Notes under the pieces: generated by a model | Seen by the model: the letters and a program-made list of their open reading frames with translations, nothing else | What the model was told of the DNA's origin: nothing | Database searches by the model: none | In this document: positions 1-64,000 of the stretch, piece after piece | Position numbering within the stretch: position 1 is the stretch's first letter | Layout: the number at the start of each line of letters is the position of its first letter | Translations under genes and position numbers: made by a program | Assembly: GCA_013178295.1 (NCBI GenBank) | Contig: JABLWW010000005.1 | Location: 62,001-126,000, forward strand | DNA from: Anaerolineae bacterium | GTDB taxonomy: Bacteria > Chloroflexota > Anaerolineae > Anaerolineales > Anaerolineaceae | Length of the DNA: 64,000 bases | Direction of reading: 5' to 3'

Positions 1-1
1 T

Positions 2-520
2 CACCCATTGAATATTGGGCGGCTGGCGCAAAAGGGGAGGGAGCCTTTGTTTGTCCCATGCACGCCAGCAGGGGTAATGTATCTCTTAAGGCACGCAATT
101 GGCGATTTGCAGGGAAAGAGGGCTGTTGTGATTGGCAGGTCGAATATTGTCGGGATGCCACTGGCACTGATGCTGTTACGTGCCAATGTCACGGTGACGG
201 TTTGTCATTCGTACACGCGGCGGCTGGAGGAACATACTCGAATGGCGGATGTCCTCGTTTCTGCTATGGGAAAGCCTGCGGCTGTGCGCGGCGATTGGAT
301 TAAGCCCGGGGCGGTTGTGATTGACGTGGGTTTTAGTCGCGTGGAGGATTTGAGCCAGAAAAGAGGTTACCGCTTGGTGGGGGATGTGGCTTTTGAAGAA
401 GTAGCCCGTGTTGCTGGATATATCACGCCGGTGCCTGGTGGCGTGGGTCCAATGACGATTGCCATGTTGCTCAAGAATACGGTCAGGGCGGCGAAAATTC
501 TTGGTCATAATGGCGAGTGA
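2..520 (+). CDS. folD: Bifunctional methylenetetrahydrofolate dehydrogenase/cyclohydrolase FolD, 3' part
   Basis: FolD interconverts methylene-, methenyl- and formyl-tetrahydrofolate in the cytosol for one-carbon metabolism. The reading frame is open to the left edge, so the N-terminal catalytic domain (with the usual YxxxK) lies outside the window. What remains is the NADP-binding half: [19 protein letters not shown], the Rossmann segment [31 protein letters not shown] and the C-terminal signature [21 protein letters not shown]. All of these match the family in order, and the end looks intact. The 81 bp to the next gene carry that gene's promoter, so folD ends its own transcription unit. Identification is secure; only the 5' part is missing. 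Confidence 0.95.
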
Positions 521-540
521 AATTCGCCAAAAAGTTTAAT

Positions 541-551
541 TTGTCGGACAA
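541..551. promoter_or_regulatory. Upstream GntR-type operator half of a pair
   Basis: TTGTCGGACAA is a perfect 5-bp inverted repeat around one base and abuts the -35 box of the regulator promoter. It fits the GntR-family pattern T-N-G-T-NNN-A-C-N-A. The same core recurs at 584-598. That the adjacent GntR protein binds it is inference. Confidence 0.65.
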
Positions 552-580
552 TTGACAAAAGTTAAGGAGTCTGTTAAACT
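552..580 (+). promoter_or_regulatory. Sigma-70-like promoter of the GntR regulator gene
   Basis: TTGACA (552-557), a 17-bp spacer and TAAACT (575-580). The predicted start of transcription is about 586-588, inside the downstream palindrome. That leaves a leader of roughly 15 nt with no Shine-Dalgarno before the ATG at 602. Confidence 0.7.
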
Positions 581-583
581 GTA

Positions 584-598
584 ATTTGTCAGACAAAT
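584..598. promoter_or_regulatory. Downstream GntR-type operator over the transcription start
   Basis: ATTTGTCAGACAAAT is a perfect 7-bp inverted repeat around a central A. It shares the TTGTC-N-GACAA core with 541-551 and lies between the -10 box and the ATG. Centres are 45 bp apart. Binding here would block initiation, consistent with autorepression. Confidence 0.7.
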
Positions 599-601
599 AC
601 G

Positions 602-1330
602 ATGGCTTCTGAGAACACTCCGTTTTCCCGATTACAAATAGAACTGGCGAACCTGATTGCGAGAACATCAGCGGGTGAGCGGTTACCCAGCGAACCTAAG
701 CTGGCAAGCATGCTGGGGGTTTCGCGCGCAACACTGCGTGAGGCGATGCGCACTTTTGAGGGGCAGGGCTTGATTCGCAGAAAGCAGGGGCAGGGGACGT
801 TTGTGGTTGGACGCCCCAAGGTGATTGAAAGCGGGCTGGAGGTGCTGGAGAGTATTGAAACGCTGGCGCGCAAGATTGACCTGAAAGTGTCCATGGGCGA
901 AGTCAAAGTGGAGATGATCAAAACGGACATGGAACAGGCGCAAGCGTTGGGGGTTACTGAAGGGGTGCAGGTTATCCGGGTAGATCGGGTGATTTATGCT
1001 GAGAATCGCCCGGTTGCTAGATTGGTGGATGTGCTTCCCTGCGACGTTATTCTTCCGGAGGAACTGAAGCAGGACTTTACAGGTTCTGTACTGGATTTTC
1101 TGTTGCGGCGTGGGGTGCCTGCTCTGTCTAATTCTCGAACAGAAATACGGGCTGTGGCAGCATCGCCTGAGGTGGCGCGTGCGCTTCAAATACAGCGCGG
1201 TGATGTTTTGTTACAATTCATTGCCAGACTATTTGACGTTTCGGGGAGGGTGGTTGACTATTCTCTGAGCTACTTTTTACCTGGCTATTTTCGTTTTCAT
1301 GTCATTCGAAAACTTGAGAAGGATACTTAG
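602..1330 (+). CDS. GntR family transcriptional regulator with UTRA ligand domain (HutC subfamily)
   Basis: A 242-residue regulator. Residues about 8-75 form the GntR winged helix (RLPSEPKLASMLGVSRATLREAMRTFEGQGLI, then RKQGQGTFV). Residues about 95-238 fit a UTRA effector-binding domain, ending in DYSLSYFLPGYFRFHVIR. UTRA proteins sense small metabolites such as amino sugars, histidine-derived compounds or nucleosides; the ligand here is unknown. The gene is the first of the carbamoyltransferase block, and two palindromes bracket its promoter, so it probably represses itself and perhaps the genes downstream. I see no further copy of the operator ahead of 1401, 6519 or 8762. The start at 602 is the only ATG compatible with the promoter. 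Confidence 0.88.
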   Translation: MASENTPFSRLQIELANLIARTSAGERLPSEPKLASMLGVSRATLREAMRTFEGQGLIRRKQGQGTFVVGRPKVIESGLEVLESIETLARKIDLKVSMGEVKVEMIKTDMEQAQALGVTEGVQVIRVDRVIYAENRPVARLVDVLPCDVILPEELKQDFTGSVLDFLLRRGVPALSNSRTEIRAVAASPEVARALQIQRGDVLLQFIARLFDVSGRVVDYSLSYFLPGYFRFHVIRKLEKDT

Positions 1331-1400
1331 GAATTGTGCTCAACGAAGCGTGTGGCGGCTTCGCGATAAATCTCTCATATAAAAAACAGGAGGTATGATC

Positions 1401-2354
1401 ATGCGTAGCTTTTTGGGACGAGATATTCTTTCGTTGAAGGATTTTGAACGGGCAGAGTTCTTCCGCATCTTTGAGGTGGCTGATGAGCTGGCGCCAATTG
1501 CCCGCAATCGCCGCAACTGTGATCTGCTCAAGGAAAAGACACTGGTGGCGGCTTTTTATCAACCTAGCACACGCACGCGCCTTGCGCACGAGGCTGCTAT
1601 GCATCGACTGGGTGGGCATGTGTGCGGTTTTGCTGACCCCAAAATGACCCGTGCTGGTGATTTTTATCAGGAGTCGATCAAGGACACGGTGCATATGCTG
1701 GAGTATTATGGAGATGTGATTGTCATGCGCCACTTTCAACAGGGCGCTCCGCACGAAGCGGCGAAATGGGCGAGCATCCCGGTGATCAATGCAGGTGATG
1801 GCTGGGGAGAGCATCCGACTCAAGTCTTGACCGACCTGTATACGGTGCTTAAGGAGAAAGGCACGCTGGATGGGCTTACTTTCTTGTGCATTGGTGATAT
1901 GCGCATGCGTACCATGCACTCGATTTCTTATGCTATGAGCCAGTTTGACAGTAAACTCATCTATGTTTCTCCACCCAATATGAGCCTTTTGCCCGAGTTC
2001 AAGGCAGAGTTAGATCAATACAATATCCAGTACAAGGAAGCTGACCATGTTGCCGATGTGATACACGAGGCAGATGTCATTTATATGGAACCTGTGGTTC
2101 AGCCAGACTACACCGCTTCGCGACAGGAAAAGGCGGATAAATATGATTTGACCCCGTCAAATTACAAAGTTACCCGCGAGCTTTTAGCCCAAAAAGCCAA
2201 GAGCGATGCCATCATTTTGCACTCGCTGCCGCGCATGGACGAACTGCCGACCGATGTGGATATTACCCGTCATGCTCGCTACTGGCAGGAAGCTTTTAAC
2301 GGCGTGGTAATGCGCATGGCATTGCTTGCCCTGATTCTTGGCGCGATGGAGTAA
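1401..2354 (+). CDS. Aspartate carbamoyltransferase-like protein of uncertain acceptor
   Basis: A 317-residue member of the aspartate/ornithine carbamoyltransferase superfamily, closest in overall layout to PyrB. The carbamoyl-phosphate site is intact: STRTRLAHEAAMHRLGG, IVMRH, NAGDGWGEHPTQ and the loop HSLPRMDELPTDVD. Positions that hold aspartate in E. coli PyrB differ. The loop with Lys84 (KKGET) reads FYQES, and TRVQ (Arg229, Gln231) reads EPVV. The acceptor may therefore not be aspartate. AGGAGG at 1388-1393 is 7 nt from the ATG at 1401 and only 1 nt from the ATG at 1395, so 1401 is preferred. It shares an N-terminal pattern (FLGRD / YLRGRD) with the carbamoyltransferase at 6519. It could still be a divergent PyrB. 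Confidence 0.8.
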   Translation: MRSFLGRDILSLKDFERAEFFRIFEVADELAPIARNRRNCDLLKEKTLVAAFYQPSTRTRLAHEAAMHRLGGHVCGFADPKMTRAGDFYQESIKDTVHMLEYYGDVIVMRHFQQGAPHEAAKWASIPVINAGDGWGEHPTQVLTDLYTVLKEKGTLDGLTFLCIGDMRMRTMHSISYAMSQFDSKLIYVSPPNMSLLPEFKAELDQYNIQYKEADHVADVIHEADVIYMEPVVQPDYTASRQEKADKYDLTPSNYKVTRELLAQKAKSDAIILHSLPRMDELPTDVDITRHARYWQEAFNGVVMRMALLALILGAME

Positions 2355-2424
2355 GAGAATATCTATTGATGGATCAAAAGGATGCCTGGCACGCTTTGGC
2401 GAGTCAGGCATCCACAAAGCAGAT

Positions 2425-4419
2425 ATGCGAAACTGGAGAGTTCCGCTCTTCTTATTTGTTCTTTGCCTGCTAACTTTTGGGGTATATATTCCCTGGCTGG
2501 GATTGTACGGTGATGACTGGCAGTACCTGTATGCCTATCATTTGCTCGGCGCAGGAGAGTTTCCCAATTTTGTGGCGGCTGACCGCCCGCTCTCGGCATG
2601 GGTCTATATGTTGTTTACCCCGCTTCTGGGGGAAAATGTGTGGGCTTATCAGCTTCTGGTGTTGCTTTTACGCTGGCTGGGAGGGGTTGGTATATGGTGG
2701 GTGCTTCGTACATTGCTGCCCGAGCGAAACCATATTGCGTCTTGGGTGGCTGCTTTGTTTGTCGTCTACCCTAGCTTTAAGCAGCAGTGGCTGCCGCTTG
2801 AATATGTTCTGCATTTTTCTATTCTGGCGTTATTTTTCCTCTCGCTGGTTTTAATGCTTCGAGCAGTTGCAACCCCAAACAGGTACTGGGTGTTCACCAT
2901 TCCGGCGTTGATAGCCTCTTTGGGCATGTTTTCCGTGGAATATTTTGTTGGTCTGGAGTTTCTACGCCCTGCATTGCTGTGGCTGATGCTTGGGCAGGAA
3001 ACAGATCATCCTGGTAGAAAACTAAGGCGAACGTTCTTTCTTTGGCTGCCGTATCTCATGGTGTTGGTTGCCTTTATTATCTGGCGTGTTTTTATCTATC
3101 AATTTCAGTATTATGAACCGAAGCTGATTGAGAGCCTGTTGAGCAATCCTGTTAAGGGAGCATTTGGGTTGGTGTGGCGTGTGCTGGGTGATTTGATTCT
3201 AGTGATATTTAGCACATGGGGGCAGGCATGGCAGGGTTTGACGGGCGCTCGAGCGGTTATAATGTATGCGACGTTTTTGCTTCTGGTGTTTGTTTTCCTG
3301 GCGTGGGGGTTACGGAGAGTGATTTCTCCTGCATACAACCAAGAACAAATGACTGAAAGGGGCACTCTCTGGATGATTGGTATGGGCGCGGTTGCCATGC
3401 TGGTGGCAGGCTTGCCTTTTTGGGTGGTGGATGTTCCGCTGTGGATTGTTTTTCCATGGGACCGTTCTACTTTGCCGTTTATGTTGGGGGCAAGCATGTT
3501 CGTGATTGGGCTGGTGGTGTTGCTGATACGCCCTAAGTTTCAGGTATTTGTGGTGGCGGGTTTTTTGACGCTGGCAGTGGGGATTCATTTTCAAACGGCG
3601 CAGACCTATCGCACCGAATGGCGTTATTTGCAAAATTTTCTTTGGCAGTTGACCTGGCGCGCTCCGGGCATTCGTGAAAACACGATTTTGCTGACCGATG
3701 CGTTGCCGTTTAACTATTATGGGGATAACAGCCTTTCTCCGGCTTTGAATTGGACGTATGCCCCTGATTTGAGAGAGCGGCAAATTCCATATCGAATTTT
3801 TGACCTCAACATTCGTTCTGGTTCTTTTTTCCCTACATTGGGTAGGGATTTGCCTGTGACTCATAATTATCGTTCGTTTCGTTTTCAGGGCAACACATCC
3901 GCAATGGTGTTGGTGTACTATAACCCGCCGGGATGTCTACGCATTGTTGATGCGCAAGAGGGCGTTTTGATACCGGGTTTGCCGCCGCGGCTCAAGGATG
4001 CGGCGTATCTTTCACGGCTGGACTTGATTGACCCGCAAAGTAATCCACCGGCGCGCCCGCCAAAAGTGGTTGGGGCGCAGCCTGAACTTGCATGGTGTTA
4101 CTTTTTTGAAAAAGCTGAATTGGCTGCCCAGCAGGGACAATGGCAGACGGTGGTTGATCTGGGAAATAAGGCGTTTGAGCAGTCATACCGTCCTGCGGAG
4201 CTGTCGGAATATTTGGTTTTTATCAAGGGGTATGCGCATGTTCATAACCTGGATGAAGCTACCCGGTTGAGCCAGGAGATGAGCGCTGAGGCAGACGAAA
4301 CCGTGCTTTCGGCGCTGTGCGCTACATGGGATCGTTTGGAAAAAAGTGGTGTCTTTTCTGCGGATGAAGGTTCCAGAATCGCGGTGGAAAAAGAAAAATT
4401 GAATTGCGGAAATGGCTAA
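2425..4419 (+). CDS. Polytopic membrane protein, GT-C-like, paralogue 1
   Basis: A 664-residue protein with about ten or more hydrophobic segments up to residue ~430, then a soluble C-terminal part. Near the N terminus, after the first membrane segment, it has YGDDWQYLYAYHLLG and DRPLSAWVY. An acidic pair in the first extracytoplasmic loop is typical of GT-C glycosyltransferases, but no family is recognised with certainty. The C-terminal ~120 residues (ELAWCYFFEKAELAAQQGQW onward) look like TPR-type helices. It is about 700 residues like its neighbour at 4412, with which it shares motifs throughout: a tandem duplication. The frame continues upstream into the preceding gene without an ATG; 2425 is the first ATG, with no clear ribosome site. 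Function unknown. Confidence 0.75.
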   Translation: MRNWRVPLFLFVLCLLTFGVYIPWLGLYGDDWQYLYAYHLLGAGEFPNFVAADRPLSAWVYMLFTPLLGENVWAYQLLVLLLRWLGGVGIWWVLRTLLPERNHIASWVAALFVVYPSFKQQWLPLEYVLHFSILALFFLSLVLMLRAVATPNRYWVFTIPALIASLGMFSVEYFVGLEFLRPALLWLMLGQETDHPGRKLRRTFFLWLPYLMVLVAFIIWRVFIYQFQYYEPKLIESLLSNPVKGAFGLVWRVLGDLILVIFSTWGQAWQGLTGARAVIMYATFLLLVFVFLAWGLRRVISPAYNQEQMTERGTLWMIGMGAVAMLVAGLPFWVVDVPLWIVFPWDRSTLPFMLGASMFVIGLVVLLIRPKFQVFVVAGFLTLAVGIHFQTAQTYRTEWRYLQNFLWQLTWRAPGIRENTILLTDALPFNYYGDNSLSPALNWTYAPDLRERQIPYRIFDLNIRSGSFFPTLGRDLPVTHNYRSFRFQGNTSAMVLVYYNPPGCLRIVDAQEGVLIPGLPPRLKDAAYLSRLDLIDPQSNPPARPPKVVGAQPELAWCYFFEKAELAAQQGQWQTVVDLGNKAFEQSYRPAELSEYLVFIKGYAHVHNLDEATRLSQEMSAEADETVLSALCATWDRLEKSGVFSADEGSRIAVEKEKLNCGNG

Positions 4420-6466
4420 TCTAATGAGACTTAATCGCCTTTTTCTTGAACAAAAGCATATTCCCTGGCTTCTGGCATGGGTGGTGGTATTGAGCTACGG
4501 GATTTATATTTTTGGGTTTGGTTTTTATGGCGATGACTGGTCTTATATCTATTATCACCATTTGCTGGGTTTTGGCGGGCCGGGTGATTTTGCTGCAACG
4601 GATCGCCCGTTGTCGGCGCTGTTTTACAATCCGGTAATTGCGGTTCTGGGTGAAACGCCGCTGGGTTATCATGTGCTTTTGCTGGTGTTACGCTGGCTGA
4701 GTGCGTTTTTGTTTTATAAAGTTATGTGTCTTGTCTGGGCTGGTAAATGGCAGCAGGTCGCCTGGATGGCGGTGCTTTTTGCGGTGTACCCCGGTTTTCG
4801 GCAGCAGCCTATTGCCGTCGAATTTATTCTTCACTTTTTCAACCTGGATGTATTCTTATTTTCTCTTTTGGCGATGGTCTGGGCGATCAGATCACCCTCG
4901 CGTTTTTGGCTCTGGATGGGGGTTTCGTGGATTGCGTGCGCTGGTGTTTTTATGATGGAATATTTTGTTGGGCTGGAAGTGTTGCGCCCCTTATTGCTCT
5001 GGTACGTGATTAGCTCTGGCAAAGATGAGCCTGGTAGGAGAAAAAGCCTTCGCTTGACCATTCGGTATTGGCTGCCATATATTGCTGTTCTTGGCGCTTT
5101 TCTGGTTTGGCGGGTATTTGTCTTTAAGTTTCCCACGTACCAGCCCTCGTTCTTTAAGGATTTTGGTACTGCTCCGCTGGACACGGTGGTGAGGTTGCTG
5201 CGCAGCATTGTGAGTTCTTATAAAACGGCGGGCTACAATGGCTGGCGGTTGATGTTGAGTGTTCTGGCTGGTTTAGACCAGGCACAGCGCAAGGTGTATT
5301 TCTTTTTGATTGTTCTGGGGGCATTGACAACGTTCTTTGCTTTCTGGCGCATCAAACCCGAAGAAAAGCGTGTTTCTTTGCCCTTTCCATCCGTTTGGAA
5401 GGAATGGGGCTGGCAGCCATTGGCGCTGGGACTGGTGATGGTCTTTGCTGGTGGGTGGCCTTTTTGGCTGACGAACATACCTATTGAAGCCAGCTTTCCC
5501 TGGGATCGCTCGCTTTTGCCTTTCATACCGGGCGTGTGTGTGCTCACCGTTGGATTGGTTGAACTGGTAGTGCATATCCACTGGAGAAAGGTTTTGCTTG
5601 CTGTGATGGTTGGGCTGGCAGTGGGAACGCACTTTGCCAATGCGCTGGTGTATCGCGCCGAGTGGGAAAATTTGCGTCAGATGTTCTGGCAATTTGCCTG
5701 GCGGGCGCCCAATCTGGAGCGAGGCACCATCCTGATGTCGTCGGATATACCGCTCTATCGTGTCAGTGACAATGGGCTGACCTCGCCGCTTAACTGGATG
5801 TATGCCCCGCAGCATAGCGACCGTGACCTGCCCTATAAGTTTTTTGATTTGGATTTGCGTCTCGGAGAGGAATATACGGGGCTGCCCGGTCTGGAAAAAG
5901 ATCTGCCAGTTACGCATCATTATCGTTCACTATTTTTCTCCAGCACGACCTCGCATTGTCTTGTCTTTTTCTACCGTCTAGGCAGCTGTGTGCATATTTT
6001 GTCGCCAGAGGATGCGATTTTGCCGGGGCTGCCGCAAAAAGTGGTTGATACACTGCCGCTGTCCAATCTTGCAATGATTCGGTTGAATGCTGAATCCGCA
6101 GCGCGCCCGCCTGTAGAGTGGGGCGGAGAGCCTGAACATGGCTGGTGCTATTATTTTCAGCAGGCTGATCTGGCGCGTCAGAAGCAAGATTGGAACACTG
6201 TGATTGCACTCGGAGACCAGGCTTTTGAGAAGTCGCTTTATGCGGTTGACCGTATGGAGTATCGCCCATTTATTGAAGGATATGCACACGCCGCCCGCTG
6301 GCAGCAGGCGCGTGATCTGTCGCTTTTGGTGTATGAGGATGCGTTGTTAAGACCTGCCTTGTGTTTATGGTGGAAGAAAATCTATACTGATCTATCTAAA
6401 GATACGGAGGCTGAGAGCGCAATACGTGAAATTGTAACAGAGGTCAATTGTCCGTTAGAATCATAA
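4412..6466 (+). CDS. Polytopic membrane protein, GT-C-like, paralogue 2
   Basis: A 684-residue paralogue of the preceding gene, overlapping its stop by 8 bp and so translationally coupled. Shared landmarks include YGDDWSYIYYHHLLG, DRPLSALFY, a membrane segment with MEYFVGLEVLRPLLLW, PFWLTNIP.EASFPWDRSLLPF, DLPVTHHYRS and the C-terminal GWCYYFQQADLARQKQDW. The last resembles one TPR-like helix pair. Both copies lie between two carbamoyltransferases without belonging to any known carbamoyl pathway. They may act on cell-surface glycans, or their position may be incidental. GCGGAA ahead of the ATG at 4412 is a weak ribosome site; a second ATG at 4424 is possible. Confidence 0.75.
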   Translation: MANLMRLNRLFLEQKHIPWLLAWVVVLSYGIYIFGFGFYGDDWSYIYYHHLLGFGGPGDFAATDRPLSALFYNPVIAVLGETPLGYHVLLLVLRWLSAFLFYKVMCLVWAGKWQQVAWMAVLFAVYPGFRQQPIAVEFILHFFNLDVFLFSLLAMVWAIRSPSRFWLWMGVSWIACAGVFMMEYFVGLEVLRPLLLWYVISSGKDEPGRRKSLRLTIRYWLPYIAVLGAFLVWRVFVFKFPTYQPSFFKDFGTAPLDTVVRLLRSIVSSYKTAGYNGWRLMLSVLAGLDQAQRKVYFFLIVLGALTTFFAFWRIKPEEKRVSLPFPSVWKEWGWQPLALGLVMVFAGGWPFWLTNIPIEASFPWDRSLLPFIPGVCVLTVGLVELVVHIHWRKVLLAVMVGLAVGTHFANALVYRAEWENLRQMFWQFAWRAPNLERGTILMSSDIPLYRVSDNGLTSPLNWMYAPQHSDRDLPYKFFDLDLRLGEEYTGLPGLEKDLPVTHHYRSLFFSSTTSHCLVFFYRLGSCVHILSPEDAILPGLPQKVVDTLPLSNLAMIRLNAESAARPPVEWGGEPEHGWCYYFQQADLARQKQDWNTVIALGDQAFEKSLYAVDRMEYRPFIEGYAHAARWQQARDLSLLVYEDALLRPALCLWWKKIYTDLSKDTEAESAIREIVTEVNCPLES

Positions 6467-6518
6467 AGTCTGTGAAAATCATGCAGTAAAATCTTTGTTT
6501 TGGAAAGGAGTGTATTGT

Positions 6519-7499
6519 ATGCAAACCTATTTACGGGGACGAGATCTGATTGGCGATCTTGATTTTAGCAAGGAAGAAGTCGAAACAGTGCTGGAGGTCG
6601 CTTTTGATTTGAAGCGTAAACGGGCTACCAATGAGCCAACCCCCTATCTGCGGGATAAAGTTCTGGCAATGCTGTTCTTCTTTAGCAGCACACGCACCCG
6701 TGGGTCATTTGAAGCGGGTATGGCGCATCTTGGCGGTCATGCGGCTTTTATTGAGAGCAAAACGACACAGATCGCACATGGCGATACCCCAAAAGAGATT
6801 GGCGAGATATTTGGACGTTATTTTGATGGAATTGCCATCCGCCATGTGGATTGGGGTGTGGGCAACAAATATCTCAACGAGGTGGCTAAGTACTCGCGTG
6901 TTCCTGTGCTGAATATGCAATGCGATGTCTATCACCCGTTCCAGTGTCTTGCGGACCTGATGACCATCATAGAGAAGAAAGGGCGCGATTTGCGTCGTAA
7001 GAAGATGGTGGTTTCGTGGGCGTATGCGGCTTCGTATCAAAAGCCCATGTCGGTGCCGCAAAGTCTGGTTTTGCAGATGCCGCGCTTTGGGATGGATATT
7101 GTTCTGGCGCACCCCCCGGAGTTTCGCCTGATGCCTGAGATTATGGAGCAGGCGCAAGAGCAGGCGCGTAAATTCGGCGTTGGCTTTGAAGTGATGGATG
7201 ATATGGAAAAGGCATTCCAGGGCGCAGATATTATTTATGCAAAGTCTTGGGGCGCCATGGTGCACACGCCGGATGCTGAGAAGGGAGCTGAGATTATCAA
7301 GAAGTATTCACACTGGATTACTGACGAGAAGAAGATGGCGCTGGCAAAACCCGATGCCATTTACATGCACCCCTTGCCCGCTGACCGCAACATTGAAGTT
7401 ACCGATGGGGTGATGGATGGCCTGCAGTCTGTGGTGTATGATGAGGCTGAAAATCGAATGCATGTCCAAGAAGCAGTGATGGCTTTAACCATGAGCTGA
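6519..7499 (+). CDS. ygeW: YgeW-type (knotted) carbamoyltransferase
   Basis: A 326-residue carbamoyltransferase. It has the carbamoyl-phosphate loop SSTRTRGSFEAGMAHLGGH, HPFQCLADL in place of the usual HPTQ, and WAYAASYQKPMSVPQS with RFGMDIVLAHPPEF. The C-terminal loop is MHPLPADRNIEVTDGVMDG. This combination is that of the YgeW / N-acetylornithine-type knotted branch rather than catabolic ornithine carbamoyltransferase, which has HCLPA. In gut bacteria, ygeW accompanies arcC in anaerobic urate/purine degradation clusters. Here it is 44 bp ahead of carbamate kinase, so phosphorolysis of a carbamoylated compound followed by ATP formation is the natural reading. GGAAAGGAG at 6501-6509 supports the ATG at 6519. 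The substrate is not provable from sequence. Confidence 0.83.
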   Translation: MQTYLRGRDLIGDLDFSKEEVETVLEVAFDLKRKRATNEPTPYLRDKVLAMLFFFSSTRTRGSFEAGMAHLGGHAAFIESKTTQIAHGDTPKEIGEIFGRYFDGIAIRHVDWGVGNKYLNEVAKYSRVPVLNMQCDVYHPFQCLADLMTIIEKKGRDLRRKKMVVSWAYAASYQKPMSVPQSLVLQMPRFGMDIVLAHPPEFRLMPEIMEQAQEQARKFGVGFEVMDDMEKAFQGADIIYAKSWGAMVHTPDAEKGAEIIKKYSHWITDEKKMALAKPDAIYMHPLPADRNIEVTDGVMDGLQSVVYDEAENRMHVQEAVMALTMS

Positions 7500-7543
7500 G
7501 ATTAAAAACCAATATTATATTTATTTACGAAAGGAAAGAAAAA

Positions 7544-8497
7544 ATGACCAAGAAATTAGCAGTAGTAGCCATTGGCGGAAATTCTCTCATTAAGGATGCA
7601 CAACACCAGACCGTTGAGGATCAATATCAGGCAGCCAAAGAAACCACTCATCACATTGCCGATATGATTGAGGCAGGATGGGATGTGGCTATCGGACATG
7701 GCAATGGTCCTCAGGTTGGTTTTATTCTTCGCCGCTCGGAAATTGCGGCAAAAGTGGAAGGGATGCATGAGGTGCCCCTGGATGTTTGTGGCGCGGATAG
7801 CCAGGGCGCTATCGGGTATGCCCTGCAGCAGAACCTTCAGAATGAACTGTATCACCGCGGAATTAAAAAGAACTGCTGCACCATTGTGACACAGGTGTTA
7901 GTAGACCGAAATGACAAAGCATTTCAGAACCCTACCAAACCCATTGGCGGATTTATGGATGAGGCAGAGGCAAAGAAACGCGAAAGGGAAATGGGCTGGA
8001 ATGTTGTTGAGGATGCTGGACGCGGCTGGCGGCGGGTTGTGGCTTCCCCATTGCCAAAAGAGGTTGTTGAGCTGGATTCGGTAAAGACGCTATTGGATGC
8101 TGGTGTTGTAGTAATCACCGTTGGCGGCGGAGGTATTCCGGTGATTGATGACGGAAACGGCAATTATCAGGGGGTGGCTGCGGTGATTGATAAGGACTAT
8201 GCCAGCAGCCTTCTGGCACGCGAGATCAAGGCAGACCTGTTCTTGATCTCGACTGCGGTTGAGAAGGTTGCTATCAATTTTGGCAAACCGGATCAGAAGT
8301 GGCTGGATAAGATGACGCTGGCGGAAGCCAAACAGTATCTTGCGGAGGGTACGCATTTTGCCAAAGGCTCTATGGCGCCTAAAATACAGGCAATCATCTG
8401 GTATTTGGAGGCTGGTGGGAAACATGCCATCATTACCAATCCTGAAAATATTGGGCGCGCTTTGAGAGGTGAAACCGGCACCCATATTGTGCCGTAA
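7544..8497 (+). CDS. arcC: Carbamate kinase
   Basis: A 317-residue amino-acid-kinase-fold enzyme that converts carbamoyl phosphate and ADP to ATP plus carbamate (then CO2 and ammonia). The motifs are AIGGNSLIKD at the N terminus, GHGNGPQVGFILRRSE, PLDVCGADSQGAIGYALQQ, TVGGGGIPVI and KDYASSLLAREIKADLFLISTAVEKV. The length is standard. It follows the YgeW-like gene, has the ribosome site GAAAGGAAAG, and is closed by a strong terminator at 8522-8567. Its job here is most likely the energy-yielding last step of the carbamoyl pathway. Confidence 0.96.
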   Translation: MTKKLAVVAIGGNSLIKDAQHQTVEDQYQAAKETTHHIADMIEAGWDVAIGHGNGPQVGFILRRSEIAAKVEGMHEVPLDVCGADSQGAIGYALQQNLQNELYHRGIKKNCCTIVTQVLVDRNDKAFQNPTKPIGGFMDEAEAKKREREMGWNVVEDAGRGWRRVVASPLPKEVVELDSVKTLLDAGVVVITVGGGGIPVIDDGNGNYQGVAAVIDKDYASSLLAREIKADLFLISTAVEKVAINFGKPDQKWLDKMTLAEAKQYLAEGTHFAKGSMAPKIQAIIWYLEAGGKHAIITNPENIGRALRGETGTHIVP

Positions 8498-8521
8498 ATC
8501 CCACCGTGTTTTTCCCTATCT

Positions 8522-8567
8522 CCATTCCCCCATTCTTACAATGGGGGAATGGAATCTTAAATTTTTT
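8522..8567 (+). terminator. Intrinsic terminator after arcC
   Basis: Perfect 13-bp stem CCATTCCCCCATT (8522-8534) / AATGGGGGAATGG (8540-8552) with a 5-nt loop, followed after a few bases by a six-T run. It separates the carbamoyl genes from the transporter operon. The rest of the 264-nt gap shows a TAAAAT at 8599-8604 without a good -35 and no other clear element. Confidence 0.85.
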
Positions 8568-8761
8568 CAACACAACGTGTCAGAGCTTGTTTTTATTGTA
8601 AAATAGGGATATGTGAGTTCGGTTTTGATGAATAGGGGCTGATGTTACAACTGAATATTCAATCTGCGGTACTCTAAGGAGGTGGTCATATTCGTCAGTG
8701 ACAGGTTGTGGTGTTGTTTGTTGAAAACTGATAAAACCAAAAATCTCGAGAGGAGTTGAAT

Positions 8762-10087
8762 ATGAAACCCAAATCCCTGTGGCAAGTTTTTGCTTTAATC
8801 ATCGTTGCAGTGATGTTGCTGGCAGCCTGCAAACCTGCGGCGCCTGCTACCGAAGCTCCGCCGCCTGCAGAGCAGAAGCCGCCCGAAGCGCCGACAGCTG
8901 AAGCACCAGCTGCCCCGCCAGCGGAGGCACCGACTGCCCCTCCGGCTGAGGCACCTGCAGCACCTGCTGAAGAGGGGGCTTTCCAGATACCAGATATCGA
9001 AGAAGGCAAATTCAATGTGGCAATGGTGTTGATCGGGCCGCATGATGATGGCGGCTGGTCTCAGGCGCACTATGAAGGGCTTGAGTATGTGGGTAAAAAT
9101 GTGGAAAATGTCCACGTTGCCTACATCGAAAATGTTCCCGAAGGCGCTGACTCTGAACAGGTTTTCCGCGCCCTTTCACGTAAGGGCTTTAACCTGATCT
9201 TTGGGACGTCATTTGGCTTTATGGACCCGATGGAAATTGTGGCGGGTGAGTTTCCGGATGTTGTCTATATTCACATCAGCGGCTACAAATCCAACACCAC
9301 CAATTTTGGCAATTTGTTTGGCGCTATGGAAGACATGAAATATTTAGCAGGTATGCTGGCGGGTGCCCGTGCCAAGATGGACGGGAATCCGAAGCTGGGT
9401 TACATGGCGACTTTCCCCATTCCTGAGGAGCTGCGGCTTGGAAATGCAATTGCGCTGGGGATGCGCAAGACCTGCCCTGAGTGCACCATGGATGTGCGCT
9501 GGATTAATACCTGGCATGACCCCGTGATCGAAAAAGAAGCAGCTGCTTCTCTGTTTGATGCTGGCGCCCAGGTGGTCTTCACAGGTGCTGATACGCCGGC
9601 AGTAGCTGATGTGGCGACCGAAAAGGGCAAGTGGGGCGTTACCTATGACTGGGTTGGCTCCTGCAAGGCGGAGCGCTGCCTCACTGCGCCTTACTGGAAC
9701 TGGGGTCCGTATTATGCCAAGATCACCGAAGGCGTGCGGGATGGCACGTATAAGGTTGGCTGGGACTATTTCGATGCCGACACTGGCGCGCTGGGTCTGT
9801 ATGGATTTATGGAAGGTCAAACACCGACAAAAGGTGCTGCCGAATTGCCTGCAGAAGTGCTGACGGAAGTCAAAGATCTTCTTGCCAAGATGTTGAAAGG
9901 CGAGTTCAACCGCTTTGACGTTTTTGCGGGAGAGATTAAAGATAACGCTGGCAAGGTGATTGTACCTGCTGGTGAAAAGATGCAGCAGTCTGACCTCGAC
10001 CAGTTCCCGCCTGGTGCTCCGGGGCTGGAGTGCAAATACTGCATGAAATGGTGGGCTGAAGGTATCACTGCCGAATTACCACAGTAA
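8762..10087 (+). CDS. BMP family ABC transporter substrate-binding lipoprotein
   Basis: A 441-residue lipoprotein. The signal peptide ends in the lipobox LLAAC (Cys about residue 22). A Pro/Ala/Glu-rich tether follows to about residue 76, then a BMP/PnrA-like fold starting NVAMVLIGPHDDGGWSQAHYEGL, with GTSFGFMDPM and VIEKEAAASLFDAGAQVVFTGADT. Family members bind purine nucleosides, and some bind other small ligands such as riboflavin. AGGAG at 8751-8755 supports the ATG at 8762 over the in-frame TTG at 8756. It heads the transporter operon, and a stable hairpin after it may raise its yield over the ATPase. Confidence 0.92.
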   Translation: MKPKSLWQVFALIIVAVMLLAACKPAAPATEAPPPAEQKPPEAPTAEAPAAPPAEAPTAPPAEAPAAPAEEGAFQIPDIEEGKFNVAMVLIGPHDDGGWSQAHYEGLEYVGKNVENVHVAYIENVPEGADSEQVFRALSRKGFNLIFGTSFGFMDPMEIVAGEFPDVVYIHISGYKSNTTNFGNLFGAMEDMKYLAGMLAGARAKMDGNPKLGYMATFPIPEELRLGNAIALGMRKTCPECTMDVRWINTWHDPVIEKEAAASLFDAGAQVVFTGADTPAVADVATEKGKWGVTYDWVGSCKAERCLTAPYWNWGPYYAKITEGVRDGTYKVGWDYFDADTGALGLYGFMEGQTPTKGAAELPAEVLTEVKDLLAKMLKGEFNRFDVFAGEIKDNAGKVIVPAGEKMQQSDLDQFPPGAPGLECKYCMKWWAEGITAELPQ

Positions 10088-10104
10088 AGCAACTGATGTC
10101 ATGA

Positions 10105-10133
10105 GGGGTCAGGTTGGGTATCAACCTGACCCC
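10105..10133 (+). terminator. Intercistronic hairpin, partial terminator or mRNA-stabilising stem
   Basis: Perfect 12-bp stem GGGGTCAGGTTG / CAACCTGACCCC with a 5-nt loop, not followed by a T run. Its position between a binding-protein gene and its ATPase gene is a common place for 3' stabilising or attenuating hairpins in ABC operons. Confidence 0.7.
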
Positions 10134-10191
10134 GACAATTAACTGCCAATTTCTGGATTGTTTCGTCAACAGGAGCAAAGCGGAAGAGCAG

Positions 10192-11745
10192 ATGACGAAT
10201 CAAGAAGAGAATGTTGTTGTCATGAAGGGGATTGTCAAGCGTTTTCCTGGTGTGCTTGCCAATGATCATGTTGATTTCAGTTTGCGAAAGGGGGAAGTAC
10301 ATTCGCTACTTGGCGAGAACGGCGCTGGTAAAAGTACACTGATGAATGTTCTGGCAGGTCTGTATAGACCAGAAGCTGGGACAATCTATATCAATAATAG
10401 GATGGTCAATTTTAACTCCCCTTTGGATGCCATTCATGCGGGGATTGGTATGATCCATCAGCATTTTATGCTGGTGCCTTCGCAAACAGTTACTGAAAAT
10501 ATTTTGCTGGGGTTAGAAGAGCCACGATTTCGGATGCAACTGGGAAAATATGACCGCAAGGTGGCTGAGATGAGCGAGCGCTTTGGTCTGAAGGTTGATC
10601 CAAAAGCGAAGATCTGGCAGCTTTCAGTTGGGGAGCAGCAGCGGGTGGAAATCTTAAAAATGTTGTACCGCGGCGCCAATATCCTCATCATGGATGAGCC
10701 TACGGCAGTATTGGCGCCAAGCGAGATCGAGGAACTTTTCAAGACACTGCGCTCGATGGTTGGTGAGGGCAAATCTGTTATCTTTATCAGCCATAAGCTG
10801 AATGAGGTAATGGAAATTTCGGATAGGGTAACCGTTTTGCGTAAGGGTAAGGTTACTGCTGCGGGTCTGGCTGCCAGGGATGTTACCAAAGAGGAACTGG
10901 CAAGGCTGATGGTCGGGCGCGATGTCCTGTTTGATCTGGAGAAGAAGTCTCAACAGGCGGGCAAAGTGGTTCTTTCTGTTGAAAACATTTGGGCGGAAAA
11001 TGATAAAGGCGTGATGGCGTTAAGGGGAGTAAGCCTGGAGGTAAGAAGCGGAGAAATTGTTGGGCTGGCTGGTGTGGCTGGGAACGGACAAAGCGAACTG
11101 GCAGAGGTGATCACCGGTTTGCGTAAATGTACGCAGGGTGTAGTTCGCGTGGCGGGGGACGATCTTACCAATAAACCTGCGCGGCAGGGAATCCGCCGTG
11201 GCATTTCACATATTCCGGAAGACCGCACCCATGTTGGAAGCTCGCCCAACCTGAGTGTCACGGACAACGTGATTATGAAAAAATATGATCAGCCACCGAT
11301 TGGGCGTGGCTGGATGATTAATGCTGTTCTGGCGGAAAAGTATGCTCAGGAGTTGAAACAATCCTACGATATCATTGTTCCATCGGTAAGAACCCCGGTC
11401 AGGCTGTTATCGGGAGGCAATTTGCAGCGGGTTATTCTGGCGCGCGAGATTTCAAGCACACCAGCGCTGATGATTGCAGTGCAGCCAACACGTGGTCTGG
11501 ATGTGGGGGCGATAGAAGGCGTTCAGCGGCTTTTGCTGGCGCAACGTGAGGCTGGAGCGGCAATTTTATTGATTTCGGAAGAGCTTGAAGAGTTGCTTTC
11601 GTTGAGCGATCGCATTTATGTCATTTATGAAGGGCAGATTATGGGGGAAGTGGCGGATGGCGATATTGAGAAAATTGGGTTAATGATGACGGGCGTTCGT
11701 CAAGAGCAAATTGAAGCAAGGGTTGGAGGTGTCGCACATGATTGA
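10192..11745 (+). CDS. Nucleoside-type ABC transporter, double ATPase subunit
   Basis: A 517-residue protein with two fused ATP-binding domains, as in the BmpA-linked (YufO/RbsA-like) importers. The first has Walker A GENGAGKST, signature LSVGEQQRVEI and Walker B ILIMDEPTAVL. The second has the degenerate Walker A AGVAGNGQSEL, signature LLSGGNLQRVILARE and Walker B LMIAVQPTRGLD, where the usual catalytic Glu is a Gln. That degeneracy is normal for this family. ATG 10192 with GGAAGAG upstream is preferred over earlier in-frame starts, which run into the hairpin. It overlaps the next gene by 8 bp. Confidence 0.94.
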   Translation: MTNQEENVVVMKGIVKRFPGVLANDHVDFSLRKGEVHSLLGENGAGKSTLMNVLAGLYRPEAGTIYINNRMVNFNSPLDAIHAGIGMIHQHFMLVPSQTVTENILLGLEEPRFRMQLGKYDRKVAEMSERFGLKVDPKAKIWQLSVGEQQRVEILKMLYRGANILIMDEPTAVLAPSEIEELFKTLRSMVGEGKSVIFISHKLNEVMEISDRVTVLRKGKVTAAGLAARDVTKEELARLMVGRDVLFDLEKKSQQAGKVVLSVENIWAENDKGVMALRGVSLEVRSGEIVGLAGVAGNGQSELAEVITGLRKCTQGVVRVAGDDLTNKPARQGIRRGISHIPEDRTHVGSSPNLSVTDNVIMKKYDQPPIGRGWMINAVLAEKYAQELKQSYDIIVPSVRTPVRLLSGGNLQRVILAREISSTPALMIAVQPTRGLDVGAIEGVQRLLLAQREAGAAILLISEELEELLSLSDRIYVIYEGQIMGEVADGDIEKIGLMMTGVRQEQIEARVGGVAHD

Positions 11746-12871
11746 AGAAACACCGTCATCGCAGCCTCAACGCCGTTTCACCTTTGCTATTCGTGTGGAA
11801 CCGCGGCTTACGGAGACTGCGTCGTGGTATCCTGCTCTGTTATCCTTTATGGCAATTGTTGTTGCCCTGTTGCTAGGCGCTGTAATCATTGCGGCAGCAG
11901 GTGGTGACCCGATTAGTTCTTATCGCCACATTGCCAAGGCTTCTTTTGGCAGTTTGGGTGTTTTTTCGGATACGATGGTCAAAGCCATACCATTGATGTT
12001 GACAGGGCTTGCCTGCTCGGTGGCGTTTCGGATGCGGTTGTGGAACATTGGCGCTGAGGGGCAGTTTTATCTGGGCGCTTTTGGCGCCAGTGCAGTGATT
12101 CTTTTGCCAATTTTATCGGATAAGGATACGCCCCGCTGGATATTAATTCTGGTGATGCTGGTTGCGGGGATGCTCATGGGCGCGCTATGGGGGTTTATCC
12201 CTGGCTATTTGAAGGCGAAGTTTAACGTTAATGAAATCATCTCTTCTTTGATGATGAATTACATTGCGATTGCTTGGAATAACTACTGGATATTTGCCGT
12301 GTGGACCGAGGGCGGTTTTCAGATGTCCAGGATGTTTGACAAGAATGCCTGGCTGCCCAGGTTAACAGATTTCAGCAAGACAGTACCAGCCTTTCGTGGA
12401 TTGACCACGCACTTTGGTCTGGTCTTTGCCCTGGTAGCAGCTGTGATTGTCTGGTTTATTTTGTATCGCAGCAGGTGGGGGTATGAGATTCGCCTGATTG
12501 GCGATAACCCCAAAGCGGCAGAATATGCTGGTATCTCCATTACCCGCAATGTGGTTCTTGTCATGATGCTTTCGGGCGCGCTGGCAGGTTTAGCTGGGAT
12601 GTCTGAAATCACAGGGGTAGTGCATCGCTTTCAGGAGAGAATCTCCAGCGGCTATGGCTTTACAGGAATTATCATTGCCTGGCTGGCAAAGTTAAATCCG
12701 CTGGTGGTTGTGGTCGTCTCGATATTGTTTGGCGCATTGCTTCTTGCCGGGCGGGAAATTCAGCCTTCCGGAATCCCAAAGCTTATCCAGGGCATTATCC
12801 TGGTGTGTTTGATCGCGAGTGATTTCTTCCTACGCTATCAAATACGCATTGTTCGCCAAGGGGAGGATTGA
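11738..12871 (+). CDS. Nucleoside-type ABC transporter permease 1
   Basis: A 377-residue BPD_transp_2 family membrane protein (YufP-like) with about ten membrane segments. Landmarks are MRLWNIGAEGQFYLGAFGAS, GYLKAKFNVNEIISSLMMNYIA, GDNPKAAEYAGI and GFTGIIIAWLAKLNPLVVV. It forms the translocation channel together with the next gene. GGAGGTG upstream sets the start at 11738, inside the end of the ATPase gene, so the genes are coupled. Confidence 0.94.
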   Translation: MIEETPSSQPQRRFTFAIRVEPRLTETASWYPALLSFMAIVVALLLGAVIIAAAGGDPISSYRHIAKASFGSLGVFSDTMVKAIPLMLTGLACSVAFRMRLWNIGAEGQFYLGAFGASAVILLPILSDKDTPRWILILVMLVAGMLMGALWGFIPGYLKAKFNVNEIISSLMMNYIAIAWNNYWIFAVWTEGGFQMSRMFDKNAWLPRLTDFSKTVPAFRGLTTHFGLVFALVAAVIVWFILYRSRWGYEIRLIGDNPKAAEYAGISITRNVVLVMMLSGALAGLAGMSEITGVVHRFQERISSGYGFTGIIIAWLAKLNPLVVVVVSILFGALLLAGREIQPSGIPKLIQGIILVCLIASDFFLRYQIRIVRQGED

Positions 12872-12873
12872 AC

Positions 12874-13842
12874 ATGGACCCGGTGATTATCTTGCAGGCT
12901 GGTGTAGCTTCTGGTACGGTGCTTCTTTTTGCAACGCTGGGTGAAATCTTTGCAGAACGTTCGGGGGTGCTCAATCTTGGGTTAGAGGGGATGATGTTGA
13001 TTGGCGCCATGAGCGCGTTCAAGACAGCGGTTGTAACGGGCAACCCATGGTGGGGAATTGTTGTTGCAGTTGTCTTTACGGGGTTGATCAGTCAGATTCA
13101 CGCCGCGATTGCTATTCATTTACAGGCAGACCAGGTGGTCAGTGGGCTGGCGCTGACCTTTTTAGGGACAGGATTGAGTCTTGTGCTGGGTGAAGGGTTA
13201 AGCAAAGCCGGAACGATTTCTCTGCTTCCCTCTTTTTCTATTCCTTTGTTGAGTCAGATACCGATTCTTGGGCGGATATTCTTTAGCAATCAGAGTATTA
13301 TGGTGTATTTGGGATATGTGCTTTTCCCATTGTGCTGGTATTACATCAACTATACGCGCCCAGGGCTACATTTGCGTGCGGTGGGAGAGTTTCCCGCTGC
13401 GGCAGATGCGTTGGGTATCAATGTATATCGTTTGCGCTATCTGTACGTGCTTGTGGGAGGTATGTTAGCAGGTTTGGCGGGTGCGACGATCAGTCTGGCA
13501 ATCTCCCCCGGATGGTTTAGTGAAATGACAACCAGCGGGCAGGGATGGATTGCCATTGGTCTGGTGATATTTTCACAGTGGGATCCAATGCGTGCTGCGG
13601 CTGGCTCGTATATCTTTGGCGCGCTCAGGCGTCTCATTCTCGATATTCAAGGCCCATTGACGATTTTTGGCTATCGGAACCCGTTCTATTACAATCCCTA
13701 TTATGGTTTTTTCCTTCAGATGCTTCCTTATGCCTTTACTATTGTGGTGCTTGTGATAGGCTCACGCGAAGCCATTCGCAAACGCATGGGGTCTCCTGCC
13801 GCGCTGGGTTTGCCGTTTATTCGTGGACAGCGTGGGTTATGA
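12874..13842 (+). CDS. Nucleoside-type ABC transporter permease 2
   Basis: A 322-residue second permease of the BMP-type importer (YufQ-like). LFATLGEIFAERSGVLNLGLEGMMLIGA near the N terminus is characteristic, followed by QADQVVSGLALTFLGTG, GEFPAAADALGINVYRLRY and GWIAIGLVIFSQWDPMRAA. GGGGAGG at 12860-12866 gives a 7-nt spacing to the ATG at 12874. It lies directly after permease 1, completing a lipoprotein-ATPase-permease-permease unit. Confidence 0.94.
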   Translation: MDPVIILQAGVASGTVLLFATLGEIFAERSGVLNLGLEGMMLIGAMSAFKTAVVTGNPWWGIVVAVVFTGLISQIHAAIAIHLQADQVVSGLALTFLGTGLSLVLGEGLSKAGTISLLPSFSIPLLSQIPILGRIFFSNQSIMVYLGYVLFPLCWYYINYTRPGLHLRAVGEFPAAADALGINVYRLRYLYVLVGGMLAGLAGATISLAISPGWFSEMTTSGQGWIAIGLVIFSQWDPMRAAAGSYIFGALRRLILDIQGPLTIFGYRNPFYYNPYYGFFLQMLPYAFTIVVLVIGSREAIRKRMGSPAALGLPFIRGQRGL

Positions 13843-13883
13843 TGGGCTTCTAAAATCTTTTGAGGAGAGATCAACGTATCGTT

Positions 13884-15149
13884 ATGGAACAAAAATTTCA
13901 AGGCTATCAATGTTCGTTATGTGGTAAAAAATATGGCGTGAGAGAGGTGCAATATACCTGTCCGCAGGATGGGGGCAATCTGGATGTACTGTTGGATTAT
14001 GATCATATCCGCAAGACGTTCCAGGTTAAGGATATTACTGACAGCTGTGAAGAGTCGCTCTGGCGCTATTTGCCATTGTTGCCGGTGGGTGATCCGGGAG
14101 GTGTGGGCACACCTTTGCGCATGGCTGGGTGGACGCCGGTCTATTCTCCTCCAGCACTCAAGTCTTGTCTGGGGCTGAGATATCTTTGGATCAAGGATGA
14201 GGGCAGAAACCCAACGGCTTCTTTCAAAGACCGTGCCAGTTCGGTGGTGGTCGCCCGGACGCGTGAGATGGGTTCGGAAGTTGTGGTTACAGCCTCGACC
14301 GGGAACGCTGGGGCGGCGCTGGCGGGTATGGCAGCAGCGGTGGGGCAAAAAGCTGTCATCTTTGCTCCCAAGACGGCGCCAGCGGCGAAAATTGCGCAGT
14401 TGTTGATCTACGGTGCCCAGGTGATCCTGGTGGATGGTAATTATGATCAGGCTTTTGATCTGACAATTGAAGCATCGCAGGAGTTCGGTTGGTATTGCCG
14501 TAATACGGGTTTTAATCCTTTTACTGCCGAGGGCAAAAAGACGGCAGCGTTTGAAATATGGGAACAGGTCATTTTGGGGCTTGATCCCAAGATGGAAGCG
14601 CTTTCGGTTTTTATCCCTGTTGGGGATGGCAACATCATCTCCGGTATACATAAGGGATTTAAAGATCTTCAGCAGTTAGGCTGGTTGCCAAAAATGCCGC
14701 GCCTTTTTGGGATTCAGTCTGAAGGATCAGCGGCAGTAGCCAATGCATTTTTTGCAAAAACGGATCGCATTACACCTGTGGTAGCTGATACGATTGCGGA
14801 CAGCATTTCAGTGGATTTGCCGCGTGATGGCACGCGGGCTGTGCGTGCGGCCACCCAAACAAATGGTGCCTACCTTACCGTCCCCGACAGTGAGATTATC
14901 CGCGCAATTGGTGAGCTGGGACCGGTTGGGATATTTGCCGAGCCAGCCGGAGCGACAGCTTATGCTGGTCTTAAGAAAGCTTTGCAAAACGGCATTATCT
15001 CTGCTGACTCGCCTGTTCTGGTTTTGCTGACGGGCAACGGCTTGAAGGATATCAAGGCTGCCATGCAGGCGGTTAAAGAGGCGCCTGTCATTGAGCCTTC
15101 GCTGAGTGCTTTGAAGAAACTCCTCAATGGATGGGGTGGATATGCCTGA
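13884..15149 (+). CDS. Threonine synthase-like PLP enzyme with N-terminal zinc ribbon
   Basis: A 421-residue fold-type-II PLP enzyme. Residues ~8-35 hold a zinc-ribbon-like [10 protein letters not shown]...CPQDGG. Next come the PLP lysine motif [15 protein letters not shown], the phosphate/substrate loop [37 protein letters not shown] and [10 protein letters not shown]. This is the ThrC layout (O-phosphohomoserine to threonine). No hom or thrB is nearby and it follows the BMP transporter. A catabolic role, like the YgeX diaminopropionate ammonia-lyase of urate clusters, is therefore conceivable, but the sequence looks more like ThrC. GAGGAGAGA lies 13 nt before the ATG at 13884. It overlaps the next gene by 8 bp. 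Confidence 0.83.
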
Positions 15150-16086
15150 AATCTCGGTTGTTGTGCCGGTTTTCAATGAAGCTTGCTGTCTGGATGCGTT
15201 GTATCATCGGCTTTGTGCGGTGATGGATTCGTCGCATCTGGACTGGGAGTTGATCCTTGTTGATGATGGCTCCGGAGACGGCTCTACGGATATCATCAGA
15301 GGTTTGGCAGAGCAGGATAGCCGCGTGCGCCCAGTCATCTTTGCGCGTAACTTTGGACACCAAATTGCTGTAACGGCAGGCTTGGATTACAGCCGCGGTC
15401 AGGCAGTGGTTATCATTGATGCGGATTTGCAGGACCCTCCTGAGGTGATCTTGGAATTGATTGCAAAGTGGCGCGAGGGCTATCAGGTGGTTTATGCGGT
15501 GCGCAAGGAGCGTGAGGGGGAAAGCTGGTTCAAGCTGGCTACGGCTTCACTTTTTTACCGTCTGATTTATCGCATTACGGATGTAAAGATCCCGCTGGAC
15601 ACAGGAGATTTCCGCCTGATGGACCGGCAAGTTGTTCAGGTTCTCAATACGATGCGCGAACGGCATCGTTTTCTGCGGGGGATGTCTGCCTGGGTGGGTT
15701 TCCGGCAAATAGGCGTTCCGTATAAACGAGCGGCGCGTTTTGGCGGGGAGACCAAATACCCTTTCAGAAAGATGTTGCGGCTGGCGCTTAATGCGATTAC
15801 TGGCTTCTCGTACTTTCCATTACAGCTTGCTACCTATCTGGGCTTTTTGGCAGCAGGTGTGAGCATTCTGGCGATTCCAGTCGTTGTCATTGGGCGTTTG
15901 GCAGGCTCTAAGGCGTTTTTTGGACAAGCTACCACGCTTATTGCAGTTTTGTTTCTAGGTGGTGTACAATTGATATCGCTTGGAATAGTGGGAGAGTATC
16001 TAGGCAGGGTGTACGATGAAGTCAAAGGGCGTCCGCTGTATGTGGTGAGTGAAGTGCCCAAGCAGGAAGATGCTGATCAAACATAA
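15142..16086 (+). CDS. Glycosyltransferase family 2 with C-terminal membrane segments (DPM1/GtrB-like)
   Basis: A 314-residue enzyme expected to transfer a sugar from a nucleotide donor to polyprenyl phosphate at the inner membrane face. The N-terminal GT-A domain shows [55 protein letters not shown] and [10 protein letters not shown]. Two hydrophobic segments (about 225-290) end in [19 protein letters not shown], as in the GtrB/ArnC group. The ATG at 15142 has GGGGTGG ahead and overlaps the end of the preceding gene; an earlier in-frame ATG is at 15127. It may serve the two GT-C-like membrane proteins upstream. Confidence 0.9.
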
Positions 16087-16117
16087 AAATTAATAATTGT
16101 TTAGGAGCATAAAGTAG

Positions 16118-17587
16118 ATGGCTAAGATTGATTTATCTATCAATAAGGCGAAATTGGAGCGGGCTGTCAAGCGTGCCAGAGAACGGAATATCATTATTCC
16201 AACCTTTGCCCAGCAGAAGAACCCTGAGATGGTTCCAAATAATATCAAGGGCGAATTAAATTCGATTGGACTGTGGGATATTCACCCGCGCAACCTTTTT
16301 CGGATTACGTGGAAGAACGAGCCGGTTGAATCGGGCGGCAAGTATGGTGGTGTAAATTATATTGAATTTCCCAGCAGCCTTACCGGCACACCGGCGCGCA
16401 TTATTGCTTTGGTGGGAAAATGGTTTCCTACTGGCGCGCATAAAGTTGGCGCGGCTTTTGGCTGTCTTGTGCCGCGTTTGGTGACAGGACAGTTTGACCC
16501 AACAACCCAAAAGGCGGTCTGGCCCTCCACAGGAAACTATTGCCGCGGTGGGGCGTATGACTCTACATTGCTTGCCTGTGAATCAATCGCTATATTGCCA
16601 GAGGGCATGAGCAAGGAACGGTTTGAATGGCTTAAGACAGTCTCCGGCGAGGTGATTGCTACCCCCGGCAGCGAATCGAATGTCAAGGAAATTTTTGACA
16701 AATGCTGGGAACTGCGTGCTTCGGGTCAAGACCTGGTGATTTTCAATCAGTTTGAGGAATTTGGCAACTATTTGTGGCATTATGAGATTACCGGGCATGC
16801 CATGGAAGAAGTCCTTAAGAGGGAATTGGGTAAAGATGGAGAATATCGAGGTGTTGCGTTGACTACCGGGTCAGCGGGTACCATTGGTTGCGGGGACTAC
16901 CTGAAACAGCTTTTCCCAAGCAGCAAAATCATTGCCAGCGAAGCTTTGCAATGCCCGACCCTGTTGCAGAACGGCTTTGGTGCACACCGCATCGAGGGAA
17001 TCGGCGATAAGCATGTGCCCTGGATTCACAATGTAAAAAATACGGATATGGTCGTGGCGATTGATGACAACTCTGTGGTGAACATTATGCGTCTGTTCAA
17101 CGAAGATACAGGGCGGTCGTACTTGGTGCGCAAGGGTGTCCCTGAAGCGTTAGTTTCAAAACTTGATCTGCTTGGGTTCTCTGGTATCGCCAATCTTCTC
17201 TCTGCGATCAAGTTTGCCAAGTATTATGAACTCACCGAGAAAGATGTGGTTTTGACTGTGTTGACTGATTCCATGCAGCTATATGGCACACGCATTGAAG
17301 AATATCGCCACGATTTTGGCGCGTTCACTGAATATGATGCGGCTGAGGCTTATGCCCGAGACTTGCATGGCGAGACGACCGATCATTTGCTGGAATTGAC
17401 ATACGAATCTCGCAAGCGCATTCATAACTTGAAATATTACACCTGGGTTGAACAACAGGGTAAGACTTATGAAGAGATTGTGGCGCAGTGGTATGATCCG
17501 AACTATTGGACGGATATCCAGAAACAGGTGCCTGAAATAGACGCTCTGATCACTGAGTTCAATCATCTCACGGGTCTGTTGAAATAA
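16118..17587 (+). CDS. Fold-type-II PLP-dependent enzyme of unassigned reaction
   Basis: A 489-residue protein of the cysteine-synthase/tryptophan-synthase-beta superfamily, longer than cysteine synthase (~310). The likely PLP lysine is in FPTGAHKVGAAFG. STGNYCRGGAYDS matches the substrate loop and TTGSAGTIGCGDYL the glycine-rich phosphate loop. The C-terminal ~100 residues are an extra helical part (LLELTYESRKRIHNLKYYTW...). Similar proteins are usually named only as PLP-dependent. As last gene of the block, ahead of a strong terminator, it may process the carbon skeleton freed by the carbamoyl genes, but this is inference. AGGAG lies about 11 nt before the ATG. Confidence 0.8.
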   Translation: MAKIDLSINKAKLERAVKRARERNIIIPTFAQQKNPEMVPNNIKGELNSIGLWDIHPRNLFRITWKNEPVESGGKYGGVNYIEFPSSLTGTPARIIALVGKWFPTGAHKVGAAFGCLVPRLVTGQFDPTTQKAVWPSTGNYCRGGAYDSTLLACESIAILPEGMSKERFEWLKTVSGEVIATPGSESNVKEIFDKCWELRASGQDLVIFNQFEEFGNYLWHYEITGHAMEEVLKRELGKDGEYRGVALTTGSAGTIGCGDYLKQLFPSSKIIASEALQCPTLLQNGFGAHRIEGIGDKHVPWIHNVKNTDMVVAIDDNSVVNIMRLFNEDTGRSYLVRKGVPEALVSKLDLLGFSGIANLLSAIKFAKYYELTEKDVVLTVLTDSMQLYGTRIEEYRHDFGAFTEYDAAEAYARDLHGETTDHLLELTYESRKRIHNLKYYTWVEQQGKTYEEIVAQWYDPNYWTDIQKQVPEIDALITEFNHLTGLLK

Positions 17588-17604
17588 GATTTAAGCCGAA
17601 GTCT

Positions 17605-17645
17605 GTCAGAAATCCCCGCGTTTGGGTGGGGATTTCTGACTTTTT
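17605..17645 (+). terminator. Intrinsic terminator closing the catabolic block
   Basis: Perfect 13-bp stem GTCAGAAATCCCC (17605-17617) / GGGGATTTCTGAC (17628-17640) followed directly by TTTTT. Confidence 0.93.
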
Positions 17646-17691
17646 AAGGATAGTGTGTCATCGGCTATGAATCTGTTGTAGAATTAACGAT

Positions 17692-18243
17692 ATGTGCTCC
17701 CTGCCTGCGCCGACTTCCTTGATTTTGGTGGCGATTGTGCCGACAAAGCGCGATATGGAAATCATCCGGCTTTTAGGATGGTATCGGATACCGTTGCGCT
17801 TTGCACCAAAGGTCATTGATGTGGATTATCTGGCTTTTTATCAACCAGGGCAGTTCGGTGAAGGGCATCGTTGGTGTATCGAAACATACGCCGTCATGAG
17901 GGGACATGAACTCACCACGCGGGCGGAGTTGTTTCGAGATGAGCCGGATCACCCCAGAGCAAGCGAGGAGTATTATAAGATTCAATTGGGGGAACTGTGC
18001 AGGCTGGAAAGGCCAATTCTGGCTGGGCGCTGGCGCAGGCTGACTTTTCTGTATACGACAGGCGAGCTTTTTGCCAGGGCGCAAAGCATTGACGATTTGG
18101 TCGTGCGCTCTGAGGAGCGCGAAGTTTTGTGGCGGTCTCTGCGAGAGAGAGCACTTCATTCGAGCTACTATAAGCCCGGTTTTGAGACCCAGGACGCACT
18201 TGATCGCGAGATACTGGCATTTCTTGGAGACATCTTTGCTTAG
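17692..18243 (+). CDS. Hypothetical protein, 183 aa
   Basis: I do not recognise this family. It is soluble with no signal peptide or membrane segment. It begins with a beta-rich stretch (LILVAIVPTKRDMEIIRLLGWYRIPLRF), has FYQPGQFGEGHRWCIETYAVMRGHELTTRAELF in the middle, and ends in charged helices with many Arg and Glu. A TAGAAT at 17679-17684 would place transcription start within 1-2 nt of the ATG, so the message may be leaderless; no Shine-Dalgarno is visible. It stands alone between the terminator at 17645 and the membrane genes from 18337. Confidence 0.7.
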   Translation: MCSLPAPTSLILVAIVPTKRDMEIIRLLGWYRIPLRFAPKVIDVDYLAFYQPGQFGEGHRWCIETYAVMRGHELTTRAELFRDEPDHPRASEEYYKIQLGELCRLERPILAGRWRRLTFLYTTGELFARAQSIDDLVVRSEEREVLWRSLRERALHSSYYKPGFETQDALDREILAFLGDIFA

Positions 18244-18336
18244 GACGCAGATGTGCTTGAAAAAGTGCAGGGGCGTGTCGTTGCCCGTATTGCTGACATT
18301 ATCTCAGAAGCATAGGGTGTGTCTGGTGGATTTCTA

Positions 18337-19926
18337 ATGTTTGTTTTGCTGCCTGCGTTCTTGCTATTGATCTTCAGCCTGGTTATTTTGTGGTTGCAGT
18401 GGAAACGACCAGGGTATGGGTACATCTGGTTATTGGCTGTGCTGGCTGCATTACTTGCATGGGGTTTGTGCTTTGCGTTCCGCTGGTGGCAGCCTCAACC
18501 GTTCCAGTTGATGTACTGGAATGTGCCAGGCGATGAGCAAATAGCCGTTGTCTTTATGGTGGATGATGTTAACTGGGCGTATGTTTTTGGCTTTGCGAGC
18601 TTGCTGCTGGTTGTGATCATTGCCGATTCGACGCGGTTGACGATTGCGGGGATTGGCTGGAGATGGGCAGCCAGTCTGGGGTATGTGGGCATTGGTATGC
18701 TGGCGGCGTTATCTGGCACGATGGTTACCTTTCTGCTGCTCTGGTCGTTGATTGATGTGGTTGATCTGGCACTCGTCTTGCGGCGATCTGAGGATTCTAG
18801 AGAGGTGAAATCAGCTATGCTGTCTTTGGGGGTAAGGATGGGGGGGACTTTCTTAATGATTTTGCCAATATGTCTGGACTTTGGCAGGCAAGGGACGGGA
18901 CTTGCTTTGAATGGCTTTTCTACCGAGAGCGGGATGTACTATGTGGCTGGTGTGATTTTGCGGCTTGGGCTTGTCCCGGGGCATTTGTGTTTCTCGCCGC
19001 CAGACGGTGGTTCGCGCGGCTTAAGAATTATCTCTTGTCTGATTGCACCGGCTTCTGCTATGGTTTTGTTAGGTAGACTCCCGCGGGGAATGGCTTTTCC
19101 CACCTGGCAGCCTTTTCTGTTGTTTGCTGTTGTGATTTTGGTTTTATATGCTGCGTGGATGTGGTCAAAAGTCGAAAACCAATCAAAGAGTATGTTCTAC
19201 TGGCAGTTTTCGCTTGCTGGGATGGCAGTGATATGTGTGTTGCGGGGTGTGCCTTCTGCCTCGATTGTCTGGGGGGTCTCCATGATATTATCGGGGGGAT
19301 TACTATTTCTTTATACCCACCGGCATGTTCAGCTTTCGTTTGTTCCTGTGCTGGGCGCGCTGGGTTTTTGCGGTTTGCCCTATACGCCTGCGGCGCGGGG
19401 TTGGCTTGGGCTGGCGCATCAGTTTGATCTTGTCGCGATTGCTATGTTGTTTGCCCACTTTTTATTGTTATATGGGTATGTACGTCATGGTTTGGTGGCT
19501 GGGGAAGACTATTTGCAAATTGAGCGCTGGGCGCAGGTCTTATATCCGGCGGCATTGATCATTATGATTGTTACTCAATGGTTCATTGGTTTATCTCGTT
19601 TGGAAGACTTATCCTATGGCGTTTTGTGGGCTTCGCTGCCTTCGGCAGGTCTGACGGCAGTGCGGTATTTCTGGTTGACCGACGCGTGGATGGAGAAAAA
19701 AATCTTTGCTGGTTATCCGCCCCGCAGGGTCATCTTTCAACGCCTTGAAAAGGGGGCAGCGGCTTTTTTAGGGCTGGAGTGGTTATCATATATTTTTGAG
19801 AAGATATATGTTGTATTTGGATGGGTCGTTAATGGGGTATCACGTATACTTGAAGGAGATGGCGGCGTGTTGTGGGCGCTTCTTCTCCTGACCTTATTGT
19901 CCACGTTGATACGTTCGCTAGAGTAA
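18337..19926 (+). CDS. Complex I/Mrp antiporter-like membrane subunit (NuoL/NuoM-like, divergent)
   Basis: A 529-residue protein, nearly all hydrophobic, with about 13-14 membrane segments, the architecture of ND5/MrpA/HyfB-type subunits. The sequence is divergent. LRLGLVPGHLCFSPPDGG corresponds to the PFHxWLPDA region but has lost its histidine-tryptophan core. It is first in a tightly packed trio with a NuoK-like and a NuoN-like gene, and no soluble hydrogenase or NADH-dehydrogenase subunits adjoin. It may belong to a membrane ion-translocating module. GGTGG lies 6 nt before the ATG at 18337; a GTG at 18319 is an alternative. Confidence 0.7.
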   Translation: MFVLLPAFLLLIFSLVILWLQWKRPGYGYIWLLAVLAALLAWGLCFAFRWWQPQPFQLMYWNVPGDEQIAVVFMVDDVNWAYVFGFASLLLVVIIADSTRLTIAGIGWRWAASLGYVGIGMLAALSGTMVTFLLLWSLIDVVDLALVLRRSEDSREVKSAMLSLGVRMGGTFLMILPICLDFGRQGTGLALNGFSTESGMYYVAGVILRLGLVPGHLCFSPPDGGSRGLRIISCLIAPASAMVLLGRLPRGMAFPTWQPFLLFAVVILVLYAAWMWSKVENQSKSMFYWQFSLAGMAVICVLRGVPSASIVWGVSMILSGGLLFLYTHRHVQLSFVPVLGALGFCGLPYTPAARGWLGLAHQFDLVAIAMLFAHFLLLYGYVRHGLVAGEDYLQIERWAQVLYPAALIIMIVTQWFIGLSRLEDLSYGVLWASLPSAGLTAVRYFWLTDAWMEKKIFAGYPPRRVIFQRLEKGAAAFLGLEWLSYIFEKIYVVFGWVVNGVSRILEGDGGVLWALLLLTLLSTLIRSLE

Positions 19927-19928
19927 AT

Positions 19929-20504
19929 ATGGTTTACGAAGTCCTGTCTGTTATCTCTGTCATCATGCTGCTGGCGGCTTCGCTGGCGGTGTTGATCACA
20001 TATAACTGGCGTGTTTGTGTTTTATCTCTTGCCGTGCAGTATTTGGCGGCTTTCTGGTTGATCAATCTGGATTACCCCCTAGCGATGGCGGCGGTGAAGC
20101 TGGTGGTGGGGTGGATGGTGTGTGCAATGCTGGGGGCTACCCCTGTGGATTTGAAACAGCCTGATGAACAGTTACCTGGCAGGTTGTTTCGGCTACTGGC
20201 TTCGGCAATGGTCTGGATACTTGTGTTCTCTATAGCACCTTCGGTGCTGCAATGGGTGCCAACGGGGATGGTTATTCTCTGGGGCGGTCTGGCGCTGATT
20301 GGCATGGGGTTGCTGCAAATCGGGATGACCACGTTTGCCCCACGCATTGTAGTGGGGTTGTTGACCATTCTGTCAGGTTTTGAAATTCTTTACTCCGTTC
20401 TTGAATCTTCTGTTTTGGTGGTTGGGCTGCTTGCGATTGTCAATCTTGGGATGGCTTTGGCAGGTTCATATCTGATGACTGTATCGGGAGGACTTGAGGT
20501 CTAA
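19929..20504 (+). CDS. Small membrane subunit, NuoK/MrpC/HyfE-like
   Basis: A 191-residue protein with six or so hydrophobic segments, placed between two antiporter-like genes exactly where NuoK/MrpC or HyfE-type subunits sit in complex-I-related operons. No strict motif is visible; the assignment rests on size, hydrophobicity and position. It starts 2 nt after the previous stop, and its TAA shares an A with the next ATG (TAATG). Confidence 0.55.
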   Translation: MVYEVLSVISVIMLLAASLAVLITYNWRVCVLSLAVQYLAAFWLINLDYPLAMAAVKLVVGWMVCAMLGATPVDLKQPDEQLPGRLFRLLASAMVWILVFSIAPSVLQWVPTGMVILWGGLALIGMGLLQIGMTTFAPRIVVGLLTILSGFEILYSVLESSVLVVGLLAIVNLGMALAGSYLMTVSGGLEV

Positions 20505-21919
20505 TGAATGCTCCCCTGATATGGATTGTGTTTCCTGTCATTGTTTCAGTGATTTTGTTTTTTCTTAGCGCACGGCGTTACTTGGTGGTGGGGCTTGCAA
20601 CAGGGAGCAACCTGTTTTTTGTCTTGCTGGGTTTGCTGTTACCTATTGATCGTCTGATCAAGCTTGGGCCATGGGCCTTTGAAGTTTCATCTACGTTGAT
20701 GGTGTTTGGACGCAAGTTTGTTATTACAGATTCTGATGCCCATCTGGTTGTCTTTTTGTATTTTTTTGCTGCGTTCTGGTTTTTTGGGGCGGGTGTTGTC
20801 AGAGCGCACCGGTTGTTTATTCCTATTGGCCAATGTATGGTTGCCATTGCAGTTGCCGCGATTTCTGTCGAACCTTTTTTATATGCAGGTCTGTTGATAG
20901 AGGTAGCTGTACTTCTCAGTGTGCCTATGCTGGTGCCTCCAGGTCGGCGCGTTGGACAGGGGGTTTTACGTTATCTCATCTTTCAAACGCTGGCGTTGCC
21001 CTTTGTGCTTTATGCCGGATGGGTGTCTGCTGGCGTTGAAGCTAATCCTGCCAATCAGAGGCTGTTACAGCAAGGGGTGGTGTTATTGGGTTTGGGATTT
21101 GCTTTTTGGCTGGCGGTTTTTCCTTTCCATAGCTGGGTACCCATTTTGGTAGGGGAGGCGCAGCCGTATGTTTCTGGGTTTTTGTTAAGTCTGTTGCAGA
21201 CGGTGGTATTGCTATTGATGCTTGGCTTTCTGGATTCTTTTGCCTGGCTGCGGGACTTTTCGGTTTTATCTCAGGTGTTGCAGTTGGTTGGCACAATTAT
21301 GGTTGCCAGCGCGGGGATTATGGCTGCTTTTCAGCGCGATGTTGCGCGGCTTTTTGGGCAGGCGGTTATTTTAGAGAGCGGGTTCGCCTTGCTGGCTTTG
21401 AGTGTTCCGGGCTATCAGGGAGCGGAGGTGTTTGCCGGTTTTTTTGCTGGCAGGCTTTTGGCGCTGGCGCTGTGGGCATTGGCGTTGTCTAATCTGGCGG
21501 CGGATGGGATTTCCTTTGGCTTTGACCATCTTAAGGGGCTCTTACACCGTCTTCCATTGACCAGCATCGCAGTGGTGTTGTCTGTGTTTTCCATAGCAGG
21601 GTTGCCTCTGCTGGCGAGTTTTCCGGTTCGGCTGATGTTGTTTGATAGACTTATCCCCGAGGCAGTTAACGCTGTAATTTGGGTGATGATCGGCTGTCTG
21701 GGGATGTTAATGGGGGGCATTCGTACTATGATGGTAGTGGCACACTCTCAAGAAGGCTGGCGATTTGAGGAAAGACTGCCACCTGCCATTTTGATGGCGA
21801 TTGGTTTGCTTGGGCTTGTCATCATTGGAATTTTTCCGCGCTGGATTATGCCATACTTGATACAATTGCTTGACCCTTTTCAAAGTCTTGGTGTTTTGAT
21901 GATATTGCCACTGATATAA
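20504..21919 (+). CDS. NuoN/NuoM/MrpD-like proton-translocating membrane subunit
   Basis: A 471-residue protein with about 14 membrane segments. LAVFPFHSWVPILVGEAQPYVSGFLLSLLQTVVL is the clearly recognisable ND2/ND4/MrpD signature. LFGQAVILESGFALLAL and FSIAGLPLLASFPVRLMLF match later helices of the family. It would be one of the antiporter-like pumps of a complex-I-related or Mrp-like assembly. It is third of the trio and translationally coupled to the small subunit by the TAATG overlap. Confidence 0.85.
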   Translation: MNAPLIWIVFPVIVSVILFFLSARRYLVVGLATGSNLFFVLLGLLLPIDRLIKLGPWAFEVSSTLMVFGRKFVITDSDAHLVVFLYFFAAFWFFGAGVVRAHRLFIPIGQCMVAIAVAAISVEPFLYAGLLIEVAVLLSVPMLVPPGRRVGQGVLRYLIFQTLALPFVLYAGWVSAGVEANPANQRLLQQGVVLLGLGFAFWLAVFPFHSWVPILVGEAQPYVSGFLLSLLQTVVLLLMLGFLDSFAWLRDFSVLSQVLQLVGTIMVASAGIMAAFQRDVARLFGQAVILESGFALLALSVPGYQGAEVFAGFFAGRLLALALWALALSNLAADGISFGFDHLKGLLHRLPLTSIAVVLSVFSIAGLPLLASFPVRLMLFDRLIPEAVNAVIWVMIGCLGMLMGGIRTMMVVAHSQEGWRFEERLPPAILMAIGLLGLVIIGIFPRWIMPYLIQLLDPFQSLGVLMILPLI

Positions 21920-21931
21920 GAGGTTATAAAC

Positions 21932-23110
21932 ATGGAACTTCAGGAAATCATGAAACGTCTGGAATGGCTGGACGAAGAACGGCGTAAAGATAAGAGCACG
22001 ATATCGCTGCTTGAGAATCGTTTGGTAACACTGGAGGGCAATATTGCCAGCCTGGTGCAACAGATAAGCGATGGCACTGACCGGCTTGCGCAAGTTGAAG
22101 TGATATTGGCGCGTCTTGATAATATTGACCTGACAATTTCACAAGCGCGTGTCGAAGCCAGTCGTTCTCTTGAAAATCTTGAAAAGCAGCGTATTGAACG
22201 CGAGCGCGAGATGGAAAAATCCCGCAGGAGTGATTTGGAAGGGGTTAACAAGGCAATTGGCGAGCTTCGCAAAGGGTTTGAAGCGATTAATGAGATTAGA
22301 AAAAGTCTGCAGTTAAGAGTGGATGAGGAAAATCGCCTGGGCAGGCTGCTGGAGGAATTGAAGAATAACTTTGAAGAAAGCCAACGAGCGGAGGAGGAAA
22401 GACAGCGTTCACAGAGGATTACTGAAGAGGGGCGAAGGCAAGATGCCAAACGTCTGATGGATTTGCAGGGTGAGGTGATCGCTTTGCGCAAACGGGGGGA
22501 TGAGCAGCGTGGAAAGCTGGATGTGATGGCTGACAGTGTAAGAAAGGTTGAACTGCGCATGTCGGAGTTTCAGGCAGCCGAGAATGAACGGCGGCAGATG
22601 ATAAATTCCTTTGTGGAGAAACTCAATCTACAGGAGCTGGATCGAGAACGTGTCTGGAAAGAATGGCAGGGGCGGTTTGAGGAGATTATCCAGCGGGCGG
22701 TGGCTCTGGATACAGAAATGCAGGCGTTGGAGGCTACCAACCGTGCATTAAAGCGTTCTCAACAAGAGTTCGAGGAGATCACCCAGCGGTTTGATCGCAG
22801 AGTCAACGAAATTACCGAGATGCAGCGTCTAACGGAAGAGCGCTTCCGGCAGGAGTGGACAGTTTTCAAAGCGGATGATCAGAAGCGTTGGATGAATTAC
22901 ATGCTTGCGCAGGAGGAACAGCAGCGAGAAATGAATCGCCTGTATGAAAAGGTGAATGAGCGTCTGGCATTGCTGGAAGATATAACACAGGAGATACGCG
23001 ATTTTGATCATCAGGTGTCTGAACATTTAGAGAGGCAGATGCAAGACCTGCTGAATATGACACATCAGTGGGCAGACAACTTTGAAAAAATAACCGGTAA
23101 GCCCAAGTAG
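21932..23110 (+). CDS. Long coiled-coil protein
   Basis: A 392-residue, extremely charged protein predicted to be a continuous alpha-helical coiled coil. There are regular heptads from about residue 5 to 385, with Glu, Arg, Lys and Gln dominating and no Pro-rich or membrane part. No family is recognised. It lies 13 bp after the membrane trio and 14 bp before selB, so it is probably co-transcribed with both. It could be a scaffold or cytoskeletal element, but this is speculation. Confidence 0.75.
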   Translation: MELQEIMKRLEWLDEERRKDKSTISLLENRLVTLEGNIASLVQQISDGTDRLAQVEVILARLDNIDLTISQARVEASRSLENLEKQRIEREREMEKSRRSDLEGVNKAIGELRKGFEAINEIRKSLQLRVDEENRLGRLLEELKNNFEESQRAEEERQRSQRITEEGRRQDAKRLMDLQGEVIALRKRGDEQRGKLDVMADSVRKVELRMSEFQAAENERRQMINSFVEKLNLQELDRERVWKEWQGRFEEIIQRAVALDTEMQALEATNRALKRSQQEFEEITQRFDRRVNEITEMQRLTEERFRQEWTVFKADDQKRWMNYMLAQEEQQREMNRLYEKVNERLALLEDITQEIRDFDHQVSEHLERQMQDLLNMTHQWADNFEKITGKPK

Positions 23111-23124
23111 GGTGTAGAGGGGTC

Positions 23125-25023
23125 ATGCGGGTCATTGGAACAGCTGGGCATGTAGATCACGGTAAATCAACGCTGGTAGCCGCGCTCACTGGCACACACC
23201 CCGACAGGTTGAAGGAAGAACAACTGCGGGAGATGACCATTGATCTGGGGTTTGCATGGATGAAACTCCCTGATGGCGAAGAGGTTGGCATTGTTGATGT
23301 ACCCGGTCATCGCGATTTCATCAGCAACATGCTGGCAGGTGTTGGCGGGATTGATATGGCGCTGCTGGTCATTGCTGCTGATGAAGGTGTGATGCCTCAA
23401 ACAAGGGAGCACTTATCCATCCTGGATATTTTAGGTGTGGGTGGGGGCATAATTGTCTTGACGAAAATAGATTTGGTTGATGATGCATGGCTGGAGATGG
23501 TCGAAAGTGATGTGTCCCGGTGTATGGCTGGCACGGTTATGGAAAACGCTCCGCTTGTGCGCGTTTCGGCACGCACTGGTGAGGGGTTGCCAGACCTGGT
23601 GCAGATGATTTCCCAACGTCTGGCTGCCACTCCGCCCCGTCCTGATTTTCACCGTCCACGTCTGGCTATAGACCGTGCTTTTTCTGTTTCTGGTTTTGGC
23701 ACGGTGGTAACGGGCACGTTGCTAGATGGATGCTTGCGTGTGGGGGATGAGGTCGAAATCCTGCCTTCCCGCATTCATGGCAGAATTCGGGGATTGCAAA
23801 ACCACAAGACCAAAACTGATTTGGCGCTGCCTGGCAGCAGAACAGCGGTTAATCTTTCGGGAGTACGTTTAGACCAGGTGAAGAGGGGTGATGTGTTGGC
23901 GCATCCCGAAAGATACACTGCTACCCAGCGTCTGGACGCTCATTTCCGATTGCTTGAAGAAGCCAACGCTACTCTGCGGCATAATGTGGAAGTTAAGATG
24001 TTTATTGGTGCAGCGGAGGTTCTGGCACGTGTGCGGTTACTGGGTAAAGAGATACTGCGTCCTGGTGAAGTAGGGTGGATTCAGCTGGAGACAGAAGCCC
24101 CTGTTGTGGCTTTGCGCGGCGATCATTACATCTTACGGCGTCCATCTCCGGCAGAGACTTTGGGCGGTGGACTGATTGTTGAACCGTTTTCCACCCAGCG
24201 GCACAAACGCTTCTCGTCTCAGGTTATCGAGGGACTTGAAAAACTGATGTACGGTACAACCAGTGATGTGGTGTTGCGGACTTGCGATGCGGTCGAGGTG
24301 ATGACCCTTTCAGAACTGATGGGACGTGTCAAAGCCCCGCAACATGAAATTTTGGACAGTGTCAGAGAACTGGCGGAACATAACCACTTGATGCTGTTTG
24401 TTGAAAAAGAAGGGGATTTGAGCGAGGATACTTTGATCATCAGTTATTCTCAGTGGGATAAGCTGACACAAAGACTTCTTCAGGAGATGAGATACTTTCA
24501 TCGTCAATTTCCTCTGCGGAAAGGTATACCGCGCGAGGAACTCAAAAGCCGTCTGAAGCTTTCCGGCAGGCTGTTTAATGCGTGTTTGCGCGCATGGCTG
24601 CAAAAAGGACTGATTCTGGAGGAAAACTTGCTGATTCATCTTCCCGAACACAGGATACAGTTTAACCGCCAGCAGCAAACTCTGGTTGATGAGTTACTTA
24701 GAGCATTTAAGCAGTCGCCGTTTGCGCCCCCCACTGTGAGTGAATGCATTCAGCAAGTGGGTGAACAGGTTTATGCCGCACTTTTGGATTTAGGTATCCT
24801 GGTGCAGGTGTCTGCACAGGTGGTGTTCCGCAGGGAGGATTACGACACGCTTGTGGCGGCGGTTAGAGAACACTTTTCAAAGGAAGAAACCTTAACGGTG
24901 ATTCAATTTCGTGATCGCTTTGGCAGCAGTCGGCGTTATGTGTTGGCTTTTCTGGAGCATCTTGATGCAATAGGGATAACAGTGCGGGATGGTGATGTGC
25001 GGAGAATAAGCAGAAGTGCATAG
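23125..25023 (+). CDS. selB: Selenocysteine-specific translation elongation factor
   Basis: A 632-residue GTPase that delivers selenocysteinyl-tRNA to UGA codons marked by a SECIS hairpin. The G domain shows G1 GHVDHGKST (residues 8-16), G3 DVPGH and G4 TKID. EF-Tu-like beta barrels follow (SVSGFGTVVTGTL). A C-terminal third of winged helices (about 380-630) for SECIS binding separates SelB from EF-Tu. Length is standard. selA lies 33 kb further on in the same window; neither selC nor selD is visible here. GAGGGG just before the ATG sets the start. Confidence 0.96.
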   Translation: MRVIGTAGHVDHGKSTLVAALTGTHPDRLKEEQLREMTIDLGFAWMKLPDGEEVGIVDVPGHRDFISNMLAGVGGIDMALLVIAADEGVMPQTREHLSILDILGVGGGIIVLTKIDLVDDAWLEMVESDVSRCMAGTVMENAPLVRVSARTGEGLPDLVQMISQRLAATPPRPDFHRPRLAIDRAFSVSGFGTVVTGTLLDGCLRVGDEVEILPSRIHGRIRGLQNHKTKTDLALPGSRTAVNLSGVRLDQVKRGDVLAHPERYTATQRLDAHFRLLEEANATLRHNVEVKMFIGAAEVLARVRLLGKEILRPGEVGWIQLETEAPVVALRGDHYILRRPSPAETLGGGLIVEPFSTQRHKRFSSQVIEGLEKLMYGTTSDVVLRTCDAVEVMTLSELMGRVKAPQHEILDSVRELAEHNHLMLFVEKEGDLSEDTLIISYSQWDKLTQRLLQEMRYFHRQFPLRKGIPREELKSRLKLSGRLFNACLRAWLQKGLILEENLLIHLPEHRIQFNRQQQTLVDELLRAFKQSPFAPPTVSECIQQVGEQVYAALLDLGILVQVSAQVVFRREDYDTLVAAVREHFSKEETLTVIQFRDRFGSSRRYVLAFLEHLDAIGITVRDGDVRRISRSA

Positions 25024-25061
25024 AACGGTTATTACGGACTGGGACATGCTGTCTCAAAACT

Positions 25062-25090
25062 TTGACAAAGCGAGCATTGCATGTTAAACT
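25062..25090 (+). promoter_or_regulatory. Sigma-70-like promoter of the mtnA-adoK-ahcY unit
   Basis: TTGACA (25062-25067), 17-bp spacer, TAAACT (25085-25090). It uses the same two hexamers as the gntR promoter. The mtnA frame is open across it, but initiation here excludes translation starts before about 25097. Confidence 0.72.
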
Positions 25091-25109
25091 TGGCTATCAC
25101 AACCTGATT

Positions 25110-25135
25110 GACGCTCTCCAAAGAGAGCGTCTTTT
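25110..25135 (+). promoter_or_regulatory. Leader hairpin with short T tract before mtnA
   Basis: Perfect 9-bp stem GACGCTCTC / GAGAGCGTC with CAAA loop, followed by TTTTA. It lies in the leader between the predicted transcription start (~25097) and the ATG at 25158. It resembles a weak attenuator; the T run is short, and no known SAM or SAH riboswitch core is seen beside it. Confidence 0.5.
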
Positions 25136-25157
25136 ACTGAAAGCGAGCAAAATCTTG

Positions 25158-26204
25158 ATGAGAACCCTGGAATGGGATGATGAAAAGTTAGAACTTCTAT
25201 TGATTGATCAGCGTCTTTTGCCTGACCAGTTTGAGATTTTTGTTTGCAGGACGTATCAGGATGTGGTTGTGGCAATTCGGGATATGATTGTGCGCGGCGC
25301 GCCAGCCATAGGAGCAGCAGCTGCGTTTGGCATGGCGCTGGCAGTTTGCCGTCCTGAGACTGGAACATCGGATGATCTACATGCTCTCTTAAGACGGGCG
25401 GCAGGGGATTTGCTTGCTTCCCGCCCGACGGCTGTCAATCTTGCCTGGGGGGTGCAGCGCATGTTGAAAGTGGCTGATGATGCGGCACTCACGCTATCCG
25501 ACATATCACAGAGACTCATCGCTGAAGCCAAGCGAATAGCAGAGGAAGACGTTGAAACCAATAAGCGCATGGCTGTGCACGGTGCTGCTCTGATACAGGA
25601 TGGTGATACGATTATTCATCACTGCAATACAGGTTCCCTGGCAACGGTGGATTGGGGGACGGCATTAGGGGTTATTCGCATGGCGCATGAAAATGGCAAA
25701 CGCGTTCATGTGCTGGTAGATGAAACCCGCCCCCGCTTGCAAGGGGCACGCTTGACGGCTTGGGAGCTCGAGCAGTACCGCATTCCATACGAAATCATTT
25801 GTGATAACGCCGCTGGTTATTTTTTGCGCACCGGAAGGGCACAAAAGGTTTTCTTTGGTGCTGACCGTGTGGCTGCCAATGGCGATGTCGCCAACAAGGT
25901 GGGTTCTTATATGCTTGCTTTGGCAGCGCATGCAAACGATGTTCCTGTGTTTTCGGTCTTTCCAACAACGACTGTTGACTTAAACCTGGAACATGGCGAC
26001 TTGATCCCCATAGAAGAACGCGACTGTTCTGAAGTGTTAAATATTCAAATTGATGGCAAACCGGTTACACCCAAAGGAGCTAAAGCGCGTAATCCTGCTT
26101 TTGATGTTACCCCAAACCATCTGCTTACCGCGCTGGTAACCGAAAAAGGGGTCATTTACCCACCCTTTTGGCAAAATCTGCCGCGTACTATCCTTGAAAC
26201 ATGA
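25158..26204 (+). CDS. mtnA: S-methyl-5-thioribose-1-phosphate isomerase
   Basis: A 348-residue enzyme of the methionine salvage pathway, isomerising MTR-1-phosphate to methylthioribulose-1-phosphate. Motifs: RDMIVRGAPAIGAAAAFGMAL, HHCNTGSLATVDWGTALG (catalytic Cys), VDETRPRLQGARLTAWEL, GADRVAANGDVANKVGSY (catalytic Asp) and NPAFDVTPNHLLTALVTEKG. These separate it from eIF2B-like proteins. The ATG at 25158 gives the family's usual N terminus (TLEWDD); the open frame upstream is promoter and leader. No mtnK, mtnB or mtnD lies nearby. The neighbours handle adenosine and S-adenosylhomocysteine, so the cluster clears SAM by-products. Confidence 0.93.
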   Translation: MRTLEWDDEKLELLLIDQRLLPDQFEIFVCRTYQDVVVAIRDMIVRGAPAIGAAAAFGMALAVCRPETGTSDDLHALLRRAAGDLLASRPTAVNLAWGVQRMLKVADDAALTLSDISQRLIAEAKRIAEEDVETNKRMAVHGAALIQDGDTIIHHCNTGSLATVDWGTALGVIRMAHENGKRVHVLVDETRPRLQGARLTAWELEQYRIPYEIICDNAAGYFLRTGRAQKVFFGADRVAANGDVANKVGSYMLALAAHANDVPVFSVFPTTTVDLNLEHGDLIPIEERDCSEVLNIQIDGKPVTPKGAKARNPAFDVTPNHLLTALVTEKGVIYPPFWQNLPRTILET

Positions 26205-26215
26205 GGGTTGTAAAA

Positions 26216-28466
<2,251 letters not shown>

Positions 28467-28544
28467 TTTGACCTAAGGCAAACACCTCTTTGGGGACTGC
28501 TCCAAAATAAAGAAGGGCAGTTTCCTTTTTGAGGCTGGTATTGT

Positions 28545-28580
28545 GGCTGCCTGTTTGGTTATTTCAGGCAGCCGCTTTTT
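28545..28580 (+). terminator. Intrinsic terminator after ahcY
   Basis: GGCTGCCTG (28545-28553) / CAGGCAGCC (28565-28573), 9 bp with 11-nt loop, then GCTTTTT. It reaches the stop codon of the convergent minus-strand gene. Confidence 0.85.
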
Positions 28581-29496
28581 ATTCTATGACAACAGCCATG
28601 TAGTTGAGAACTCTCCAGGAGTCAAGAAAAGCGTCCACGCTGCGTTTGTAGGTCATTGCTCCGTCCACGAGTGTTATAAATGAAGGGTCATAGCCGGTTA
28701 CAATAGCGGTGTGTTCAAACGCTGCAACCAGTGTGGTGTTTCCGTTGGAGGAGGTATAAGAAACTGCCGCGCCCGGGACGGTGTTGCCAATTACCCATAC
28801 AATCACCGGCTGCCCGCTTGCAATTTCTTTTTGTAGCTCTTGATATGTCATCCCCTTGCGTTCCCAAGCGTTTAGACCATATTCACGCAATAGAGCTGCC
28901 ACCGGAGGGGCATGCACGCCATACGAATTGGGTGGAAGCTGTCCGCGCGCATCCCAATAATTGCCAACGAAGCCGCTTTCGGGATCGTCTGAACGCGGCA
29001 GCTTATTGAGGAATTCCGTTTCATCTATGGAGATACCAAAAAAAGCTGCCAGGTCAACCGCAGAGCGGGCTTCGCAGTCCAGTGTTGAAATCTGGGCGTG
29101 CCCGGTAACGCCTGGTATTTGGGCGGATTCGGGGATGGTCTCTTCGACTGGTGGAGGGGGGAGGGTGGCTGAAGGCAATGGGGTTTCGCTTGGGGTGGGT
29201 GTTAAGGTGGGGGTGAAAGTAGGCGTTGAGGTGGGGGTGGATGTTGGCGTGGGTGTTGCGCTGCTAGTCGGGGTGAGGGTGGTAGTGGGGGTAGCTGTGG
29301 TTGACGGAAGCGGCTGAAAGGGGGTAAGGGAGGCGGTGGCAGTGTAAGAGTATGCCTGCACCTGGCGGGGTTTTAGGATGATCTGTACGGCAATTGGTTT
29401 AGCCCATGATTGCAAATTTGATGGCGCGTTACACGATAAGGTGCACGCAAGCGACACCGCTACAATAGACGCCATCCGCCAGGAAAATATCTTCAT
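28579..29496 (-). CDS. C39-like cysteine peptidase lipoprotein with Thr/Pro-rich stalk
   Basis: A 305-residue exported protein. The N-terminal hydrophobic segment ends near a Cys (ACTLSCNAP), suggesting a lipobox-like site. Residues ~55-125 are a low-complexity Thr/Pro/Ser stalk of repeated TPT units. The C-terminal domain resembles C39-type papain-fold peptidases: catalytic Cys in ISTLDCEARSAVDLAAFFG, Glu-His in FEHTAIVTGYD, and an Asp in LVDGAM. It probably acts at the cell surface; the substrate is unknown. Stalks of this kind are frequent in Chloroflexota lipoproteins. It is downstream of, and parallel to, the NBR1-Ig lipoprotein. Confidence 0.85.
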   Translation of the reverse strand: MKIFSWRMASIVAVSLACTLSCNAPSNLQSWAKPIAVQIILKPRQVQAYSYTATASLTPFQPLPSTTATPTTTLTPTSSATPTPTSTPTSTPTFTPTLTPTPSETPLPSATLPPPPVEETIPESAQIPGVTGHAQISTLDCEARSAVDLAAFFGISIDETEFLNKLPRSDDPESGFVGNYWDARGQLPPNSYGVHAPPVAALLREYGLNAWERKGMTYQELQKEIASGQPVIVWVIGNTVPGAAVSYTSSNGNTTLVAAFEHTAIVTGYDPSFITLVDGAMTYKRSVDAFLDSWRVLNYMAVVIE

Positions 29497-29539
29497 TTCT
29501 CAGCAAGCTTTTCTCTTGCAGGAGCATTTGATCATGCGG

Positions 29540-30085
29540 TCATTCAGATTTCTTTACCTGAACCTCGATATAAAGCGGGTCACCAAAGGCGTTTCCCTGC
29601 GGGTCAAAAGCCTGCCATACACTTCGATATTTTCCTGGCTCGTTTGGGGCGGTGAAGATAATTCGGATTGCCACACGACTGCCACTGCGTGCGGGAATAA
29701 GAGCCTGTTCCTTGATAGCGCCCATTTCTGACCCTGAGATCATGTTGATTTGGTAACCTTCCTCCCAGTTACAGCTTCCGCTGTTTTCGACTTCCCAGCG
29801 TTTATCAATTGTAGAGCCGGGTGCAACCAGTGTGCCATCTGGGACGGTCAGGTCGGACAGAAATGTCAGGTTATTGTTGCAAACGGCTGCCTGGGTTGCG
29901 GCGCTTTCTGCGGGGGACACCGTTGGGGTTTCGGTGGGGGGTAATGGTGTTGGCATCAGTGTGGGCGGGACAAAAAAGGGGCTTTGTTCTGAGTCGGGTG
30001 CTTGCCGGACAGACGAGATGCCGCATCCAGCTAGCGAAAAGATGAGGAGTGTTGCGATGAAAAGAGCTAGTCTCCGGTATGCCAT
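29540..30085 (-). CDS. NBR1-type Ig-like domain lipoprotein
   Basis: A 181-residue exported protein. The signal peptide has lipobox FSLAGC (Cys ~21), then a Pro/Thr linker. From residue ~70, TVPDGTLVAPGSTIDKRWEVENSGSCNW...YRSVWQAFDPQGNAFGDPLYIEVQV matches the NBR1 Ig-like fold, which has a conserved Trp in KRWEVENSG. Such domains are common on Chloroflexota surface proteins and are presumed adhesive. It starts 6 bp after recA on the same strand and may be read with it. Confidence 0.87.
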   Translation of the reverse strand: MAYRRLALFIATLLIFSLAGCGISSVRQAPDSEQSPFFVPPTLMPTPLPPTETPTVSPAESAATQAAVCNNNLTFLSDLTVPDGTLVAPGSTIDKRWEVENSGSCNWEEGYQINMISGSEMGAIKEQALIPARSGSRVAIRIIFTAPNEPGKYRSVWQAFDPQGNAFGDPLYIEVQVKKSE

Positions 30086-30091
30086 CCAGAG

Positions 30092-31180
30092 CTATTCCTC
30101 AGACCCATCTTCTTCTACCGAGAATGCCAAAGGCACGATGCCCCCTTGTGCCTTCTGACGGATGGCAGCTTCAATCTCGGCCGAAACGTCGAGATTTTGT
30201 CTCAAGAATTCCTTTGCGTTCTCGCGCCCCTGTGCCAGCCGGATCTCGCCATAGGAGAAAAAGGCGCCACGTTTCTGGATGATATCCAGTTGCGTTGCCA
30301 GGTCAATGATATCCCCGACTTTTGAAATTCCTTCGTCATACATGATATCGAACTCGGCCGTGCGGAAGGGAGGCGCCACTTTATTCTTTACCACCCTCAC
30401 GCGCACCCGATTGCCAATAATTTCTGCCCCTAGCTTGATGGACTGTATTCTGCGGATATCCAGGCGTACAGAGGTGTAAAATTTGAGAGCCAATCCTCCC
30501 GGTGTCGTTTCGGGGCTACCAAACATAACGCCAAGTTTCTGGCGCAGCTGGTTGGTGAAGATGACAGCTGTCTTGGTTTGGTTAATTGCGCCGGATAGTT
30601 TTCTTAATGCCTGCGACATTAGCCGTGCTTGCATTGCCATGGGTGCGTCGCCCATATCGCCTTCAATTTCAGCACGCGGCACAAGCGCTGCCACCGAGTC
30701 AATCACCACCAGATCAACTGCGCCTGAGCGCACAAGTGTTTCGGTGATTTCCAGAGCCTGTTCGCCTGTATCGGGTTGAGAGATAAGCAGGTCGTGGATA
30801 TTGACGCCCAGTTTGGTGGCATAGGCTGGGTCAAGGGCATGTTCCATGTCAACGTAAGCCACAGTGCCGCCCTGTTTTTGCGATTCGGCTGCTGCATGAA
30901 GACAAAGGGTGGTTTTTCCTGATGCCTCAGGCCCATAAATTTCAGTGATGCGGCCGCGCGGATACCCACCTACGCCCAGCGCCAGATCGAGTGAAAGCGA
31001 TCCAGTTGGTATGACGTCAACTGCCAGATGGTGCGCTTCTCCCAGCCGCATGATGGAGCCGTCTCCATAGCGTTTGATGATATCCGTTAAAGCTTTGTCC
31101 AGAACAGCACTTTTAGCTTCATCTCTCTGGGTGTTTTGCACTGGCAAGGGTTGGGTTGCTGAAACCGGTTTTCGAGCCAT
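30092..31180 (-). CDS. recA: Recombinase RecA
   Basis: A 362-residue ATP-dependent strand-exchange protein. Motifs are [32 protein letters not shown] (Walker A GPEASGKT), the Walker B stretch [30 protein letters not shown] (L2 loop) and [18 protein letters not shown] short non-conserved N-terminal extension precedes the core. GAGGAG lies a few nt before the ATG. A near-consensus promoter and a candidate LexA-type site lie upstream, consistent with damage induction. Confidence 0.98.
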
Positions 31181-31207
31181 TTGTTACTCCTCATGGTAGA
31201 TGTATAG

Positions 31208-31235
31208 ATTATATATCTCATTTTTATTTTGGCAA
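31208..31235 (-). promoter_or_regulatory. recA promoter
   Basis: On the minus strand, TTGCCA (31235-31230), 16-bp spacer and a perfect TATAAT (31213-31208), 28 bp before the recA ATG. Confidence 0.78.
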
Positions 31236-31258
31236 GTACAAACCATGAACATATTTTA

Positions 31259-31270
31259 GTACATTTGTTC
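31259..31270. promoter_or_regulatory. Candidate LexA/SOS-like box between recA and the acyl-CoA ligase gene
   Basis: GTACATTTGTTC differs at one position from the Gram-positive-type GAAC-N4-GTTC box. A further GAAC is at 31247-31250. It lies about 24 bp upstream of the recA -35 box. Binding is inference. Confidence 0.4.
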
Positions 31271-31304
31271 GATGCGTCAAGGGTTTTGAAGTGTCAATTT
31301 CAGG

Positions 31305-31310
31305 TATAAT
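31305..31310 (+). promoter_or_regulatory. -10 box, probable promoter of the acyl-CoA ligase gene
   Basis: A perfect TATAAT 56 bp before the ATG at 31366. The -35 region is poor (TTTTGAAG a little too close), so activation by a regulator is possible. Confidence 0.45.
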
Positions 31311-31365
31311 TACGTTCAAGCGGTATCCATTTCCAAAAGATATTTAGAAAGGTAATCACCAGTCA

Positions 31366-33462
31366 ATGACAGACAAGCTCATTAACTTTTTTAAGCCGCG
31401 TGGGGTAGCTCTGATTGGGGCGTCTTCGAATCCTGGCAAGTTAAGTTATGGCATTCTGAAAAATATGATTTCATACGGGTATCAGGGTAGTGTTTACCCG
31501 GTTAACCCAGGCAATCAGGAGATTTTGGGTTTGAAATGTTACCCCAGCATTAGCGAAGTGCCTGACCCAGTTGACCTTGCGGTGGTGATATTACCAGCGC
31601 CTGCCGTTCCAGAAGTTGTTGAGGCGTGCGGGCAGCGCGGTTTGCAGGCTGTCAATATTATATCCGGCGGTTTTCGGGAGGTGGGAGCAGAGGGGTATGA
31701 GCTTGAAAAGCGTTGTTTGGAGATTGCATCCCGCTATCAGATGCGTCTGATTGGTCCCAATTGCGTTGGCACCATGGATCTGTATAGTGGGTTGAATACG
31801 ACGTTTATCCGTGGTGTGCCTGACACGGGTAGTATTGGTTTTATCTCGCAGTCTGGAGCTGTTTGCGGTGCGGTTGTAGATCTGGTGGCAGGCAAGGGCA
31901 TCGGATTTTCGTATTTTGTCAGCATGGGTAACGAAGCCGATGTTACCGAGACAGACCTGATTGAATTTCTGAACAAGGATGAAAATACTCGTGTCATTGC
32001 TGCCTATGTTGAAGCAATTAGCGATGGCCCTCGGTTTATCAGGGTTGCCAGCCAGGTGACTCGTCATAAGCCAATCGTGATTTTAAAGGCTGGTCACTCT
32101 GATGCTGGCGCTAGAGCTGTCTCTTCGCATACTGGTTCGCTGGCTGGCAGCATCGCAGCATACGATGCTGCATTTCGCCAGAGCGGCGTTATCGTTGCCA
32201 ATACGGTGGCTGAACTGTTTGATATTTCCTTTGCGCTCTCTGTGCAGCCTTTGCCGGTTGGGAATCGGGTTGCCATCGTGACCAATTCAGGGGGGCCGGC
32301 GGCATTGGCGTCTGACAGTCTTGCGGCAAACGGGTTGCAGCTGGGTGATTTGAGTTTGGATACCAAAGCAAAACTGCGTGAGTTTTTGGTGCCCAGCGCT
32401 CAGGTAAACAATCCCGTTGACATGCTTGGCGGGGCAACGCCAGAAGAGTATGCCCGCGCCCTTGAGTGTGTGCTCAAAGACCCGGGAATTGATACGGCTC
32501 TGGTAATACAGGTGCCGACTTCTCTTGTGAATCCTGTGGAGAGCGCAACAAAAATAGGTGAGACGGCTGCAAAGTCCGAAAAACCTGTCATTGTCTGTCT
32601 GATGGGGGATGCAAGCATTCAGGAGGCACGCAATACGCTTCATCGGTTAAAGGTGCCAATGTATGTTTATCCCGAACAGGCTGGCAGGGTGTATGGGGCA
32701 ATGCTCAATTACAAGAGATGGCTTGACACGTCGCCCGCTGGGGAGATGCCAGGATTTAGCGCTGATAGACAGATGGCGCAAAGACAATTTGACAGTGTAA
32801 AAGCGATTAAGAACATTGGCGAGGCGCACATTCGTCCTCTGTTGCAAACTTATGGCATTCCTCTCATTCCTGCAGAGCTTGCTCGATCGGCGGAGGAGTC
32901 TGTACGCCATGCAGAAAAGTTAGGATACCCCGTTGCACTGAAGATTGTCTCACCGGACATTTTGCACAAGTCAGATGCTGGTGGTATACGTCTCAATCTG
33001 AGTACTCCCCAATTGGTTGAACAAGCGTATCAGGAGATGATGGAAAAACTGGCAGCCGCATTCCCGGATGCCAGATTGGAAGGTGTGCTGGTAGAACCTA
33101 TGGCTGCCAAAGGGCATGAGGTTATCGTAGGCATGAAACGCGACCCGCAATTTGGCCCGCTCATGATGTTTGGTCTGGGTGGTGTGTATGTGGAGCTATT
33201 TACTGATGTGGCTTTCCGTGTGGCACCCCTGAATGCTCAGACGGCGCTGGAAATGATATTTGAAACCAAAGCAGGAAAATTGCTTAAGGGCGTGCGCGGA
33301 CAGAAACCGGCGGACGTAGAGGCTGTTGTTGATTGCATTTTGCGGCTGGCACAGCTGGCTCTTGACTTTCCGGAGATTGCTGAAGTAGAGGTGAACCCGT
33401 TGCTGGTTTTCGAACAAGGTAAAGGTGCAACTGGCTTGGATGCGCGTGCCATTCTGTTGTAG
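31366..33462 (+). CDS. ADP-forming acetate/acyl-CoA ligase, fused alpha-beta subunits
   Basis: A 698-residue enzyme that makes ATP from an acyl-CoA, ADP and phosphate, typical of fermenters of peptides and sugars. Residues ~1-130 are a CoA-binding Rossmann domain (PRGVALIGASSNPGKLSYGIL). Two succinyl-CoA-ligase-like domains follow (FISQSGAVCGAVVDLV, then SSHTGSLAGS with the phosphohistidine). From ~460 comes an ATP-grasp domain (LGYPVALKIVSPDILHKSDAGGIRLNL, VEVNPLLV). The alpha-beta order in one chain matches the fused Acd/Pat-like type. It is transcribed away from recA. Confidence 0.93.
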   Translation: MTDKLINFFKPRGVALIGASSNPGKLSYGILKNMISYGYQGSVYPVNPGNQEILGLKCYPSISEVPDPVDLAVVILPAPAVPEVVEACGQRGLQAVNIISGGFREVGAEGYELEKRCLEIASRYQMRLIGPNCVGTMDLYSGLNTTFIRGVPDTGSIGFISQSGAVCGAVVDLVAGKGIGFSYFVSMGNEADVTETDLIEFLNKDENTRVIAAYVEAISDGPRFIRVASQVTRHKPIVILKAGHSDAGARAVSSHTGSLAGSIAAYDAAFRQSGVIVANTVAELFDISFALSVQPLPVGNRVAIVTNSGGPAALASDSLAANGLQLGDLSLDTKAKLREFLVPSAQVNNPVDMLGGATPEEYARALECVLKDPGIDTALVIQVPTSLVNPVESATKIGETAAKSEKPVIVCLMGDASIQEARNTLHRLKVPMYVYPEQAGRVYGAMLNYKRWLDTSPAGEMPGFSADRQMAQRQFDSVKAIKNIGEAHIRPLLQTYGIPLIPAELARSAEESVRHAEKLGYPVALKIVSPDILHKSDAGGIRLNLSTPQLVEQAYQEMMEKLAAAFPDARLEGVLVEPMAAKGHEVIVGMKRDPQFGPLMMFGLGGVYVELFTDVAFRVAPLNAQTALEMIFETKAGKLLKGVRGQKPADVEAVVDCILRLAQLALDFPEIAEVEVNPLLVFEQGKGATGLDARAILL

Positions 33463-33479
33463 AAGATTGCGGTAACCAT

Positions 33480-33512
33480 TGGGCTTTCAGCAGGGGGCAA
33501 TTTGAAAGCCCA
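33480..33512 (+). other. Stable hairpin after the acyl-CoA ligase gene
   Basis: 10-bp inverted repeat TGGGCTTTCA / TGAAAGCCCA with a 13-nt loop, not followed by a T run. It may end or protect the upstream message. Confidence 0.5.
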
Positions 33513-33615
33513 TGATCATCATGACAAAAATTGTAAAGCCATTGCAAGGTTTGGATGGCAAGGTTTGAGAGATAATGTAGAAAACCATCTAAACCTTACT
33601 GGGAGAGTTATTGGA

Positions 33616-34005
33616 ATGCGAATTCTTGTCATCGATGATGACCCTTGTACCACAGAATTACTCACGATGATTTTAAAGCCTATTAGTACCAATATCCTTA
33701 CTGCCCATAGCGGACGCGAGGGTGTCCGTATGGCAAAGGATTGCTCACCGGATGTTATCGTGCTTGACATGATGATGCCTGATTTGGACGGCGTGCAAAG
33801 CTGCCGCGAAATTCGCGAATTTACTTCCGTCCCCATCTTAATTGTTTCCTCGGCAGGACAGCCAAATCTGATTGCAGAAGCGCTTAACGCTGGCGCAGAT
33901 GACTATCTTGTCAAACCGGTCACGCGTGATATTCTGGCTGCCACTGTCAATAAGTTTTTACGCCGCCGCCCTCATTACACAAGGCCTGCAATAGCAACAG
34001 TTTGA
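33616..34005 (+). CDS. Single-domain response regulator (receiver only)
   Basis: A 129-residue receiver domain with no output domain: acidic pocket VIDDDP, phospho-acceptor Asp in VIVLDMMMPDLDG, Ser in LIVSSAG and the lysine of DDYLVKPV. About ten basic or polar residues follow. It probably works as a phospho-relay or protein-binding switch, or is missing a distant partner kinase. No kinase gene is near. The open frame reaches 33502, but ATG 33616 begins the fold exactly. Confidence 0.9.
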   Translation: MRILVIDDDPCTTELLTMILKPISTNILTAHSGREGVRMAKDCSPDVIVLDMMMPDLDGVQSCREIREFTSVPILIVSSAGQPNLIAEALNAGADDYLVKPVTRDILAATVNKFLRRRPHYTRPAIATV

Positions 34006-34061
34006 GCCAGTAAATCCCTTTTGTAGTAGAATAAAGAAAAATTGGTTTTGGAGTTGCAGAT

Positions 34062-34358
34062 TTGCAAACCTGTTCGCGTTGTCATTCGCTTGTTGCGGAT
34101 ACGATTGACCAGTGTCCCGTTTGTCAGGGGAGTCTGGAGGAGCTTTCGGAGGCAAAGCTTGCCCTGACGAGGTTGCGAGCAAACCCCCGTATCCTTTCGA
34201 TACGCATCTCTGTTGCGCCTGATGCCTGCCCGGAGTGTCAAAAGATACAGGGCAATTACGAAAAAGACAACGTGCCCGCATTACCTGTAGAGGGGTGTTC
34301 TCATGAACACGGATGCCGGTGTTTTTATGACCCTGTGCTGGGCGAAATCTATCCCTGA
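34062..34358 (+). CDS. Small double zinc-ribbon-like protein, TTG start
   Basis: A 98-residue protein with two cysteine clusters: CSRCHSLVADTIDQCPVC at the N terminus and CPECQKIQGNYEKDNVPALPVEGCSHEHGCRC in the C-terminal half. The second pattern resembles the zinc site of phage-portal or minor-head-associated small domains (CxxC...GCxHxxGCRC), but no phage genes are near. The start is a TTG with GGAG 8 nt upstream; no ATG is available. Function unknown. Confidence 0.68.
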   Translation: MQTCSRCHSLVADTIDQCPVCQGSLEELSEAKLALTRLRANPRILSIRISVAPDACPECQKIQGNYEKDNVPALPVEGCSHEHGCRCFYDPVLGEIYP

Positions 34359-34381
34359 TATTTAGGAAAGGCAGTGTCTAT

Positions 34382-35233
34382 ATGGATGAGCAAAAAGTGG
34401 GTATGTTCAGTAAGGGGCGTTGGCTGCTGTTGATTGTCCTCCCGTTGGTGATGGGTATTTTGTTGTCAATAGCGGTTCCGCAGCCCATCATTGGTCTGAT
34501 TTATTTTAACGACGCGATTTACGATTTTAGCGCCAAGGAATTGATTACGCAGTTAACATACGCGCGGGATCATCCTGAAGTTCGCGCGGTGGTAATTGTT
34601 CTTAACAGCCCAGGCGGGACAGTCGTTGACACCGAAGCTGTCTATATGGAAATTGCACGTCTACGTGAAAAGAAGCCGGTCATCACACTCATTGAGGGCA
34701 TGGCCGCTAGCGGCGGGTATTACGTTGCTGTAGGGACTGACTATATTATTGCCAAGCCCAGCTCGGAAGTTGGCAATGTGGGTGTGCTTACGTACCTTCC
34801 TGATATTCCCAGTGTGGAGGAGGATCTATACTCGACAGGCCCTTATAAACTGTGGGGGTCGCCGCGCGACACTGTTATCCGCGAGCTTGAGATGATCAAA
34901 CAGGGCTTTTTGCAGGCTGTTCTTCTTGGGAGAGGTAAAGCGCTTAAGACGGATGAGCAAACGATTCTGCGCGGTCAGATCTGGCTAGGGTCGGAAGCTT
35001 TGCGCATGGGGCTGGTGGATCAGCTGGGGTCGCTCAGCCACGCCATTGAAAAAGCGGCGGCAATGGCGCGAGTCTCTCATTATCGCAGTGAAGATTTGCG
35101 CCCTCTCTCAGGTTTGCCGGAGATTTCTTACTTACCGTTTTTTGTGGAATACCCAGATGGTCGTCTGACGTCTTATCCCCGCAAACCAGGTATTTATTTG
35201 CTCTACATTCCTACCATGGAGGGTGCGCGATGA
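34382..35233 (+). CDS. sppA: S49 family signal peptide peptidase (SppA-like)
   Basis: A 283-residue membrane-anchored serine protease. A hydrophobic anchor at about residues 14-34 is followed by a ClpP-like fold: VVIVLNSPGGTVVDTEAVYMEI, EGMAASGGYYVAVGTDYIIAKPSSEVGNVGVL (nucleophile Ser in AASGGYY) and GQIWLGSEALRMGLVDQLGS. It is the short single-domain type. It overlaps the next gene by 4 bp (ATGA). Confidence 0.88.
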   Translation: MDEQKVGMFSKGRWLLLIVLPLVMGILLSIAVPQPIIGLIYFNDAIYDFSAKELITQLTYARDHPEVRAVVIVLNSPGGTVVDTEAVYMEIARLREKKPVITLIEGMAASGGYYVAVGTDYIIAKPSSEVGNVGVLTYLPDIPSVEEDLYSTGPYKLWGSPRDTVIRELEMIKQGFLQAVLLGRGKALKTDEQTILRGQIWLGSEALRMGLVDQLGSLSHAIEKAAAMARVSHYRSEDLRPLSGLPEISYLPFFVEYPDGRLTSYPRKPGIYLLYIPTMEGAR

Positions 35234-36840
35234 GAAGCCGATCTTTGTTTGTAGTGCTGATTTTTTTGATTTTGCCTGTTCTGGCGCGCACGCTTTGGTT
35301 CTATCAGGGGGTGTATCAACGTGAAGAGAAGGTTGCGACACCTGACTACTTAAGCCTGAAGATGCCCCTTCCGAATCTGGCTACACCTGCTCCTAAAACT
35401 ACCCCGATTGCCAGCATGGTGGGGATTGCCCAACAGCCGTTGATACTGTTTGATTATGCTCATGCCAACAGTTTTACGCTATCTGAGATTGATCGTCTTG
35501 TGCACGAGCTTTCTTCGCGTGGCGCTCAGGTTGATTTATCCTCTGAAAGTGATAGCCTGGACTATCTGTTGCGGAGAGCGGCCGCGTATGTGGTCTTGAC
35601 GCCTACTGTTGCTTTCACCCCAGGCGAAATCCAGGCTGTTTCTCGTTTTGTCCAACGTGGTGGGAGATTTTTGGTGATAACCGATCCCACCCGCAATTAC
35701 GGCTACGCTAACTTTGAGTTGGATGAGTTCTTCCAAACGTCGCCTACTTCGTCTAATCTCAGCAGTGTGGACATTGTCAATCAACTTTTATCCACGTTTG
35801 GTATCGCTTTTGTGGATGATTATCTTTACGATATGACTGAGAACGAGGGAAACTTTCGTAACATCGTTCTTTCCAATTTTGTTGAGGATGTTGTTACCAA
35901 AGGGTTAACCAAGGTCGTTTTTTACAGCGCACATTCGATACAGAGCAGTCAGAAAACACTCCTTGAGGGCAATCCTAGCACGCTTTCCTCTAAAACCGAT
36001 CAAGGTGGTGACGTGGTGGTTGCGGCGAGCGCTTCTGAGGGCAACGTGTTGGCGATAGGAGACCTTACCTTCATGATTGCACCGTATTATCTGGTGCAGG
36101 ACAATAGCCGATTGATTGGCAATATTGCCCATTTTCTTGTTTCGGCAAACAAGCAACATGATCTATTGAATTTTCCCTTCCTGTTTTCCAAACCTGTCGA
36201 TATCGTTGTGGGTGAAAATATTGACATGGACAGTGAGACGATATCCAAACTCACTGATCTTCAACAGCATTTCGAGCGTTTGGGTTTGAAGGTCGGGTTT
36301 GCTGAAAAAGAGCAGCAAGATCATGATCTGATCATTCTGGACACTTACCCGCCTCAAAAGGATTATCAGCAGTTTATTGATCCTTTTGAGCTGCGATTTG
36401 TTACAGATGAGTTAGAAGAAACTGTGAGTGGTAGCTCGGATGGTAGAGGAGCATCTTCTGCGGGGAATGGTGTAGATGGAGGCGAAAAACCCAACAAGGT
36501 CATTATCCCAGGGTTTGGGAAGTTGAAAACGAGCGACGTCAGCTTGCTGCTTTTCCTGCCGAGTTCGGACCAGAATGTAGCTGTGGTATTGGCAAAGGAC
36601 AGCAAAGCGGTCTACGAAGTCATCGATCAAATTACCAGCGGGCTTTCGAATTGCATTCTGGAACAGGGGAAGCTGGCTATCTGCCCGGCAACTGGGAGCG
36701 AAGACGAAGATATTTTCTCAGATTATGAGGATAGTGGGTACGATTGGGATAGCTGGGAAGAGGAATATGATCTTGAAAGCCAAACTGAAACACCGCTTCC
36801 AACCGCGTTGCCTTACCCGACGCCCTTGCCTTCACCTTGA
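35230..36840 (+). CDS. Membrane-anchored GldG/DUF4350-like protein
   Basis: A 536-residue protein with one N-terminal membrane segment (residues 5-24) and an extracytoplasmic body. VDLSSESDSLDYLLRRAAAYVVLTPTVAFTPGEIQAVSRFVQRGGRFLVITDPT resembles the GldG/DUF4350 glutaminase-amidotransferase-like fold used by ABC-type or gliding accessory proteins. A very acidic tail (about 480-510, EDEDIFSDYEDSGYDWDSWEEEYDLE) ends in a Pro/Thr stretch. It is translationally coupled to the S49 protease, so the pair likely acts together at the membrane. Precise function unknown. Confidence 0.68.
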   Translation: MRSRSLFVVLIFLILPVLARTLWFYQGVYQREEKVATPDYLSLKMPLPNLATPAPKTTPIASMVGIAQQPLILFDYAHANSFTLSEIDRLVHELSSRGAQVDLSSESDSLDYLLRRAAAYVVLTPTVAFTPGEIQAVSRFVQRGGRFLVITDPTRNYGYANFELDEFFQTSPTSSNLSSVDIVNQLLSTFGIAFVDDYLYDMTENEGNFRNIVLSNFVEDVVTKGLTKVVFYSAHSIQSSQKTLLEGNPSTLSSKTDQGGDVVVAASASEGNVLAIGDLTFMIAPYYLVQDNSRLIGNIAHFLVSANKQHDLLNFPFLFSKPVDIVVGENIDMDSETISKLTDLQQHFERLGLKVGFAEKEQQDHDLIILDTYPPQKDYQQFIDPFELRFVTDELEETVSGSSDGRGASSAGNGVDGGEKPNKVIIPGFGKLKTSDVSLLLFLPSSDQNVAVVLAKDSKAVYEVIDQITSGLSNCILEQGKLAICPATGSEDEDIFSDYEDSGYDWDSWEEEYDLESQTETPLPTALPYPTPLPSP

Positions 36841-36855
36841 TCTGCGCGCTGCAAT

Positions 36856-37629
36856 TTACGTGTTAGAGGCGACCTCGATCAGTTGAAGAAGCGCTGCTGC
36901 CACATCTCGAGGCGCCTCCAGCATGGGCATGTGTCCTGCCTGAGGCACTTCCACAAACCAGGCTTTGCTCAACAATTGTGCTGTTGTACGGGCTTTCTCC
37001 ACAGGGAGAATGGGGTCTTCTTTACCCGCAATGACGACTGCTGGAACATCCATGGATGACAGCTCCTGGGTCATGTCGGTACGCTCAGCCATGCCTTTCA
37101 AGGAATTGATCATTCCGGTGGGGCTGGTGTTCATCATGATTGACTCCAGTTGATTTGCCAGCTCGGGGTTAATGGTCAATTTAGTGCCCATATCCTTGAT
37201 CAGCGGCAACACTCCACGCCGCTTGATTTTTTCGATCATCAAATATCTGCCCTGTCTGCGCTCGGGGTTATCGCTGGCTGCATGAGTGGCAACCAACCCT
37301 AAGCCTGCCAGACGCCATGGGAACGCGTGTGCAAAAGCCAGACTTACATATCCCCCCATCGAATGTCCTACTACGACGGCGCGCTCTATTTTCAAGTCGT
37401 CTAATAATGCCACAATGTCTTCAGCCAGCAAACGCATGGTGTACATCTCATCTGTTACCGGCGAGCGACCATGTCCGCGCAGGTCAGGCAAGATCAAACG
37501 CGCTTTGCTTGCCAGTTCTGGCACGACTGGTTGCCAGATAGTGTGATCTAGCGGGAACCCGTGCAGCAAAACTACTGGGAAACCTTTTCCTTCCTCTTCA
37601 TAAAACAGCTTAACTGGCTGATATTCCAT
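36856..37629 (-). CDS. Alpha/beta hydrolase
   Basis: A 257-residue hydrolase: oxyanion HGFPLDH, nucleophile elbow GHSMGG, Asp in AGKEDPILP and His in QAGHMPML form the triad. It is closest in feel to 3-oxoadipate enol-lactonase or BioH-like esterases, but the substrate cannot be told. GGAGAAGAAGAGG directly precedes the ATG at 37629, inside the end of the upstream nucleotidyltransferase gene, so the two are coupled. Confidence 0.88.
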   Translation of the reverse strand: MEYQPVKLFYEEEGKGFPVVLLHGFPLDHTIWQPVVPELASKARLILPDLRGHGRSPVTDEMYTMRLLAEDIVALLDDLKIERAVVVGHSMGGYVSLAFAHAFPWRLAGLGLVATHAASDNPERRQGRYLMIEKIKRRGVLPLIKDMGTKLTINPELANQLESIMMNTSPTGMINSLKGMAERTDMTQELSSMDVPAVVIAGKEDPILPVEKARTTAQLLSKAWFVEVPQAGHMPMLEAPRDVAAALLQLIEVASNT

Positions 37630-39130
37630 CCTCTTCTTCTCCTTCTGCGTGGTTTTCGAAGCTCTTGATCCAATGTTCAACAAAAGATAAGGCTTGCTGG
37701 CGGTTTTGTATCTCGCCTGCTGCTTGAGCTTCTCTCACCGCTTCAATGATAACACCAATTTGTGGCCCAGGAGCCAACCCAAATATTCTTTGCAGGTCAT
37801 CGCCATTTAATAGAATTTTGGGGTTAATAATATCACCAATTTCATTCCAGTAAGCATCTAGCATCACCTGGCAGATGTTGATTGCGGTCTCCCATTTCTC
37901 TTGAGAAAGTGTGACACCATAGTTAGCCAGCATATCTGCAAGAAACAAAATGATGACTTCAATTCCTGCTCCCTGACAATTGCGGAAGAAGCGGTAAATT
38001 TCGCGCCGCGAGGGTACTTGTCCATTCTCCATGATGGGCGACAGTGCATTTTGCTGGCGCACGATCTTCTCAATGTGTTTAACCTCTGCGGCGCTGAGCT
38101 TAAGCTCACGGGCGCGCTTCGTTGCGGACTGTGCCGCGTGGATGCTATCCATATGGTATGCGATTGAGGTTTGTGCTGATTTGTCCGCTTTGTGATAGAG
38201 CGCTGCAAATTGTAAGAGAGAGCGTCGCGTCCTGTCTATGTTCAATGGTGCGGCAAAATATGTTTTCAATGACTGAGTATAATTTCCAATTCTTAACTTC
38301 AGAAACCCATAAACAGGATTGTTGAGTTTTTCCCGTACTGTTTCCCCACACAGGATCACCAGGATAGAGAATAAGCTTTGCATGGTGGAGAGAGTATGCT
38401 CCCATACGGTCTCTGGATAGGGTGAGGTGTTCTGGAGATTCTTCTGGGCGGTAAGCTCGGGAAATAATACATCTGTTACTTGCAGTTGATCCAGCAAACG
38501 TATCGCAGCCGCTGCATATTCACTGTCTAGGATACGGAAAATCTCATCACGCTGCCGTTCCCCAGACACTTGTGGCAGCAAGCTTATTCCTTCTTGAATG
38601 GCTTGTTTTAAAGAAACATGCATTCTGAGTCCATACTCCAGAGAGAATCTAACGGCTCTCAGGATGCGGACAGGGTCATTTGTGATGGAGTCGGGAGAAC
38701 ATGGGCGTAATATTGCCTCATGCAGGTCGCGCGCTCCCCCTAATGGGTCAATCAACTGATGGGGTGATTGCAGGTCAAAAGCCATGGCGTTGATGGTGAA
38801 ATCACGCTCGCGAAGGTCGGCTTCCAGAGTATCCCCTCTCTGAGAGGCAAAATCTACTTCAAGTTTTTGACCATTGGGATATAAAATGACTCGCGCAGTA
38901 TTGCGAGCGTTATCCAAGACATAGAAATGTCCCTGCAGACGGTTTGCCACTTTGCGGGCGATACCACAAGCATCGTTTTGTACCAGCAGGTCAATATCTC
39001 GGGTGGGACGGTTGCGCAATATGTCTCTGGGTACGCCGCCGACAAGATAAACCGCTAAATTTCTTTCCTGGCAGATTGAGAACACTTGTTCGAGTACATG
39101 GCTTGCTGGCAGGTGAGAAAACTTGCTCAA
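37610..39130 (-). CDS. CCA tRNA nucleotidyltransferase/poly(A) polymerase family protein
   Basis: A 506-residue class II nucleotidyltransferase. The N-terminal catalytic head has YLVGGVPRDILRNRPTRDIDLLV (the GG and DxD metal site), RDFTINAMAFDL and LIDPLGGARDL. The neck has LRPCSPDSITNDPVRILRAVRFSLEYGL, followed by helical body and an HD-like region. It could add the CCA end to tRNA or poly(A) tails. The start looks to be TTG at 39130 with GAGGT 6 nt upstream; no better ATG is in frame. Confidence 0.9.
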   Translation of the reverse strand: MSKFSHLPASHVLEQVFSICQERNLAVYLVGGVPRDILRNRPTRDIDLLVQNDACGIARKVANRLQGHFYVLDNARNTARVILYPNGQKLEVDFASQRGDTLEADLRERDFTINAMAFDLQSPHQLIDPLGGARDLHEAILRPCSPDSITNDPVRILRAVRFSLEYGLRMHVSLKQAIQEGISLLPQVSGERQRDEIFRILDSEYAAAAIRLLDQLQVTDVLFPELTAQKNLQNTSPYPETVWEHTLSTMQSLFSILVILCGETVREKLNNPVYGFLKLRIGNYTQSLKTYFAAPLNIDRTRRSLLQFAALYHKADKSAQTSIAYHMDSIHAAQSATKRARELKLSAAEVKHIEKIVRQQNALSPIMENGQVPSRREIYRFFRNCQGAGIEVIILFLADMLANYGVTLSQEKWETAINICQVMLDAYWNEIGDIINPKILLNGDDLQRIFGLAPGPQIGVIIEAVREAQAAGEIQNRQQALSFVEHWIKSFENHAEGEEEDGISAS

Positions 39131-39155
39131 AACGACCTCAACACCAGCCGACGCT

Positions 39156-39722
39156 CTATACGCCTAGCTCGGGCAGGTAACGATCTGTAGCGACAACACC
39201 GATAAACGGCAAGTTGCGGTAGTACTCATCCAGGTCAAGGCCGTAACCAAACACGAACTTGTTTGGGATGACAAACCCTGTGTACCGTATTGGTACGTCA
39301 ACCTCGCGCCGTTCAGCTTTATCCAACAAGGTGCAAACGTGCAGGCTGCGAGGCTTGCGGGTGCTGAGGATATCTAGAACGGACGAAATGGTATAGCCGC
39401 TGTCAATGATATCCTCAACAAGTAGCACATCTTTTTCGTGAATGTTGGTGTTTAAATCCAGGGTGATCTTAACCTGCCCGCTTGTTTCACGACGCCCTGC
39501 GCCATAAGAAGAAACAGCCATGAAGTCAATGGCATGTGGAACGCTGATATATCGCATCAGGTCTGTCAAAAACATGACACCGCCGCGTAGAATACAAATC
39601 AGCAACAGATTCTTATCCTGATAATCCCGACTGATTTCAGCACCCAGTTCGGCGATTCTTGTTTTCAGTGCTTGCTCATCAATTAAGACTTCACTTAAGA
39701 AGTTGCGATAATCCTGTACCAT
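39156..39722 (-). CDS. hpt: Hypoxanthine phosphoribosyltransferase
   Basis: A 188-residue purine salvage enzyme converting hypoxanthine (and guanine) plus PRPP to IMP/GMP. Key motifs: LLLICILRGGVMFLTDLMR, SSYGAGRRETSGQVKI, the PRPP loop VLLVEDIIDSGYTISSVLDIL and VPNKFVFGYGLDLDEYYRNLPFIGV (here IPNKFVFG). The open frame extends much further upstream, but the ATG at 39722 has GAGG 6 nt ahead and matches the family's N terminus. It lies in a minus-strand run with tdk. Confidence 0.94.
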   Translation of the reverse strand: MVQDYRNFLSEVLIDEQALKTRIAELGAEISRDYQDKNLLLICILRGGVMFLTDLMRYISVPHAIDFMAVSSYGAGRRETSGQVKITLDLNTNIHEKDVLLVEDIIDSGYTISSVLDILSTRKPRSLHVCTLLDKAERREVDVPIRYTGFVIPNKFVFGYGLDLDEYYRNLPFIGVVATDRYLPELGV

Positions 39723-39741
39723 GAGCAACCTCGACTCAGAT

Positions 39742-40317
39742 TTATTCTCTATGGGGTACTTGATGGTGTTTGCGACATCGCGCTTCGTATAGTTCCGCTG
39801 CTCCCACGATAACGACAGGGTCTTCATAAAAAGCAGGCGCGCCGTTGACCAGGCGTTGTGTGCGTGATGCTGACTCTCCGCATACCATACAGATTGCCTG
39901 AAGTTTGTCAACCCGTTCGGCTTTTGCCATGAGGAATGGCATGGCGCCAAATGGTTGGCCACGAAAGTCTGAGTCCAGTCCGGCTACAATAACCCGTAAA
40001 TTTCGCTCAGCAAGCTGATCAACGACGTCTATGATTTGTTCGTCAAAGAACTGCGCTTCGTCTACCCCAACAACAGTTGTGTCTTTCTCAATTCGATTTA
40101 GAATTTCATTGGCGTTATGAACCGGTATTGCCTCAAAAGCCATGCCTGCATGAGAGGTAACCTGCTCTAATCCATAGCGGGTATCTACTACGGGTTTGAA
40201 GACCTGCACTTTTTGCTTGGCAATCACTGCCCTTCGCAGTCTGCGAATTAACTCTTCCGTTTTGCCCGAGAACATTGACCCGCAAATTACCTCAACTGAC
40301 CCGACATAATGTTTCAT
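39742..40317 (-). CDS. tdk: Thymidine kinase, type II
   Basis: A 191-residue enzyme phosphorylating thymidine. P-loop [17 protein letters not shown] (residues ~8-22), [36 protein letters not shown] and the zinc-site Cys pair [13 protein letters not shown] are in the usual order. The final zinc ligands may be in EARCRKHH. The ATG at 40317 is preferred over the longer frame, which crosses the upstream terminator. It is 19 bp ahead of hpt, forming a nucleobase/nucleoside salvage pair. Confidence 0.94.
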
Positions 40318-40390
40318 TATGAAAAAGCTGTGCTCCTTCCTGATGGATAAAACTGTGATGATTTTACTCCAACTTGGGTTTTTGTTATAG

Positions 40391-40422
40391 AAAAAAAGCC
40401 CCTCCGCATGATTGGGAGGGGC
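40391..40422 (-). terminator. Intrinsic terminator after the L31 gene
   Basis: In minus-strand orientation: stem GCCCCTCC / GGAGGGGC (40422-40415 with 40405-40398), 9-nt loop, then seven T (40397-40391). It separates the ribosomal protein genes from tdk. Confidence 0.92.
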
Positions 40423-40439
40423 AAAAGTCAATGGTTTGT

Positions 40440-40916
40440 TTACACGACGATCTCGTCAATGGCGGCTGGCAGTTCATAGCCCAACTGCCGCAATTGCTTC
40501 TTCAGATCGATTAACGACTTGCGTCCAAACCCTTGAATGGCAAGCAATCCCTGCTCGCCTTCAGCCATTTTGTCGATCGCCTGCCCAACGGTTGTGATGC
40601 CGGCGGCAGCCAGCGCTTCGCACGCGCGTTTGCCAAGATTGAGGTCAGCGATCGGGCGGAGTGGTGAAGTGCGTGCATCTTCTTTTGCCTTTTTATCTTC
40701 AACATAAGCCTGCCTGGCTTGCAGCTTTCGGTAGAAGCGGTCAACCTGCCCCTCAATGTCGATAATACGCTGCTGCTGTCCCGTGAAAAACGGGTGACAC
40801 TTTGAGCAAACCTCTGTGCGAATGACTTTTCTGGTAGAACCGGTTGTCCAGGTATTCCCACACGAGCAAATTACCTGTGCATCCGTGTAGTATGTCGGAT
40901 GAATCTCTTTTTTCAT
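40440..40916 (-). CDS. rpmE: Ribosomal protein L31 fused to an RNA polymerase alpha-CTD-like domain
   Basis: A 158-residue protein; ordinary L31 is about 65-90. Residues 1-68 are zinc-binding L31: [19 protein letters not shown], then [12 protein letters not shown] and [12 protein letters not shown], with both CxxC-type pairs (L31 C+ form). A charged linker (69-92) leads to residues ~94-153, [27 protein letters not shown]...[22 protein letters not shown]. This has the layout of the RpoA C-terminal domain (two helix-hairpin-helix units, NFGRKSL-like motif). The reading frame is continuous and ends in a terminator, so the fusion is not a frameshift. A link between ribosome and transcription or nucleic acid is inference. 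Confidence 0.9.
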
Positions 40917-40970
40917 GTTAAATCACCATTCTTGATATCAAACCATGCTAGTTGGCGTTGCATTGAAAGA

Positions 40971-41234
40971 CTACATTGTCTCTTGGGGGACAACGCTAAC
41001 GCGTTTTCGCCCACCGGGCAAAGCTTCAAAAACCACGATTCCATCAATGACCGCAAACAGGGTGTCGTCCTTGCCCACTTTTACGTTTAGGCCAGGCTTG
41101 ATGTGTGTTCCCCGTTGACGAACAAGGATGTTGCCCGATAATACCTTTTGTCCTGCGTAGCGTTTGACACCCAAACGTTGCGCATTGCTATCGCGTCCAT
41201 TGCGGCTGGAGCCGCCACCTTTCTTGTGAGCCAT
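40971..41234 (-). CDS. rpmA: Ribosomal protein L27
   Basis: An 87-residue L27: [31 protein letters not shown] at the N terminus, then [32 protein letters not shown]. The N-terminal tail reaching the peptidyl-transferase centre is present without a cleavable leader. It lies 5 bp after L21 in the standard rplU-rpmA order. Confidence 0.97.
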
Positions 41235-41239
41235 TCTTT

Positions 41240-41557
41240 CTACTCCATTTCAATTTTGTCAATTTTGAGACGGGTATAGTGCTGGCGGTGTCCTGTCTTA
41301 ACCCGAATGCGCTTCTTTGGGCGGTAGCGGAAGACATCAATCTTGGGTCCTCTTATTTGATCCACCACAGTTGCGTTGATCCGCGCGCTATCAATGACAG
41401 GGGTTCCAACAACAACCTGATCGTCATTGACCATTAGCAACACAGTTGCCAGCGTTACTGGCGTGCCGGGTTCTACCGGCATCAGGTCCACATCAATTGT
41501 GGAACCTTCGACGGCTTTGTATTGCTTGCCGCCACTTTCAACGATTGCATATTTCAT
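41240..41557 (-). CDS. rplU: Ribosomal protein L21
   Basis: A 105-residue L21: [24 protein letters not shown] at the N terminus and the C-terminal [22 protein letters not shown]. It heads the rplU-rpmA-rpmE unit behind a consensus promoter and a ~117-nt leader. Confidence 0.97.
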
Positions 41558-41674
41558 TTTTTCTTTTCTCCAATCTTCACTTCGCCGCTGATTACGCGCT
41601 CACAAGCGCCCAATTGCGGGGAAGTCGGGAATAAACATATATCCCTAGCGTTGGCTTCCCGCCAGGAAAAAGCA
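41558..41674 (-). promoter_or_regulatory. Untranslated leader of rplU, possible autoregulatory RNA
   Basis: About 117 nt between the predicted transcription start and the L21 ATG. It contains a GCGCT-TGTG-AGCGC hairpin and GC-rich segments able to pair. L21 leaders with regulatory structure are known in other bacteria; I cannot confirm a match. GGAG lies 11 nt before the ATG. Confidence 0.4.
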
Positions 41675-41680
41675 GACCGT

Positions 41681-41709
41681 ATTATACACGCCCCCTTAAT
41701 ATCTGTCAA
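41681..41709 (-). promoter_or_regulatory. Consensus promoter of the rplU operon
   Basis: Minus-strand TTGACA (41709-41704), 17-bp spacer, TATAAT (41686-41681): both hexamers perfect, as expected for a ribosomal protein operon. Confidence 0.9.
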
Positions 41710-41833
41710 CAAAACCGCGTTAGTTCACATAAAGCGTTACTGAAGTAATATCGTTAGCTCAAAAGAAAATGTTACACTAACTTTTTGCTGGCATTTTGAT
41801 CACTTCTTTTCTGTCGTTTTCTCGTTTTTGAGC

Positions 41834-41839
41834 TATAAT
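41834..41839 (+). promoter_or_regulatory. -10 box ahead of the MsmK-type ATPase gene
   Basis: Perfect TATAAT 37 bp before the ATG at 41876; no good -35. The 319-bp divergent region 41558-41875 holds only this, the rplU promoter and its leader. Confidence 0.5.
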
Positions 41840-41875
41840 ACAGTCACTATACACAAACAGAAGGAGGATTATCCA

Positions 41876-42988
41876 ATGGCAAGCGTAACGTATCGTAATG
41901 TAATAAAAAAGTTCGGTGAGGTCTATGCAGTTAACAATCTCAATATCGAAATTGCCGACAAAGAGTTTTTGGTGCTTGTTGGACCGTCGGGGTGCGGCAA
42001 AACAACCGCTTTGCGTTGTCTGGCAGGGCTGGAAGAGGTTACTTCCGGCGAAGTGTTGATTGGTGATCAGGTTGTCAATGATGTTCCGCCAAAAGACCGC
42101 GACATTGCAATGGTGTTTCAGTCGTATGCTTTATATCCCCACATGAGCGTTTTTGACAATATGGCATTTGGTTTGAAATTGCGCAAGGTGCCCAAAGACG
42201 AAATCAAGCGCCGTGTGGAAGAGGCCGCGCAGATATTGGGGATTGAGCATTTGCTCAAGCGTAAACCCCGTGAGCTTTCGGGCGGTCAGCGCCAGCGTGT
42301 GGCTGTAGGACGGGCGATTGTGCGCGAGCCAAAGGTTTTCCTCTTTGATGAGCCGCTTTCTAACCTGGATGCCAAGCTGAGGGTGCAGACGCGTGCTGAG
42401 ATCAGCAAACTGCATCAGCGCTTGCAGACCACATTTATCTATGTGACCCATGATCAGACAGAAGCCATGACAATGGCAACCCGCATTGCGGTGATGAATA
42501 AAGGTATTTTGCAGCAACTGGATACTCCGCAAAACTTGTACGATACCCCAGGCAATCTGTTTGTTGCCGGGTTTATTGGTTCACCCTCTATGAATTTCTT
42601 CCCGGCAAAGCTGGAAAAGGCTGATAGCAAGCTGGTAGTCAAAGCTGATGGCTTCTCGGTGAACATCCCTGATGACCGTGCCCAACCCTATTACCCATTG
42701 GTGGGTAAGGAGATCATCTTTGGCATACGCCCGGAAGATATTCACAATCCCACCTTCCTGCCGCCTGGCATTCATGCTTCCAATGTGGAAGCCAAAGTGG
42801 ATGTTACAGAGTTGATGGGCAACGAAATTTTTCTCTATCTTGTCAGCGGGAAGGATAGTTATATTGCCCGAGTGGATCCGAGAACGCGATTTGCGATTGG
42901 TGACAAGGTGCAAGTTGCTTTTAACATGGATAAATTCCATATCTTTGACCCTTCTGTGGATAGGGAGAATCCACCTGCAGTTCGTTGA
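41876..42988 (+). CDS. msmK: Sugar ABC transporter ATP-binding protein (MsmK/UgpC family)
   Basis: A 370-residue CUT1-type importer ATPase. Walker [10 protein letters not shown], signature [32 protein letters not shown] (with Walker B) and [14 protein letters not shown]-terminal TOBE/OB regulatory domain includes GIRPEDIH. No permease or binding-protein genes adjoin, as is usual for MsmK-like ATPases that serve several sugar importers. AAGGAGGA lies before the ATG at 41876; the longer frame to 41828 would overlap the -10 box. Confidence 0.93.
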
Positions 42989-43011
42989 CTTTTGATGGAT
43001 TAACACAATCA

Positions 43012-43136
43012 TAGAGGCTGACCAAATAAGGAAAGGCTGTCAGAAGGTGCTTGCACCTGTGACGGTGCTGAAAATGGCAACTGTTGGGCATCACAGTAGA
43101 AGCAGTTTGCCTGAATCCTTGTTAGGGCAGCCTCTA
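43012..43136. mobile_element. MITE-like inverted-repeat element with TA flanks
   Basis: AGAGGCTGACCAAATAAGGA (43013-43032) and the reverse complement of 43116-43135 agree at 17 of 20 positions. TA dinucleotides flank both ends (43012-43013 and 43135-43136), as a TA target duplication would give. The ~120-bp interior has further hairpins (AGGTGC/GCACCT; CTGTGA/TCACAG) and no ORF. This suits a non-autonomous element of IS630/Tc1-like type. A structured leader RNA of gpmA is the alternative. Confidence 0.5.
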
Positions 43137-43158
43137 ATAAATAACAAGGAGTTGCGTT

Positions 43159-43920
43159 ATGATCAAACTTGTACTTGTGCGGCATGGTGAGAGTGTTTGG
43201 AACAAGGAGAACCGTTTTACGGGGTGGACGGATGTAGACCTTTCGGAAAGAGGGATAGAAGAAGCGCATCAAGCGGGTAAGATGCTCAAGGAGGGAGGCT
43301 ACACGTTTGATATTGCCTATACTTCGGTGCTCAAGCGCGCCATCCGCACGTTGTGGATTGTGCTGGACGAAATGGATTTGATGTGGATACCGATTATCAA
43401 CTCCTGGCGTCTGAATGAGAGACATTATGGTGCTTTGCAGGGTCTCAATAAGGCTGAGATGGCTGAAAAGTTTGGTGAGCAGCAGGTGCATCTGTGGCGG
43501 CGCAGCTATGATGTGCCCCCCCCGCCGTTAGAGGAGACAGATGAGCGCTATCCTGGCAAGGATGTGCGTTATAAAAACCTGGCTGATAAGGATATCCCAC
43601 GCTCCGAATGTTTAAAGGATACAGTTGAGCGGTTTCTTCCATTTTGGCATGAAACTGTGGTGCCTGCGTTGAGGCAGGGGCAAAAGATCATCATTTCGGC
43701 GCATGGGAACAGCTTGAGGGCGCTTGTTAAATATCTTGACAATATATCGGATGAGGAGATCGTTGGGCTGAACATCCCGACGGGTATTCCCCTTGTGTAT
43801 GAATTGGACGAAACCAACGATTTCAAGCCCATCAAACATTATTATCTGGCAGACGAAGCACAGCTTGCAGAAGCGATTGCTAAGGTTGTTGCGCAGGGCA
43901 AAAAGAAACCGGGCGAGTAA
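43159..43920 (+). CDS. gpmA: 2,3-bisphosphoglycerate-dependent phosphoglycerate mutase
   Basis: A 253-residue glycolytic enzyme. [33 protein letters not shown] carries the catalytic His. [35 protein letters not shown] and [21 protein letters not shown] (second His), with [11 protein letters not shown], complete the family pattern. AAGGAG precedes the ATG; the MITE-like element ends 23 bp upstream. Confidence 0.97.
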
Positions 43921-43940
43921 AAAATCGTCTGTAACTGTTC

Positions 43941-43971
43941 CCCCTTCCGCTGTGTTGGAAGGGGTTTTTTT
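43941..43971 (+). terminator. Intrinsic terminator after gpmA
   Basis: CCCCTTCC / GGAAGGGG, 8-bp stem, 8-nt loop, then seven T. It touches the stop of the convergent gene. Confidence 0.92.
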
Positions 43972-44626
43972 ATGATTTTGATTGTCTTGCCAGGAAGATG
44001 AGTAGTAAAGCGCCAAGCAGGCTCAAAAGCCCTGCCAGTGTGAAAGCATCTTGCCAGAATTGCAATGGAAAAAGACGGATCAGTGTGTCGGAATATTGAA
44101 AAATCCAGCTGTCACCTTCAAAAAAGATACGGTGAAAACCGGTGAATAACATATTGAAGCTGACAAGCACACTGATAAGGATCAGGAGAATAAGAGCTGC
44201 TGTCAGCCATCCGCCGTGTCTTACTCCCTGTAAGAACGCATCCCACCCGTTGCCTTTCCAAGCCCATACTCCTAGTATGACAAAGAGGGGCAGCAGAACA
44301 TACCAGGCAGTAAGCATTCCTTTTACAACCAGTTTGACATCCAGCATGTGGGACAGTTCGCGCGGGTTATACAATGGAGAGCCATCCGGCAGCGTTTTTT
44401 CGCTCAAAAATGAGAGATCGGAATCGTTGAGCAAATACTCTAGTGAGATGCTTGCCCATTGCAGACGATCTTGTAATGTGAAACCGTAAGGGTCTGCGGG
44501 AAAACCGGGGCGGCGGTATTCGAGGTGAAGATAGAGGGGTGTCAGCAGAATACGGATCGAGGTCATGAGCAGCAAAAATGGCAGCACCAATGCGGTTAAC
44601 CAGGTTAGCAAACGGTGTTGGATCAT
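43970..44626 (-). CDS. DUF1461 (TIGR01906) family membrane protein
   Basis: A 218-residue membrane protein with four to five hydrophobic segments and an extracytoplasmic loop (about 30-95: GFPADPYGFTLQDRLQWASISLEYLL, then NPRELSHMLDVK). This loop pattern is that of the TIGR01906 family, whose lipid- or envelope-related role is not settled. It overlaps the upstream gene by 4 bp and is coupled to it. Confidence 0.83.
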   Translation of the reverse strand: MIQHRLLTWLTALVLPFLLLMTSIRILLTPLYLHLEYRRPGFPADPYGFTLQDRLQWASISLEYLLNDSDLSFLSEKTLPDGSPLYNPRELSHMLDVKLVVKGMLTAWYVLLPLFVILGVWAWKGNGWDAFLQGVRHGGWLTAALILLILISVLVSFNMLFTGFHRIFFEGDSWIFQYSDTLIRLFPLQFWQDAFTLAGLLSLLGALLLIFLARQSKS

Positions 44627-46212
44627 TGTAAGTCCTCCACATTACCAGAGAAGACAAAATCCAGAATCATTGTATTGGTGATCCACTCAACTGGCGCCCA
44701 GTCGTCGGTGAAAACTTTTTCCTGTTGGGGCACTGGCTGCAGATTTGCTATGGTAACCTGCATGGTCTCGATCAGCAGGGGCGAGATACTGGCATCTTTT
44801 GACATCCAATGGTAGTTCTCGATCAGATTTTTTGTTTCTGTAGGCTGTAACGTGGCAAAGATGATGGAATTAAAGGTGTTAGGGATGTCTATCACATGAA
44901 TAGTTGGAAATACGCTCAAAATGGTGCTGCCCAGGGCGTTAATCAGACGGCGGTCTGTGGGGCTGCGTCCTACGTTGATGACCATCACACCGTCAGGGGT
45001 GAGATGCTGGTGAACGATGGTGAAAAATTCACGTGTGGTTAAATGCCAGGGGATGTACGGCGGGCGGTAAGCGTCAATGCTGATGATGTGGTACTTTTCC
45101 TGGCTATGGGCAATACCCCAGCGTCCATCTTGAACCAATACGTTCAGGTTGGGCTGGGTCATGTCAAAATAGCGACGCCCTACCTGCACAATTTCCGGGT
45201 CTATTTCATAGCCATCAATGCGGATGTCTCCGTATACGGCTGTAGCTTGTCGGGCGGTTGTTCCTGCTGCCAACCCGATAATCGCCAGGCTTTTGACATT
45301 GGAAAGTTGATAGGGGGCGCGGTTGAAGAATGGCGCAACGAGTACCTGCTCCCATGGCCCATAGTAATTCAAAACGGTGGGATGGTACATGGAATGAACC
45401 CCCTGACCATCATTCAGTCGCAACATGCGGTATCCATCCTCTTCCAACACTTGAATATAGTTATAGGCAGATTCGGTTTCAAAGATTTTATTTTTCGTGA
45501 CTTTATATGGGCCTGCTATCCCCCACAAACCAATGGCGATAACAAGGGGAGGTGTCCAAAGGAGGCGGAGCATGGCTTTGTTGCCTGAACTTATCCAGAG
45601 CCCGACAAGAGAAACTATCAAGAGGAGAAAGCTAAAAGCCAGTATGGTGCGGTAGGTGCCTATCAGTGGGATCAGGATGAGACCAGGGAGAAAAGTCCCG
45701 ATAAAAGACCCGAGGGTTGAAATGGCATAAATTTTTCCAGATATGCTGCCCACCTTGGTTGTCTCGTCCACTGCCAGACGGATTGCAAATGGTGAGGCTG
45801 TGCCAAGAAGTATCATGGGGACGAAGAGGAGAATTAATACGGCGATGAAAGAGCCGATGAGGATGCCAAAAGCCAGCTGGTCAAAGGCTTCGGATGCCAT
45901 GCGGAGTACGGGTTTGGATATTGGCGGTATCAGGGCTATGGAAATGGCTGCGAGTAACAGGATGAGGAAGAACCAGCGTGGAGAGGGCTTGCGGTCGGCT
46001 AAATAACCGCCTAGAAAATATCCTGCCGCCAGATAAATGAGGATCAACCCAATGATGCTTGCCCAGACCAGGTTGCTTGTACCGAAAACATTCCCCAGCA
46101 GCCTTTCAGCCGACATTTCGATCGCCAGACAGGTCATTCCAGAGAAGAAAACGGTGATGTACAAATATTTACGCATAGGCTGTTTTCGCTGTGAGAGAAA
46201 TTCTTGAGACAT
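44623..46212 (-). CDS. Fused membrane/spermidine synthase-like protein
   Basis: A 529-residue protein: about seven to eight membrane segments to residue ~225, then a spermidine-synthase-like Rossmann domain (LAIIGLAAGTTARQATAVYG, the acidic DGYEIDPEIVQVGRRYF, VQDGRWGI, IISIDAYRPPYIPWHLTTREFF). Fused proteins of this type are widespread; polyamine synthesis is unproven, since the canonical catalytic Asp-rich motif here reads DAYRPPY. A TATAAT overlaps the ATG at 46212, so translation may really begin at the ATG at 46176. Confidence 0.85.
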   Translation of the reverse strand: MSQEFLSQRKQPMRKYLYITVFFSGMTCLAIEMSAERLLGNVFGTSNLVWASIIGLILIYLAAGYFLGGYLADRKPSPRWFFLILLLAAISIALIPPISKPVLRMASEAFDQLAFGILIGSFIAVLILLFVPMILLGTASPFAIRLAVDETTKVGSISGKIYAISTLGSFIGTFLPGLILIPLIGTYRTILAFSFLLLIVSLVGLWISSGNKAMLRLLWTPPLVIAIGLWGIAGPYKVTKNKIFETESAYNYIQVLEEDGYRMLRLNDGQGVHSMYHPTVLNYYGPWEQVLVAPFFNRAPYQLSNVKSLAIIGLAAGTTARQATAVYGDIRIDGYEIDPEIVQVGRRYFDMTQPNLNVLVQDGRWGIAHSQEKYHIISIDAYRPPYIPWHLTTREFFTIVHQHLTPDGVMVINVGRSPTDRRLINALGSTILSVFPTIHVIDIPNTFNSIIFATLQPTETKNLIENYHWMSKDASISPLLIETMQVTIANLQPVPQQEKVFTDDWAPVEWITNTMILDFVFSGNVEDLQ

Positions 46213-46230
46213 TATACCGTGTTGTATAAT
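46211..46230. promoter_or_regulatory. Divergent -10 boxes of the membrane protein and nnr genes
   Basis: TATAAT on the minus strand at 46216-46211 and TATAAT on the plus strand at 46225-46230. Only 8 bp separate them, so the two promoters would compete. A TTGAGA (46204-46209) serves as a -35 for the plus one with a short 15-bp spacer. Confidence 0.5.
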
Positions 46231-46262
46231 AGGTCGTAAGAAAAACTTTGAGGGTAGTGATC

Positions 46263-47888
46263 ATGAAACTGGTTTCTGTTGAAGAAATGCGAGCTATTGA
46301 GGCTGAAGCCGATGCAAATGGGGTAACCTACGAAAAAATGATGGAAAATGCCGGAAATGGTCTGGCAAAGGTTGTTCAAGCGCTTGACCTGAACGGGCGA
46401 GACAGGGCTGTCGTCGGGCTGGTTGGCGCTGGCAATAATGGCGGGGATACGCTGGTGGCATTGACGGCGTTGTTGAAGGCAGGTTGGCAAGCAATGGCAT
46501 ATCAGGTTTTGCCGCGCGGTGAGAAAGACCGCTTGACCGCGCTGTTTGAAGAAAGTGGCGGGGAGTTGATACGCTACGCAGAGGACAAGAAGTTTCAACG
46601 GTTGGATGAGTGGTTGCGTTCGGCAAGCGTTTTGTTGGACGGGATTTTGGGGACAGGCGCCAGGCTGGTTTTATCGCCGGAATTAGCAAAGCTGCTGGCG
46701 CATGTGGCGGAATTTTCGCCGCGCCCTTATGTGGTGGCAGTGGATTGCCCATCGGGGGTTGACTGTGACAGTGGAAGCGCAGCGGCGGAGTGTATCCCTG
46801 CCAATATGACGGTGTGCATGGCGGCTGTGAAAGAAGGGCTGATAAAATTACCCGCATTTGAGCTGGTGGGGCGTTTAGAGGTGGTGGATTTGGGCTTGCC
46901 GCAAAATATCCAACGGTGGGCAGCGGTCAAGCGGCAAGTGGTTTCTGAAGAGGTCGTACGTCCAATTTTGCCCAAAAGGCGTATGGATGCTCACAAGGGA
47001 ACTTTTGGCACTGCCATGATTGTAGCTGGTTCGACGAATTATACTGGTGCGGCGTTGCTGGCAGCCAAGGCAGCTTACCGTATTGGCACTGGGTTAGTAC
47101 GGCTTGCCATACCCGCCAATTTGCATACTGCACTGGCGGGGCATATTCCTGAGGCGACGTGGTTGCTGCTTCCGCATGAGATGGGCGTTATTTCTGATGA
47201 TGCGCATGCGTTGATTCTCAAGAACCTTGATAAAGTAAGCGGGTTGCTTCTAGGACCTGGATGGGGGCTGGAAGATACAACGGGAGAATTTCTGCAGAAA
47301 CTGCTGGCTGCGCCCGTGGAGGGTGTTCATAAGGGCAGTATCGGTTTTGTTCCAAGTGATACAGAGAGCAAAGCGACTGAAAAGATTAGCCTGCCGCCGC
47401 TGGTGATTGATGCTGATGGGCTGAAACTTCTGGCGCAAATAAAAAATTGGCATGGGCTGCTGCCTTCTTTGTCTGTTTTGACGCCTCATCCGGGCGAGAT
47501 GGCTATCCTGACAGGTATGGATATTAAGGACATCCAGCGCCAGCGGATTGAAGTGGCACAGCAATTTTCTCGGCAGTGGGGGCATGTTATCGTCTTGAAG
47601 GGCGCGTTGACGGTTGTTGCTGATCCGCAAGGCAGGTTAAGTGTTATCCCTGTGGCGACGCCTGCCCTGGCGCGCGCTGGCACTGGGGATGTGCTTGCGG
47701 GCATGGTTGTCGGTTTGCTTGCTCAGGGAGTTTTGCCTTATGAGGCGGCGGTAGCGGCAGCCTGGGTTCATGCGCAGGCTGGCTTAAGGGCCTTGGATTG
47801 GCTGGGACATTCTGCTGCTGTTTTGGCGGGCGACTTGTTGGACTCGATCGCAGAAGTGCTTTCGGCGATCAACAGGCAGGAAGTTTGA
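46263..47888 (+). CDS. nnr: Bifunctional NAD(P)H-hydrate epimerase/dehydratase
   Basis: A 541-residue repair enzyme for hydrated NAD(P)H. The N-terminal YjeF epimerase domain has MRAIEAEADANGVTYEKMMENAG, GLVGAGNNGGDTLVAL and AVDCPSGVDCDSG. The C-terminal ADP-dependent dehydratase (YjeF-C) has KGTFGTAMIVAGSTNYTGAALLAAKAAYRIGTGLV, VLTPHPGEMAILTG, VLKGALTVVADP and ARAGTGDVLAGMVVGLLAQG. Fusion of both is the common bacterial form. ATG 46263 has GAGGG upstream. Confidence 0.96.
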   Translation: MKLVSVEEMRAIEAEADANGVTYEKMMENAGNGLAKVVQALDLNGRDRAVVGLVGAGNNGGDTLVALTALLKAGWQAMAYQVLPRGEKDRLTALFEESGGELIRYAEDKKFQRLDEWLRSASVLLDGILGTGARLVLSPELAKLLAHVAEFSPRPYVVAVDCPSGVDCDSGSAAAECIPANMTVCMAAVKEGLIKLPAFELVGRLEVVDLGLPQNIQRWAAVKRQVVSEEVVRPILPKRRMDAHKGTFGTAMIVAGSTNYTGAALLAAKAAYRIGTGLVRLAIPANLHTALAGHIPEATWLLLPHEMGVISDDAHALILKNLDKVSGLLLGPGWGLEDTTGEFLQKLLAAPVEGVHKGSIGFVPSDTESKATEKISLPPLVIDADGLKLLAQIKNWHGLLPSLSVLTPHPGEMAILTGMDIKDIQRQRIEVAQQFSRQWGHVIVLKGALTVVADPQGRLSVIPVATPALARAGTGDVLAGMVVGLLAQGVLPYEAAVAAAWVHAQAGLRALDWLGHSAAVLAGDLLDSIAEVLSAINRQEV

Positions 47889-47901
47889 GGTTAAGCAAAT
47901 T

Positions 47902-47930
47902 CTGCCCCGTTGAAACACGGGGCAGCTTTT
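47902..47930 (+). terminator. Intrinsic terminator after nnr
   Basis: CTGCCCCGT / ACGGGGCAG, 9-bp stem with 6-nt loop, then CTTTT; lies between convergent genes. Confidence 0.82.
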
Positions 47931-47953
47931 AATCACATCTTTATCAATAGAGA

Positions 47954-48316
47954 CTATGCTGGAGTCTCGCCTTGTTCAGTCTTTGCTTTGCGCTTGGGGA
48001 TGATTTCGTCCAATTTGGCTTTCTGTTCCTCAAGCAAGACTTTTCCTTTTTGTCCCAACGCTTCGGCGCGCTCCTTTGTCATCTCGGAAAGTTCCTCAAA
48101 GCGCGCTCGGGCTTCCTGGGCTGCCGCTTCTGCTTTTGCGTATGCTTCGTCTATGGTTGCCGAAGCTTTGTCACGGATTTCGATGGATTTTTCCCGTATC
48201 ATTGCCCGGGTTTCCTCGCCCGATTGGGGGGCTAAAAGCAAAGCCGTGATTGCCCCGGTTAAGCCGCCGACAATAAATCCGACTAAAAATGCTCCAAATT
48301 CGTCTCGGTCAGACAT
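47954..48316 (-). CDS. YtxH domain-containing protein
   Basis: A 120-residue protein with one hydrophobic Gly-rich N-terminal segment (FLVGFIVGGLTGAITALLLAPQSGEETR, the YtxH hallmark). A long charged helix of Ala/Glu/Lys follows. It is probably membrane-tethered with a cytoplasmic coiled coil; role unknown, often stress-related. AGGAG 6 nt before the ATG at 48316 sets the start over an in-frame TTG. Confidence 0.88.
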   Translation of the reverse strand: MSDRDEFGAFLVGFIVGGLTGAITALLLAPQSGEETRAMIREKSIEIRDKASATIDEAYAKAEAAAQEARARFEELSEMTKERAEALGQKGKVLLEEQKAKLDEIIPKRKAKTEQGETPA

Positions 48317-48354
48317 TTTCAACTCCTTTTTCTAAAGAACAGGTTGTTTAACGA

Positions 48355-48819
48355 TTACCGCCGGTTTGGGCGGAAGAAATCCACCAGTTTGCTGAAGGCA
48401 GCAAGATATTCATTCAGCTTGATGACTGGCTGAACAAGATTGTTGCTCAAAAAGGTGGCGGTGCCACGTAACGTGTTCACCGTTTCATTTGTAGAATTGA
48501 GGATAGGTTTGATTTCGTTCTGCAGCAAATTGATCAGTATTGCAAGCTGTATCATCAGGATGATCAACGCTACCCCAATAATAAGTGATTCGAGAGCCAT
48601 AAAGATAATCACAATGTCTCGAAAGAGTGCTGTTTTTTCGGCACCTTGTCCTAGAAGAAACAGAACAAGCCCAACAATGATTGCTGTCAGGATAACTAAA
48701 CCAGCAACAAGGTGCCAGGTTTTAACGGGAGATGAAACAACGCTGCTCTCGGGGGTACTCTCCGGTTGGGGCGCTGTCTGTTCAGGCAGGGCAGGAGGGG
48801 ATGTGTTTTCTTCCATCAT
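48355..48819 (-). CDS. Hypothetical membrane protein with two transmembrane segments
   Basis: A 154-residue protein: an acidic/Pro-rich N-terminal 28 residues, two membrane helices (about 33-55 and 65-95, WHLVAGLVILTAIIVGLVLFLLG and FMALESLIIGVALIILMIQLAILI), then an amphipathic region with NETVNTLRGTATFLSNNLVQPVIKLNEYLA. This resembles DUF948-type proteins often paired with YtxH proteins, as here. A TATAAT at 48839-48834 (minus) would leave under 10 nt of leader. Confidence 0.7.
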   Translation of the reverse strand: MMEENTSPPALPEQTAPQPESTPESSVVSSPVKTWHLVAGLVILTAIIVGLVLFLLGQGAEKTALFRDIVIIFMALESLIIGVALIILMIQLAILINLLQNEIKPILNSTNETVNTLRGTATFLSNNLVQPVIKLNEYLAAFSKLVDFFRPNRR

Positions 48820-48898
48820 GCAAGTTGACGTCCATTATAACATATCTGCTTTCTCAACCGTGCGACGACATATTCTCATTATATAGAGAAGAGTATTT

Positions 48899-48927
48899 TT
48901 GTCAAACGGTTTTTTAAATGCTATAAT
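48899..48927 (+). promoter_or_regulatory. Promoter of the cytochrome c lipoprotein gene
   Basis: TTGTCA (48899-48904), 17-bp spacer, extended -10 TGC-TATAAT (48922-48927). Confidence 0.82.
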
Positions 48928-48974
48928 ACAGATAAGTTTGGTATGTTTATTAAAGGGCCGTATAAGGAGAGAAT

Positions 48975-49394
48975 ATGAAATTAAAAGCGTTGTTATTAGC
49001 GGTATTTCTTTTGTCTTTGGCGTTCTTTGTGACGCAGTGCAGTGCGCCTCCTGAACCTGTTGCCACACAACAACCTGCTGCTCCTGCGCAATCTGTTGAG
49101 CAGGCTGCACCTGCCACTGCGCCAGCAGAGCCATCTGCTCCTCAAGCTCCTGCAACAGAAGAGGTTGCTCCTCAAGCCACTGAAGCATCGCTGGCACAGG
49201 AGACGGTTAACGTCCAGCAGCTTGCCGAGGAGCGTTGTTCTGCCTGTCACTCATTTGATCGTGTTAAGGCGGCGAAGAAAAGTGCTGATGAGTGGGCGGC
49301 AACCGTAAAGCGTATGGTGAAAAAAGGCGCTCAGCTTAGCGAGACGGAACAAGAATTGGTTATCAAATACCTGAGCGAGACGTATCCAAAGTAA
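48975..49394 (+). CDS. Small c-type cytochrome lipoprotein
   Basis: A 139-residue exported protein. The signal peptide ends near FVTQC (lipobox-like Cys ~22). A Pro/Ala/Gln/Glu tether follows to ~70, then a heme-binding domain with CSACH in LAEERCSACHSFDRV. The C-terminal YLSETYPK resembles the distal end of small cytochromes c. The axial Met is not obvious (VKRMVKKGAQLSE is a candidate). It precedes a ferric-reductase-like flavoprotein on the same strand, to which it may pass electrons outside the membrane. Confidence 0.85.
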   Translation: MKLKALLLAVFLLSLAFFVTQCSAPPEPVATQQPAAPAQSVEQAAPATAPAEPSAPQAPATEEVAPQATEASLAQETVNVQQLAEERCSACHSFDRVKAAKKSADEWAATVKRMVKKGAQLSETEQELVIKYLSETYPK

Positions 49395-49542
49395 AATGTG
49401 TTAAGAAGCAATCAAAAGATGTTGGAAAGGGGGCGTCTTGTTAACAAGAAGTAGCAGGAGCAGAGATTATCTGATCCTGCAGTTTTGTGGTCACCCATCA
49501 AATTTTTGATGCTGGCTGAGAGTGCCAGACAGGAGAGGTAGT

Positions 49543-50889
49543 ATGAACATGAAAAGATTCCTTTGGTTGGCTATCTACTTTCTCAGCCCGGCTATCCCGA
49601 TAACTTTTGCTGTTGCCGCCATGCCGTATACGCTGGGGGATCCAATATATCTTTTGTCCATGGTGCTGGGCATTACTGCATTTACCTGGATGGTGAATCA
49701 GTTTGTGATTAGCGCCAGACCAAAGTTCGCCGAGGCACACTTTGGCATGGATAGGATGTACCGCTTTCATGCTTTGATGGCGTTGGTCAGTATTACTCTG
49801 GCTTTTGTTCATAGCCGCATCAAATTCAGTTTGCTGGGTCATCAACCGTTGAGCGGGCAGCTTACGCTGATTCTGTTTGCATTGGTGATCATATTTGCAT
49901 TGCTCTTTCTGCTTAATTCTTTTTTATTAAAAATTCGGTGGGTGACAGAATTGCGGCAATTTGTAATACGCACATTTGCGTTGCAGTTTAATACTATGGT
50001 CTGGTTTCACAACCTGACATTGCTGCCTTCGGGGATCATGGTATATCATGTGCTGCAAAGCACGGCGGCGACGGAATCGCTGCCAATGCGGATGATATAC
50101 TTTCTTTACGCTGGTGCTGGTTTGGGTTTTTATGTATATCACAAACTTATGCGCCCAATACGTATGCGTATGAACCCTTATCGTGTCATAAGTGTTCAGA
50201 CTGAGGCTTCTAATGTGCTTACCGTTGCGCTGGCGTCTCAACGTGGAGAGGTTTTCCGTTACAAACCCGGGCAATTTGTTTTCATGACCCCTCTAGGGGA
50301 GAATGTTTTGAGAGAAGAACACCCCTTTTCGATTTCCTCGTCGCCAGATAATCTCCAGCGGCTTACCTTGACCGTTAAAGAGGTAGGGGATTTCACCAGA
50401 CGGTTAAAAAACCTGCGTGTGGGCGATAAAGTCCTGATTGACGGCCCTTATGGCTACTTCTCGCATCTCAACTATCCTAAAAGCGAAGGCGTCGTTTTTA
50501 TCGCCGGGGGGATTGGCATAACGCCCTTGATGAGTATGTTGCGCTTTATGTATGCGACAGATAAAGGGCAGAAAGTGGCTTTGATCTGGGGCGTGCGCAC
50601 CCAGCCTGATCTTATCTGGGCGGATGAGATTAGGGTGTTTGAGAAGGAAATGCCGCGCTTTCGGTTTATCCCCATTTTGAGCCAAGCGGATGCTGACTGG
50701 AAGGGCGAAACAGGTTTTATCAGTGAGGGAGTTATTCGGCGTGTTCAACCCGAACATGAAGAGAAAAAGGCTTCCGACGTGGACTATTACCTGTGTGGCC
50801 CACCGGTGATGATGGAGAAAACCATACATATTCTCAAAGGTATGGGAATCGCGCCGAGAAATATTCGCTTCGAGCGGTTCGCGCTCTGA
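49543..50889 (+). CDS. Ferric reductase-like transmembrane flavoprotein
   Basis: A 448-residue protein. About six membrane helices to residue ~215 include His residues suited to heme (FHALMALVSITLAFVHS, FHNLTLLPSGIMVYHVL). An FNR-type module follows: FAD-binding FRYKPGQFVFM and HPFSISSSP, NAD-binding VFIAGGIGITPLMSMLRF, and C-terminal YLCGPPVMMEKTI and RFERFAL. It would move electrons from NAD(P)H through FAD and heme across the membrane. AGGAGAGG sets the ATG at 49543. The lipoprotein cytochrome upstream is the likely partner. Confidence 0.88.
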   Translation: MNMKRFLWLAIYFLSPAIPITFAVAAMPYTLGDPIYLLSMVLGITAFTWMVNQFVISARPKFAEAHFGMDRMYRFHALMALVSITLAFVHSRIKFSLLGHQPLSGQLTLILFALVIIFALLFLLNSFLLKIRWVTELRQFVIRTFALQFNTMVWFHNLTLLPSGIMVYHVLQSTAATESLPMRMIYFLYAGAGLGFYVYHKLMRPIRMRMNPYRVISVQTEASNVLTVALASQRGEVFRYKPGQFVFMTPLGENVLREEHPFSISSSPDNLQRLTLTVKEVGDFTRRLKNLRVGDKVLIDGPYGYFSHLNYPKSEGVVFIAGGIGITPLMSMLRFMYATDKGQKVALIWGVRTQPDLIWADEIRVFEKEMPRFRFIPILSQADADWKGETGFISEGVIRRVQPEHEEKKASDVDYYLCGPPVMMEKTIHILKGMGIAPRNIRFERFAL

Positions 50890-51059
50890 TTGCTGAGAGA
50901 GGGGCGTGGTATCCTCTGGTTGGCTCTTTGCCTTTGGGCTTCGGGCAACGCGGTTAGTTTATTCTGGCTCAGGGCCGGATTGGGGCATAAAGGGGGGCTA
51001 TTATGGTAACGCGGGCAACGTGTTGACGTATAATACGATTAAGCTTTTTTGAAAATGTT

Positions 51060-51073
51060 GCTGGTTAACCAGC
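51060..51073. promoter_or_regulatory. 14-bp perfect palindrome in the purA leader
   Basis: GCTGGTTAACCAGC lies 16 bp before the purA ATG and 25 bp after a TATAAT at 51029-51034. It could be an operator or a small hairpin. The preceding 170 bp from 50890 show no gene. Confidence 0.4.
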
Positions 51074-51089
51074 CAGAAAGGAGTGTGGT

Positions 51090-52388
51090 ATGCCCTTAAC
51101 CATTGTCATTGGCACACAGTGGGGGGATGAGGGTAAAGGTCGCATCGTAGATTTGCTTTCTGCTGAGGCACAGCTTGTTGCCCGCTATAGCGGCGGGGAT
51201 AATGCTGGTCATACGGTTACTGTTGGCAGAGATATTTTTAAACTGCATCAGATACCGTCTGGGATTATCCATGCACACACGGTGAGTGTCCTGGGTAACG
51301 GGATGGTGATCAATCCAAATACCCTGAGTGCCGAGATAGATCTGCTGACTCAAAATGGGATACATGTGTCGCCGCAAAGATTGGCGATTTCGCATGCCGC
51401 CCATCTCATTACCCCAATGCACCGTCTGTTAGATCAGGCTCAGGATGAAGCCCGTGGGGCGTCAAAAATTGGCACCACAGGGCGCGGCATCGGTCCTGCT
51501 TATGTGGATAAGGCAGCGCGGCGCGGCTTGCGCGCCCAGGATATTCTTGACCCTGCGTCATTTCGCGAGAAATTGACGGCGCATGTTCAGGATGTCAAAC
51601 GTCAGATGCAATTGTTTTTTGGCAGCGATGTAACGGATGAGCAAAGTCTGATCGAGGAATATGCTGCAAAGGCGATATCGTTAGCCCCATATATCCGTGA
51701 TACTGGCGCTCTGGTGCGGGATTATTTGTCAAGGGGGATGCATGTGTTGGCCGAAGGCGCGCAGGGCACTCTGCTTGATCTTGATCAGGGGACATATCCT
51801 TATGTGACCAGCTCCTGTACAACCGCTGCCGGTGTTTTTTCCGGGTTGGGGATAGGCGTTCAGCAGGCTGGGCGGGTTGTTGGAATAACCAAAGCTTTTC
51901 AGACGCGGGTGGGCTCGGGTCCGTTTCCTACGGAACTGCTAGATGAGACTGCCGGGCGTTTGCGCGGCAGCGGAGCTAATCCATGGGATGAGTTTGGTAC
52001 GACGACTGGACGTCCCAGACGTGTGGGCTGGCTGGACGGGGTGCTTCTGCGCTATGCCGTTGCCGTCAATGGCGTCAGTGAACTGGCTTTGACCAAGCTG
52101 GATATCCTGTCTGGTTTTTCGGTTATCAAGATTTGCACGGCTTATCGTGTGAGGGGGAAGGATTATGAAGCTCTTCCTGATGGGCTGCAAACCCAACAGA
52201 TGCAAACATATCAGCCAGTTTACGAGGAGTTGCATGGCTGGGAAGGTGATATTCGCGACGTAAGACGCTGGGAAGATCTGCCTTCTCAAGCGCAACAGTA
52301 TGTGCATAGGATTGCCCAAATTGCTGGTGTGCCTGTTCGCATGGTTTCGGTTGGGCCAGAGCGTGAGCAGGTGATTTATCTCGCATGA
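51090..52388 (+). CDS. purA: Adenylosuccinate synthetase
   Basis: A 432-residue enzyme joining IMP and aspartate with GTP. GTQWGDEGKGRIVDLLS at the N terminus, RYSGGDNAGHTV, TTGRGIGPAYVDKAARRGLR, EGAQGTLLDLDQGTYPYVTSS and TGRPRRVGWLDGVLLRYA identify it; length is standard. It overlaps purB by 4 bp (ATGA), so the two AMP-branch steps are translationally coupled. Confidence 0.98.
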   Translation: MPLTIVIGTQWGDEGKGRIVDLLSAEAQLVARYSGGDNAGHTVTVGRDIFKLHQIPSGIIHAHTVSVLGNGMVINPNTLSAEIDLLTQNGIHVSPQRLAISHAAHLITPMHRLLDQAQDEARGASKIGTTGRGIGPAYVDKAARRGLRAQDILDPASFREKLTAHVQDVKRQMQLFFGSDVTDEQSLIEEYAAKAISLAPYIRDTGALVRDYLSRGMHVLAEGAQGTLLDLDQGTYPYVTSSCTTAAGVFSGLGIGVQQAGRVVGITKAFQTRVGSGPFPTELLDETAGRLRGSGANPWDEFGTTTGRPRRVGWLDGVLLRYAVAVNGVSELALTKLDILSGFSVIKICTAYRVRGKDYEALPDGLQTQQMQTYQPVYEELHGWEGDIRDVRRWEDLPSQAQQYVHRIAQIAGVPVRMVSVGPEREQVIYLA

Positions 52389-53794
52389 CAGATTTTTCTC
52401 TTTATCAATCGCCTTTTTCGTGGCGCTACGGCTCTCCCCAAATGCGCCTTATCTGGAGCGAAGAGAATAAGCGCCGCCTGTGGCGGCGTATCTGGGTTGC
52501 TTTGGCAAAAGTTGAGAGCGGTTTTGGGCTGGTTAGGGTAGAGCAAGTGAGAGACCTGGAGGAGCACGCCGAAGAGATTGATTTAGCCCGTTCGATGCAG
52601 GTTGAGGCACAGATACATCACGATTTGATGGCGGAGGTTAAGGTTTTTGCTGCTCAGTGTCCTAAAGGGGGCGGTATTATTCATTTTGGCGCGACGTCTA
52701 TGGACGTTAAGGATAACGCTGAAGTTCTTCAAATGCGCCAGTCAATGGATTTGTTATTAGATAAGCTGAAAGGCTTATTGTTGCGTTTTGCGGAGCAGAT
52801 TGAGACGTACGCTGATATGCCTTGTATGGCGTTTACTCACCTGCAACCTGCTGAACCAACCACATTGGGCTATCGTTTTGCCAGTTATGCACAGGATTTG
52901 TTGGATGATTGGGAGGAGTTGTCGCTTCGGCGCGCCAGCTTGCGTGGTAAAGGCTTCAAAGGTGCCGTGGGCACTGCGGCTTCTTATGCCGAACTGGTGG
53001 GCGTCAACAATCTGGAAAAGTTTGAGCTTGGTTTGAGTGAGGCATTGGGATTGGAATTTTTTCCGGTGTCTACCCAAACGTATACCCGAAAGCAGGATTA
53101 TCAGATTTTGAGCGCGCTGGCGGGGATGGGGATCACGCTGTATAAGTTTGCAGTAGATTTGCGCTTGTTGCAATCTCCTCCTGTGGGGGAGTGGGCTGAA
53201 CCCTTTGCCGAGCAGCAAGTTGGCTCGTCTGCCATGCCATTTAAGCGTAACCCAATCAAAGCCGAGGAAATCAATTCGCTCTGCCGTCTTCTGGCGCATA
53301 TACCTCTGACGGCGTGGCACAATGCTGCCAATTCTTTTTTGGAAAGGACGTTGGACGATAGCGCCAATCGCAGAGCTTTGCTGCCCGAATCTTTTCTGAT
53401 CTGCGATGAAATTCTGGAGGTGGCGAAACGCATCCTGGATGGGTTGACGGTTAATGTTCCAGCTATTCGGCGTAATATGGCAACGTATGCTCCGTTTGCC
53501 AATACCGAGCGTTTGCTGATGCTTCTGGTCAAAGCCGGTGCAGATCGGCAAGCAATGCATGCCCGTCTTCGCCAACACGCGCTGGCGGTTTGGCAGGCTT
53601 TGCAAGAGGGACAGGCGCAGGATTTGAGCGAGCGTCTTGAAAGAGATGGAGAATTAGTTAAATTTGTGCCTGCTGAGAAAATCAGACAGGTTATGCAGGG
53701 CGAAGGCTACACCGGCTTGGCTGCGCAGCGCGCCCGCTGGATGGCGGAACATATACGTTTGAAGGTGAGCGGTACTGATAAAATGCTGAAGTGA
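52385..53794 (+). CDS. purB: Adenylosuccinate lyase
   Basis: A 469-residue fumarase-superfamily enzyme acting twice in purine synthesis. Motifs: WRYGSPQMRLIWSEENKRRLWRRIW, HFGATSMDVKDNAEVLQMR, THLQPAEPTTLGYR, and the superfamily signature loop QQVGSSAMPFKRNPIKAEEI (catalytic Ser). The C-terminal part is the PurB type. Coupled to purA. Confidence 0.96.
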   Translation: MTDFSLYQSPFSWRYGSPQMRLIWSEENKRRLWRRIWVALAKVESGFGLVRVEQVRDLEEHAEEIDLARSMQVEAQIHHDLMAEVKVFAAQCPKGGGIIHFGATSMDVKDNAEVLQMRQSMDLLLDKLKGLLLRFAEQIETYADMPCMAFTHLQPAEPTTLGYRFASYAQDLLDDWEELSLRRASLRGKGFKGAVGTAASYAELVGVNNLEKFELGLSEALGLEFFPVSTQTYTRKQDYQILSALAGMGITLYKFAVDLRLLQSPPVGEWAEPFAEQQVGSSAMPFKRNPIKAEEINSLCRLLAHIPLTAWHNAANSFLERTLDDSANRRALLPESFLICDEILEVAKRILDGLTVNVPAIRRNMATYAPFANTERLLMLLVKAGADRQAMHARLRQHALAVWQALQEGQAQDLSERLERDGELVKFVPAEKIRQVMQGEGYTGLAAQRARWMAEHIRLKVSGTDKMLK

Positions 53795-53872
53795 TTTTTA
53801 GATTTCTTTAATAAACCCTGGTTATAATCTCATCAGAGATCGAAACAGGTTTGTATTGGAAAGGAATGTTCT

Positions 53873-54583
53873 ATGGTATATCCGACGTTTGGTGGCTATG
53901 GATTGTATTTGTTGTTTAGCTTACCTGCTTTGCTGCTTGGTTTTTGGGCACAGATGAAGGTGCGTTCTGCTTTTAACAAGTATTCTCGTACGCGCAGCTA
54001 TGCAGGGCTGAGCGGGGCGCAGATTGCCCGGCGTATGCTGGATAGTTATGGGTTACATAATGTGCGTGTTGAGCAGGTGGGCGGCTTTCTGAGTGATCAC
54101 TATGATCCAGCCAACAAGGTCTTACGTCTTAGCCCTGCAACATATAACAGCCCATCGCTGGCAGCGGCTGGTGTGGCTGCGCATGAAGCCGGGCATGCCT
54201 TGCAAGATGAAAAGGGGTATTTTATGCTTCAGGTGCGCACGGCAATGGTGCCTACGGTACAGATTGGCAGCTGGATTGGTCCTATTATTTTCATGATTGG
54301 TCTATTTATGGCTTCGACAATTGGTACGCAAATTGCCTGGCTGGGTTTGATCCTCTTCTCGGCGTCTGCGCTTTTTGCAGTTGTTACACTTCCGGTCGAA
54401 TTTGATGCTACCCGTCGGGCGAAAGCCTGGCTTGCCTCCAGCGGCGTAATATATCAGCAGGAAATGGGTGGCATTAACAGTGTTTTGGATGCTGCCGCTT
54501 TAACGTATGTTGCTGGCGCTATTCAGGCAATTTCCACCATTTTGTACTACGTATTTCTTCTTTCCGGGCGCCGCCGCGATTAA
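53873..54583 (+). CDS. YugP-type neutral zinc metallopeptidase
   Basis: A 236-residue membrane protease. Hydrophobic N-terminal segment (10-25); AGLSGAQIARRMLD, VEQVGGFLSDHYDPANKVLRLSP, then the zinc motif VAAHEAGHALQ (HEAGH at residues 104-108). Two or three more membrane segments follow, with PVEFDATRRAKAWL. This is the conserved YugP arrangement. A TATAAT at 53823-53828 may be its -10 box. Confidence 0.93.
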   Translation: MVYPTFGGYGLYLLFSLPALLLGFWAQMKVRSAFNKYSRTRSYAGLSGAQIARRMLDSYGLHNVRVEQVGGFLSDHYDPANKVLRLSPATYNSPSLAAAGVAAHEAGHALQDEKGYFMLQVRTAMVPTVQIGSWIGPIIFMIGLFMASTIGTQIAWLGLILFSASALFAVVTLPVEFDATRRAKAWLASSGVIYQQEMGGINSVLDAAALTYVAGAIQAISTILYYVFLLSGRRRD

Positions 54584-54602
54584 TTTCGAGACAAATCCGG
54601 TG

Positions 54603-54971
54603 TCAACGCAGTTCGCTGCCGAACGGTAATAACGCCAGCGGTATCAGTTTGATGTGCTGCTTTGCCCAAGGTAATCCTACAATGGTGATTGCCAGTATGG
54701 CGGCATGTCCCAGATGCGACAGGGCAATTTCCCAGCCAAACAGGATGATCCAGAGGACGTTGAAGATGATTTGCAAAAGTCCCCCACTTCGTTCTGTAAC
54801 AGTAATCTCGCGTCCAAATGGGGAAAGTGTTGCGATGCCCAGTTTAATGGATTGAAGCCCAAAAGGAATGCCAATGATTGTGATGCACATGACCATGCCA
54901 CCAAGGATGTGTCCCATCCCGGTGATAAATCCGCCAAAAATCAACCAGATGATATTGCCTAAACAACTCAT
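54603..54971 (-). CDS. yccF: YccF domain membrane protein
   Basis: A 122-residue membrane protein with two repeated halves: NIIWLIFGGFITGMGHILGGMVMCITIIGIPFGLQSIKLG and NVLWIILFGWEIALSHLGHAAILAITIVGLPWAKQHIKLI. The IGIPFG/VGLPWAKQ pattern is the YccF hallmark. Function unknown. It converges with the YugP gene. Confidence 0.92.
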   Translation of the reverse strand: MSCLGNIIWLIFGGFITGMGHILGGMVMCITIIGIPFGLQSIKLGIATLSPFGREITVTERSGGLLQIIFNVLWIILFGWEIALSHLGHAAILAITIVGLPWAKQHIKLIPLALLPFGSELR

Positions 54972-55034
54972 AGATGTACTCCTTTTCTCACTGAATTATA
55001 CGTAAGGCAAAGGTTTTTGTTGCAAGTTTTTTCC

Positions 55035-55064
55035 TTGACTTATTTTGAGAAGGTATGGTATAAG
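55035..55064 (+). promoter_or_regulatory. Promoter upstream of the ribozyme-glnA transcript
   Basis: TTGACT (55035-55040), 18-bp spacer, extended -10 TGG-TATAAG (55059-55064). Transcription would begin at about 55071, some 48 nt before the ribozyme cleavage site. Confidence 0.75.
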
Positions 55065-55118
55065 ATGATCAGGTTTTGAGCGGTAACAGCACCTTACATG
55101 TAGAAAAACGGAGAAATA

Positions 55119-55314
55119 GCGGCTGAGTCTCATCCGCACGGATGAGATGACGAGGTGGAGGTTCCTCTCTGCGAAGAGAGTGCTAACCCTGGTTAACCAG
55201 GGAAAAATCGAAGGATCAGCGGATGCCTCTGGAACCCGGTCACAGGTTCCTTTCTCCCTTCCGAAGAAGCACGGGTTGAAAAGTAACCGGTGACGGTTAT
55301 GACAAAGTCCGTGC
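55119..55314 (+). ncRNA. glmS-class self-cleaving ribozyme in the glnA leader
   Basis: The RNA carries the conserved glmS core in order. The cleavage context is AUA|GCGGC (55118|55119). Hairpin P1 is 55128-55135 / 55140-55147. UGACGAGG (55148-55155) is followed by GGAGG, AUCGAAGGAUC and AGCGGAUGCCUC. P2.2 pairs GCUGA (55122-55126) with UCAGC (55216-55220), a covarying version of the usual GCC/GGC. P3 is GGAACC/GGUUCC (55231-55236, 55245-55250). P4 is GCACGG/CCGUGC (55269-55274, 55309-55314), enclosing P4.1 UAACCG-GUGA-CGGUUA and UGACAAAG. Two extra hairpins (55165-55180, 55187-55202) are inserted after GGAGGUU. The family self-cleaves with glucosamine-6-phosphate as cofactor. The gene downstream is glnA, not glmS. 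Matching was done from memory of Bacillus sequences. Confidence 0.88.
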
Positions 55315-55406
55315 AGTGACCCAAGTTAACCTGCTCAGGTTATTTTGGTTATGCTTTTGAGGAAGGGCTGCCTGATTTGTTTGTGGATATTTGCAACGGG
55401 TATGCC

Positions 55407-55415
55407 TGGTATACT
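55407..55415 (+). promoter_or_regulatory. Possible second glnA promoter downstream of the ribozyme
   Basis: Extended -10 TGG-TATACT, 41 bp before the glnA ATG, with no -35 at normal distance (TTGCAA is 13 bp away). If used, it would give ribozyme-free glnA message. A 6-bp hairpin TAACCT/AGGTTA (55327-55342) with only four T lies between ribozyme and this site. Confidence 0.35.
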
Positions 55416-55455
55416 CGTTGTTTTATTTTAAAAAATTTTTTGTGCGGAGGCTAAA

Positions 55456-56793
55456 ATGGATGCAAAGGATTTGTTGAAACGTGTCAAAGAAGATGAGGTT
55501 GATTTCATTTCGTATCAGTTCACAGATGTGACCGGCACAGTAAAAAGTGTGGATGCGCCTATCTCGCAGTTGGAGTCTGCACTGGAGAATGGTGTCTGGT
55601 TTGATGGTTCTTCTGTGGAGGGCTTTACCCGTATTCAGGAAAGCGATATGCATTTGAGGATAGACCCTGACACGTATGCGGTTTTGCCCTGGACACCGAT
55701 TGAGATGCGGCGCGCACGCGTTTTTTGTGATATTTATGAGCCAGATGGCACACCCTTTGCGGGCGATCCGCGCGGGATTTTGAAGCGCATGTTGAAAAAA
55801 CTGAAGGAAGAGCGTGGCTGGGTGTACAACGTGGGTCCTGAGCCTGAGTTTTTCTTGTTTAAGGCAAATGGGAATGGCGCCTGCCCTGCACCTCACGATG
55901 TAGGTGGGTATTTTGATTTTTCTCCTAATGATGAAGCGGTGCGGGTGCGCACGGAGTTGATGTCTGCTTTGAATATGATGGGATTGGAGGTTGAAGTTGG
56001 GCATCACGAGGTGGCACCTGGGCAGCATGAGATAGATTTTCACTTTGCGGATGCGTTGCGCACAGCAGACAATGTGTTGACTCTCAAGTATACGGTAAAA
56101 GCGATTGCCAATCAGCATGGGTTGGTAGCTTCGTTTATGCCTAAGCCCATTTTTGGGATTAATGGCTCGGGAATGCACTGTCACCAGTCCATCTCCGATT
56201 TGCAAGGTAACCCGTTGTTTTTTGATCCCAGCGATACGTTTAAGCTATCCAAAATAGCTTATGGTTTGATTGCCGGGCAGTTGAAACATGCGCGCGGGAT
56301 GAGCGCGGTGCTTTCGCCTACGGTCAACTCCTATAAACGTCTGGTGCCCGGCTATGAAGCGCCGGTGTATATTGGTTGGGCGCAAATCAACCGCTCTGCG
56401 TTAATCCGTATTCCGCGTTATACGGAAGGTCAGCACAAAGCCATACGTGCCGAATTGCGCTGCCCTGACCCCTCCGCAAACCCATATCTGGCGTTTACTG
56501 CTATGCTTGCTGCTGCGCTGGATGGCATTGATAATCATCTGCCTGTGCCTGAGCCGCTCAACAATGTCAATGTATATCACCTCTCAGCGGAAGAATTGGC
56601 TGAGCGCAATATTGGTCAGCTTCCCGGTTCGCTGCGTGAGGCATTGCTGGAGTTTGAAAAGGATACGGTTGTTAAGGATGCTTTGGGGGAAAGCATCTGT
56701 GAAGCTTTCCTGCGTGCCAAATGGGAAGAGTGGGAAAACTATCGTATTCGGGTGATGGATTGGGAAGTTGCGCATTACCTTGAAACCGTCTGA
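55456..56793 (+). CDS. glnA: Glutamine synthetase type I (alpha, Bacillus-like)
   Basis: A 445-residue enzyme making glutamine from glutamate, ammonia and ATP. FDGSSVEGFTRIQESDMHLRID, GPEPEFFLF, VEVGHHEVAPGQHEIDFHF, GINGSGMHCHQSI and YKRLVPGYEAPVYIGWAQINRSALIRIPRY mark the substrate and metal sites. The length and the absence of an adenylylation loop near the C terminus place it with the feedback-regulated I-alpha type. GCGGAGG precedes the ATG. Its leader carries the glmS-type ribozyme; since glutamine feeds GlmS, control by glucosamine-6-phosphate would close a loop. Confidence 0.97.
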   Translation: MDAKDLLKRVKEDEVDFISYQFTDVTGTVKSVDAPISQLESALENGVWFDGSSVEGFTRIQESDMHLRIDPDTYAVLPWTPIEMRRARVFCDIYEPDGTPFAGDPRGILKRMLKKLKEERGWVYNVGPEPEFFLFKANGNGACPAPHDVGGYFDFSPNDEAVRVRTELMSALNMMGLEVEVGHHEVAPGQHEIDFHFADALRTADNVLTLKYTVKAIANQHGLVASFMPKPIFGINGSGMHCHQSISDLQGNPLFFDPSDTFKLSKIAYGLIAGQLKHARGMSAVLSPTVNSYKRLVPGYEAPVYIGWAQINRSALIRIPRYTEGQHKAIRAELRCPDPSANPYLAFTAMLAAALDGIDNHLPVPEPLNNVNVYHLSAEELAERNIGQLPGSLREALLEFEKDTVVKDALGESICEAFLRAKWEEWENYRIRVMDWEVAHYLETV

Positions 56794-56836
56794 GGTTTTA
56801 CTTGGCAGAAGGCATAAAAATTGCAATGAACGAAAG

Positions 56837-56865
56837 TTGACAGGCACCTCGAAAAAGTATACACT
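56837..56865 (+). promoter_or_regulatory. Promoter of the FHA protein gene
   Basis: TTGACA (56837-56842), 17-bp spacer, TACACT (56860-56865); 32 bp before the ATG. Confidence 0.65.
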
Positions 56866-56897
56866 ATAAGAGTATTCTCTCACCTCAGGAGGCGTAT

Positions 56898-57575
56898 ATG
56901 GCGTCGTATAGACTGGTAATGCAGAGCGGTCCTACCAAAGGCACGTCTTATCCGTTGGACAAGGCAGAAATCTTCATTGGGCGTGATCTTGGGAATGATG
57001 TTGTCATCAATGACCCGGAAGTGTCGCGCAAACATGCGCGTGTCTTTATGCAGGGTACAAACTATGTAATCGAGGATCAAGGCTCGACAAATGGCACAAC
57101 GGTGAGCGGTCAACGCTTGATTGGACCCGCGTTGCTGCGACCGGGTGATGTCATTCTTCTTGGGGAGCATGTTACCTTGTTATTTGAGGCTGTCCAGCTT
57201 GACCCGGAAGCGACGTATGTTTCAGTTGGTACTGTGTCTCCTCAACCGGCGCCAGCCTATCAGCAGCCTGCTCCAGAACCTCCTCCCCCGGTTGCTGCCT
57301 ATCGCCAGCCACCACCACCTCCTCCACCTCCACCACAACCGCAGTACGCTCCTCCTGCTTCCGAACCGGTTTACGCCGGGCAGGTGCCTGCCGGTCCGGC
57401 TTATGAAGAAGCAGAGCATAAGAAGAAGTTTCCTGTCTGGGTTATTGTTGTGATTGTGTTGCTGGTTCTTCTCTTCTGTGCCTGTCTGGCTCTTGTGATT
57501 ATTGACAGCCAGAATCTGTGGTGTACGCTCTTTGGCTGGCTCTTCGATATTCTCACGCCTGGCGCCTGTCCATAA
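56898..57575 (+). CDS. FHA domain protein with C-terminal membrane anchor
   Basis: A 225-residue protein. Residues ~4-98 form a forkhead-associated phosphothreonine-binding domain (IFIGRDLGNDVVINDPEVSRKHARVF...DQGSTNGTTVSGQRL). A Pro/Gln-rich linker runs ~105-165, including a run of eight prolines. Residues ~175-200 form a membrane helix. No kinase gene is close. AGGAGG precedes the ATG. It probably recruits phosphorylated partners to the membrane. Confidence 0.92.
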   Translation: MASYRLVMQSGPTKGTSYPLDKAEIFIGRDLGNDVVINDPEVSRKHARVFMQGTNYVIEDQGSTNGTTVSGQRLIGPALLRPGDVILLGEHVTLLFEAVQLDPEATYVSVGTVSPQPAPAYQQPAPEPPPPVAAYRQPPPPPPPPPQPQYAPPASEPVYAGQVPAGPAYEEAEHKKKFPVWVIVVIVLLVLLFCACLALVIIDSQNLWCTLFGWLFDILTPGACP

Positions 57576-57598
57576 ATCTTGAAAGTTTAGTCTATCGT

Positions 57599-57637
57599 AT
57601 CTGGGCAGATGATGAATACTCTGCCCAGATATTTTTG
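57599..57637 (+). terminator. Intrinsic terminator after the FHA gene
   Basis: ATCTGGGCAGA / TCTGCCCAGAT, 11-bp stem with 10-nt loop, followed by ATTTTTG. Confidence 0.92.
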
Positions 57638-57672
57638 TGCATAGACACGACATAGGGATATAATCATACTTA

Positions 57673-57696
57673 ACCTGATACAGGACCTGATACAGG
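57673..57696 (+). repeat. Tandem 12-bp duplication spanning a ribosome site
   Basis: ACCTGATACAGG occurs twice head to tail (57673-57684, 57685-57696). The second copy, with the following AG, provides the AGGAG before the ATG at 57702. A TATAAT at 57659-57664 lies just upstream. Confidence 0.8.
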
Positions 57697-57701
57697 AGTT
57701 T

Positions 57702-58100
57702 ATGATACCTTCGATCCATCTATTTGTCCTGACTGGCATTGTTTTGGCGATTTTTGGCTGGGGTGGGCTGATTTGGCTTGTGATGTTTACTCTGCCATAT
57801 CTTGGGCCTCGCTGGCTATTGTTTTTTCTGGTGGTTGTTGCACTGAGTGGCACTGCTATGCCTGTTGTGGCGTATATCAACCGGCGCTTGTCTGTCAAAC
57901 ACGGCTTTGAAGCGAATGCTGTTGTTCGCCAATCCCTCTGGGTGGGGATTTATGCTGATTTATTGATATGGCTTCAATTGGGACGTGTGTTGACGTTTAA
58001 TATTGCAATTTATTTGTTGATAGGTTTTGCCGCGATAGAGACTTTGTTGCGTTTGCGTGAAACCAGCCGCTGGCGGGTCAGGGAATCGGATCATGAATGA
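57702..58100 (+). CDS. Small membrane protein, four predicted helices
   Basis: A 132-residue membrane protein with hydrophobic segments at about 6-35, 38-60, 78-97 and 100-118, and short charged loops (INRRLSVKHGFEAN, LRLRETSRWRVRESDHE). No family recognised. It overlaps selA by 8 bp and is coupled to it; no link to selenium metabolism is evident. Confidence 0.75.
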   Translation: MIPSIHLFVLTGIVLAIFGWGGLIWLVMFTLPYLGPRWLLFFLVVVALSGTAMPVVAYINRRLSVKHGFEANAVVRQSLWVGIYADLLIWLQLGRVLTFNIAIYLLIGFAAIETLLRLRETSRWRVRESDHE

Positions 58101-59463
58101 TCTAAAACAGTTGCCGTCTGTTGAAAGGTTGCTCCAATCTGAGTCTGGAAAAGACTGGGTGAGGCGCTTTGGCAGACCTTTGACCCTAGAGGCTATCCGT
58201 AGTGTTTTGGATGCGGTTCGCCAGAATTATCGGGAAAAGTCTTTTCTCCCTGCTGGAGACGAATTGAGTGGTTTGGTAGAAGCACAGCTGTCTAACTGGT
58301 TGAGCCCTACCCTGCTGGCAGTGATCAACGCCAGTGGTGTGATTCTGCATACCAATCTAGGCAGAGCGCCGTTAAGCACTGCGGCACTGCAAGCTATTCA
58401 AGCCACAAGCAGGGGATATTGTACGTTAGAATACGATTTGGAGACAGGAAAGAGAGGAACACGGCTAATCCATGCTGAGAAGTTGCTTACCCATTTGACT
58501 GGAGCGCAGGGAGCGCTGGTGGTTAACAATAACGCGGCGGCTGTGCTTCTGGTTTTGTCCGGTCTTGCGCGGCGTAAACGTGTTGTGATTGCCCGCTCGC
58601 AACTGGTGGAAATTGGCGGCGGGTTTCGCATTCCGGATGTGTTGAAACAATCGGGGGCGCAGTTGCTTGAGGTTGGAACGACAAACCGTGTCCATCTGAG
58701 CGATTATGAAGAGGCGATCAAACAGGGCGCAGCGGTTGTTCTGCGGGCACATCATTCAAACTTCAAGATTATTGGGTTTACGCAGGAGCCGACGCTGGCG
58801 GAGCTCTGCAAGCTGGCGGAGAAATACGGGGTCATTGTTATAGATGATTTAGGGTCAGGGGCGTTGATAGACACGGCGCAATATGGCTTGGCGCATGAAC
58901 CCACTGTGCAGGAGTCGCTGGCTGCTGGGGCAAGCCTGGTTTGTTTCTCTGGCGATAAATTGCTGGGCGGCCCGCAGGCGGGCATCATTGTTGGCAGGGC
59001 AGATCTGATTGGGAAATTAAAAAAGCATCCCCTGGCGCGTGCAATACGGTCGGATAAGCTGTGCCTGGCAGCGCTTACCGCAACCCTGATGCACTATATA
59101 AAAGACGAAGCGCAGATACAAATACCGGTGTGGCGTTCGATTGCCATGACGCTTGAAGAAATTCAGGAAAGGGCGGAGAGGTGGTGTGATTTTTTGCGTA
59201 CCGGGCAGGTCATTGCCAGCAACTCGACAGTCGGTGGGGGTTCTTTGCCTGAAGAGACGCTCCCCACATACGTTTTTGCCTTAAAGGTGAAAAGTCCTCA
59301 GTGGTTTGTCGCGCAGTTGCGAAAGCTTTCACCTCCTGTGATTGCCCGCCTGGAAGATGATCAGGTGCTTTTTGACCCGCGAACGGTTTTCCCCGAGCAG
59401 GATGAAATGTTGCTTAGCGGATTGAAGAGTCTTGGCGTTTGTGATTCAAGTGATGTCGCATGA
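58093..59463 (+). CDS. selA: L-seryl-tRNA(Sec) selenium transferase
   Basis: A 456-residue PLP enzyme converting seryl-tRNA(Sec) to selenocysteinyl-tRNA(Sec) with selenophosphate. Visible are LPSVERLLQ at the N terminus, INASGVILHTNLGRAPLS, YCTLEYDLETGKRGTR, VVNNNAAAVLLVLS, VGTTNRVHLSDYE and the PLP lysine (about 289) in CFSGDKLLGGPQAGIIVG, followed by RSDKLCLAALTATL. Length is standard. ATG 58093 is inside the end of the preceding gene. It pairs functionally with selB at 23125. Confidence 0.97.
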   Translation: MNDLKQLPSVERLLQSESGKDWVRRFGRPLTLEAIRSVLDAVRQNYREKSFLPAGDELSGLVEAQLSNWLSPTLLAVINASGVILHTNLGRAPLSTAALQAIQATSRGYCTLEYDLETGKRGTRLIHAEKLLTHLTGAQGALVVNNNAAAVLLVLSGLARRKRVVIARSQLVEIGGGFRIPDVLKQSGAQLLEVGTTNRVHLSDYEEAIKQGAAVVLRAHHSNFKIIGFTQEPTLAELCKLAEKYGVIVIDDLGSGALIDTAQYGLAHEPTVQESLAAGASLVCFSGDKLLGGPQAGIIVGRADLIGKLKKHPLARAIRSDKLCLAALTATLMHYIKDEAQIQIPVWRSIAMTLEEIQERAERWCDFLRTGQVIASNSTVGGGSLPEETLPTYVFALKVKSPQWFVAQLRKLSPPVIARLEDDQVLFDPRTVFPEQDEMLLSGLKSLGVCDSSDVA

Positions 59464-59475
59464 AGGAGCAGCCTG

Positions 59476-60711
59476 GTGAAAACAGATGTTGATGCGTTGA
59501 TGCAGGAGCATAATATTGACTATCTGCTTGTGACTGGCTCGGGCAGGTATAACCCCTATATGGTGTATTTGACGGGGGGAGGACATTTCTCCGAAGCAGA
59601 TCTGATCAAAAAACGCGGGGAGGGAGAAATTTTATTCCATAGCCCGATTGAACGGGATGAGGCTGCCAAAACAGGTCTGGTAACACGCAGTTTTGCCGAT
59701 TATCCTATCAGCGAACTTCTCAAAGAGAGCGGGGGAGACTTTGCTGTTGCGTTTGCCAGAAGATACCGGCGTATTTTTGAGGATTTGGGAATCTGCGAGG
59801 GGAGAGTGGCAATCTTTGGGCAGACTGATTTGGGGAGAGGGTATGCCATTTTTAGGAATCTGGCAGAGATGCTTCCCAATGTTGAGTTTGTGGGGTTGCA
59901 CAGTGGAAATTTACTGATGCGTGCGATGGCAACGAAATCGTATGATGAGGTGGAGAGGATTCGGCGTGTTGGCACAATGACAGTGCAGGTGGTGGGTAGG
60001 ACAGCCGATTTTCTCTCTCAGCACAGGGTCAGAGATGGTGTACTGATGCAATCGAATGGCGAAGTGTTGACCGTAGGCGACGTTAAGCGGCAGGTGCGTT
60101 TGTGGCTGGCTGAAGCGGATGTCGAATTGCCAGAAGGGATGATTTTTTCCATTGGGTATGACTCTGCGGTACCCCACAGCTGTGGTAACTCGCAAGATGT
60201 CTTGAGGGTGGGTGAAACAATCGTTTTTGATATTTACCCCAGCGAAGCGGGAGGGGGGTATTTTTATGACATGACTCGTACCTGGTGTCTTGGCTATGCT
60301 ACAGATGAAGCGCTCGAATTACATGCCCATGTGTTGCATGTGTTGGAATGTATCGAACGAGAAGTAACAGCTAACGTGTTGTTCAAGGAGTATCACCGAA
60401 AGGCTTGTGAGTTGTTTGTCGCCAAGGGACACCCTACTATTCTGGATAACCCGCAAACAGAGGAGGGTTATGTGCATAGTCTGGGGCATGGCGTTGGTTT
60501 GCATATTCATGAAAAGCCATTTTCAGGAATTCTCGCCGCGCCCGAAGATGTTCTTGTGCCCGGATCGGTGTTCACGCTTGAGCCCGGTTTGTACTATCCG
60601 AAGCATGGTATTGGCGTGCGTGTCGAAGATACATACTGGATGTTGCCGGATGGTAGGATTGAGGTTCTGGCAAATTATCCCCGCGATTTGGTGCTTGATG
60701 TAAAATGGTAA
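59476..60711 (+). CDS. M24 family metallopeptidase (aminopeptidase P-like)
   Basis: A 411-residue protein with a GTG start preceded by AGGAG. An N-terminal creatinase-like domain (to ~150) is followed by the pita-bread fold. FDIYPSEAGGGYFYDMTRTWCLG supplies the two metal Asp residues, HSLGHGVGLHIHE the His, and FTLEPGLYYP and GVRVEDTYWM the Glu ligands. The first Asp context DIYP replaces the more usual DxG. It may cleave Xaa-Pro peptides; it lies between selA and tsaD. Confidence 0.9.
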   Translation: MKTDVDALMQEHNIDYLLVTGSGRYNPYMVYLTGGGHFSEADLIKKRGEGEILFHSPIERDEAAKTGLVTRSFADYPISELLKESGGDFAVAFARRYRRIFEDLGICEGRVAIFGQTDLGRGYAIFRNLAEMLPNVEFVGLHSGNLLMRAMATKSYDEVERIRRVGTMTVQVVGRTADFLSQHRVRDGVLMQSNGEVLTVGDVKRQVRLWLAEADVELPEGMIFSIGYDSAVPHSCGNSQDVLRVGETIVFDIYPSEAGGGYFYDMTRTWCLGYATDEALELHAHVLHVLECIEREVTANVLFKEYHRKACELFVAKGHPTILDNPQTEEGYVHSLGHGVGLHIHEKPFSGILAAPEDVLVPGSVFTLEPGLYYPKHGIGVRVEDTYWMLPDGRIEVLANYPRDLVLDVKW

Positions 60712-60729
60712 TGGAACAGGAGAAAAAGA

Positions 60730-61773
60730 ATGGCGGCAAAAACTCCCGTCAGGATATTGGGACTGGAAACATCTTGTGATGAAACAGCGGCGGCTGTTGT
60801 TGAGGACGGGGGTAAAATTCTTTCAAATGTGATTGCCACACAAGCTGATTTACATGCCAAATATGGCGGTGTGTTTCCGGAGATGGCTTCCCGTCAGCAC
60901 ATCCGCACGATTCATGCGGTTGTTGAACAGGCGCTTCAGCAAGCGCATCTGGCGTTGGAGAATATTGATGCCATTGCAGTAACCCAGGGGCCAGGGTTAC
61001 CTGGTTCATTGGTTGTTGGCGTTAATTATGCCAAAGGATTGGCACTGGCGAGCGGTTTGCCTCTGTTAGGAATTAATCATCTCGAGGCGCATATCTATTC
61101 GGCGTGGTTAGCATCGCCGGAGCAGGATAGTGTGCTGCCTGAGCCGCAATTTCCTCTGTTGGCGCTGCTGGTCTCTGGCGGGCATACAGAACTTGACCTG
61201 ATGACGGATCATCTAACGTACCGGCAGCTGGGGGCAACCAGGGATGATGCAGCTGGAGAAGCCTTTGATAAGGTGGCTCGTTTGTTACATTTGCCTTATC
61301 CGGGGGGGCCGTCTATTCAGAAGGCAGCTAGCGATGGCAATCCTCAAGCGTATCGCTTTCCGCGTGCGCGCCTTGAAGGTGAATGGGATTTTTCGTTTAG
61401 TGGCTTAAAAACAGCTGTGCTTCGCATGGTGCGTCAGATTGAGCAGACACCTGGACGTCTTCCTGTTGAAGATTTGGCGGCCAGTTTTCAGACTGCGGTT
61501 GTTGATGTTCTGGTAAGCAAGACCATTCTTGCGGCGCAGAAATGTCAAGCGAGAGAGATTCTTGTTGCCGGAGGTGTGTCAGCCAACCGCGCGCTGCGTG
61601 AAGCGTTTGTCAGCCAGAAATCCTTCCCTGTGCACATTCCGCCGCTCTCACTTTGTACCGACAATGCGGCAATGGTTGCATGTGCTGGGTATTACCACTT
61701 CATCAATGGGAGAAGAGACACATTAGATTTTGATGTGAAGCCAAATTGGCGTTTGGTAAAAACAGAATTGTAA
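60730..61773 (+). CDS. tsaD: tRNA N6-adenosine threonylcarbamoyltransferase
   Basis: A 347-residue ASKHA-fold enzyme that makes t6A37 in ANN-decoding tRNAs. GLETSCDETAAAVVEDG at the N terminus, GVFPEMASRQHIRTI (metal His), AVTQGPGLPGSLVVGVNYAKGLA, GINHLEAHIYSAW (second His), VSGGHTEL, GEAFDKVARLL and LVAGGVSANRALRE match TsaD throughout. Confidence 0.98.
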   Translation: MAAKTPVRILGLETSCDETAAAVVEDGGKILSNVIATQADLHAKYGGVFPEMASRQHIRTIHAVVEQALQQAHLALENIDAIAVTQGPGLPGSLVVGVNYAKGLALASGLPLLGINHLEAHIYSAWLASPEQDSVLPEPQFPLLALLVSGGHTELDLMTDHLTYRQLGATRDDAAGEAFDKVARLLHLPYPGGPSIQKAASDGNPQAYRFPRARLEGEWDFSFSGLKTAVLRMVRQIEQTPGRLPVEDLAASFQTAVVDVLVSKTILAAQKCQAREILVAGGVSANRALREAFVSQKSFPVHIPPLSLCTDNAAMVACAGYYHFINGRRDTLDFDVKPNWRLVKTEL

Positions 61774-61784
61774 GGAGAGAAGCT

Positions 61785-62201
61785 ATGGAAGCAAAAGTAA
61801 CCTGGAAAAGAGGCTTGAGCTTTACCGGCAGCGCCGAATCAGGCTTTAGTGTTCCTTTAGATGCTGCTACGGAGCATGGCGGTAACAATGAGGGTTTTCG
61901 CCCTATGGAGATATTGCTGGTAGGGCTGGCTGGTTGTACAGCCATGGATGTAATTTCTATTTTGCAAAAGAAACGCCAGGAAGTAACCTCTTTTGAGGTG
62001 CTGGTTCACGCCGAGCGCGCGGAGGAACACCCAAGAGTGTTCACCCATATTGTCATTGAGTATGTTGTGGGCGGAAAACAAATCAGCCAGGAAGCGGTTG
62101 AGCGTGCGGTGGAGCTTTCTGAAAATAGATACTGCCCGGCACAGGCAATGCTGAGCAAGGCAGTGCAAATTGATCATAAGATTTCTATTATTGAGAAGTA
62201 A
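61785..62201 (+). CDS. OsmC family peroxiredoxin-like protein
   Basis: A 138-residue OsmC/YhfA-type protein. EGFRPMEILLVGLAGCTAMDVISIL holds the first cysteine, and ENRYCPAQAMLSKAVQID the second, the thiol pair for organic hydroperoxide reduction. Short YhfA-like form. GGAGAG precedes the ATG at 61785, 11 bp after tsaD. Confidence 0.92.
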   Translation: MEAKVTWKRGLSFTGSAESGFSVPLDAATEHGGNNEGFRPMEILLVGLAGCTAMDVISILQKKRQEVTSFEVLVHAERAEEHPRVFTHIVIEYVVGGKQISQEAVERAVELSENRYCPAQAMLSKAVQIDHKISIIEK

Positions 62202-62246
62202 AACGCAGTATCTTCTGAGCTGTCTTCTGAAGCAGTTTTTTAATTC

Positions 62247-63713
62247 TCAAGGGGCAGTGGATTCAATCTGGCTGAAGGATTCCGACAGGGTGCTGGCGCG
62301 GACGATATTGCCAAAACGCTGTAGTTCTCCTTCATAAGCTTCATCTCCGTTTTTGGCAATCCAGCCTTCAAGGTTGAATGCCAGGGGGCCGCCAGCGAGA
62401 ATCCATTCCCCGTTGTATTTGCGCGCAATGTGAACATGGGTGCCAGTGGTGCTTCCGCCTTCGCAGGAGGGAAAACCAACAGGATCGCGGGTTTTGAGCA
62501 TTTTGCCAATACGCGGGATGGGGCCGGAAAGGTGTAGGTAAAAGATATTCCATCCGGTTCTCTCATCGCTATCGAAATCCATATCTACTACCAGAACGGC
62601 ATTACCGGAGCGTGCCACGATTCCTTCGCCAACAGAGGTAACCATCTCCTTGGAAGGGGCACATCCGGAGTATTCGCTGGGGGGAGCAAAGTCCAGAGCG
62701 GCAAATGGCTCACCTTTTCCCCATCCGGTATGCGGTCCGCCGGTCAAAGCCCATCTTTTGCCTGGCAAAAATGGCAAAACCAGAGGAGGCTGCTCCAGAC
62801 TGCCTGGTAGATGCGGTTCTGCGTTTTGCCATGCATCACCGAACAGGTTGGCATACGTGCTGGCAAAACCATCGGGCGAAATGGCTTTGGCGTAATCCTC
62901 TTTGTTTAAAACGTTCGAAAAATGGTATTGCAGAGCCACCGTGGCGGCGTTTTGCCATGGATCGGGGACTTCAAGTCTGCCGTCGAGATGTTCGAACTCA
63001 GTTAATGTTCCCGACCGCCAGCCATAATAACCGTTATTGAGCGTATTTGCAGTCAAAACGAGTTGCTGGTACAGACGCTGATGTGTTTTTTGCGGATAGC
63101 CGAGAGGAAAAGGATCATCAGGGTTGGGGTTGATGGGATTGGTCAGAGCGCCGGTTTGATACTGGACAATTGCAAGCAGAACACGCGGGCTGATGCTGAA
63201 ATTTAATGCTACCTGGTCGATCAGCTCACCGCCGCGTTTTTCAGTGCCACCCACAATATCACGATACGTTTTTAGCCAGCCGGGTTGCGAATCGACAAAA
63301 GCAACGGTATCAAAATTTCGCTGCGCAGGCCCATTGATAAAAAGACTATCAGGCAGGATCTGATAGGGGTTGCCCCATAGCGCTTCGTAGTAGATGGGAA
63401 TTTTTAAGGGCATTCCCGGCGGCAGGGTTGTCAAACTGGCTGGCAATGCCGGATTAGCACTGCGTATTTCGGCTTCGCGGGTGTTGAAATGTGCTGCCAG
63501 CGCGGGGAGCGTATCACCAGTTTGGACGATGTATTCGACAAGCTCCCCAGGTGAATACGCTGGGCGAGATTCATAACCGCTGGAGACTGTGCGCACAGGC
63601 ACAGGTGTTGCTGAAGCCTGCGGCGCAAACGTTGAAGAAATGCTCTGGCGGGGGATGTTACAAGCCAGAGTCAATATCCAGATACAAATGAGGCAGCAAA
63701 AGACCTTACGCAT
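62247..63713 (-). CDS. LysM/M23 peptidase-like lipoprotein, copy 1
   Basis: A 488-residue exported protein. Lipobox LTLAC (Cys ~18); LysM at about 60-110 (EYIVQTGDTLPALAAHFNTREAEIRSANP). A central domain follows (ISPRVLLAIVQYQTGAL, possibly lytic-transglycosylase-like), then a C-terminal M23-like domain with GGPHTGWGKGEPFAALDFAPP and GTHVHIARK. It should bind and perhaps cut peptidoglycan. An unusual spacing in the first zinc motif leaves catalysis uncertain. The next gene upstream is a close paralogue. Confidence 0.85.
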   Translation of the reverse strand: MRKVFCCLICIWILTLACNIPRQSISSTFAPQASATPVPVRTVSSGYESRPAYSPGELVEYIVQTGDTLPALAAHFNTREAEIRSANPALPASLTTLPPGMPLKIPIYYEALWGNPYQILPDSLFINGPAQRNFDTVAFVDSQPGWLKTYRDIVGGTEKRGGELIDQVALNFSISPRVLLAIVQYQTGALTNPINPNPDDPFPLGYPQKTHQRLYQQLVLTANTLNNGYYGWRSGTLTEFEHLDGRLEVPDPWQNAATVALQYHFSNVLNKEDYAKAISPDGFASTYANLFGDAWQNAEPHLPGSLEQPPLVLPFLPGKRWALTGGPHTGWGKGEPFAALDFAPPSEYSGCAPSKEMVTSVGEGIVARSGNAVLVVDMDFDSDERTGWNIFYLHLSGPIPRIGKMLKTRDPVGFPSCEGGSTTGTHVHIARKYNGEWILAGGPLAFNLEGWIAKNGDEAYEGELQRFGNIVRASTLSESFSQIESTAP

Positions 63714-63717
63714 ATTC

Positions 63718-64000
63718 TCAGGGGTGGTTTTGCTGAGTATCCAGCAATGGGCTTGCGGTTTTTGGGCGGGTGATCAGCGCATCTGCCTGCAAATCGACGC
63801 GCGCCACAATGGTTTGGTCTCCGTTTGTCATTGTGCCCAGGTAGGGCTTGTCTCCATTGTGCACCTGCCAGCCGCTCATTACGAATGGTACAGGACCTTC
63901 TGCCAACATCCATTCCCCATTGTATTTACGGGCGATATGCACGTGGGTCCCTGTGGAACTCCCTCCCTCGCAGGATGGGTAGCCAATTGGGTCGTTCAGA
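63718..64000 (-). CDS. LysM/M23 peptidase-like lipoprotein, copy 2, C-terminal part
   Basis: The frame is open to the right window edge. It contains NDPIGYPSCEGGSSTGTHVHIARKYNGEW, almost identical to the same region of the preceding gene (TRDPVGFPSCEGGSTTGTHVHIARKYNGEW). A shared tail pattern (GP.AF...GW...NGD..Y.G) follows. Gene start lies beyond the window. The 4-bp gap to copy 1 indicates a tandem duplication in one operon. Confidence 0.85.
   Translation of the reverse strand, partial: LNDPIGYPSCEGGSSTGTHVHIARKYNGEWMLAEGPVPFVMSGWQVHNGDKPYLGTMTNGDQTIVARVDLQADALITRPKTASPLLDTQQNHP

Follow-up and report, generated by a model that had tools for sequence, protein, structure and literature searches.

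The leader of glnA in this Anaerolineae bacterium holds an RNA of the glmS ribozyme class, which probably cuts itself when glucosamine-6-phosphate is plentiful and is thereby likely to lower the amount of glutamine synthetase. Because the residues of the catalytic core are conserved, we infer that glucosamine-6-phosphate is the controlling ligand. An earlier note on the window (the whole stretch of 64,000 nucleotides that was analysed) had placed a glmS ribozyme before glnA, and this is borne out by the score of the Rfam model, the core residues, the helices and the conserved genomic context. Two features had been missed: a covarying helix across the cleavage site, P0, and a 3' terminator-like hairpin with a covarying antiterminator strand; so had the copies that stand before glutamate-synthase-like genes in relatives. 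The features of the locus are as follows, all on the forward strand.

55035..55064, +, predicted promoter, TTGACT (55035-55040), 18 nt, TATAAG (55059-55064); by eye
55107..55324, +, glmS-class ribozyme; RF00234, 53.1 bits
55110..55116, +, strand 1, GGAGAAA, directly 5' of the cleavage site, 5' half of P0; covariation
55118..55119, +, predicted cleavage site between A and G, with GCG after it; RF00234 alignment, G1 C2 G3 invariant in 26 copies
55120..55125, +, 5' strand of P2.2, pairing with 55217-55221, 55122 bulged in place of nucleotide 6; sequence and covariation
55150..55155, +, ACGAGG, first active-site strand; invariant in 26/26 copies
55165..55202, +, inserted hairpins P2a (55165-55180) and P2b (55187-55202) within the core; covariation
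55231..55250, +, P3, the loop of which (55238-55243) pairs with 55316-55321 (P3.1); sequence and 26-copy covariation
55251..55262, +, strand 2 in J3/4, UUUCUCCCUUCC, 3' half of P0 (55251-55257) and predicted 5' half of P5 (55256-55262); covariation and strand-pairing tests
55269..55314, +, P4 with P4.1 (55283-55300) and the GACAAAG side of the internal loop; RF00234 alignment and covariation
55361..55372, +, strand 3, GGAAGGGCUGCC, predicted to form either P5 with J3/4 or an antiterminator with the hairpin's 5' arm; own-versus-mismatched energies
55393..55421, +, terminator-like hairpin, followed by UUUAUUUUAA; scan, conserved in glnA leaders
55446..55450, +, likely ribosome binding site GGAGG of glnA; by eye
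55456..56793, +, glnA, type I glutamine synthetase, 445 aa; NCBIfam GlnA, 543.7 bits against a cut-off of 429

The ribozyme and its two copies in the genome

The check with the glmS covariance model of Rfam had been set beforehand, and it came out in favour of the ribozyme: positions 1-167 of RF00234 align to the locus with E 1.9e-9 in the 64-kb window, and the score lies above the gathering cut-off of 37 bits. RF00234 is the sole Rfam family that reaches its gathering score in the window, where the glutamine riboswitch RF01739 has no Rfam match. Our own covariance model R1, built from 25 glnA-linked copies and one stray copy, scores the locus, which is itself among the 26 sequences of R1, at 241.3 bits (55093-55338). 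The ATG of glnA follows on the same strand 131 nt beyond the 3' end of the RF00234 match, and its score against the NCBIfam model confirms that the next gene had been named correctly. The TTGACT/TATAAG site is not in the output of our promoter scan because the scan requires a T at the end of the second hexamer. A second promoter 3' of the ribozyme was considered and rejected: the single weak site there (55428-55457) overlaps the start codon, and 0.7 such sites are expected by chance.

The genome, which is 97.8% complete, bears the element twice, once before glmS, whose product makes glucosamine-6-phosphate, and once before glnA, whose product makes its nitrogen donor. The second match scores 25.9 bits in the genome search and 32.6 bits when its locus is scanned alone; it lies on a different contig, where 94 nt separate its end from glmS. 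Thus the description "instead of glmS" holds for the window locus and fails for the genome. The glnA of the window is the only gene with a Gln-synt_C domain found in the genome.

Conservation of the fold

The sequence landmarks listed in the earlier note are all present: AUCGA ends at 55211, CAGCGGAUGCC begins at 55217, the GUGA loop of P4.1 lies at 55290-55293 and GACAAAG starts at 55301. Over the 26 copies of the glnA-linked type, 90.9% of the cells of the named structure, pseudoknots included, are paired; 42 of the 62 pairs have changed on both sides, and none of 500 shuffles reaches this level. The stretches GCG, ACGAGG and UCAGCGG are invariant in these copies, and the conserved residues that surround the active site in the core (GCG, ACGAGG, CGG) are also found in the window. 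The peripheral helices P3.1, P4 and P4.1 with its GNRA loop all occur in the window and are paired in 79.7 to 88.3% of cells. Every pair of the inserted hairpin P2a covaries, and P2b is paired in about 92% of cells.

Helix P2.2 had been said to be preserved by compensatory change, which is right in kind: in the window it consists of five pairs (C55120-G55221, G55121-C55220, C55123-G55219, U55124-A55218 and G55125-C55217) with G55122 bulged. The same five pairs are formed in 98.5% of cells, and the bulge is nucleotide 4, not 6; covariation of P2.2 alone says little since four of its five pairs never vary. A passage of PMC7125110 gives nucleotide 6 as the natural bulge and infers that shifted bulges in mutants of another glmS core rescue activity only in part. 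Because of this partial rescue we count the shifted bulge against our main explanation, and the natural move of the bulge matches the rearrangement that was inferred from those laboratory mutants. One could argue that a glmS-class fold with a displaced bulge and a new target gene has changed its ligand or lost its dependence on one, for example to report glutamine or the nitrogen state; according to part of PMC11602151, a few changes in the active site can abolish the need for the ligand. However, the three core stretches are invariant in the 26 copies, and the position after GCGGA is mostly the canonical U in the glnA-linked type and A in 25 of 41 glmS-linked copies, a comparison whose patterns preselect part of the core, the invariance itself resting on the 26-copy alignment. 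By virtue of this U the glnA-linked type is nearer to the family consensus at that position. We therefore consider a change or loss of the ligand improbable and keep glucosamine-6-phosphate as the predicted signal.

Distribution among relatives

The search for homologous elements before glnA in related genomes was positive. RF00234 has 68 matches in 49 of 61 genomes (our own and 60 relatives); according to tblastn with GlnA and GlmS, 42 of them stand before glmS, 25 before glnA (at 94-157 nt) and one before neither. Both kinds are present in 17 of the 49 genomes, the glmS kind alone in 24 and the glnA kind alone in seven, and one genome has both kinds and the stray copy. R1 separates the two types, as its 26 sequences score at least 183 bits and the 42 glmS-linked copies at most 121 bits.

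Only 17 of the 61 genomes have a match over the Rfam cut-off and many copies lie below it, as would be seen if the element were a decayed glmS ribozyme that has lost cleavage. Against such decay, the low scores accompany the inserted core hairpins, the helices of the 26 copies are maintained by paired changes around an invariant core, and the glnA-linked type is a single branch with a constant place before glnA. We hold decay to be very improbable. The branch (SH-aLRT 98, one long-branched glmS copy inside) was obtained from 94 copies in a brief tree search that left many forks weakly supported. The glnA-linked copy L234 lies outside the main branch and, as it stands apart, the link between ribozyme and glnA may have arisen twice.

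In a sample of the order, some R1 match was present in 225 of 251 genomes, and among the matches listed, counted by hand, 93 copies in 89 of the 251 genomes scored at least 160 bits. Of the 41 among these 93 copies that were classified, 33 have glnA downstream, with or without ada or eamA in between, seven lead to glutamate-synthase-like or MOSC genes, one to an ada-like gene near a contig end and none to glmS. In the class sample some match was found in 235 of 396 genomes; the 110 class loci examined (one was fetched twice) comprise 80 before glmS, 10 before glnA and 20 others. The phylum sample gave a glmS match in 128 of 400 genomes, and the best 30 loci are all before glmS. At E 0.01, RF00234 finds seven of 15 loci found by R1 (four above the cut-off) and misses eight, so the family f12 treated below and some other loci rest on R1.

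The glnA loci of named genomes carry the element in 4 of 80 cases, namely in Bellilinea sp. KatS3mg047, Anaerolineaceae SJ387 and two Chloroflexota MAGs. At E 1 the other 76, both Leptolinea genomes included, are without it, and relatives of this kind that have no glnA copy are counted against the main explanation.

Three observations were made beside these searches. The stray copy, L066 (G029:C1:2896786-2897000), is a third copy of the glnA-linked type that adjoins neither glnA nor glmS, and in the stretch read no long frame follows it on its strand. A 6S RNA (RF00013) was detected at L071:822-998 (72.3 bits) and at L311:137-312 (66.0 bits), and in both cases its end lies upstream of a glnA-linked ribozyme by between a few and some tens of bases. 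In many leaders of the glnA type ACAAYUGAAUA is conserved at a distance of a few bases on the 5' side of P0; the window (55093-55106) is degenerate there.

Helix P0 and the leader 3' of the ribozyme

P0 joins GGAGAAA, directly 5' of the cleavage site, to UUUCUCC in J3/4; it is paired in 87.8% of cells over the 26 copies, and five of its seven pairs have changed on both sides. When own strands were compared with mismatched ones, P0 gave z 8.5 (0/5000) over 67 of the 68 copies of both types (L017 was left out); the simple pattern used for this put the cleavage site in the wrong place in a small number of rows. In energies it gave z -5.6, and the effect is absent with reversed leaders. We know of no published glmS consensus with a helix like P0. 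In many glmS-linked leaders (for example L017, L024 and L035) AGGAGGUG occurs 5' of the ribozyme and, by eye, could pair with CCUCC of J3/4.

The terminator-like hairpin is unremarkable in the window alone (one found against 0.5 expected). Among the 25 glnA leaders, 22 have a hairpin of -10 kcal/mol or lower with a U-rich tail, compared with 12 among 125 shuffled spacers; the same criterion gives 11 of 42 glmS leaders against 20 of 210 shuffled ones. Between ribozyme and hairpin lies a strand containing GGAAGGG (strand 3) with two alternative partners, J3/4 (P5) or the 5' arm of the hairpin (antiterminator). Over 58 leaders the own-versus-mismatched energies gave z -5.3 (0/5000; reversed control -1.2) for the antiterminator and z -3.8 (2/5000; reversed control -2.3) for P5, for which an initial test had given z 2.3, with 82/5000 as high. 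The predicted antiterminator pairing is thus supported and the predicted P5 pairing modestly supported. The bounds of strand 3 are those of the longest contiguous stem and were re-cut once after a null result (antiterminator z -0.2 with the first cut). The 58 leaders were drawn from 70, leaving out L010, L015, L066, L073 and L323 (no P5 stem), L231 (the finder took another hairpin), L051 and L055 (cleavage site unmatched), L183-L185 (no terminator inside the cut) and L006 (spacer too short).

According to the mechanism that we propose, glucosamine-6-phosphate would cause the leader to be cut between A55118 and G55119, and the cut message would then be lost, as cut glmS messages are lost elsewhere according to part of a review (PMC6154101). 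Since GlmS uses glutamine for glucosamine-6-phosphate, GlmS (by way of the second copy) and the enzyme that provides the nitrogen donor would both be curbed by the product. A less supported step could follow: cleavage would take away strand 1 of P0 and free J3/4 to pair with strand 3 (P5), whereupon the antiterminator would be lost and a terminator would form before glnA. This coupling of cleavage to an attenuator, which we infer from the leader sequences, is only partly supported.

The simpler possibility is the classical glmS manner of action, that is cleavage and destabilisation of the message, with the 3' hairpin outside any switch as a fixed partial terminator or a protective structure; we give it somewhat less than an even chance. 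The genome has a gene for RNase J (a single match, 589 bits), which suits both this reading and our own, and P0 and P5 have no more than two bases in common in the window, an overlap that by eye is greater in L231 and L234. Equilibrium folding of 40 leaders points the same way, with a mean of 10.1 terminator and 0.2 antiterminator pairs when J3/4 is free and of 9.2 and 1.2 when it is blocked. Over the whole leader the terminator dominates in both states except in 4 of the 40 (L050, L189, L196 and L199, the window not being included), where the antiterminator leads after J3/4 is blocked. A hairpin that takes no part in switching is, however, at odds with the covariation of the antiterminator strand with its arm and with the fact that the hairpin is typical of glnA leaders and not of glmS leaders. 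Because equilibrium favours the terminator in both states, an attenuator could switch only kinetically; as long as the 3' arm has yet to be transcribed, antiterminator pairs are gained in 23 of the 40 leaders, and lost in one, when J3/4 is blocked. Through P0 and the terminator-like hairpin, a path from cleavage to transcription can be put to the test.

Relation to known RNAs

The window RNA shares with the glmS ribozyme (RF00234) the cleavage site, the double-pseudoknot core, P3/P3.1, P4/P4.1, the internal loop, the GNRA loop and the place in a 5' leader. It differs in preceding glnA, in the P2.2 bulge at nucleotide 4, in the two extra core hairpins, in P0 and in the 3' terminator-like hairpin with its antiterminator strand. 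The survey of McCown from 2011 reportedly has all but two glmS ribozymes in glmS messages. No glnA-linked glmS ribozyme was found in the literature searched, outside of which the 2011 survey lies, and an earlier mention is possible. As a leader RNA of nitrogen-assimilation genes the element resembles the glutamine riboswitch RF01739, whose structure is different. The trp and T-box attenuators likewise have a chain of mutually exclusive strands that ends in a terminator hairpin; unlike in those systems, the first strand of the window leader would go by self-cleavage, in what is a putative switch.

Passages of PMC6154101 and PMC10043782 describe glmS ribozymes as serving genes for the production of glucosamine-6-phosphate. 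The gene served is described as the one whose product makes the ligand. A listing in PMC3766115 has the glnA motif as "glnA, glutamine", and a passage of PMC9481103 places glmS among the classes without tandem forms. The c-di-GMP-II aptamer with its group I ribozyme, as treated in a part of PMC9481103, also ties a ribozyme to gene control; there a separate aptamer controls splicing, whereas in the window the RNA that cleaves itself would also be the one to act on the terminator further downstream. Should the proposed control hold, a precursor of the cell wall would govern nitrogen assimilation in a large and little-studied bacterial group.

Other genes downstream of the element

Thirteen of the 20 other class loci, all of family f12, lead to an ada-like gene (Pfam was read on two), ahead of which a small ABM-like frame lies in two loci. 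Loss of the glnA link in f12 was considered and rejected: nine of the 10 genomes searched have glnA 2.1-2.6 kb further along the contig and in the same orientation; the remaining one, G294, has glnA on a different contig and its ribozyme close to a contig end. Four loci were read through, and in these 58-87 nt lie between an EamA-type gene and the start of glnA; in f12, as also in L306-L310, the arrangement looks like a unit of ribozyme, ada, eamA and glnA. Three further loci of one family with glmS-type copies (L202, L205, L212) lead to a DegT-type sugar aminotransferase (read on L205, 391 bits), which is plausible as an amino-sugar target. In two the next protein has a Glu_synthase region (36 bits in L273, by likeness in L231), one leads to an FAD-linked oxidase and one to a contig end.

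A closer view of 20 order loci gave 12 leading to glnA, one to glmS and three directly to glutamate-synthase-like genes; the other four lead to MOSC-type small genes, and in three of these a glutamate-synthase-like gene comes next. With the Pfam model Glu_synthase, whose cut-off is 20.4 bits, the second gene of L327 scores 238 bits and that of L332 283 bits, and the first genes of L327, L332 and L317 score 22 to 28 bits; the rest are assigned by likeness. It could be that the ribozyme triggers a transcription attenuator before glnA and, in several related families, before glutamate-synthase-like operons, so that an amino sugar would govern both halves of ammonia assimilation, but in this full extent the idea is doubtful. 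A stable glnA branch together with copies before glutamate-synthase-like and sugar aminotransferase genes would turn a feedback device into a regulon. Near one of the copies before a glutamate-synthase-like gene, at L231:2520-2763, a T-box-like leader scores 81.5 bits against a cut-off of 93.
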